Assembly: GCA_020060625.1 (NCBI GenBank)
Contig: JAGUZU010000105.1
Span: 1 to 32,028, forward strand
Length of the DNA stretch: 32,028 bases
Direction of reading: 5' to 3'
Origin: Anaerolineales bacterium
GTDB lineage: Bacteria > Chloroflexota > Anaerolineae > Anaerolineales > Villigracilaceae
Shown here: in pieces, positions 1-32,028 of the stretch
How the letters are laid out: each line of letters starts with the position of its first letter
Numbering within the stretch: position 1 is the stretch's first letter
Made by a program: the position numbers and the translations under genes
The notes under the pieces: model-generated
What the model was told of the DNA's origin: nothing
Seen by the model: the letters and a program-made list of their open reading frames with translations, nothing else
Database searches by the model: none

Positions 1-50
1 CCACAGAGATTTCAAAAAGGGTTTCTCCGTGATCTCCGTGTTCTCTGTGG
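1..50. repeat. Palindromic repeat, CCACAGAGA type
   Basis: The segment begins CCACAGAGA and ends TCTCTGTGG, a perfect 9-bp terminal inverted repeat around an internal run of related words (CTCCGTG twice). It may be cut by the window edge. It resembles the element at 150-215 in design: G/A-rich left half, C/T-rich right half and matching ends. No coding potential is visible. Confidence 0.7.
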
Positions 51-149
51 TGGAAAAAACCTTGCACACGTGTGCCTGCGTCCCAGTGCAGGCAAAAAAA
101 CAAGAATTTCATTGATAAGGTACTAAGTTGCTGCCTTATTTACTTTTTT

Positions 150-215
150 ACCGCAGAGTCGCGGAGAACGCAGAGAAATTCATGAAAAACTCCGCGCCCT
201 CTGCGCCTCGGCGGT
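150..215. repeat. Palindromic repeat, ACCGCAGAG type
   Basis: The element starts ACCGCAGAG and ends CTCGGCGGT, forming an imperfect long hairpin of about 66 bp. Its left half, with the words GCAGAGTCGC and GAGAACGC, closely matches a stretch read as protein inside lutBC near 2095-2125. It lies upstream of the acyltransferase gene and has no visible coding role. The rest of 1-269 shows only A/T-rich spacer and an AGGTGA motif near 261. Confidence 0.7.
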
Positions 216-281
216 TCAAAACAGGCGAATTTCCTGTTACCTCTTTGAAGGTGACAACTTAGGTGAATTATGGAGGCGCGC

Positions 282-1001
282 ATGAGAGACTGGACATATC
301 GCCTTCTTGCCGCAGGGCTTCAATCCATGATCTGGGGCGGGGAAATCATCGGTGACGAAAACCTGCCCATGCGGGGACCTGCCGTGCTGGTCGCAAATCA
401 CCATGGCGCATTGGGACCAATCGCCGTGATGTCATCCGTGCCGCACAGGCTCTACCCCTGGGTCGTTGCGGATATGATGGATGTGTCCCTTGCCCCCGAC
501 TATCTCCGAATGGATTTCGTTGAAAAACAGATTCACCTCTCCATGCCGTTTAGTTTGTGGATCGCAAAAGCCATCTCAAAACTCTCCGTCCCGCTGCTGA
601 CCAATATAAACTGTATCCCCGTTCACTCCAATTTCGAAGACCTGCTCATCCCGTTTGAACAAAGCGTGGATATGCTCCTCCAGGAACGCTTCATCCTGAT
701 CTTCCCCGAAGACCCAACCCTGCCGCTTCATCCGCAATTCAACATGGCGCCCTTCAAAAAGGGATTCGTCCGTTTAGGCGAGTTCTACTTCCAGCGAACG
801 GGGCGCGCCTTGAAATTCCATCCGTTGGCGGTACACGCCGCGCGCCGTGTTGTGCAGGTTGGCAAACCCGTCACACATAATCCCTTTGCGCCGCCTGTCA
901 GCGAACGGATAAGGGTCAAACAGGCGCTCGAAAACATCGTCCGCGAAATGCTGGCTGGAATGGATGGAAACATCTACCTGCGCGTCCCACTGCCGCGATA
1001 A
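282..1001 (+). CDS. PlsC-like lysophospholipid acyltransferase family protein
   Basis: Predicted 239-residue member of the glycerolipid acyltransferase (PlsC) superfamily, which transfers acyl chains to lysophospholipids at the membrane. The substrate here is unknown. The block I region reads VANHHGALGP, where the family norm is NHxSxxD. The HX4D aspartate appears to be absent, with G or P at its place. The block III region FPED followed by FKKG matches the usual FPEG/KG pattern. No clear membrane segment is seen. I chose the ATG at 282 because a perfect GGAGG (272-276) sits 5 nt before it; an in-frame ATG at 270 would add four residues. The missing aspartate makes catalysis uncertain. The gene could encode an active divergent enzyme or a lipid-binding relative. 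Confidence 0.75.
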   Translation: MRDWTYRLLAAGLQSMIWGGEIIGDENLPMRGPAVLVANHHGALGPIAVMSSVPHRLYPWVVADMMDVSLAPDYLRMDFVEKQIHLSMPFSLWIAKAISKLSVPLLTNINCIPVHSNFEDLLIPFEQSVDMLLQERFILIFPEDPTLPLHPQFNMAPFKKGFVRLGEFYFQRTGRALKFHPLAVHAARRVVQVGKPVTHNPFAPPVSERIRVKQALENIVREMLAGMDGNIYLRVPLPR

Positions 1002-1023
1002 GAAGGCACGGACAGGCTTGCCT

Positions 1024-1029
1024 TATAAT
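1024..1029 (+). promoter_or_regulatory. Candidate -10 box of lutA
   Basis: A perfect TATAAT ends 6 nt before the ATG at 1036, so transcription would begin at or next to the start codon and give a leaderless mRNA. No good -35 hexamer and no Shine-Dalgarno sequence were seen. The same geometry occurs before padR and surE. Confidence 0.45.
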
Positions 1030-1035
1030 GGACTC

Positions 1036-1788
1036 ATGCCCGCCGTCCAACTCTTCATCACCTGCCTGACCGACTCATTCTTCCCACAAACTGGCGAAGC
1101 GGTCGTGAGCATTCTCCACCGCCTCGGCATGGACGTGGACTTCCCCCCCGACCAAACCTGCTGCGGACAGCCGCAATTCAACGCCGGTTTACGCAGGGAT
1201 GCAAGGGCAGTTGCGGAACATACGATCAAAGTTTTTGAAAGACCTCCGAGGTCTCTTAAGACCTTGGAGGTCTTACCCGATATCGTTACCCCGTCCGGTT
1301 CATGCGCCCATCATTTCAGGCATAACTATTTGGAACTGTTCGAAGGGGATTCAGTCTGGTATCCGCGCGCGAAGGCGTTGGCGGATCGCACCTACGAATT
1401 CACCGAATACCTCGTGGACAAACTCGGCGTCACCGACCTGGGCGCAAAATGGGACGGCGCGCTGACCTACCATCCCTCCTGCCACACCCTGCGCGGAATC
1501 AACGTGGGCAGACAGCCGCGCGCTTTATTGGCGAATGTCCATGGCGCAACGCTGGTGGATTTGCCAAACGCCGAGGAGTGCTGCGGCTTCGGCGGCGTGA
1601 TGTCCGTCGAACACCCCGAACTGTCGGCGGAGTGGTTGAAGCGCAAAATATCCAATCTCGAAGCGACCCAATCCCCCACGCTCGTCGTCACAGATGCGGG
1701 TTGTCTCATGCACATCATGGGTGGGCTGAAGCGGCAGGGGAAAAAACAGCGTGTGATCCACATCGCGGAAGTCCTGAACCATAGATAA
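1036..1788 (+). CDS. lutA: Lactate utilization protein A (Fe-S oxidoreductase subunit)
   Basis: 250-residue LutA/YkgE-type protein, part of the LutABC L-lactate oxidation complex that feeds electrons from lactate to the respiratory chain. The two CCG-domain signatures are clear: TCCGQP (residues 41-46) and ECCGFGG (181-187), plus HPSCH (146-150). In heterodisulfide-reductase-type proteins such cysteines bind an Fe-S cluster. The ATG at 1036 opens the family N-terminus (MPAVQLF); an in-frame ATG at 964 would overlap the upstream gene. Residues 69-80 are encoded by a 36-bp palindrome (1239-1274) and interrupt the usual short link between the helix ending VFE and the PSGSC motif, so they look like an in-frame repeat insertion. 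The gene is 6 nt from lutBC, clearly one operon. Confidence 0.9.
   Translation: MPAVQLFITCLTDSFFPQTGEAVVSILHRLGMDVDFPPDQTCCGQPQFNAGLRRDARAVAEHTIKVFERPPRSLKTLEVLPDIVTPSGSCAHHFRHNYLELFEGDSVWYPRAKALADRTYEFTEYLVDKLGVTDLGAKWDGALTYHPSCHTLRGINVGRQPRALLANVHGATLVDLPNAEECCGFGGVMSVEHPELSAEWLKRKISNLEATQSPTLVVTDAGCLMHIMGGLKRQGKKQRVIHIAEVLNHR
1239..1274. repeat. 36-bp palindrome inserted in frame in lutA
   Basis: AAGACCTCC (1239-1247) pairs perfectly with GGAGGTCTT (1266-1274), and the centre AGGTCT-CTTA-AGACCT is itself palindromic. The unit is 36 bp, exactly 12 codons, and adds RPPRSLKTLEVL-type residues to LutA without breaking the frame. Confidence 0.75.
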
Positions 1789-1794
1789 ACGCAG

Positions 1795-3861
1795 ATGAAA
1801 ACAGATTTTTTCCGAAAGCGGATTCTCGAATCCATCAATGATCCAACGCTCCAAACTGCGCTCGATAACAACACCGAGCGCCGCCTGAAGGGACGTGATC
1901 TTGCCTTCGCCTCCATCCCCGATTGGCGCGAGCGGCGTATCCGCGCCCACAACATTCGCGCGGATGTGATCGAACGGCTCGATGAATACCTCGAAACATT
2001 CATCGCAAGGAACGAAGCCAACGGCGTCATCGTCCACCGCGCAAAGGATGCAAGGGAGGCGGTTGGCATTGTGCTGGAAATCGTAAAAGACATGCCGCAG
2101 AGTCGCAGAGAACGCGGAGAAGATCAAAAAAATATCCCTGTTCATCTCCGTTCATCTGTGGCGAATCCCGTTCTTATCGCCAAATCCAAAAGCATGGTCA
2201 GCGAGGAAATCGAACTGAACCACGCGCTCGAAAAGGAAGGCATCCGCGTCGTCGAAACCGACCTCGGCGAATACATCGTTCAACTTCGTCATGAACGTCC
2301 CAGCCACATCATCACGCCCGCCGCGCACCTCAAAAAGGAACAGGTCGCCCAACTCTTCCACGAAAATCTTGGCATCCCCTATACCGATGACATCACGGAA
2401 CTCACTGCTGCCGCGCGAAAAGTCCTCCGCAATATCTTCCTCACTGCCGACATCGGTTTGAGCGGCGTCAACTTCGGCGCGGCGGAAACAGGCGCAGTCT
2501 GCATCGTCACCAACGAAGGCAACGGGCGCATGGTCACGACCCTGCCCAAAACCCACATCGCGCTGATGGGCATGGAACGCCTCGTCCCGAACCTCGACGA
2601 TCTCGCGCTCATGCTCTCGCTCCTGCCGCGCTCGGCAACGGGGCAAAAACTCACTGTCTACACCCAACTGCTTCACAAACCCATGCCGGGGCAAACCCGC
2701 CATCTCATCATCCTCGATAACGGGCGAAGTCGCATCCGCGCTTCACCGCTCAAAGAGTCGCTGTATTGCATCCGCTGCGGCGCGTGCCTCAACGCCTGCC
2801 CCGTCTTCCGCGAACTCGGCGGTCACGCCTACATCGGCAGGGATAAATCCATCGCGCCATATCCGGGACCCATCGGCTCGGTTATTTCACCCGGTTTGTT
2901 CGGCGAAAATTACGTTCATCTCGCGCAAGCCTCGTCCCTGTGCGGCGCGTGCCGGGACGCCTGCCCCGTGGATATTGACCTGCCGAAGTTGTTGACTCGC
3001 GTCCGCGCGGGACAATCCTCCTCTCCCTCAGGGAGGGGGGCTAGGGGTGAGGGGAATAATGGCGGCGCGGGACTGACCTGGTCCACAAAATTTTTCTTGC
3101 AGATGTACACCCGCCTCTCGACTCAGCCGAAACTGTTTGCCCTCTCCCAAAAATTTGCTTCGCTGACAACGACTCTCCTCTCCCCCCGCTCGGGGTGGAT
3201 GCGCCTGCCTGCCTTCACCGGCTGGGGCTACAGCAAAGACTTGCCGCGATTTGCAGGGAAGACATTTCGGGAAAGAATAGGGAATCGTAAATTGGGAATT
3301 GGTACATTAGGGAACAGTGAATTGGTAAACTCGTCACAGCCCCAATCTACCAACCCACCAACCTCCCAATCTACCAATCTACTAACCGACCAATTCACCA
3401 CCGAACTCACCGCGCTCTCCGGCAATGTGCATCAGACGGAAAATGCCGCCAACACGATTATCGAATTTCTAATATCGCGCAACATCAAAAAGATATATCT
3501 CCAGCCAAACGTCCTTGACGATAATCTCTTACGCCAGGCAAACATCAACTTCACCCACGAACCCGATCCGCAGATTGCCGTCGGCGTGACGAAGGCTTGG
3601 GTCGGGCTGGCAGATACCGGGTCCGTGCTGGAGGCGGATGAGGAGTTGCCTGGGTCGCTGCTGCCGGAAGTCCATATCGTAGTTTTGAAGTCGAAAGACA
3701 TCCTGCCATCCCTGCCTGATGCAATGCCGATGGTGAAGGATAAAAATGCCGTCTTCATCACGGGTCCATCCCGCACGGCGGACATCGAAATGACGCTGAC
3801 CATCGGCGTGCATGGACCGAAGGAATTGCACGTTTTTGTTGACGTTTCAAATTCGGGGTGA
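1795..3861 (+). CDS. lutB-lutC: Fused lactate utilization proteins B and C
   Basis: 688-residue fusion of LutB and LutC, the Fe-S and LUD-domain partners of LutA in lactate dehydrogenation. Residues about 60-310 form a LUD domain. Two 4Fe-4S motifs follow: C325/C328/C331/C335, then C383/C386/C390 with PVD after it. From about 540 comes a LutC-type LUD domain with LADTGSV, LLPEVHI and the near-invariant ITGPSRTADIE. LutB and LutC are usually separate genes. Three segments look like repeat-derived insertions: residues about 101-123, 407-422 and 494-535. The LutB-LutC linker is made largely of the last two. No Shine-Dalgarno is evident before the ATG, which lies in a sequence resembling another dispersed repeat (AAACGCAGATGAAAACAGA). 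Translation may be coupled to lutA. Confidence 0.9.
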   Translation: MKTDFFRKRILESINDPTLQTALDNNTERRLKGRDLAFASIPDWRERRIRAHNIRADVIERLDEYLETFIARNEANGVIVHRAKDAREAVGIVLEIVKDMPQSRRERGEDQKNIPVHLRSSVANPVLIAKSKSMVSEEIELNHALEKEGIRVVETDLGEYIVQLRHERPSHIITPAAHLKKEQVAQLFHENLGIPYTDDITELTAAARKVLRNIFLTADIGLSGVNFGAAETGAVCIVTNEGNGRMVTTLPKTHIALMGMERLVPNLDDLALMLSLLPRSATGQKLTVYTQLLHKPMPGQTRHLIILDNGRSRIRASPLKESLYCIRCGACLNACPVFRELGGHAYIGRDKSIAPYPGPIGSVISPGLFGENYVHLAQASSLCGACRDACPVDIDLPKLLTRVRAGQSSSPSGRGARGEGNNGGAGLTWSTKFFLQMYTRLSTQPKLFALSQKFASLTTTLLSPRSGWMRLPAFTGWGYSKDLPRFAGKTFRERIGNRKLGIGTLGNSELVNSSQPQSTNPPTSQSTNLLTDQFTTELTALSGNVHQTENAANTIIEFLISRNIKKIYLQPNVLDDNLLRQANINFTHEPDPQIAVGVTKAWVGLADTGSVLEADEELPGSLLPEVHIVVLKSKDILPSLPDAMPMVKDKNAVFITGPSRTADIEMTLTIGVHGPKELHVFVDVSNSG
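2095..2163. repeat. Dispersed repeat read in frame within lutBC
   Basis: The stretch opens CCGCAGAGTCGCAGAG, almost the same as the left half of the element at 150-215, and continues into words such as CATCTCCGTTCATCTGTGG, typical of dispersed repeats. It encodes about 23 residues (SRRERGEDQ and so on) placed between the N-terminal helices and the KSKSM motif, where LutB proteins normally have a short link. Confidence 0.65.
3015..3060. repeat. CCCTCA/GAGGGG low-complexity repeat within lutBC
   Basis: The words CTCTCCCTCAGGGAGG and GGGGTGAGGGG form an imperfect hairpin of a kind often dispersed between genes. It encodes SSSPSGRGARGEG, a low-complexity linker directly after the second Fe-S motif. 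A related C/T-then-G-rich hairpin lies inside the helicase gene at 22916-22980. Confidence 0.6.
3274..3405. repeat. AATTGGTA/TACCAATT repeat within lutBC
   Basis: The left part is rich in GAATTGGTA and AAATTGGGA words and the right part in CCAATCTACCAAT words. GTGAATTGGT and ACCAATTCAC style arms can pair. It encodes a Ser/Thr/Asn/Gln-rich linker (for example STNPPTSQSTN) between the LutB and LutC domains. Confidence 0.6.
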
Positions 3862-3879
3862 TAGAATACGCCCGCATTT

Positions 3880-3952
3880 GCCCCCATCGTCTAGCGGCCC
3901 AGGACGTGGCCCTCTCAAGGCCAAAACCGGAGTTCGAGTCTCCGTGGGGGCA
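3880..3952 (+). tRNA. tRNA-Glu (anticodon CTC)
   Basis: A 73-nt cloverleaf can be drawn: acceptor GCCCCCA/TGGGGGC, anticodon stem TGGCC/GGCCA with loop CTCTCAA (anticodon CTC), T-arm CGGAG/CTCCG with loop TTCGAGT, discriminator A. The CCA end is not encoded. The gene starts 18 nt after lutBC and has its own terminator. Its 3' part is exactly duplicated at 4181-4233. Confidence 0.95.
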
Positions 3953-3954
3953 CA

Positions 3955-3982
3955 AACACCCGTTCAACCCGGGTGTTTTTTT
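3955..3982 (+). terminator. Rho-independent terminator of tRNA-Glu
   Basis: The stem ACACCCG/CGGGTGT with loop TTCAACC is followed by a run of seven T. It begins within three bases of the tRNA 3' end. An identical copy lies at 4204-4230. Confidence 0.85.
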
Positions 3983-4013
3983 ATTTTTTCTCTACGTACA
4001 TTTTTCATTTTTT

Positions 4014-4115
4014 AACCGCCAAGTGTCGCCATGGCGCCATACGACAAACGCCAAGGTCGCCAAGATTCAAATCTTTTGGCTGTTTTTCTTGGCGCCGCTT
4101 GGCGGCTTGGCGGTT
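4014..4115. repeat. Long palindromic element, AACCGCCAAG type
   Basis: About 102 bp bounded by the perfect 10-bp inverted repeat AACCGCCAAG (4014-4023) and CTTGGCGGTT (4106-4115). Inside, CGCCAAG and CTTGGCG words repeat. It lies between tRNA-Glu and the duplicated tRNA 3' end. A shorter relative with the same ends is at 31660-31734, beside tRNA-Arg. Confidence 0.8.
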
Positions 4116-4180
4116 GCCTTTCGGCATTTGTACGGCAGCAAATTATTTTTCAAACCGTCGTCCCCGCAGGGGGGATGTTA

Positions 4181-4233
4181 TTCGAGTCTCCGTGGGGGCA
4201 CAAACACCCGTTCAACCCGGGTGTTTTTTTATT
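4181..4233 (+). pseudogene. Partial tRNA-Glu copy: T-loop to 3' end plus terminator
   Basis: These 53 bases are identical to 3933-3985: the T-loop, the 3' T-stem, the 3' acceptor strand, the whole terminator and ATT beyond it. The 5' two thirds of the tRNA is missing and is replaced by a sequence with a TCCCC/GGGGA hairpin. A direct repeat that begins at a tRNA T-loop and runs through the 3' end is what an integrase attachment site looks like. Its last bases supply the TAA stop of the minus-strand gene that ends at 4229. Confidence 0.8.
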
Positions 4234-5290
4234 GAGCAGGCTCGATCAGTGTGTTGTTTTCCGATATCGCCCCGTCCGGGTATTCGATCTTGATGGGTTT
4301 ATCCGTCTTGTTGTTTCTGACGATCACATCTTCATTCCTGGTCAGGAGGGCGATTGGGAGGCTGCCGATTGTTCCGAAGACAATATTATCTTCGATCAGC
4401 AATCGAATTTCCATACCGGTCGGCATCTCCGATTTCCAACTTGAGATCCCCGAGTGACAATTGCTTACCTGGTTGCCGATTATTTTATTGTCATGCCGCT
4501 GGGCGCCCCATCCTTCATAGAATTCCTCTGCAACTGCTATGCCTGCCGGTCTGTTTTGCTCGCGAAGATAAATACCGGTACAGTACACCGTGTTATCCCG
4601 CACAACAGTGTAAGAAGAGTTGTCAACATAAATGTTGACCGAAAAGTTGTCCCGCACGATATTATTTTCCACCAAAACATTTACACCCCGCGTCACCGCG
4701 ATCCCCTCGCCGCAATTTTCATAAACCAAATTTCTGCGAAAGATGACATCTTCTCCGCCCATCATCACCTTCAATGCGCTTCCCCATCCGCCGTGACCGA
4801 GACAGGTCACCTCTCCATTTTCCGTTACGCTGTGGTGGACAATCGAGTCTTCGACGATAACGTGCCTGCCCTTGACCAATATACCGTGCGAGATCGATCC
4901 AGATACTTCCAATCCTGAAATGACGATGTAATTCCCGGATACGACCACTCCGGGTAAAACGGCGTCCTGCCCGGCAATTACAAGGTGGTTTTGAGCCGTG
5001 CCTGAAGCGGATACATCCAAAACTTCGGGATAATGCCCTTCCAATAAATGGATGACCTCCCCGGGCTGGGCAACGGATATTGCCCTGTCCAATGTGCGGC
5101 ACGGCTGCGTATTGGCGCATCGATTCCCGTCATTTCCGCCGGGCGAAATATATACGCCCTTCGTTTTCCACAGCGCATTCGCGTCCATACTCATGTGGAG
5201 TGTGCCGGACTTATCCTGCGACTTCCAGATAAAGAATGACGCCGTCAATAGCGCTGCTGCCAATAGGAACATCCATGCTGTCTTTTTCAT
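4229..5290 (-). CDS. Secreted right-handed beta-helix protein
   Basis: 353 residues. An N-terminal hydrophobic segment (about 5-22) with no lipobox suggests a signal peptide or anchor, so the rest should be outside the membrane. The mature part starts GVYISPGGNDGN and PCRTLDRAI, the usual opening of parallel beta-helix proteins. It then shows repeating V-x-x-N-x-I/V rungs, for example VENNIVRDN, VRDNTVY and IEDNIVFG. Such folds often bind or cleave polysaccharides, but no lyase catalytic set could be assigned. GGAAAGGA lies upstream of the ATG as ribosome binding site. The stop codon lies in the duplicated tRNA terminator at 4229-4231, so the C-terminus may have been reset by that duplication. 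Confidence 0.75.
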   Translation of the reverse strand: MKKTAWMFLLAAALLTASFFIWKSQDKSGTLHMSMDANALWKTKGVYISPGGNDGNRCANTQPCRTLDRAISVAQPGEVIHLLEGHYPEVLDVSASGTAQNHLVIAGQDAVLPGVVVSGNYIVISGLEVSGSISHGILVKGRHVIVEDSIVHHSVTENGEVTCLGHGGWGSALKVMMGGEDVIFRRNLVYENCGEGIAVTRGVNVLVENNIVRDNFSVNIYVDNSSYTVVRDNTVYCTGIYLREQNRPAGIAVAEEFYEGWGAQRHDNKIIGNQVSNCHSGISSWKSEMPTGMEIRLLIEDNIVFGTIGSLPIALLTRNEDVIVRNNKTDKPIKIEYPDGAISENNTLIEPAQ

Positions 5291-5353
5291 CGTATCCTTT
5301 CCGGGTAAAACATTTTAAACGAATCTCTCGTTGTCGTTTGGATCGTGTAAAAA

Positions 5354-7537
5354 TTACTCCACCCAAAAGATGGGTTGCAGGCGCAGATATTCCTCGCCGA
5401 CCAGACGAAAACCGGAGGCGGGATATTCGATCTGCGTAACGGCGTCCAGAAGGACGAAATTCAGCCGGTAACGTCCGTTTTCGATGCGGCGGTGAACGAA
5501 CAGGATGGATTTTCCATCCGGCGACCAGACGTGCTGCTCTGCCGCCTCGTCGCGGATGTAAAAGACCGCGTCCAGCGTGGCAGGCGGCGTGATAAAGAAC
5601 AGGCGCGACTCAAGCACACGCCCGGAGTAATTGCTCACCAGCGACGTACTTACTGCCAGCGTGGAACCATCCGGCGACCAGGACATGTCCACGAGGCGGT
5701 TTCCGGGAACGGGGAAGGTGTGGACCCTGCCGTCATTGACGATGGTCAACTGGTTTTTGCGATTCGCGTCATGCGACATGAACGCCATCTTGCCGTCTGC
5801 CGCGAAGGCGGGTTTTCCCTCATAGGGCAGGGCGCGGAGATTGCCGCCATCCAAATCGGAGACATAAATGCCCTGCGTTTCGCAAATGGAATTGACGCAA
5901 ACGCCCGCGCTCCAATACACGTGAGACGGGTCGCGCGAGGGATGCAGTTCCAACGGCGGATGGGGCGCATCGGGCAGGATGAACGCATCGCCTCCGCCCG
6001 GACTGAGAATGCCGACCTGGTCCATTTCAGCGCTTCTCAAAATGACAGCGATTCGTCCGTCCGCCAGCCAGACGGCTGGGTGCGGACTTTCAGGGTGTAG
6101 TTGACTGGTGAGAAGCGCGCGTTGGTCATTCTTCAACAGATAAAGATTTGCATCCTGCGCGGCGAGAATGCCGAATTCGGAATAATCAAGCAGGCTCAAT
6201 CCCGGCTCCAACAAAGCCCGCCAATCCCGCCCGTTCAGGCTTCCTTGAAAAATGCCATCGGATGTAAAACTGTCGTTGTTGCGGGTGGAAATTCCCAACA
6301 AGATTGACGAGGATGGAAAGACCGGGTTCGACGACGACTCGATTTCGGCATGGGGCAGTTCGCCGACGGGACCCGGGGTGAATGAAACGGCGGGCGCGCC
6401 GGTTGGCGTAACGGATGCGTTTCCTGCCGCCGTTTCAATTGGCAAGCCTTCCGCTTCGCGCATGACCGCATCCAAAACTTGCAGGGCGGTGAAACTTCGC
6501 ATGTTCCAGCCGTCTACGCTCAGGTGAAAGCCGCCTTCATCGGTTGGGTCGAGTCCGTGATTTGGCAGGGGCTGGACGGCGCGCCAGAAATTCCACAGGG
6601 GCAGGTCGTATTCGTAGGCGAGTTTCGCGGAAACGTAATTGATGAAATGGTTGCCTTCGACGTTATCCGCCTTGGTGGAGAGGATGGGGAGCGTTCCCTG
6701 CGCGATGTTGTATTCGATGATCTGGCGCATGTATTGTTCGTAACGGTCTTCCGTGCGCCCGGCAAACCAGACTTCCAAACTGATAATGACCACGCTGGGG
6801 TTGTGAATGCGATTTTCACATTCCATCGGGTTTTCGCCCGGCTGGCAGACTTCCGTGTTTGCCCAAAGCGGCAGCAAAACGGATGAAGCGTTGAATCCGC
6901 CGCGCACCGATTCCCCTTCGCGGTTGAACGAACCGGCGTAGTAGTCCACGCTTTCCTGCAAGTATTCATAACCCGGGGAAAAATAGTAGCGCCCCGGCAG
7001 GTCGTAGATTCCCAAAAAGGCTTCGGGGATGTTTTGGCAGTCGCCGATCTTGGAAAAGGCGCGGGGGTTGTTGCCCATCGCCAATCCGCGCAGGTAAATT
7101 TCGCGGGCGCGCGCGCTGATGGCGGGAACAATATCCCATTCCTGCCAGCGTTCGGGGGGCAGGCGCAGGTCGGGGGTGGGGCTGAACGCCGGGTTGGCGG
7201 TTGCGGTGGAGGGAAGGGCTGGGGTTGCTGAAGCAGTTGTCGGCGGGGAAAGAGGCGTTTGCGTCGCGTTGGGTGAGGCTTCTCCTGGATTATTCATCCC
7301 GCTGCAGGAGGTTAACAACAAACAAGTCACAAAAAAAATTCTAAGAATATTTTCACTACTATATAAATGTCGTTCCCAAAAGGGGACGCTGTGCGAGGGC
7401 GATCTCCCCAAAGCAACCTCCCGCTTTCTGGAGAACTTCTGGTCAAAGGGAGGTTGCCGCGCCGCCAAAAACCAAGAGCGGCGGCTCGCAACGACATTAA
7501 TTGGCAAGATGTACGGTAGAGAAAAAATATTCTTCAT
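5354..7537 (-). CDS. Lipoprotein with SGNH-hydrolase-like and beta-propeller domains
   Basis: Open frame of 727 codons. A hydrophobic stretch ending LLTSC (Cys78) is a good lipobox, followed by a Thr/Pro/Ala-rich linker. Residues about 130-350 resemble an SGNH/GDSL hydrolase: SKIGDCQN as block I, PSVVIISLEVW, then DPTDEGGFHLS as the Asp/His block. From about 400 the sequence is a TolB/WD40-like propeller with WSPDGSTLA and WSPDGKSIL repeats. The start is unresolved. Codons 14-57 are a MITE-like element, and removing it with one TAA copy would put a stop in the 7537 frame. The ATG at 7537 therefore serves this gene only if the inserted element is translated. No conventional start (ATG, GTG or TTG) suitable for the signal peptide is seen between the element and the lipobox. 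Confidence 0.7.
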   Translation of the reverse strand: MKNIFSLPYILPINVVASRRSWFLAARQPPFDQKFSRKREVALGRSPSHSVPFWERHLYSSENILRIFFVTCLLLTSCSGMNNPGEASPNATQTPLSPPTTASATPALPSTATANPAFSPTPDLRLPPERWQEWDIVPAISARAREIYLRGLAMGNNPRAFSKIGDCQNIPEAFLGIYDLPGRYYFSPGYEYLQESVDYYAGSFNREGESVRGGFNASSVLLPLWANTEVCQPGENPMECENRIHNPSVVIISLEVWFAGRTEDRYEQYMRQIIEYNIAQGTLPILSTKADNVEGNHFINYVSAKLAYEYDLPLWNFWRAVQPLPNHGLDPTDEGGFHLSVDGWNMRSFTALQVLDAVMREAEGLPIETAAGNASVTPTGAPAVSFTPGPVGELPHAEIESSSNPVFPSSSILLGISTRNNDSFTSDGIFQGSLNGRDWRALLEPGLSLLDYSEFGILAAQDANLYLLKNDQRALLTSQLHPESPHPAVWLADGRIAVILRSAEMDQVGILSPGGGDAFILPDAPHPPLELHPSRDPSHVYWSAGVCVNSICETQGIYVSDLDGGNLRALPYEGKPAFAADGKMAFMSHDANRKNQLTIVNDGRVHTFPVPGNRLVDMSWSPDGSTLAVSTSLVSNYSGRVLESRLFFITPPATLDAVFYIRDEAAEQHVWSPDGKSILFVHRRIENGRYRLNFVLLDAVTQIEYPASGFRLVGEEYLRLQPIFWVE
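7366..7498. mobile_element. 133-bp MITE-like element with AATGTCGTT ends
   Basis: The perfect inverted ends AATGTCGTT (7366-7374) and AACGACATT (7490-7498) enclose internal inverted copies of CAACCTCC and GGAGGTTG. TAA occurs at both borders (7364-7366 and 7498-7500), a candidate 3-bp target duplication. There is no transposase, so it would move only in trans. It occupies the 5' end of the lipoprotein gene. Confidence 0.75.
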
Positions 7538-7541
7538 TTGA

Positions 7542-8306
7542 TCAGCGGTTGATGTCCCAGAGAATGCGCAGCCCGTCGAGCGTGAGCCAGGGCGCGATGA
7601 TGTCTATGACCTTTGTCTCTTTGGCGATGACTTCCGCCAGCCCGCCGGTGGCGATGACTTTCATATCGCCTCCCAACTCGGACCTGAACCTGCTCACCAT
7701 TCCCTCGACCATACTCACATACCCGAAGAGAAGCCCGGATTGCATCGCGTGGACGGTGTTGCGCCCGATGACGGAGGGCGGCACTTGCAGGTCTATGCGC
7801 GGAAGTTTTGCGGCGCGGGTGTAGAGCGCTTCGGCGGCGAGGTTGACGCCCGCCATGATCGCGCCGCCGAGATATTCGCCGTCTTTGGTAATGGCGTTGA
7901 AGGTGGTGGCGGTGCCGAAGTCCACCACGCAGGCGGGACCGCCGTAGAGTTTCATGACTGCCACCGCGTCTGCGACGCGGTCCGCGCCGACGGCTCGCGG
8001 ATCTTCGTAGAGGATTTTTATACCCGTTTTTACGCCGGTATCCACCACGAGCGGTTCCTGTTTGAGATATTCGCGGCAGGCTTGAATGACGCGCCCGGTG
8101 AGCGGCGGGACGACGGAGGCGAGCGAAACGCCTGTGATGTCTTTTATGGTTTTCCCCGCATTTTGCAGCAAGCCCAAAAATTGCAAGCCGTATTCGTCGG
8201 GCATGCGGTTGTGGTCGGTGGCGAGACGCCAGTGCGCGCCGAGTTTGCCGCCTTCGTATAAGCCGAGCGTGAGGTTGGTATTGCCAACGTCAATGGTGAG
8301 GAGCAT
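7542..8306 (-). CDS. coaX: Type III pantothenate kinase
   Basis: 254-residue CoaX, which phosphorylates pantothenate in the first step of coenzyme A synthesis in the cytoplasm. Motifs in order: DVGNTN (residues 6-11, ATP phosphate binding), GADR (107-110, pantothenate site) and DFGTATT (129-135), then GGAIMAGV. The length is normal for the family. The ATG at 8306 opens the canonical N-terminus (MLLTIDVGNTN); longer starts would run into the upstream gene. Only one base separates it from the stop of the membrane glycosyltransferase gene upstream, so the two are co-transcribed and probably translationally coupled, with no obvious functional link. Confidence 0.95.
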   Translation of the reverse strand: MLLTIDVGNTNLTLGLYEGGKLGAHWRLATDHNRMPDEYGLQFLGLLQNAGKTIKDITGVSLASVVPPLTGRVIQACREYLKQEPLVVDTGVKTGIKILYEDPRAVGADRVADAVAVMKLYGGPACVVDFGTATTFNAITKDGEYLGGAIMAGVNLAAEALYTRAAKLPRIDLQVPPSVIGRNTVHAMQSGLLFGYVSMVEGMVSRFRSELGGDMKVIATGGLAEVIAKETKVIDIIAPWLTLDGLRILWDINR

Positions 8307-8307
8307 G

Positions 8308-9654
8308 TCAACTCTCTTTTGCTGTAAGTTCCTGTGGAGATTTAATCCAAATGAAGAACAATAGAAACGCAAGCGGAAAAACGTGCAAGTAAAGGCGATC
8401 CAGCGAGGTGTTCAGGTGCCAGGTTAGTTCGTTGGGAGTGAGAAGAAATATTATAAAATAAACTGTCAATTGCATGACGATAACAGCGCCCACCACCCAA
8501 ACACCTGGTACACGAGTTGGCGACCTTCCTGCAAGAAATGCCATCAGAATTATAAGTCCGATCAGGCTGACCGGTGTGTTGCCCAAATTCCAGAGCATAA
8601 CGCCCGCTTTTTGGAAAATGATCGCATATCGCGAGGCATCCAAAATCTTATCGAACAGACTGCCCTGCGCCAAGAGCAGGTCATTGGATGGAGCGAGGAA
8701 GAGTTTAAAAAGGATAATCACGAGCAAAGGAAATGCAAGACCCAGGATGTAATTTTGGAAGACCGGGCGCTCTGTTTTCCACGCGATAAGAATCCAGGCA
8801 GCCGTAAACCCGACGATTGCAGCGAGACCTTCATTCTTCGCCCATCCGCCCAGCCCGATCAGAAGCCCAGCCAAAATCGCGAGGCGTGTTTCCTTTGTTT
8901 GGAAATACAGCATAGTCAGCCCGCCCACGGCAAGGATGAGGTGGGCGAGGAGAAAATCCGCGTATTGGCGCATGCCCTGATTGACAACAAAAGGAAGGGA
9001 TATAAAAAAAACCACCGCCAATGAAGCCTGTTTGAAACCTCGTATCCAATTGACGAGCGCAAATAACAACCCCGCTGTAAAAATTGAAATCATAAAGTGA
9101 AATGCAATCGGTCCCCAAGTGGATGCGCGGCGCACGAACACCCATGTAATGGCATTTGTCACTGCCATAAAGAGCGGATAATCGGGATGATCCCATTGGC
9201 GCAAGAAAGTGGCTTGCCAGTCCGCGCCGCCGAGATAGAGAAAACGCGCGACCACATTCCAGTTGATCCACGCATCAGGACGTCCGTGCGGATATTGTAG
9301 AGCGTAGACCGCGAGGTTCATCGTGAAAAGAAAAACGCCCATCGCAAGAATCAAAGTCCAAATCAGATCAAGCCTTCCCGTCAGTTTTTGGAGGCGGGGT
9401 CGGTGCGCATAAAACCTCCAGCCTGTCAGAACAATAGCGAGGATGCTTTCCAAAATCGCGTAAACATCGAGCGGCAAACCAAGCCAAATCCATAGAAAGC
9501 CAAAGAGCGAGGAAATGCCAAATCCGATTCCCGCCGAGAGAAATATCTTTACCAGCAACGACTTCCCATCTGTCGCATTCCAAATGAAATGGATGATGAA
9601 AAATCCCAGCAGAAGGCGCGGCAGCAAGGCGGCAAATGACAGAATCAGCGTCAT
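8308..9654 (-). CDS. Polytopic membrane glycosyltransferase, GT39-like
   Basis: 448 residues with about 11 predicted membrane spans. An extracellular first loop contains GRPDAWINWNVVARF and DHPDYPLF, typical of GT-C-fold transferases that use polyprenyl-phosphate sugars; the Asp in this loop is the usual catalytic position. The AKNEG motif follows a later helix. The acceptor cannot be told from sequence. It directly abuts the small membrane-anchored protein gene upstream (its ATG is next to that gene's stop) and is one base from coaX downstream. Confidence 0.75.
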   Translation of the reverse strand: MTLILSFAALLPRLLLGFFIIHFIWNATDGKSLLVKIFLSAGIGFGISSLFGFLWIWLGLPLDVYAILESILAIVLTGWRFYAHRPRLQKLTGRLDLIWTLILAMGVFLFTMNLAVYALQYPHGRPDAWINWNVVARFLYLGGADWQATFLRQWDHPDYPLFMAVTNAITWVFVRRASTWGPIAFHFMISIFTAGLLFALVNWIRGFKQASLAVVFFISLPFVVNQGMRQYADFLLAHLILAVGGLTMLYFQTKETRLAILAGLLIGLGGWAKNEGLAAIVGFTAAWILIAWKTERPVFQNYILGLAFPLLVIILFKLFLAPSNDLLLAQGSLFDKILDASRYAIIFQKAGVMLWNLGNTPVSLIGLIILMAFLAGRSPTRVPGVWVVGAVIVMQLTVYFIIFLLTPNELTWHLNTSLDRLYLHVFPLAFLLFFIWIKSPQELTAKES

Positions 9655-10080
9655 CTAATTTTCCACATCTTGAATGAGATACAAACCAAAACCAAATCCC
9701 TGAATTTCATACGCCCCCAATTGCCCGGCAAGCCATGTTTCAAGATTTTCATCGCCGCTGAAATTGCCGATGATCCATTCATGATTTATCCCAGACTGGA
9801 TCGCAACCGGCGCGACTGAATATTGCATCAACTGAAATTCGTTGACATCCAACTGCGACGGATCTCCGCTCCAGGCGGCATCATCCACATACCCAACCTG
9901 ACTCACGCTGGATGGAAGCGCCTCACGCAACGCCTGAACCCGGTCCTCCCATTTGGAAACCATCTCCTCTGATGAATTTCCCCACATACCGGAGGAGAAC
10001 CCTAGTGTGAATTGGTAGACCGCAAAGACAATAGAAATTGCCGCAAAAACCAGCGGCGCATGTTTTCGAATGAAGGACAT
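9655..10080 (-). CDS. Small membrane-anchored protein of unknown function
   Basis: 141 residues with one N-terminal membrane segment (about 9-28) and a soluble extracytoplasmic domain of roughly 110 residues. I do not recognise the family. The soluble part is mostly acidic with several tryptophans (KWEDR, EWIIGNF, ETWLAGQ) and no cysteines. Its position, touching one membrane glycosyltransferase gene and 14 nt from another large membrane protein gene, suggests an accessory subunit, but that is inference. Confidence 0.7.
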   Translation of the reverse strand: MSFIRKHAPLVFAAISIVFAVYQFTLGFSSGMWGNSSEEMVSKWEDRVQALREALPSSVSQVGYVDDAAWSGDPSQLDVNEFQLMQYSVAPVAIQSGINHEWIIGNFSGDENLETWLAGQLGAYEIQGFGFGLYLIQDVEN

Positions 10081-10094
10081 GGAGATATTTTAGT

Positions 10095-11984
10095 CTATGG
10101 AACTGAAGCGTAAAAGGGAGCCAGCGCGCGAAAGATATTGTAGATAAAGTTGAAATTATTCGCCATCAACGCGAAGAGGAGGATGGCAATTCCCCATTGA
10201 AGCCAGTTCTTTTCCGCAAAATCGGATAACGCCAGCGCAATGCAGAACACAAGCGCATATATCCAATACGGCGAATAGAGGAAGAGTTCCGTGCCGTAGA
10301 CCATGTGCATGAGAAAGTTGAATCCAAGCGCGCCGAGCAAACCGAGCATCAGTGATTTATGCTTCGAGGTTCGCAGGTTTTTGATGAACATCAGAAAACC
10401 GCCTGCCAGCAAGACCAGCCATAACGCCAGCGGGATGTTGGCAAGCCCCTTGTAGGGAGCGAGGGCGCCGGTGCGGACATCGAAGGTTTTGAGGTCGATG
10501 GTGGGATGCGGCGGTTTTTCAGAAACCGCTTCGATGGGACGGGGTCCTACCGCGCCGTAGAGGAACATCGTGCGGCTGGCGACTTCGAATTTTTCCAGAA
10601 GCCGGTCGGTGAACGACTGTTGCGACGACCGAACAAAATTGAATTCAAACGCAAGATCGGCGGGGACGAAGAAGAGAGTCTGCGCCTTGGGGTATAAAAT
10701 TCCGGTGGAGACGGTAAGCAATACGCCAATTGCAAGAAGTAATATGGAATATTGAATAAGGCGGCGAAAACTGAACTTATTGAAGAACAAGCCGATGATC
10801 CCCTGGGCGATGTTGGTGATGGTAATGCCAAATAAAAGCAGTCCTGCCGGAACGAGAACAGAGAATCGTTTTTCACCGGCTTGAATCAGCAGGAAGAACA
10901 AGATGAGCGCCGCCGCGCCAAAGATGTAGTTTTCGGTCAGCGAGCCAAAGAGCAGATGCGAAGCGGTTACGCCAAGAAGAATGGCAAAAAGAAAAGCGTA
11001 GGTTTCCGAGTCTGTTGCGCGTTTGACGAAGAGCCATGTCAAGAAGACGCACAGCCCAGCAATGGCGGAGACGACGAGCATCCCGCCGAGGGCGTAATGG
11101 TCCCCCATTATGCCGGAGACGAGTCGCATCAGCGGGCGGATGATGATGAGGCTGAGCGGATGCACCGAGCGGTTGATCGCGGCGCTCTCCGGGCTGGCAA
11201 GGATTTCCATCCACGGACCGGCGTCCGCCTCGAAGAGGACGGTGTTGTAGCTAAGCGCGGGATGGTTCAATGCGCGCGCAAGGATGGCATGGACGAGGAA
11301 GAACATCCCGCCTGCGTATAGTCCGGGTAAATTTTGGGAGAGGAAAAGAATAAAGCTGGAGCGTTTGATTTTTTCAAAATATGCGCTGTGTTCCAATTTT
11401 TCTAAAACTACCAGACTCCAAATCCCCGCTAAAAGCGCTGTAACACAAAACAATACGGTCCATTTTTGAGGGACGGTGACGTACTCCCAGAGGAACATGG
11501 ATGGGAATTGAGCGCTTCCATAAATGACCGCAGATACCAGCACGGGCAGCGCGAGAACGAGGATGATGTTCAGCGGCTTGCTCAGAAAACCTTTGTTAAG
11601 CAGGGAGTGTGCGGCGCGTTTGAAGAGGTAGCATCCGATCACACTGCCAAGAGTGACGGAAAACGCCGTAAACAGAACCATGTTGTACGGCGCGCGGAGC
11701 GGGTCTTGTAAATAGCCGACGAGTCCGTATGTGAGTTTGAAGCTGAAGAGAAAGCCCAGGAGATAATAGGGAATGGCGAATAGGGAACGAATGCGCGCCG
11801 TCCACGCGGAGAGGGAGGGCAAGGTTTGGTGGAGAGTCAGCCCGATGGCAAGAGCAGGCACGAGGATGAGAGCGAGGCGGTCTATCAGCGAGTCGAAGGT
11901 CGAATAGCCGAAGAAGGTCACAGCCAGGAAAAAACTGGCGGCGAGACCTGTCAAAACGCTGAAGACGATGCGGGAGAGTTTCAT
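10095..11984 (-). CDS. Large polytopic membrane protein, possible GT-C transferase
   Basis: About 629 residues with a dozen or more hydrophobic helices. A periplasmic loop reads FEADAGPW, then NRSVHPLSL, and a later helix-end motif reads SLTENYIFG. The Asp-containing loop, the His-Pro pair and the overall topology suggest a GT-C glycosyltransferase of undefined family, less clearly than for its neighbours. I used the ATG at 11984 (MKLSRIV); an in-frame ATG at 12005 adds seven polar residues. It follows the metH-like/metF gene by 29 nt. Confidence 0.65.
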   Translation of the reverse strand: MKLSRIVFSVLTGLAASFFLAVTFFGYSTFDSLIDRLALILVPALAIGLTLHQTLPSLSAWTARIRSLFAIPYYLLGFLFSFKLTYGLVGYLQDPLRAPYNMVLFTAFSVTLGSVIGCYLFKRAAHSLLNKGFLSKPLNIILVLALPVLVSAVIYGSAQFPSMFLWEYVTVPQKWTVLFCVTALLAGIWSLVVLEKLEHSAYFEKIKRSSFILFLSQNLPGLYAGGMFFLVHAILARALNHPALSYNTVLFEADAGPWMEILASPESAAINRSVHPLSLIIIRPLMRLVSGIMGDHYALGGMLVVSAIAGLCVFLTWLFVKRATDSETYAFLFAILLGVTASHLLFGSLTENYIFGAAALILFFLLIQAGEKRFSVLVPAGLLLFGITITNIAQGIIGLFFNKFSFRRLIQYSILLLAIGVLLTVSTGILYPKAQTLFFVPADLAFEFNFVRSSQQSFTDRLLEKFEVASRTMFLYGAVGPRPIEAVSEKPPHPTIDLKTFDVRTGALAPYKGLANIPLALWLVLLAGGFLMFIKNLRTSKHKSLMLGLLGALGFNFLMHMVYGTELFLYSPYWIYALVFCIALALSDFAEKNWLQWGIAILLFALMANNFNFIYNIFRALAPFYASVP

Positions 11985-12013
11985 GTCAGGCAAAGAGCGC
12001 GACACCCTCGCAG

Positions 12014-13855
12014 TTATTCCTTCACAGCCATGATGATGTCGGAGATCATGTCGTAGCGGTGGAATTGGGGCATCATGTAAATGCCGCTTGCCCAGCCTTT
12101 GATGCCTTCGATCAACTCGACTGCCAGTTCCACGCCGACTTTTGCGGCGTCTTCGCCTGCGGCTTCGATGCGGGCGCGGGCTTCATCGGGGATAAAAACG
12201 CCGGGGACTTCGTTGTGCAGGAAACTGGCGTGTTTTGCGCTGACCAGCGGAAGAATGCCCGCGAGGATGGGCTTGTCGAACTTGCCGTGTTTGGCTTGGT
12301 AGGCTTCGATGAGTTTGGGACCGTCATCCGTGCGGTAAATGGGCTGGGTGAGGAAGAAGTCCGCGCCGGCGTTGAGTTTGCGGCGAAGGTTTTTTATTTC
12401 GGTGTCCATATCCTGCGGGCAGAGGTTGAGCGCCGCGCCGACGAAGAAATTGGTCGGCTGACCGATGCTCGTGCCGGAATGATCCACGCCCATGTTGAAG
12501 CCCTGTTTGATGAGTTTGATGAGACCGGACGGGACGAGATCGTAGTTGTCGGTCGCTTCGGGATAATCGCCGATGGAAGTCGGGTCGCCCATCACGACGA
12601 AGACATTTCGCAAGCCGATGGCGTGCGCGGCGAGCAAGTCGCCCTGCACGCGCAGGAGGTTGCGTCCGCGCGTGGGGAAGTGCAAAGTGGTTTCCACGCC
12701 AACAGTTCTTTGCACAACATCGCACACCGCCCAGGCGGACATTCTCATGCGAGCCATGGGGCTGTCTGCCACGTTGATCACGTCCGCGCCGGAGTCGTGG
12801 AGGAGCGATGCGCCCGCCAGCAATTTGTGAGTCGAAAGCCCGCGCGGCGGGTCCATCTCGACTGAGATGCAGAATTTTCCGTTCGCAAGTTTTTGGGCAA
12901 ACTGAGTTGGCTGTTCGGCAGGCTCGGCGGAAATTTCGTCTTCCGGCAAAACGGTGATATCCGCAATTTTCCCAGCCGGAGCAGCATCCAGCGCTTTCTT
13001 CATCGCCGCAATGTGTTGGGGTGTCGTGCCGCAGCATCCGCCTACGATGTTCGCGCCCGCTTCACGGAATGAAAGCGCGTAATCGCCGAAGTAATCGGCG
13101 TCGGCGGGATACATGATGCGTCCGCCCACCTGTTCGGGCCAGCCTGCGTTGGGCTTTACCCAGAACCTGCCATTTGGCGCGGCTTGCCGCATCTGCTTTA
13201 ATATTCGCAACAGTTGCGATGGTCCGCCGGAGCAATTGACGCCGATCACGTCCGCGCCGGCGTCTGCGATTCGACGCGCGACTTTCGCGGGGTCATCGCC
13301 GAGCAAAGTGCGGTCATCGCGGGTGAACGTCACCGAGGCGACAACGGGCAGGGAGCAGACTTCCTTCGCCGCCTTGATCGCTTCCTGGATTTCGTAGAGG
13401 TCGCTCATCGTTTCGATGACGATCAAATCCGCGCCTGCTTCGGCTAAAGCCTTGATTTGTTCGACGAACGCCTCACGCGCCTCCTCGAGCTTGACTCTGC
13501 CATAGGGAGCGATTCTCACCCCAAGCGGACCGACATCGCCCGCGATCAGCACATCCTTGAACGACGCGGCAACCACACGCTTTGCCAGTTCCACGCCCGC
13601 GCGGTTGATCTTCGCCACATCGTCTTCCAAGCCGTGTTTGCTCAATTTATATTTGTTCGCGCCGAAGGTGTTGGTGATGATCAACTCCGCGCCCGCTTCG
13701 ATGTATTCGCGGTGAATATCCGCCACCGCCGCCGGGTCGGTCAGGTTCAATTCGTCGAAGGATTTGTCGAAGCCGATGCCGCGCGCATGAAGCATGGTTC
13801 CCATCGCGCCGTCGGCGAGTAAAGTTTTTTTGTTCAGGGTTTCAAGTAAGTTCAT
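12014..13855 (-). CDS. Homocysteine S-methyltransferase / methylenetetrahydrofolate reductase fusion
   Basis: 613-residue cytoplasmic two-domain enzyme. Residues 1-about 300 are a homocysteine methyltransferase domain: DGAMGTML (15-22), NTFGANKYKL, and the zinc ligands Cys208 (GVNCSGG) and Cys274/Cys275 (GGCCGTT). The C-terminal 290 residues are a MetF-type barrel with EMDPPRG, HFPTRGRN, MGDPTS and the FFVGAALN block. Fusions like this (Bacillus YitJ type) join methyl-folate production to methyl transfer to homocysteine for methionine and SAM recycling. The ATG at 13855 is preceded by GAAAGAG. It sits in the middle of membrane glycosyltransferase genes with no evident pathway link. Confidence 0.93.
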   Translation of the reverse strand: MNLLETLNKKTLLADGAMGTMLHARGIGFDKSFDELNLTDPAAVADIHREYIEAGAELIITNTFGANKYKLSKHGLEDDVAKINRAGVELAKRVVAASFKDVLIAGDVGPLGVRIAPYGRVKLEEAREAFVEQIKALAEAGADLIVIETMSDLYEIQEAIKAAKEVCSLPVVASVTFTRDDRTLLGDDPAKVARRIADAGADVIGVNCSGGPSQLLRILKQMRQAAPNGRFWVKPNAGWPEQVGGRIMYPADADYFGDYALSFREAGANIVGGCCGTTPQHIAAMKKALDAAPAGKIADITVLPEDEISAEPAEQPTQFAQKLANGKFCISVEMDPPRGLSTHKLLAGASLLHDSGADVINVADSPMARMRMSAWAVCDVVQRTVGVETTLHFPTRGRNLLRVQGDLLAAHAIGLRNVFVVMGDPTSIGDYPEATDNYDLVPSGLIKLIKQGFNMGVDHSGTSIGQPTNFFVGAALNLCPQDMDTEIKNLRRKLNAGADFFLTQPIYRTDDGPKLIEAYQAKHGKFDKPILAGILPLVSAKHASFLHNEVPGVFIPDEARARIEAAGEDAAKVGVELAVELIEGIKGWASGIYMMPQFHRYDMISDIIMAVKE

Positions 13856-13865
13856 CGTTTCTCTT

Positions 13866-15689
13866 TCAAGGTTTTTTGATAACAGCCAGCACGGTATTGT
13901 CGCGGATGATCTCGTATGCGATCTCCGCATCCAGCCGGGTTGTTTCATTCCGAATAAAGCGGTAGGACGTTACCACATACTCATACCCGTCAACGGGGGA
14001 TTCGGAACTCCACGAGTTGACTTTAAGGTCTTCCCGCGCATACGGGGAGAATACATGCCCGGGTCCCTCGACCCAAACTCCGGCGCCGGGTGAAGCGTTC
14101 TTATTTATGTACTCCGCCGCCTCACGATAGGACGTCAGCCAGTATTCGGTTTCAAAACGTCCGTGCGCTCCATGGAGTCCGCCAATGAATTGGTTGTAAT
14201 AGGCATATTCGTATGGATGGAGGGAGATAATACCAAAAATCCCCGGCAAAATACATAAAACGATGACGGCAATCCGCCAGCCCGTTTTGGGTATCCATTC
14301 AAAGACATTGCCCGCCATGAGAAAGACCGAAGGCAGGATGAAGAGGACATGCCTGAAATTGTCGAAGAGGATGGCGTTGCCCAGGAACAGATACAAAAAC
14401 GGCAAAAGAAACCAAAGCGAGAATAAAACGACCAGGTCTGGTTTTCTCTGATTACTTAAAAACGAAATGCCCAAGCCAGGCAAAACCAGCGCCCAAACCG
14501 GCTCGGTCATTTGATACAACAACAAGGTGGGCAGATACGCAAAAGGAATATCCGAAGCCTTGTAGAAATTTCCATTGAACAACACGTCGCCCGCCCAGGG
14601 AAAAGCGGACATCTTTTGAATGCTTGCAAACAGGTTTCCCGCCGGGTTCATCCACAGGAAGGGCCATGTCAGGTATGCCGCTGTCACAGCGACGAGGGCA
14701 TATATCAAAGCCGCCATAAAAGAAATCCGCGACTTGTTGCGAAGCAGGAAATACGCGACGATGACTCCGGCGAAAGGTCCCAGCACCCGCGTGGACGTTG
14801 TAAAGCCCAACAAGAGCGCGGGGGCGAAGACGATCACCAGTATTTTCAACAAAATTGGTTTGGCGCGACGCCAGAAATAAAGAATGAAAGCAAAGGACAA
14901 AGCCGCGTAAACAGCGCGCGCTCTCAGGAACAGAACAAAATAGCGTTCAATGTAAACCTTCGCGGGAACTTGATTCAATTTCGTGGCGAGCATTGAAATA
15001 ATATTCGTCCCGCCTGCTTTTGCCGAAACGACAAGTTCTGCAATGAGGTTATGCGCTGCCTGGGTAGACAAAAAAAGAACCACCACTGACGCCAGCCATA
15101 ACAAGGAAACCGCCCATACCCGCGGCTTGGTCGAGGAGAATTCCGAATCGGGCAGGGCGTGAATCGCATCCACCATTTTCAGTCCCGCCGCAATGCTGAT
15201 GACCATCATGGACATGAATGGCGCGTCTTTTGGGTTGATAAACGCATGTCCCCACAAAAGCGGTTGCAGCGCGTACAGAAGAGTTGCCCCAATGGAGGGA
15301 ATCGGGTCAAACCAACGGCGGGCAATTGTATAAAACGCGACAATGCCGGCAAAGTAGACGAGGAAATAAACCAGGTGACGCAAGTCTGCGATATTGGCTT
15401 GAGATATTCCGTCTAAAAACCGAGAAACAGTCTGAACGGTCATCATGAAAAAAGGACCGTAATACTGCAAGGTCTCATGCTCAATCTTGATCTCGCCCTG
15501 TTCGCGCCATTCAACATAATTCTTTAGCGATTGATCCGCATACACCTGCATAATGTTTTCGTCCCAGCTCGCGCCGTAGTCATTGAATACAATGAGACCG
15601 GCAAGCAGGCAAACGAAAAACACAGACAATACCCAAAGGTTTTGTCTTTTCAAGCCTTCTTTCACGCCAGAGACAATCTTCATGTTCAT
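13866..15689 (-). CDS. GT39-like membrane glycosyltransferase, paralogue 1
   Basis: 607 residues with about 11 membrane spans. The first periplasmic loop carries YGASWDENIMQ, whose acidic pair matches the catalytic position of PMT/ArnT-type enzymes. LLWGHAFINPKDAPF and STRVLGPFAG are strongly conserved with the adjacent gene. A C-terminal soluble tail (HGRFETEYW, SYREAAEYIN, VWVEGPGHVFSPYAREDLK) is also shared. It overlaps the upstream paralogue by four bases (ATGA), so the pair is a tandem duplication translated together. Methionines at 15689 and 15683 are both possible starts. Confidence 0.8.
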   Translation of the reverse strand: MNMKIVSGVKEGLKRQNLWVLSVFFVCLLAGLIVFNDYGASWDENIMQVYADQSLKNYVEWREQGEIKIEHETLQYYGPFFMMTVQTVSRFLDGISQANIADLRHLVYFLVYFAGIVAFYTIARRWFDPIPSIGATLLYALQPLLWGHAFINPKDAPFMSMMVISIAAGLKMVDAIHALPDSEFSSTKPRVWAVSLLWLASVVVLFLSTQAAHNLIAELVVSAKAGGTNIISMLATKLNQVPAKVYIERYFVLFLRARAVYAALSFAFILYFWRRAKPILLKILVIVFAPALLLGFTTSTRVLGPFAGVIVAYFLLRNKSRISFMAALIYALVAVTAAYLTWPFLWMNPAGNLFASIQKMSAFPWAGDVLFNGNFYKASDIPFAYLPTLLLYQMTEPVWALVLPGLGISFLSNQRKPDLVVLFSLWFLLPFLYLFLGNAILFDNFRHVLFILPSVFLMAGNVFEWIPKTGWRIAVIVLCILPGIFGIISLHPYEYAYYNQFIGGLHGAHGRFETEYWLTSYREAAEYINKNASPGAGVWVEGPGHVFSPYAREDLKVNSWSSESPVDGYEYVVTSYRFIRNETTRLDAEIAYEIIRDNTVLAVIKKP

Positions 15690-17473
15690 CGAGTTTTTTT
15701 GACGACGGTCAATACAGCGCCGTCACGTTCGATCACGTAGACGATTTCTGCGCCGGGATATATGGAATTTTCAAATCCATAACGAGCGATAGTCACCACA
15801 TATTCATACGACTCTGCGCGTTCCGTTTCACCCGTCGAGTAAATTTTCAAGTCCTCGCGCGCAAACAACGAAAACAACTGCGCCGGTCCTTCGACCCAAA
15901 TATTCGCGTTCGGCGAAGCGATACTGTTCACATATTCCGCTGCTTCGCGGTAGGAGGTCGCCCAATAGTCTGTTTCAAAACGTCCGTCCGCGCCGCGCAC
16001 GCCGCCGATGAATTGATTGTAGTAAATATATTCATACGGATGCAATGAGATGATCCCAATCAAACCGGGCAGCAAACTCGCCGCAATCAACACGGCACGC
16101 CATTTTACATTCTTTATGGCTTCAAACGCAACACCCGCCATCAAAAAGATCGGCGGCAAAATAAAAAGAATCTGGCGGAAGTTATCATACAATGCAACTT
16201 TGAACATGATAAAAGCAAGCAGCGGGATAACAAACCACAGCAGCGCGACTTCGACGAGAGTCCGCTTCTTTGACTTGTCCAGAACTGATACTACCCATCC
16301 AGCCGCAGACAACACCCAGACCGGTTCGGTCAATTGAAGAGCCAGCAATACAGGTAAATAGTAAATTGGTAAATTGGTAGATTGGTAGAGTTCACCGTTG
16401 AAGATGACTCCGCCAAGCCAGGGGTACAAGGACATTTCTCTCAGACTTTCAAAGAAACGCGGAATGGGATTCATCCACAGGTAGGGCCAGGAGATGTAGG
16501 TTGCCATGAGGGCGATCACGGTGTACATGAATAGCGCGGGAATGGCTCGCTTGCCTTTGGTGCGCAATGCGTAATACGTAATGAGTAATCCGGCAAACGG
16601 TCCGAGAATGCGGGTGGAGGTGGCGAATCCGAGCATGAGGGCGGCGGGGAGAATGGTAAATAAGTAGATTGGTAAATTGGGGTTTAGTTTGTACCAGGCG
16701 GCAAGAAGTGCAAGAGTAATGAGTAACGAGTAATACGTGCGAAGTTGCAGGAAGAGGACGAAATAACGTTGGGTGTAGGTTTCGGCGGATACGGCGGTGA
16801 TGTTTTTGGCGATGAGAGAGAGGATGTTCGTGTTGCCAGATTGAGCGGAGAGAACGAGGGTTTCGATGTAGGTATGAATGGCTTGGGTGAAGATGAAAAG
16901 CCCGAAGACAGAGACAAGCCAGAGAGCAGTCAGAAGCGTGAGAGTCCGTTTGGAGCGGGGAGAAAGGTCGATGGGTTGAGTCGGTTCGAGCTTGTCGAAG
17001 GCTTGAATTCCAAAAGATAAAGAAAGAAGAAAAAGAGAAAGGAACGGGGTGTCTTTGGGGTTGATGAAGGCATGACCCCAAAGGACGGGTTGAAGAGCGA
17101 AGAGCAGGGTTGCTCCAAGAGCAGAGAGGTTACTGAACCAATGTTTGGCGATGGAATGAAAAGCGAGCACGCCCGCGAAGTAGGTGAGGTAGTAAATTAA
17201 GTGACGCAGGTCAGGCAGAGAGAAGAGCAAGATCGTGCTGAGGGATTTGGAGAGCACATCGGTGAGCATGACGAAGAAAGGACCGTAAAAACCCAAGTCT
17301 TCGCGCGCGATGTTGACCACGCCTTCTTCGGGGAAAGTGGCGTAGGCGGCGATGGATTTCTCGGCGTATTTTTGGAGCGAACGGTCATCCCAGCTTTCGC
17401 CATATTGGTCGAAGGTGAGCAAGCCTGCAAGAAAGAGACAGGCGAGGATGATGGTGGGGAAAAATTTCTTCAT
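15686..17473 (-). CDS. GT39-like membrane glycosyltransferase, paralogue 2
   Basis: 595 residues, clearly homologous along its full length to the next gene: YGESWDDRSLQ in place of YGASWDENIMQ, LWGHAFINPKDTPF, STRILGPFAG, and the same soluble C-terminal domain (WVEGPAQLFSLFAREDLK). Expected to transfer sugars from a lipid carrier on the outer face of the membrane. Two segments (16353-16390 and 16654-16682) are written in the dispersed word AATTGGTA although the protein length there matches paralogue 1. It starts 3 nt after the GT87 gene. Confidence 0.8.
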   Translation of the reverse strand: MKKFFPTIILACLFLAGLLTFDQYGESWDDRSLQKYAEKSIAAYATFPEEGVVNIAREDLGFYGPFFVMLTDVLSKSLSTILLFSLPDLRHLIYYLTYFAGVLAFHSIAKHWFSNLSALGATLLFALQPVLWGHAFINPKDTPFLSLFLLSLSFGIQAFDKLEPTQPIDLSPRSKRTLTLLTALWLVSVFGLFIFTQAIHTYIETLVLSAQSGNTNILSLIAKNITAVSAETYTQRYFVLFLQLRTYYSLLITLALLAAWYKLNPNLPIYLFTILPAALMLGFATSTRILGPFAGLLITYYALRTKGKRAIPALFMYTVIALMATYISWPYLWMNPIPRFFESLREMSLYPWLGGVIFNGELYQSTNLPIYYLPVLLALQLTEPVWVLSAAGWVVSVLDKSKKRTLVEVALLWFVIPLLAFIMFKVALYDNFRQILFILPPIFLMAGVAFEAIKNVKWRAVLIAASLLPGLIGIISLHPYEYIYYNQFIGGVRGADGRFETDYWATSYREAAEYVNSIASPNANIWVEGPAQLFSLFAREDLKIYSTGETERAESYEYVVTIARYGFENSIYPGAEIVYVIERDGAVLTVVKKTR

Positions 17474-17476
17474 GGT

Positions 17477-18856
17477 TTAGCTCGCAAGTTTCGCAAGCCA
17501 TTGATTCGTGGAAGTGATGAAAGTGGAAGGTTCGTCATTCTTGCGTGTGGCGAACATCAACCAGAGAATGACCATCGGCGCGAGCAGGCGACCATACGAC
17601 CAGGGGAAGAAGTCGAAGGATGGCAGCATGAATTCGAAGAAATAGGCGGCGAGGAAGATCATCCAATGCGCTGGCGATTGGATGCGTTTGAGCATGAGCA
17701 GAAAAGAAAGCGTGACGAACATGCCATGATGGTCCCAGACGATGGGCGAGCCGAGGGTCATGAAGACGAACAGGGCGGGTGCGGCGTTGAGCGGGCGGTT
17801 CTCTTTGGAGAAGGATTTTTGGGTAACATTCTGCGCCATTGTATAAAGTGTGGCGGCAAGTAAAAGAACTTTCGCGCCGAACGCCATCAGGCGGGTGGTT
17901 TCGATCTGAATGCCGAAGAACGGATTAAGGAAGCGCAGGAAGGAGTCGAAGGAGGTGTCGTGGAAGTTCGTGTCGGGGATTTGAGTCAACAGAAAGGCGT
18001 TGTTGACGTAATCGTAATACGGAGAGACGCCGTTGACGGCAATTGGAAAAATCCCAATCACGAGAAAACCAACCGCGAACCAGAAAACCCAACGCCAGTT
18101 GAATTCGAGCAGAAAGGCAAGCACAATGACAGCGGGGGAGGTTTTTAGATGAACAGCAAGAGCAAGTGTCAGCGCGGAGAGAAGCGAATTCTTCGGGAAG
18201 GTCAACAGGCTGAGCAGGATCAGATCCATTGTCAGCAGGTTGACTTGAATGAAGCCCAATGTCCGCATCAACGGCGTGTTGATGAGAAGAAAAAGAACGG
18301 TGATGATGATGGAGAGGTGATGGGAAAAACCGTAGCGTTCGAGGACTCTAACAAGTAGAAAGTAAAAAGTGGAAAGTGCGATGATGTTAATGAACCAGAG
18401 GACGATCATCACGCCCTGGTCGCCAAGCGAAACGATAAATTGCAGCAGGGTCGCCCAGAGGGGAAGATAGAGGTAGGTATCGGGGAGAGGCTGTCCGTTC
18501 GCGAGGGCGGCGGCGGCTTCGAGATAATAATGATAATCGCCGTAGCGGAAGCGTTCGCGCAGGATGTTCAGGTAGATGAACATCACCAAGAAAAATCCGG
18601 CGGTTAGCCAGAGGTTCCCTTTGTTTATTTTTTCGTTCGCAAGCAGATAAAGCAAAGCGCCTGCCAACAACCAAGTGAGCGCTGTAGCAACAAGCGTGAT
18701 AGCAAGATTGGAAAGCGGCCATTCCTGAATAAAGAGATTTAGTCCCGTCATGCCGTTGCGGAGATAGATCGCGATCAGGCTGGCAATGACCAGCAGCGTG
18801 ACAACGACCCAATACCGGAACGCGGTTCGCAGCGCTCGATTCATGGTCGAATTCAT
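17477..18856 (-). CDS. GT87-like membrane mannosyltransferase
   Basis: 459 residues, about 10-11 membrane helices. The loop FRYGDYHYYLEAAAALANGQPLPDTYLYLP is the pattern of the GT87 (DUF2029) polyprenol-phosphate-mannose transferases: an acidic residue followed by Y-x-x-A and Y-x-Y-x-P. SPIVWDHHG further on is also typical. A TAAAAT sits 6 nt before the ATG at 18856, so this may begin the transcript that runs through 15686. A second Met lies four residues in. Confidence 0.78.
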   Translation of the reverse strand: MNSTMNRALRTAFRYWVVVTLLVIASLIAIYLRNGMTGLNLFIQEWPLSNLAITLVATALTWLLAGALLYLLANEKINKGNLWLTAGFFLVMFIYLNILRERFRYGDYHYYLEAAAALANGQPLPDTYLYLPLWATLLQFIVSLGDQGVMIVLWFINIIALSTFYFLLVRVLERYGFSHHLSIIITVLFLLINTPLMRTLGFIQVNLLTMDLILLSLLTFPKNSLLSALTLALAVHLKTSPAVIVLAFLLEFNWRWVFWFAVGFLVIGIFPIAVNGVSPYYDYVNNAFLLTQIPDTNFHDTSFDSFLRFLNPFFGIQIETTRLMAFGAKVLLLAATLYTMAQNVTQKSFSKENRPLNAAPALFVFMTLGSPIVWDHHGMFVTLSFLLMLKRIQSPAHWMIFLAAYFFEFMLPSFDFFPWSYGRLLAPMVILWLMFATRKNDEPSTFITSTNQWLAKLAS

Positions 18857-18998
18857 GGCGATATTTTATCTTGTTTGGGAACAATTGGAGCATGGAAATG
18901 AAACAACGGATTCATGACGTGAGTCCGCTTCATTCTCCGCCGCAGGTTGTTTCAAACCATCGAACCGTTTCGCCGGTTTGACCAAATCCCCCGATTTG

Positions 18999-19868
18999 TC
19001 ACAGCGCTTTGAATATCTTCTCGAATTCCTCGCGGTCTTCGTCTGTCAATGGCAGCAGCGGCTGGCGCGGATTGCCAACGGGGATGCCGCGCAGTTCACA
19101 GCCGAGTTTGACCTTTTGGGTGTAACCGCCGCTTTCCACGTTGCGGAGCAGGGGCATGAGTTTATCCATGTGTTTGCGGGCGGCGACGAAGTCGTTGTTG
19201 AGCGCGGCTTCGAGGACGTTGTGATGTTCAAGCGGAGCGCAGGAGGCGGCGCCGCCGATCCATGCGGTGGCGCCCCACAGGAAGTAGTCGAGCGCCTGAT
19301 CGTCGGAGCCGCAGATCATTTGATAGCGGTCACCGTAGCGCAGACGGAATTCGTAGACGCGGGACATGTCGCCGCTGGCTTCTTTGATGCCGATGATGTG
19401 ATCGTATTTTGCCAGACCGTCCATCACTTCGTAGCTGACCTCGGTGCCTGCGCGCCAGGGGAAGTTGTAAAGCACGATGGGGATTTTGACGGCTTTGGCG
19501 ACGGCTTCGTAATGCGCGAGCAGTTCGCGCTGGTCCGGACGCGAATACGGCGGGACGGCGACCATGAGCGCGTCGTAGCCCATTCCCTCGGCGATCTGCG
19601 AGTAGCGGACCACGTCGCGCGTGGCGCCAGAGTTGGTGCCTGCAATCAGCGTCACCCGCCCGTCCACTTTCTCTTTGACGAATTTGAAAACCTCCAGCCG
19701 TTCGGCTTCGGTGAAGGCGTAGACTTCGCCCGTGGTGCCGCCAGGGACAAGCCCTGCGATCTTGTTGGCGATCAGGTATTCGATCAGTTGTTCAAGGACG
19801 GGGTAGTTGATGCTTTCGTTCGCATTGAAGGGGGTGACGATGGGGGCGTAGATTCCTTTGAGTTTCAT
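18999..19868 (-). CDS. DapA/NAL-family aldolase (dihydrodipicolinate synthase-like)
   Basis: 289-residue class I aldolase of the DapA/N-acetylneuraminate lyase superfamily. GGTTGE (43-48) binds the pyruvate carboxylate, Tyr134 (YNFP) and Lys162 (IKEASGD) are the catalytic proton relay and Schiff-base lysine, and PPY lies at 106-108. Family members condense pyruvate with aspartate semialdehyde in lysine synthesis or cleave keto-acids. The substrate cannot be decided: WRAG after the Tyr is less typical of housekeeping DapA, and no lysine genes adjoin. GGAGAA precedes the ATG. It stands alone with its own promoter. Confidence 0.85.
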   Translation of the reverse strand: MKLKGIYAPIVTPFNANESINYPVLEQLIEYLIANKIAGLVPGGTTGEVYAFTEAERLEVFKFVKEKVDGRVTLIAGTNSGATRDVVRYSQIAEGMGYDALMVAVPPYSRPDQRELLAHYEAVAKAVKIPIVLYNFPWRAGTEVSYEVMDGLAKYDHIIGIKEASGDMSRVYEFRLRYGDRYQMICGSDDQALDYFLWGATAWIGGAASCAPLEHHNVLEAALNNDFVAARKHMDKLMPLLRNVESGGYTQKVKLGCELRGIPVGNPRQPLLPLTDEDREEFEKIFKAL

Positions 19869-19876
19869 TTCGGTTC

Positions 19877-19935
19877 TCCGGTTTCAGGTGTCAGGTTCCA
19901 AGTTTCAGGTTGAAGGTTTGAAAGTTGGAAGGTTG
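19877..19935. repeat. GTTTCAGGT-type low-complexity repeat
   Basis: A run of GTTTCAGG, GTCAGGTTCC and GGTTGAAGG words lies in the leader of the DapA-family gene. The 15-mer at 19902-19916 occurs in reverse complement at 21509-21523 inside the helicase gene, where it is translated. Confidence 0.6.
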
Positions 19936-19940
19936 CATCC

Positions 19941-19969
19941 ATTATAAAAGACCTGACAAGGCAAGTTAA
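19941..19969 (-). promoter_or_regulatory. Promoter of the DapA-family gene
   Basis: On the minus strand TTAACT, a 17-nt spacer and a perfect TATAAT lie about 73 nt before the ATG at 19868. The leader would consist mostly of the repeat at 19877-19935. On the plus strand, 19970-20133 holds an A/T-rich spacer with no clear promoter for the next gene. Confidence 0.5.
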
Positions 19970-20133
19970 GTTAAGAATGCGGCCCCCAAAAATTTGTTAA
20001 TGGTTTTGTTTGTAGGATAAAACCATGTTTTGTTACAATCGAGTAGTAACCATTCCATGTCTGTTAGTATGGTTGCGGGTCGTTTTAGAAAATTCACCCT
20101 TCTTGGATAAGTTTGCCTGAATATCAACCTTTT

Positions 20134-21144
20134 ATGAAAAAACTCTTCATTGTTACCATCTTCTTCCTCGGTGTGGTTGTGGTGGCGTTCAGTTTCAGCG
20201 AACTGGAGACCATCCTGTTCACTCTTCAGAAGGCGCATCTGGGATTCTTTTTGCTGGCGCTTTTAATTCAGATGATATGGTTCGTCTCCACCGGGCGGAT
20301 GTATCAATCCATCTTCCATCTGCTCGGCGTGCATGAAGATGTCATCACGCTCAGCCGCATTGCCACAGCGGCGAACTTTGTCAACGTCGTGGCGCCAACT
20401 GCCGGGGCGGGCGGAGTCGCGCTCTTCGCGGCGGAAGCGCGTCGGCGCGGGCATCCCACCGGCAAGGTCACAGTGGCGGCGGCATTATTCCTCCTGCTCG
20501 ATCAGGCTGCGTTCCTTGTCATCCTTTCATTGGGGTTGATCGTTCTTGTTCGCCGCAATGATTTGACCGCGGGCGAAATTTCCGCATCACTCTTTTTGTT
20601 CGGCATTGCAGCGACCTACGCATCTGTTCTTTACATCGGCTATCGTTCTGCGGAAAAACTGGGAAACCTGCTTGCAAAATTTGCGCGCGGCATCAACTGG
20701 GCGGTTCGTCTCTTTCGCAGGAAAAATTATTTGAGCGAAGAACGCGCCCACGAATTTGCCCACGAGATCGCGGACGGCTTTTCGGGGCTTACCGAAAAAC
20801 CGTCCAGCCTCATCCGCCCCGTCGTGTGGGGTATTTTCGACAAAGGGCTTTTGATGTTGATTCTGATCTGTTCGTTTCTCGCATTCGAAGTCCCGTTTTC
20901 AACCGGCACCATCATCGCCGGTTTTTCAATCGCGTATCTTTTCCTGATCGTGTCGCCCACCCCTTCCGGCATTGGCATTGTGGAAGGCATCATGCCAGTC
21001 GCGCTGACGTCGCTCAACGTCAATTGGAGTCAGGCGGTGGTCATCACCCTCATTTACCGCGCGGCGACGTTCTGGTTCCCGCTGGGGATCGGCGCATGGG
21101 CGTTCCGCACCCTTCACACCGAACGCGCCGCACCCGTGGGTTGA
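20134..21144 (+). CDS. YbhN/UPF0104-type membrane protein (LPG synthase TM family)
   Basis: 336 residues with about eight membrane helices. It belongs to the family of the membrane half of lysylphosphatidylglycerol synthase, proposed flippase-like proteins. Family marks: RIATAANFVNVVAPTAGAGGVALFA, LLLDQAA, and SPTPSGIGIVEG near the C-terminus. There is no soluble transferase domain, so it does not make lysyl-PG itself. The start is taken as ATG 20134 (MKKLFIV); an in-frame TTG at 20113 is possible, and neither has a convincing Shine-Dalgarno. The next gene starts three bases after its stop. Confidence 0.8.
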   Translation: MKKLFIVTIFFLGVVVVAFSFSELETILFTLQKAHLGFFLLALLIQMIWFVSTGRMYQSIFHLLGVHEDVITLSRIATAANFVNVVAPTAGAGGVALFAAEARRRGHPTGKVTVAAALFLLLDQAAFLVILSLGLIVLVRRNDLTAGEISASLFLFGIAATYASVLYIGYRSAEKLGNLLAKFARGINWAVRLFRRKNYLSEERAHEFAHEIADGFSGLTEKPSSLIRPVVWGIFDKGLLMLILICSFLAFEVPFSTGTIIAGFSIAYLFLIVSPTPSGIGIVEGIMPVALTSLNVNWSQAVVITLIYRAATFWFPLGIGAWAFRTLHTERAAPVG

Positions 21145-21146
21145 AC

Positions 21147-23732
21147 ATGCTTTCCGCTCTTCTTGATTTTTGGAAAAGGGATGAAGAGACCGCGCCGAAC
21201 ATTTTCGCCTGGAAGACAACTCCTCCCCGCGCCGCACAGACGCATCCTTTTCCAACCGATCTGCCTGTTTCGCTTCGAGAAGCCTTATCTTCCCGGAACA
21301 TTTCCCTGCTCTATTCCCACCAACTGACAGCATGGACTCACGCCCACGCCAGGCGCAACCTCATCCTTGCCACCGGAACCGCCAGCGGAAAAACCCTCGC
21401 CTACAACCTGCCCGTCCTTGCGAAAATGCTCGAAGACCCGCAGGCGCGTGCGTTATACCTTTTCCCCACGAAGGCTCTAACTCAAGATCAACTTTCCACG
21501 CTGGGCAGCCTTCAACCTGAAACCTTTGACCTGAAACCTGCCATCTACGACGGCGACACTCCCCAACCTCATCGCTCCTCCATCCGCAGAAACGCCCGCA
21601 TCATCCTCTCCAATCCCGACATGCTGCACACCGGCATCCTGCCGCATCACGCCAACTGGAGCGACTTCTTCACCAACCTCAAATTCATCGTCATTGACGA
21701 AGCCCACACCTACCGCGGAGTCTTCGGTTCGCACGTCGCCAACGTCATCCGCAGACTCAAGCGTGTGGCGAAGTTCTATGGCGCGAATCCGCAATTCATC
21801 CTTGCCTCCGCAACGATTGGCAACCCGAAAGAATTGGCAGAGACGCTTATCGAAGAACCCGTCGAGTTGATTGACAACGACGGCTCCTCGCGCGGGGAGC
21901 GTCACTTTATTATCTACAACCCGCCCGTCACCGACGCCGCGCTCGGCTTGCGGAAGAGCAGCCTGCTCGAAAGCGTGCGGCTGGCAAACCACCTGCTCGC
22001 TCGAAACATCCAATCCGTCGTCTTCGCGCGGACGCGACGAAGTGTGGAGATTCTCCTAACCCATCTTCATTCCAATAATTCGATATTCGATATTCGAAAA
22101 TCGACGAACGAATATTCGAATATCGGTTCTCCGATACGGGGTTACAGAAGCGGCTACCTCCCTCATCAACGCCGCGAGATCGAGCAGGGACTGCGCGACG
22201 GCTCCGTTAAAACCGTTGTTGCCACCAACGCCCTCGAACTCGGCATTGACATCGGCGGACTCGGCGCGGCGATCCTCGTCGGCTACCCCGGCACGATTGC
22301 CAGCGCGAGGCAACAATCGGGGCGCGCTGGGCGCGGGGATGCCCCGGCGGTCTCGATCCTCGTCGCTTCGCCCAACCCGCTCGACCAGTTTCTTGCGCAT
22401 CATCCCGAATATTTCTTTGGCAGGTCGCCCGAACAGGCATTAGTCAACCCGAATCATTTGCTGATTTTGCTGGAGCATTTGCGCTGCGCCATGTTCGAAT
22501 TGCCGTTTCAAAAAGGGGAAGGCTTTGGTTCTTTGTCGTGGGAAACCATCGAAGAATATCTCCACTTTCTACTTTCCAACAACGAAGCCCACTTCTCGAA
22601 CGATAAATATTACTGGATGCAGGATCAATATCCCGCGGCGAACATTTCCCTGCGCTCCGCCTCGCCGCAAAGCGTTGTCTTGCAAGCCGCAGACGCAGAC
22701 GGAAAGCCAACTGCCATCGGCACCGTGGACGGCGAATCCGCTTCGTGGATGGTTCATCCGGGCGCGATCTACATGCACGAAGCGCAGCAATATTTTGTGC
22801 AGGAACTCAACCTCGAAAACCACGTCGCGCTGTTGATTCCCGTCGGCTTGGATTATTACACCGAGGCGCAGCAGCGTTCGGAGATTCAAATCCTGTCCGT
22901 TCATGCTCAAGCAGACCTCCCCTCTCCTCGCGAAGCACCCCCGAAGGGGGCAGGGAGAGGGGGCGGGGGTGAGGGAAAGGTCGGCGGAAAAGGCTACGGC
23001 GAAATCCAGGTCAGCACGCAAGTCACCGGCTTCAAAAAACTGCGCTGGTTCACCAACGAAAACCTGGGCGAAGAGCCGCTGGATATGCCGCCCTCCGAAT
23101 TGCAGACGACCGGATATTGGCTGACTCTCTCCGAAGAGACTCTCTCGCATCTGCGCGACGCGGGGATCTGGTCCAACGACGCCAACGACTACGGACCGGA
23201 CTGGCAAAAGATCAGACTCGCCGTCAGAAAACGGGACCAGTTCAAATGTCAGGTGTGCGGCGCGGTGGAGACGACGCGCGAACATGATGTGCATCACAAA
23301 GTCCCGTTCCGCGCGTTCACATCCATTGAAGAAGCAAACCGCCTTGAAAATCTCACCACGCTTTGCCGCACGTGTCATCAAAAAGTGGAGCAGAACGTGC
23401 GCATGAGAAGCGGACTGGCGGGTTTGGGGTTTGTGCTCGGCAACCTCGCGCCGCTGTTTTTGATGTGCGACCCGCGCGACCTCGGCATCCACACCGACCC
23501 GGCGGGAACCATTGACGGTCAGCCATCTGTGGTCTTGTACGATCTTGTCCCTGCTGGAATCGGATTCAGCCAGAAGCTGTTTGAAATTCACCGTGAATTG
23601 ATCCGGCGCGCGCATGAATTGGTGAGCGAATGCGAATGCGAAGACGGATGTCCTTCGTGCGTGGGACCCGGCGGCGAGAACGGCGTGGGCGGTAAAATGG
23701 AAACGCTGGCGATCCTAAAGGAGTTGTTGTAA
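21147..23732 (+). CDS. MrfA/YprA-type DEAD-box helicase with internal HNH domain
   Basis: 861 residues. ATGTASGKT (75-83, Walker A), DEAH (184-187), SATIGNP, then helicase domain 2 with ATNALELGIDIGG and QQSGRAGRGD. The C-terminus is a DUF1998-type zinc site, C829/C831/C835/C838. MrfA helicases remove mitomycin-type DNA adducts. An HNH motif lies at about 693-745: C701/C704, HDVHH (713-717), N735, C740/C743 and H744. It sits just before the DUF1998 region and could cut DNA. Repeat-like segments are read in frame at residues about 121-132, 312-327 and 591-611. ATG 21147 is three bases after the upstream stop; an upstream extension in this frame is only an overlap with the other gene. Confidence 0.9.
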   Translation: MLSALLDFWKRDEETAPNIFAWKTTPPRAAQTHPFPTDLPVSLREALSSRNISLLYSHQLTAWTHAHARRNLILATGTASGKTLAYNLPVLAKMLEDPQARALYLFPTKALTQDQLSTLGSLQPETFDLKPAIYDGDTPQPHRSSIRRNARIILSNPDMLHTGILPHHANWSDFFTNLKFIVIDEAHTYRGVFGSHVANVIRRLKRVAKFYGANPQFILASATIGNPKELAETLIEEPVELIDNDGSSRGERHFIIYNPPVTDAALGLRKSSLLESVRLANHLLARNIQSVVFARTRRSVEILLTHLHSNNSIFDIRKSTNEYSNIGSPIRGYRSGYLPHQRREIEQGLRDGSVKTVVATNALELGIDIGGLGAAILVGYPGTIASARQQSGRAGRGDAPAVSILVASPNPLDQFLAHHPEYFFGRSPEQALVNPNHLLILLEHLRCAMFELPFQKGEGFGSLSWETIEEYLHFLLSNNEAHFSNDKYYWMQDQYPAANISLRSASPQSVVLQAADADGKPTAIGTVDGESASWMVHPGAIYMHEAQQYFVQELNLENHVALLIPVGLDYYTEAQQRSEIQILSVHAQADLPSPREAPPKGAGRGGGGEGKVGGKGYGEIQVSTQVTGFKKLRWFTNENLGEEPLDMPPSELQTTGYWLTLSEETLSHLRDAGIWSNDANDYGPDWQKIRLAVRKRDQFKCQVCGAVETTREHDVHHKVPFRAFTSIEEANRLENLTTLCRTCHQKVEQNVRMRSGLAGLGFVLGNLAPLFLMCDPRDLGIHTDPAGTIDGQPSVVLYDLVPAGIGFSQKLFEIHRELIRRAHELVSECECEDGCPSCVGPGGENGVGGKMETLAILKELL
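22081..22125. repeat. CGATATTCG palindromic repeat inside helicase gene
   Basis: CGATATTCG (22081-22089) is the inverted copy of CGAATATCG (22117-22125), with further TATTCGA and ATTCGAA words between. It is translated as residues of the loop before the RSGYLP motif of helicase domain 2. Confidence 0.6.
22916..22980. repeat. C/T-rich then G-rich hairpin repeat inside helicase gene
   Basis: CCTCCCCTCTCC at the left and GGGAGAGGGGGCGGG plus GTGAGGG at the right can pair around CACCCCCGAAGGGGGC. It encodes about 21 Pro/Arg/Gly-rich residues with no conserved look and resembles the repeat at 3015-3060. Confidence 0.65.
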
Positions 23733-23736
23733 CGGC

Positions 23737-25134
23737 ATGATCACCTTTACCGAGTTCTTCACGCTCAACCGCGAGATCATCTATTTTGTTTACGGGCTGG
23801 TTTTTTTTCTGCTGGGGTTCGCCATCATTTTGCAAACCCGCCAATCCTCACGGTTGGATCTGGCGCGTAATTTACGCTGGCTGGCGGCCTTCGGCATTAC
23901 GCATGGCTTCTATGAATGGGGCGACCTGTTCATCCCCATTCAGGCGGAATACCTGGGCGGGGAGATCGTGCGGGCGCTGCATTTCTTTCACTTGATCCTG
24001 CTGGCTGTTTCATTCATCTGTTTGCTGGAGTTCGGACTTGCAATACTCCGCCCCCCGCAGCGCGGGGGATTGATTCACCGGGAGTCGCTGGCGGTGTTTG
24101 GAGCATGGCTGGTTGTCACGTTTCTGATCCTGCCGGCGTTTATTCCCGACGAGCATCTTCGTCGCCACGCCGGGAACGCGCTTGCGCGATACTTTATCCA
24201 AATCCCCGGCGGAATGCTTGCCGCGTATGGCTTGCGGGTTCACACGATGGAACGGATCGTTCCCCTGAATGCGCCGAAAATCATTCGAAACATTCAAGCA
24301 GCCGGGATCACGCTGGGCATCTATGCGATCTTCGGCGGTTTGACCCCCCCGCCCGTGCAGTTTTTTCCGGGCAGCATCTTCAACACGCAAACTTTTACCG
24401 AATTTACGGGCATTCCGCCGCTCGTATTCCGCTCCCTGACCGGCGCGGTCATTGCCATTGCCCTGATCCGCGCCCTGGAGATTTTCGAGTTGGAGACCGA
24501 ACGCCGCATCGAACAACTGGAGCAGCAGCAGATCATCAACGCCGAACATGAGCGCCTTGCCCGCGACTTGCACGACGGCGCGATTCAAAAAGTGTACACG
24601 GCGGGCTTGCTGGTGGAATCCGCGGTGAGGTTGGCGGCTGGGGAAAGCGAACTGGAGAAGCGGCTGAAACACGCCATGGCGGCGCTCAACGATTCGATCC
24701 TGGACTTGAGACGTAATCTCTCCGAACTGCATTCCCACACCCCGGCGGCGGGCGAATCCCTGCCAGACCTGCTGAATGCGATCTCCAGGAATCCAAACTA
24801 CAATACCATGGTGAATGTTTCGCTGCGGCTCGATCTGCCCCCCGAAAAAACGATCTCCGCGATTCGCGCCGGTCATTTGAAGGCTGTGATCAACGAGGCG
24901 ATGGCGAATATTGCGCGTCATTCCAAGGCGGCGAACGTGACCATCCACGCGGGGGACACGGGCGAGACGTTGAAAATCAGAATCAAGGACGACGGCGCCG
25001 GCATGCCCGAAGACGCCGGGAAAGGTTACGGTTTGAGAAACATGCGCGACCGCGCCCGATTGTTGAACGGCGCGATTGATTTCCACAACGACAAGGGATT
25101 GACCGTCACCCTCGAAATCCCCTGGAAGGATTAA
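23737..25134 (+). CDS. Membrane sensor histidine kinase, NarL-system type
   Basis: 465 residues. Six or seven N-terminal helices (to about 245) form a membrane sensor domain that I do not recognise. A coiled coil follows (about 248-275), then a HisKA_3 dimerisation domain with the phospho-acceptor His279 in ARDLHDG. The HATPase domain has NEAMANIARHS (N box), DDGAGMP and GYGLRNMRDRA (G boxes). It should autophosphorylate and pass phosphate to the response regulator that starts one base after its stop. The signal is unknown. It starts four bases after the helicase stop. Confidence 0.9.
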   Translation: MITFTEFFTLNREIIYFVYGLVFFLLGFAIILQTRQSSRLDLARNLRWLAAFGITHGFYEWGDLFIPIQAEYLGGEIVRALHFFHLILLAVSFICLLEFGLAILRPPQRGGLIHRESLAVFGAWLVVTFLILPAFIPDEHLRRHAGNALARYFIQIPGGMLAAYGLRVHTMERIVPLNAPKIIRNIQAAGITLGIYAIFGGLTPPPVQFFPGSIFNTQTFTEFTGIPPLVFRSLTGAVIAIALIRALEIFELETERRIEQLEQQQIINAEHERLARDLHDGAIQKVYTAGLLVESAVRLAAGESELEKRLKHAMAALNDSILDLRRNLSELHSHTPAAGESLPDLLNAISRNPNYNTMVNVSLRLDLPPEKTISAIRAGHLKAVINEAMANIARHSKAANVTIHAGDTGETLKIRIKDDGAGMPEDAGKGYGLRNMRDRARLLNGAIDFHNDKGLTVTLEIPWKD

Positions 25135-25135
25135 T

Positions 25136-25798
25136 ATGACGAAGACCCGCATCCTGCTCGTGGACGACCACGATATTGTGCGTCTCGGTCTCATGACCCT
25201 GCTCAACGACCAGCCCGGCATGGAGGTGGTGGGGGAAGCCAGCACCGCCGGGGAGGCGGTGAAAGCGGCGGAGAAATTCAACCCCGATGTGATCCTGATG
25301 GACATCCGTTTGCCGGGCGAAGGCGGCATTGAAGCGACTCGTCAGGTCACAGCACAGTTCCCGAAAATAAAAGTGGTGATGCTCACCTCCTTTGCGGACG
25401 ATGAACTGGTGATGCGCGCCATCAGCGCGGGGGCGGCTGGGTATGTGTTGAAACAGGTCGGGAATGAAGAACTGATAAGGGCGATCCGGGCGGCGGCGAG
25501 GGGCGAAGCGGTTCTCGATCCTTCCACCACGGCGCGGCTGCTGGCTCGAGTCCGCGAGGCGGAGCGGAAGGCGGAGGAGGATGCCTTTCGTGAATTATCG
25601 GACCGGGAAATGGATGTGTTGTTTCACCTTGCCAAAGGAAAAACGAACGCCGAGATCGGCAGGTTGTTGAATTTGAGCGAGAAGACGGTGGGGAATTACG
25701 TCAGCAACACGCTGGAGAAACTGCGCCTGAACAACCGCATCGAACTCGCGGCGTACGCGTATGAACATCATTTTTTTGAAAGAATTGGAAAGGAATAA
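25136..25798 (+). CDS. NarL/LuxR-family response regulator
   Basis: 220 residues. Receiver domain with acidic pocket D10/D11, phospho-acceptor Asp56 (LMDIRLP), conserved Thr in MLTSF and Lys in VLKQVG. A LuxR-type helix-turn-helix occupies about 150-215 (LSDREMDVL, GKTNAEIGRLLNLSEKTVGNYVS). Cytoplasmic DNA-binding partner of the upstream kinase. Targets are unknown; the neighbouring minus-strand lipoprotein gene is one candidate by position only. The gene ends at a strong shared terminator. Confidence 0.93.
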   Translation: MTKTRILLVDDHDIVRLGLMTLLNDQPGMEVVGEASTAGEAVKAAEKFNPDVILMDIRLPGEGGIEATRQVTAQFPKIKVVMLTSFADDELVMRAISAGAAGYVLKQVGNEELIRAIRAAARGEAVLDPSTTARLLARVREAERKAEEDAFRELSDREMDVLFHLAKGKTNAEIGRLLNLSEKTVGNYVSNTLEKLRLNNRIELAAYAYEHHFFERIGKE

Positions 25799-25802
25799 AA
25801 CG

Positions 25803-25837
25803 ATCCACCCCGCCATAATCGAGCGGGGTGGATTTTT
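25803..25837. terminator. Bidirectional terminator between converging genes
   Basis: A perfect 11-bp stem, ATCCACCCCGC with GCGGGGTGGAT, around a 9-nt loop, is followed by TTTTT on the plus strand. It lies between the regulator gene and the lipoprotein gene, which end facing each other. Confidence 0.9.
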
Positions 25838-25854
25838 GAGATTACCCGATGAGA

Positions 25855-27012
25855 TTAGCGGGGTGTGAAGACGAGGAAGGTGGGCGCGGTTTGTGTCGCA
25901 TGGCGGACCTGCGCGTTCTCGAAGACCGCAACGCCGAAGTAATAGGAGGCGGTCAGGTCGGCGAACTGCACGTCGTATTCGGAGCCGGTATCGAGCAGGC
26001 GGCCAAGTTCGATTGTCCAGACGCCATCCGCCCATTTCCATCCAGCCGAAATGTTGCCGCGGTCACCTGTGAACTCGGATTTCACGATGCCGGGGAGGTA
26101 ATCACCGGGCTGGAAGGCTGTCGCGTCAAAGGGAACCGCTTCGCTTTCGAGAATGTAACCGGGGGCGGCGGTCTTTTTGTCAATGTTCTCGGACATGAAA
26201 CCGGGCAGGGATTTATCCGGGATGGTCTTGGCGGCGTCGGCGGGATCGGGCATGGAGCCGTAGTTATCCGCATACCCGCCGCCGTCTTTCGGGTCGCTCT
26301 TGCGCCCGGCTTCCTTGGCGGTTTCGGCATTGTACTGGGTCCAGTCGAGATATTGATCGTCAAGTTGGTTCAGGTTGCGGATGGACTTCCAGTGCCAGAT
26401 ATCGCCCAGTTGACCTTCGCCGGCGGTGTATTTGTTTCCGTAGGGTTTGGTGTCGGGGTTCTCGCCGTCGTGGCAGGCGGTGTAACAGCCCTTGGTCTCG
26501 AATTTCTCGATGCTGTTGTTGATGTTCCAAATGAAAGCCATTTTATCTTCGTAAACAAGGTTGTTGTCGCCGCCCTTGTCGTCGGGATCCTTGATCTTTG
26601 TCCAGGAGCCGTCCTCTTGCATCTGCCAAGGCGAGCGGAAGAAGGATTCGGTGGGGTCTTCGTAGGTCACCAGGAAATACACGCTGTCGGCTGTGTAGAC
26701 TGCTTTGAGATGTACCTTGGTTTCAAAACCGCCGTAACCGCCGTCCACGTCAATGACAATCTCTTCGGCATCCGACCAAAAGGCTTCATCCGCAACGCCG
26801 TCCAGTGTGGGGGCAGCATCCACCGGAATGGCGACGAATGCGCCTTTCGGGGCTTCCCAGACGGGGGCGGATGGTTCAGTGGGAGCGGGCGGTTCGGTTG
26901 CCGCAGGGGGAACTTCCGTTGCAGCCGGAGCGGGGGTGGGGGGTGTGCCGCAGGCTGAAAGGATCAGTGTGGCAAACACGACCAGAGAGAGAACAAACAT
27001 GATTTTCTTCAT
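25855..27012 (-). CDS. Ethylbenzene-dehydrogenase-like haem-domain lipoprotein
   Basis: 385 residues. A signal peptide ends in the lipobox LILSAC (Cys21), followed by a Pro/Thr/Ala-rich linker (22-50), so it is an exported lipoprotein. The remainder resembles the EB_dh domain, the haem b-binding gamma subunit type of DMSO-reductase-family enzymes (ethylbenzene dehydrogenase, nitrate and selenate reductases): APTLDGVADEAFW, VYFLVTYEDP, and MAFIWNI. GCYTACH (175-181) has a CX3CH spacing rather than the usual CXXCH. No molybdenum catalytic or Fe-S subunit gene is in the window, so it may act alone as an electron-transfer or binding protein. It is divergent from padR across 211 bp. Confidence 0.8.
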   Translation of the reverse strand: MKKIMFVLSLVVFATLILSACGTPPTPAPAATEVPPAATEPPAPTEPSAPVWEAPKGAFVAIPVDAAPTLDGVADEAFWSDAEEIVIDVDGGYGGFETKVHLKAVYTADSVYFLVTYEDPTESFFRSPWQMQEDGSWTKIKDPDDKGGDNNLVYEDKMAFIWNINNSIEKFETKGCYTACHDGENPDTKPYGNKYTAGEGQLGDIWHWKSIRNLNQLDDQYLDWTQYNAETAKEAGRKSDPKDGGGYADNYGSMPDPADAAKTIPDKSLPGFMSENIDKKTAAPGYILESEAVPFDATAFQPGDYLPGIVKSEFTGDRGNISAGWKWADGVWTIELGRLLDTGSEYDVQFADLTASYYFGVAVFENAQVRHATQTAPTFLVFTPR

Positions 27013-27188
27013 TGCAAACTCCTCGTTAAGATTTCGAGACGGCTGGTTATCCGGTCCGCCTCATTGATATTTCATGGAACTGCCTTGAGTTTATGCCGCT
27101 TCCCATTTTGGGGTTAGAGGAGTTTCACCCTGATTTAACAGAGTAAATCAGGCATACATTTCGAACCATCGAAATCACGAAAATGAGT

Positions 27189-27217
27189 TTGACAAATGAG
27201 AATGCAAGGCTTATCAT
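27189..27217 (+). promoter_or_regulatory. Promoter of the padR operon
   Basis: A perfect -35 TTGACA (27189-27194), a 17-nt spacer and a -10 TATCAT (27212-27217) place the start of transcription at about 27224, which is the A of the padR ATG. There is no room for a Shine-Dalgarno, so padR is probably translated from a leaderless mRNA. The rest of 27013-27188 is the divergent lipoprotein upstream region, where I see no further clear motif. Confidence 0.7.
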
Positions 27218-27233
27218 TATCGTATGCCGATAA
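27217..27233. promoter_or_regulatory. Candidate PadR operator
   Basis: The inverted repeat TTATCG-TATGC-CGATAA touches the end of the -10 box and spans the padR start codon. A dimeric regulator bound here would block the promoter, as expected for an autorepressor. No second copy was found nearby. Confidence 0.4.
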
Positions 27234-27547
27234 CGAAAAGCGATAGGATAACGCGGAATTTCTTTCTCGGCTTCATCCGCCTGCACATTCTGTATCACGC
27301 CTCGGTGGAGCCGGTTTTCGGGCTGGAGATGATCCGCGAACTGGCGCGGCATGGATACAGCCTGAGTCCCGGCACGCTCTATCCCACCCTGCACGGCTTG
27401 GAACGGGACGGTTTTCTCCGGTCACACAAAAAAGTGGTGGAAGGGAAAACCCGCAAGTATTACGAACTGACGGAATCAGGCGAAGCCGTCCTCTCCGAAT
27501 CCATGGATCGGGTGCGCGCCCTGATGGATGAGGTCAATGAAGCGTAG
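27224..27547 (+). CDS. PadR-family transcriptional regulator
   Basis: 107 residues with the PadR winged-helix pattern: RNFFLGFIRLHILYHA, VFGLEMIREL, LSPGTLYPTLHGLERDGFL and GKTRKYYELTESG. These proteins are cytoplasmic dimeric repressors whose binding is relieved by small molecules, often controlling exporters. It opens the unit with an MFS exporter-like gene and a chromate transporter gene, so it probably controls them. Its stop codon TAG (27545-27547) lies inside a 27-nt palindromic repeat, so the repeat sets the C-terminus. Confidence 0.9.
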   Translation: MPITKSDRITRNFFLGFIRLHILYHASVEPVFGLEMIRELARHGYSLSPGTLYPTLHGLERDGFLRSHKKVVEGKTRKYYELTESGEAVLSESMDRVRALMDEVNEA

Positions 27548-27570
27548 CGCAAGTCTGAGACTTGCGCTAC
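27544..27570. repeat. 27-nt palindrome GTAGCGCAAGTCT type
   Basis: GTAGCGCAAGTCT and AGACTTGCGCTAC are perfect inverted 13-mers around a single G. There is no T run, so it is not a typical terminator. It overlaps the last codons of padR and lies between padR and the transporter gene, where it could form an RNA hairpin. Confidence 0.8.
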
Positions 27571-27597
27571 AGCATCTTCACAATTAAGGAAGGATAT

Positions 27598-28815
27598 ATG
27601 TCAAGGAAGTCCGATCTCTACCTGCTATTCACCACCCGCATCATCCGCATGTTCTGTTATGGATTCCTGGCGGTGATCCTGGCGTTGTATCTCATCGAAG
27701 CCGGGCTTTCGGAAAAACAGGTCGGCTTGCTGTTCACGCTCACGCTCGCCGGGGATGCAGGCATCACGCTCTGGCTCACCACCCACGCAGACGGTTTTGG
27801 AAGAAAACGCACGCTGTTGATCGGCGCGCTGCTCATGTTAAGCGCGGGCATCGTTTTTGTCCTGACGAAAAATATTTTCATCCTTACCATTGCCGCAATC
27901 ATCGGCGTCATCAGCCCGAACGACAAGGAGATTGGTCCCTTCCTCGCCGTCGAACAGGCGGGGTTGACCCAACTCGTTGCGGACAAGTCGCGCACAAAAC
28001 TCTTCGCCTGGTACAACCTGGGCGGTTCGTTTTCATCCGCGTTTGGCGCGTTGGGAGGCGGATGGCTGGCGCAGGCGCTGCAAACCAACGGCTGGACGGC
28101 GTTTGAATCGTATCGTTTCATCCTGATGGGCTACGCACTCGGCGGCTTGATTTTGGCGATCATGTTCCTGGGCGTTTCCCCCGCCATCGAAGCCGCGCAA
28201 ACCCAAAATCAAAATAAAAAAGTACTGGGCTTGCACCGCTCGCGCAAGGTCGTTTTCAAACTCAGCGCGCTTTTTTCGATTGACGCCTTTGCGGGCGGCT
28301 TGCTCGTGCAAAGCATGATGGCGTACTGGTTCCACGTCAAATTCGGCGTGGATACCGGAATTCTCGGCAGCATCTTCTTCGGCGCGAACATCCTTGCGGG
28401 AATCTCGGCGCTGCTGGCGGTCAAACTCGCGGAAAAGATCGGGCTGGTCAACACGATGGTTTTCACCCACATCCCGTCCAATATTTTTTTGATTCTCGTC
28501 CCGCTGATGCCAACCCTGCCGCTCGCCATCGGAGTCCTGCTTCTGCGCTTCAGCATTTCCCAGATGGACGTGCCGACGCGTCAATCCTACACGGTTGCTG
28601 TTGTGGACCCCGACGAACGATCCGCCGCCGCAGGCGTGACTGCCATCGCCCGTTCCGTTGGAGCCGCCATCTCCCCATCGCTGACGGGCTTGTTCTTCAG
28701 CATCCCCGTTTTATTCAGCGCGCCGTTCTTCTTTTCCGGCGGATTGAAAATTATTTACGACCTCTTGCTGTTTCGGGAGTTTCGTTCCATCAGACCGCCG
28801 GAAGAATCCAAATGA
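27598..28815 (+). CDS. MFS transporter
   Basis: 405 residues, about 12 membrane helices. The loop between helices 2 and 3 reads THADGFGRKRTL, the major-facilitator signature. The central loop is basic and Gln/Asn-rich (AAQTQNQNKK). Probably a proton-driven exporter in the inner membrane; the substrate is unknown. AAGGAAGG 6 nt before the ATG at 27598 decides the start; an in-frame ATG upstream at 27562 would begin inside the palindrome. It overlaps the next gene by ATGA (28812-28815). Confidence 0.88.
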   Translation: MSRKSDLYLLFTTRIIRMFCYGFLAVILALYLIEAGLSEKQVGLLFTLTLAGDAGITLWLTTHADGFGRKRTLLIGALLMLSAGIVFVLTKNIFILTIAAIIGVISPNDKEIGPFLAVEQAGLTQLVADKSRTKLFAWYNLGGSFSSAFGALGGGWLAQALQTNGWTAFESYRFILMGYALGGLILAIMFLGVSPAIEAAQTQNQNKKVLGLHRSRKVVFKLSALFSIDAFAGGLLVQSMMAYWFHVKFGVDTGILGSIFFGANILAGISALLAVKLAEKIGLVNTMVFTHIPSNIFLILVPLMPTLPLAIGVLLLRFSISQMDVPTRQSYTVAVVDPDERSAAAGVTAIARSVGAAISPSLTGLFFSIPVLFSAPFFFSGGLKIIYDLLLFREFRSIRPPEESK

Positions 28816-29930
28816 CTCCGGCATTGGAAGTTCTGACTGCCTTCCTCAAACTCGGCTTCACCGCCTTTGGCGGACCCGCCGCGCATATCGGCATGTTCCG
28901 CGACGGATTCGTCCGCCGCCGCAAATGGCTCAGCGACGAAGCCTTCCTCGACCTGCTCGGCGCGACCAACCTCATCCCCGGTCCCAACTCCACCGAAATG
29001 GCGATTCACATCGGCTTTCTCCGCGCAGGTTGGGCGGGTTTCATCGCGGGCGGACTGGGCTTCACCCTGCCTGCCATGCTCATCGTGCTTGTATTCGCGT
29101 GGCTCTACGTCGAATACGGCTCAACTCCGCAAGCCGCGTGGCTGCTTTACGGCGTGAAGCCTGTGGTGATCGCCATCGTCCTGCAAGCCTTATGGGCGCT
29201 GGGGCGCAAAACCATCAAGAACAAATTGACGCTGGTCGTCGGCGCCGCCTGTGTCATCTTGTATTTTCTTGGCATGAATGAAATCCTGCTTCTCTTTGCG
29301 GGCGGATTGATCGTGATGCTGATCAAAAACCAGACTCGCCTGCGCGGCGCGAATGCAGCCGTCCTGCTCCCGCTTCTTCCTACGGTGATGCTTGCTCCTG
29401 TTTCATTCGGCTTATCCACCCTCTTTCTTGTTTTCCTCAAAATCGGCGCAGTCCTGTACGGAAGCGGCTACGTGTTGATCGCCTTCCTGCGCGCCGACTT
29501 TGTCGAGCGTCTCGGCTGGCTCACCGAGCAACAACTCATTGACGCCATCGCCATCGGGCAGATCACGCCGGGTCCGTTGTTCACCTCCGCAACATTCATC
29601 GGTTATTTGCTGGGCGGCGTCCCTGCCGCGTTGATCGCCACGCTTGGCATCTTCCTGCCGTCCTACATTTTCGTGGCAATCAGCAGCCCGGTTATTCCCA
29701 AACTGCGCCAGTCGCCCTGGGCTGGCAACCTGCTGGACGGGGTAATCGTTGCCTCGCTGGGCTTGATGGCGGCGGTGGCTTTTCAACTCGGGCAGGCTTC
29801 CCTTGTTGACTTGCCGACAGCGATTATTTTTATCCTGTCCGCCGTTTTCATTTTCCGATTCAAAACCAATTCCACCTGGCTGATCATCGGCGGCGCAGTC
29901 ATCGGGTTTTTAACTTCACTGCTGAAGTGA
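28812..29930 (+). CDS. Chromate transporter family protein (ChrA, CHR)
   Basis: 372 residues with two homologous halves, each about 180 residues, as in long-chain CHR proteins. Half 1 has FTAFGGPAAHIGMF and GPNSTEMAIHIG; half 2 has KIGAVLYGSGYVLIAFL and GQITPGPLFTSATFIGYL. ChrA proteins expel chromate across the inner membrane and may carry other oxyanions. The start overlaps the stop of the MFS gene, so they are translationally coupled. It is followed by the DsrE selenoprotein gene 28 nt on. Confidence 0.9.
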   Translation: MTPALEVLTAFLKLGFTAFGGPAAHIGMFRDGFVRRRKWLSDEAFLDLLGATNLIPGPNSTEMAIHIGFLRAGWAGFIAGGLGFTLPAMLIVLVFAWLYVEYGSTPQAAWLLYGVKPVVIAIVLQALWALGRKTIKNKLTLVVGAACVILYFLGMNEILLLFAGGLIVMLIKNQTRLRGANAAVLLPLLPTVMLAPVSFGLSTLFLVFLKIGAVLYGSGYVLIAFLRADFVERLGWLTEQQLIDAIAIGQITPGPLFTSATFIGYLLGGVPAALIATLGIFLPSYIFVAISSPVIPKLRQSPWAGNLLDGVIVASLGLMAAVAFQLGQASLVDLPTAIIFILSAVFIFRFKTNSTWLIIGGAVIGFLTSLLK

Positions 29931-29958
29931 TTTCAAAACAAATTAAAGGAGAAGAACA

Positions 29959-30306
29959 ATGAACTATCTTATCGTCATCAACGACGGACCTTATGGCAAT
30001 GAGCGCCCATACAATGCCCTGCGGCTTGCCATGAATTTGGCGAAACGCGAGGAAACAAATGTGCGCGTTTTCCTGATGGGCGATGGGGTACAATGCGCCG
30101 TCAAAGGACAGGATACGCCCCAGGGGTATTACAATATCGAACGCATGTTGAGTTCGATTGTCCGCCGCGGCGAAGTCGCCACCTGAGGGACGTGCCAGAA
30201 AGCCCGGGGTCTCGGGCAGGAAGTTCTGATGGATAATGTCCAGATGGAAAGTATGGAATTTCTCACCGATTGGACTTTGGAAGCGGACAAGGTGCTTGTG
30301 TTCTGA
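29959..30306 (+). CDS. DsrE/YchN-family selenoprotein with in-frame TGA (Sec76)
   Basis: Reads as 115 residues if TGA at 30184-30186 is selenocysteine, the normal length of YchN-type DsrE proteins, small cytoplasmic sulfur-transfer or redox proteins. The N-terminus is canonical (MNYLIVINDGPYGNERPYNA, VFLMGDGV, GYYNIERML). After EVAT the TGA is followed in frame by GTCQKARGLG and, at the end, TDWTLEADKVLVF, matching the E. coli YchN ending QWTLSADKVLTF as I remember it. The TGA falls on the first Cys of the CxTC motif, giving U-G-T-C. A SECIS hairpin begins just downstream. AAAGGAGA precedes the ATG. Conventional annotation would stop at 30186 and give a 75-residue fragment. The alternative is a nonsense mutation, which the intact downstream frame and hairpin argue against. 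Confidence 0.88.
30184..30232 (+). promoter_or_regulatory. Bacterial SECIS element
   Basis: TGA at 30184-30186 is followed by a two-part hairpin. The lower stem is CAGAA (30196-30200) with TTCTG (30224-30228). The upper stem is GCCCG (30202-30206) with CGGGC (30213-30217). The apical loop GGGTCT contains GGTC (30208-30211), as in the E. coli fdhF loop AGGUCU. Twenty-one nucleotides separate TGA from the loop GG, within the range reported for bacterial SECIS elements. SelB is expected to bind here and deliver Sec-tRNA. Confidence 0.82.
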
Positions 30307-30353
30307 CCTTGATCTTTAAATTTGCCGCCGTCTCAAAAGCAAAGGAGAAACTC

Positions 30354-30677
30354 ATGTCTGTGGCGCCCAAATCGCAAATTTTGAATCTTGCTGAAATGGT
30401 CAATTATCAAGAGGGGTCGGTCGTCAGCCGCCAGATCACAAAGGCGGAAGCCGGCAACGTTACGTTATTCGCTTTCGATACCGGGCAGGGATTGAGCGAA
30501 CATACCGCGCCGTTCGACGCGCTGGCGCATGTCATCGAGGGCGAGGCGGAAGTGACGATTTCCGGTCAGCCGTTTCACTTGAAGGCGGGCGATGCGATCA
30601 TCATGCCGGTGAATGACCCCCATGCCTTGAAAGCGATCCAAAAGTTCAAGATGCTGTTGACGATGATCCGGGCATAG
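30354..30677 (+). CDS. Small cupin-domain protein
   Basis: 107-residue single-domain cupin. The two motifs are present in shortened form: EHTAPFDALAHVIEGEAEV (motif 1) and LKAGDAIIMPVNDPHALKA (motif 2), with possible metal ligands His, Glu and His. The first motif lacks one of the usual two histidines. AAAGGAG precedes the ATG at 30354. It is 47 nt after the selenoprotein gene and is the last gene before the terminator. Function is unknown; by context it may act in redox or oxyanion stress. Confidence 0.85.
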   Translation: MSVAPKSQILNLAEMVNYQEGSVVSRQITKAEAGNVTLFAFDTGQGLSEHTAPFDALAHVIEGEAEVTISGQPFHLKAGDAIIMPVNDPHALKAIQKFKMLLTMIRA

Positions 30678-30678
30678 C

Positions 30679-30718
30679 AAAAAAGAGACAGCCGATTCAA
30701 AGGCGGCTGTCTCTTTTT
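30679..30718. terminator. Bidirectional terminator at end of padR operon
   Basis: AAAAAGAGACAGCCG pairs with CGGCTGTCTCTTTTT around a 9-nt loop, giving a T run on either strand. It serves both the cupin gene and surE, whose stop codon begins at its edge (30718-30720). Confidence 0.93.
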
Positions 30719-31527
30719 CATGTTCGCATATATTTTTCGAGTTCTTTCAGATCCACCTTGGCGGTCATGTCGAGATTGATGGGAGTAACCGCAACCATTT
30801 TCTTCATCCGCAGGACGTGTACGTCAGTGTCTTCGGGTTCCTGATCGATGGTGTTGTCATGTTTGTAGCTGATGGAGCCGGGCACATCCCAGGATTCCCT
30901 TTCAGCGGGGATCGGGAGATAGTATCGGTGGCGGGAAAGCCTTGCAGGCTGCCACCCAGTTTCCAGCGTGGCGTGACGCGGCACTTCCACTTTCAACAAG
31001 TCCACGCCGTTGAACATCGTCTTTTCCAGGAGTAGCTTGGCAAAGTAGGCGGTGAAATATCCGGCGGGCTTGAAGTCGATTTCATCCGAATAGCTGAGAT
31101 GGTGATGCGCGTCGGTTTCCTGCGAGATCGCCAGTGCGGGGTAGCCGAGCGAGGCGGCTTCCATCGCTGCGCCGACCGTGCCGGAGATGGTGATACCCAT
31201 GCCGACGTTTTCGCCATAGTTGATTCCCGAAACGACAAGGTCGGGTTTGCGCGGGGCAATCTCCAAAATGCCGTGCAGGACGGCTTGCGCCGGGGAGCCG
31301 CCGACGGCGTAAACGTCCCATTCCTGACCGTTGACCTGCACTTTTTCCTTTTTGATGATTCCATCTGACGTGCTGGGCAGGCTGCGCCCCATGCCGGTGG
31401 ATTGTTCGCGCGGCGCGGCAACAGTGACGTAGCCGATTCTGGAGAGTTCGCTTGCGGCAGCCCACAAGCCGGGTGAGCGGATGCCATCGTCGTTGGTCAG
31501 GAGGATGTGGGGTTTGTTATGTTTCAT
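30718..31527 (-). CDS. surE: 5'/3'-nucleotidase SurE
   Basis: 269-residue survival protein SurE, a metal-dependent phosphatase acting on nucleoside monophosphates. The N-terminal metal site is LLTNDDG (N12, D13, D14), followed by REQSTGMGRS, the SGINYGENVG loop and SGTVGAAMEA, all family hallmarks. The start at 31527 gives MKHNKPHILLTNDDG. In-frame ATGs at 31536 and 31545 would add residues not expected for SurE. TATAAT lies 7 nt upstream of 31527 on the minus strand, so the mRNA may be leaderless; no Shine-Dalgarno is seen. Confidence 0.92.
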   Translation of the reverse strand: MKHNKPHILLTNDDGIRSPGLWAAASELSRIGYVTVAAPREQSTGMGRSLPSTSDGIIKKEKVQVNGQEWDVYAVGGSPAQAVLHGILEIAPRKPDLVVSGINYGENVGMGITISGTVGAAMEAASLGYPALAISQETDAHHHLSYSDEIDFKPAGYFTAYFAKLLLEKTMFNGVDLLKVEVPRHATLETGWQPARLSRHRYYLPIPAERESWDVPGSISYKHDNTIDQEPEDTDVHVLRMKKMVAVTPINLDMTAKVDLKELEKYMRT

Positions 31528-31543
31528 GATGTCCATTATAAAC

Positions 31544-31569
31544 AAAAAGAAGCAGGACTATCCGCTTCT
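31544..31569 (-). terminator. Terminator downstream of the tRNA-Arg remnant
   Basis: On the minus strand AGAAGC, a 10-nt loop and GCTTCT are followed by TTTTTG. It lies 12 nt past the broken tRNA copy and immediately before the surE promoter, so the remnant keeps a terminator like that of a true tRNA gene. Confidence 0.65.
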
Positions 31570-31580
31570 GGCTTGACGTT

Positions 31581-31629
31581 CGCCCTCGGCGCGACTCGAA
31601 CATTATCCCTCGATGGAGCGCGACCTATT
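31581..31629 (-). pseudogene. Broken partial copy of tRNA-Arg 3' end
   Basis: Bases 31581-31602 equal 31794-31815 of the intact tRNA (T-loop to discriminator base). Bases 31619-31629 equal 31816-31826, but the two blocks are separated by a 16-bp insert (31603-31618) just upstream of the T-loop. The CCA, the anticodon arm and the 5' half are missing, so it is not a functional tRNA. Confidence 0.82.
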
Positions 31630-31659
31630 AACTGATGTTACACAGTTTTCTTCTTTTTG

Positions 31660-31734
31660 ACCGCCAAGTCGCCAAGAACGCCAAGAAAAGAGAAAAAGGC
31701 ACAAGAAAACTTGGCGACATGGCGTCTTGGCGGT
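31660..31734. repeat. Palindromic element, ACCGCCAAG type
   Basis: 75 bp bounded by ACCGCCAAG (31660-31668) and CTTGGCGGT (31726-31734), with internal CGCCAAG and TTGGCG words. It has the same ends as the 102-bp element at 4014-4115 but a shorter centre, and it too lies between an intact tRNA and its broken copy. Confidence 0.8.
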
Positions 31735-31759
31735 TTGCCCGTAACATCATCTATTAATG

Positions 31760-31786
31760 AAAAACCGCCTTCCAGACGAAAGACGG
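31760..31786 (-). terminator. Terminator of tRNA-Arg
   Basis: On the minus strand CCGTCTTTC and GGAAGGCGG pair (two G-T wobbles) around GTCT and are followed by five T. It begins four bases after the encoded CCA. Confidence 0.75.
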
Positions 31787-31790
31787 TAAA

Positions 31791-31867
31791 TGGCGCCCTC
31801 GGCGCGACTCGAACACGCGACCTATTGCTCCGCAAGCAAGCGCTCTAATCCACTGAGCTACGAGGGC
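31791..31867 (-). tRNA. tRNA-Arg (anticodon GCG)
   Basis: 77 nt including an encoded CCA. Acceptor GCCCTCG/CGAGGGC, D-arm GCTC/GAGC, anticodon stem CTTGC/GCAAT (first pair C-T mismatched) with loop TTGCGGA, variable AGGTC, T-arm GCGTG/CGCGC with loop TTCGAGT, discriminator G. Anticodon GCG reads CGC and CGT. Bacteria usually decode these with an ACG anticodon modified to inosine, so this is unusual. Confidence 0.9.
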
Positions 31868-31929
31868 ATTGATTGAGCGGGTGGTATTTTACTGTATTGC
31901 GGGGGGACGGTCAAGGTGCTTGACTGACA

Positions 31930-31995
31930 GTGTTAGCGCAAAGTAGAAATGTCCCATTTCTCCAAAGTTAAAATGTCCCCTTCGGAGGACGAGAA
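31930..31995 (+). other. Probable left end of an insertion sequence
   Basis: Two similar words, GAAATGTCCC and AAAATGTCCCC, precede a GGAGG ribosome binding site and the short open frame at the window edge. This resembles the end region of a transposon ahead of its transposase gene. The other end lies outside the window, so the terminal repeat cannot be verified. Confidence 0.4.
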
Positions 31996-32028
31996 ATGGA
32001 GACGATCACGATGAGTTCGAAAGAAATC
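31996..32028 (+). CDS. Start of a probable transposase gene (cut by window edge)
   Basis: Eleven codons (METITMSSKEI) run off the window, preceded by GGAGG at 8-9 nt. The opening resembles the N-termini of ISNCY/IS1202-type transposases, which begin with a short Met/Ser/Lys/Glu segment before a helix-turn-helix, but this is too short to classify. Confidence 0.4.
   Translation, partial: METITMSSKEI

Follow-up and report, generated by a model that had tools for sequence, protein, structure and literature searches.

Why should the 3′ end of a tRNA gene, together with its terminator, be present twice at one locus? The window, the whole 32,028-nt stretch of DNA that was analysed, contains an intact tRNA-Glu(CTC) gene for which this is the case. 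The original prediction proposed an exact duplication of 53 bp, and this was confirmed by comparison of the repeats. The segment at 3933–3985 begins at T54 of the T-loop, extends through the terminator and is matched exactly at 4181–4233, with a start-to-start distance of 248 nt. We judge an exact repeat of this length within 1.6 kb to lie well above chance expectation. The palindrome described between the copies is real, with AACCGCCAAG arms at 4014 and 4115 spanning 102 bp. It is also correct that this interval contains no plausible gene; the mechanical open reading frames there cross the tRNA copies, and no integrase gene was found between the two tRNA ends in the window.

The features of the locus are collected in Table 1. 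Two of them had been overlooked: the 20 nt directly before the second copy are a conserved module, and the palindromic DNA belongs to a dispersed repeat that is present elsewhere in the same genome. The downstream 53-bp copy is one unit of a family of tRNA-tail repeats of the Anaerolineae (Chloroflexota). There is one unit at this locus, directly behind tRNA-Glu, and its 21 nt up to the tRNA end are identical to the 3′ end of the host tRNA. The end of its spacer overlaps the stop of a convergent beta-helix gene (4229–5290, minus strand).

Table 1. Features of the tRNA-Glu(CTC) locus and the unit behind it, in window coordinates.
Feature	Positions	Strand	Basis
Host gene, intact tRNA-Glu(CTC)	3880..3953	+	ARAGORN; Rfam tRNA
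11 nt upstream of T54; stretch copied into the unit, here imperfectly (7/11)	3922..3932	+	Sequence reading; 11-nt boundary analysis
R0, first repeat copy: T-loop to tRNA 3′ end	3933..3953	+	
S0 spacer, containing the terminator hairpin and a T-run; same sequence as the spacer that follows the unit	3954..3985	+	
Dispersed ~150-bp repeat with 102-bp palindrome (4014–4115), inserted inside the unit	3987..4138	.	
Copy of the 11 host nucleotides that precede T54: TCAAACCGTCG vs host CAAAACCGGAG	4150..4160	+	
T-loop hairpin module TCCCCGCAGGGGGGATGTTA, absent from the tRNA itself	4161..4180	+	
R1, tRNA-Glu copy: T-loop to 3′ end	4181..4201	+	
S1, second spacer/terminator copy	4202..4233	+	

The palindromic repeat is a separate element, an independent insertion that separates the first terminator from the unit. 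A 195-nt stretch that includes the palindrome folds with z = −5.6 relative to shuffled sequences. Comparison of a 356-bp query with its own genome gave 35 matches including the query itself, most of them to the dispersed repeat, and the best other copies have 92–93% identity. When the window is aligned with five copies the repeat has imperfect ends, CTACCGTACA / TGTACGGTAG or near to these, and there is a slight suggestion of a T-rich target duplication, TATTTTT. The flanks of the insertion, read separately and not as a joined sequence, resemble the first unit of the same-genus genome G026 (L011). Of the two alternatives in the original prediction, the very small mobile unit fares better, but the palindrome is no part of the unit family.

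A search of 60 relatives found the piece 4147–4204 in tandem behind tRNA-Glu in several genomes of the same genus. Many of the tRNA-Glu loci of these relatives are array-free, and the arrays are of two types. Type A has the module of the window, and type B has another hairpin at the position of the anticodon loop. In G023 a type A array lies behind tRNA-Lys and carries the end of tRNA-Lys itself (L064). The empty site sought among related genomes is present in G001, of the same genus, where tRNA-Glu is followed by one terminator and then the beta-helix gene. The upstream gene region of G001 is 75–79% identical in blocks to that of the window at the nucleotide level, and the beta-helix proteins are 55% identical. 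Given close relatives that do not have the unit, no essential function is expected at the window locus. A simple tandem tRNA array in decay, named at the outset as the contrary outcome, is not what the relatives contain. The type B arrays (L017, L022, L024, L065, L091, L127 and L128) consist of copies of the 3′ half of tRNA-Glu with a hairpin of about CTCATACCATCGAGGTACGCGA. Among 301 genomes, six contain their exact pattern, each belonging to the genus of the window, and a type B-like remnant can be read in G048.

Each unit repeats the sequence of the tRNA or tmRNA gene that precedes it, beginning 11 nt before the T-loop point and ending just beyond the 3′ end, and a spacer follows. At the T-loop point is the module, a hairpin of ~18–20 nt with the form TCCCC-loop-GGGGATGNTA. 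Among 118 distinct type A units it starts with TCCCC in 96, CCCCC in 20 and another sequence in two, and it ends with ATGNTA in all 118, in a set extracted by a pattern that fixed part of the module sequence. The 3′ part of the units is almost unchanged (118 units, selected with ≤3 mismatches in 19). The T-loop start of the repeat, taken from the beginning as an informative sign, is upheld as such. On the other side of the module the copy has a sharp limit. For 95 distinct units the match to the host is 0.12 at −12 and 0.84 at −11, compared with 0.23 and 0.45 when units are set against other tRNA types. The match at −11 is 0.91 for Glu (n = 32), 0.90 for Lys (n = 20), 0.74 for Ser with its long variable arm (n = 19), and 1.0 for both Gly (n = 7) and Met (n = 4). 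The boundary is weaker in the small samples of Val (0.5, n = 6) and Asn (0.5, n = 4), and the two tmRNA units fit their host poorly upstream. By our reading, a shift of the insertion point by +1, +2 or +3 carries the boundary along in L261, L273 and L298 and keeps its distance to the module at 11 nt; a fourth case, L291, is unclear.

The module is present in 133 of 163 tRNA-3′ copies found without requiring it, a count that leans towards the module because most loci were fetched by means of it. By reading, all but at most two of the remaining 30 have a variant or another hairpin, and one of those two is a neighbouring tRNA gene. The shortest gap between a tRNA end and the module is 19 nt. Units follow one another at 58–139 bp in 71 of 73 spacings and contain no genes.

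The motif GGGATGNTATTCRA occurs in 112 of the 301 genomes of the order, and its reverse-read control in 12. Searched against a collection covering 84,980 species, a strict form of the motif matched 115 stretches. Among the 80 of these that were listed, 73 have titles of Chloroflexi/Anaerolineae or a subgroup, including the isolates Anaerolinea thermolimosa, Longilinea arvoryzae and Bellilinea caldifistulae. The other seven listed stretches have different titles; judged by context, two look like real units (L163, Pelotomaculum, and L205, Syntrophaceae, both metagenome bins) and five like chance matches. The family is nearly restricted to Anaerolineae. Two viral contigs were also matched, one array-like (L251) and the other probably by chance (L250), and a single 35-nt composite query gave no match in phages. 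At gathering scores Rfam reported tRNA or tmRNA alone in the window and 12 array loci, and no description of a tRNA-tail repeat family was found in open-access literature listings.

The units lie behind stable RNA genes. The 117 stretches, 115 genomic and two viral, yielded 176 strict matches, of which 134 have a tRNA or tmRNA on the same strand within 1.5 kb upstream, against 779 of 11,700 random positions in the same loci. The median distance of the first unit from the RNA gene is 46 nt (n = 83 loci). The hosts are tRNA-Glu, Lys, Ser, Gly, Val, Arg, Met and Asn and tmRNA, to which later reading added tRNA-Pro and tRNA-Cys, making eleven kinds of host RNA. By reading, the 42 matches with no called RNA gene upstream comprise contig ends, degenerate tRNAs, lone units and chance matches in coding sequence. 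Over 87 arrays there are from one to seven units per locus. These counts are not independent, since the units share ancestry. The data are mostly metagenome assemblies, several of which end within an array. Metagenome contigs L022, L058, L077, L083 and L085 break off at tRNA-Glu, or within the gene or its array, and array copy numbers are therefore probably underestimated.

The spacers bear on how the units arise. The likeness of the last spacer (S_last) to S0 is at least 0.8 in 29 of the 87 arrays, 0.6–0.8 in 12 and below 0.6 in 46; sampled random spacer pairs never reached 0.8. The window is in the group with S0 = S_last, a state expected after duplication, conversion or the loss of another unit. 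There are 40 multi-unit arrays; in 16 of them the inner spacers resemble S0 and the last is different, a pattern favouring insertion (L010, L017, L024, L096, L098, L099, L112, L137, L150, L154, L156, L160, L176, L185, L203 and L209), another 14 have S_last like S0, and 10 fit neither pattern. We also compared 13 Glu(CTC) arrays with the native terminators at 20 Glu(CTC) loci of the same genus that have no array. S_last is closer than S0 to these in 10, worse in two and tied in one (Wilcoxon p = 0.01), 11 of the arrays coming from same-genus genomes and two (L171, L225) from genomes of unchecked genus. The fit of S_last to native terminators favours insertion between the tRNA and its native terminator, beside possible tandem duplication.

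These observations, of anatomy, host specificity, 11-nt boundary, host range, tandem arrays and empty sites, lead us to the reading that we prefer and to which we give about an even chance. The window would contain a tRNA-tail repeat unit born by recombination, like the TLRs of Escherichia coli, with an unrelated palindromic repeat inserted, and would have no essential role at this locus. Recombination at the T-loop might leave the tRNA intact and place a copy of its 3′ end downstream, the module and the duplication arriving together in one TLR-like event. Arrays could then expand and contract by recombination between identical tRNA ends.

E. coli TLRs are repeats directly behind tRNA and rRNA genes, with one to five per locus, whose 3′ end is the same as that of the RNA gene over 18–19 bp, and most have no known function (PMC8144298). 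Position behind an RNA gene, 3′-end identity and copy number are common to both families. By reading, the inner spacers of E. coli tyrT and tyrV are alike and the last is different. The tyrT repeat unit is reportedly 178 bp in length, according to the title of Egan and Landy (1978). The tyrT copy starts at AATCC inside the T-loop and lacks the 11-nt upstream copy, and its units lack the TCCCC..GGGGATGNTA module (one TLR locus compared, by eye). The Anaerolineae units are therefore TLR-like, and not TLRs of the E. coli type. The E. coli repeats of tRNA ends date back to 1978 in the literature, and most have no known function. The Anaerolineae family offers 83 strict-match loci, around eleven host RNAs, sharp boundaries and empty sites in close relatives, and its presence in cultured B. 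caldifistulae and A. thermolimosa makes insertion origin and RNA function testable. The units could mislead annotation of both islands and tRNAs.

A more specific proposal, which we put forward tentatively and with the balance against it, is that the ~20-nt hairpin is itself a nano-element. It would enter the T-loops of tRNA and tmRNA by a dedicated recombination, or the anticodon loops in the case of the other hairpin, measuring 11 nt and leaving the host intact with a tagged copy of its 3′ end. It would then be an undescribed parasite of tRNA genes, and far smaller than the usual mobile DNA. REP/MITE and other very small dispersed repeats are known, for example the cyanobacterial SDRs. The ~20-nt hairpin module, sometimes tandem (L208, L301), is like these, but differs in being found mainly in tRNA-tail copies. 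In 10 genomes 84 matches gave 52 distinct module contexts; 35 are tRNA copies, 16 are not and one is unclear, and 10 of the 16 lie inside open frames of at least 150 codons.

It is rather doubtful, and slightly more so than the nano-element, that the units function as RNA, arising within tRNA transcripts through read-through and processing, for example as protein-binding small RNAs or in the tuning of tRNA maturation. Any transcript of a unit would require read-through of the tRNA terminator. The idea gains from the strong conservation of the module across tRNA types and families, and from position 52, which in 106 units has changed from G to C in 20, to T in 10 and to A in two. Changes of G52 to C or T would extend hairpin 1, and this is a hint of selection on structure. 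Functional RNAs of this kind have been proposed for rrA, rrB and rrF in E. coli, and among the E. coli TLR RNAs three are ligands of Hfq and CsrA (PMC8144298). Yet no single fold emerges. In RNA MFE structures of the 106 units hairpin 1 is found in 57, hairpin 2 in 52 and both in three, and position 51 shows no covariation with N (paired in 34 of 106 units; mean of shuffles, 39). The units are also patchily present among close relatives. Three particular roles were rejected. Maintenance of the T-stem by pairing was set aside: the 5′ strand of the stem has eroded in the units, where the pairs at positions 49–53 are kept in 89, 81, 82, 73 and 104 of 106, compared with 106 of 106 hosts at four pairs and 105 at one. 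An acceptor-stem mimic (minihelix) would fit the Glu units, but the module is unchanged behind tRNAs with other acceptors. A CsrA sponge fails because CsrA was matched in two of eight array genomes searched and not found in six, including that of the window.

Less probable is an origin of the units in islands that target tRNA genes, as attachment-site scars or as relics without cargo; examples are the islands with large serine recombinases in Dehalococcoides, which belongs to Chloroflexota. The T-loop target fits this idea, as do the n + 1 tRNA ends for n like spacers in the 16 arrays above. Phage integrases have been divided into two classes with the anticodon loop and the T-loop as targets (PMC1762012). 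The Dehalococcoides ssrA islands (DsiB/DsiA serine recombinases) have the same kind of target, with insertion in the middle of the T-loop of tmRNA and a foreign, conserved motif beside each repeat (PMC3146451). However, those islands carry genes, 16 of them with an integration module, and are ssrA-specific, whereas the Anaerolineae units are gene-free and lie behind many tRNAs. A recombinase beside a unit was noticed at one locus. At L230:6341–7918 a large serine recombinase gene (Resolvase, Recombinase and zinc-ribbon domains) overlaps the tRNA-Glu end by its 3′ end and is followed by the unit, a placement that resembles dsiB of the ssrA islands (PMC3146451). A second recombinase, ~33% identical to it, lies on the reverse strand behind tRNA-Glu(TTC) in G009 (L036:1755–3104). 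Against the idea, tblastn with the L230 protein matched these two alone among the collected loci, which are mostly a few kb long. No second tRNA end (≤3 mismatches in 20) lies beyond the G009 recombinase on the same contig. PF07508, for large serine recombinases, had no match in four of 12 genomes searched, all four with arrays, and spacers are as short as about 8 nt. A link between units and serine recombinases may exist, with one adjoining locus, but is rare among the loci examined. A Y1 transposase was rejected as the driver, having no match in G216, one of eight array genomes. For the window itself, the suggestion that the 53-bp repeat is the scar of a lost integrative element is unsupported, and it is probably not one; an integrase scar is rejected as the main reading because there is no gene between the copies and, throughout the order, equivalent units follow tmRNA and many kinds of tRNA.

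Tandem duplication of tRNA ends followed by decay, with no special mechanism, would explain the likeness of S_last to S0 in arrays such as that of the window, and in the 14 multi-unit arrays. The 11-nt boundary, sharp in well-sampled tRNA types, speaks against it, as do the single module behind eleven kinds of host RNA and the count of at most two hairpin-free copies in 163, and we consider it very improbable.

Some individual loci depart from the common arrangement. L201 has two tRNA-Val copies 3.7 kb apart, one of them truncated, each followed by a unit with two hairpins, before AGGTC and before TTCGA; it was rejected as an island since the genes between the copies include no integrase recognised by eye. 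In L208 the ~20-nt module itself is tandem, and in L301 (G048:C12 near 260902) a tandem module has no tRNA within 900 nt upstream. At the tRNA-Met locus of L. arvoryzae (L154) there are three tRNA-end copies in which the T-arm bears another hairpin, CCCATAGGGCTTTGG or a version of it altered at one base.
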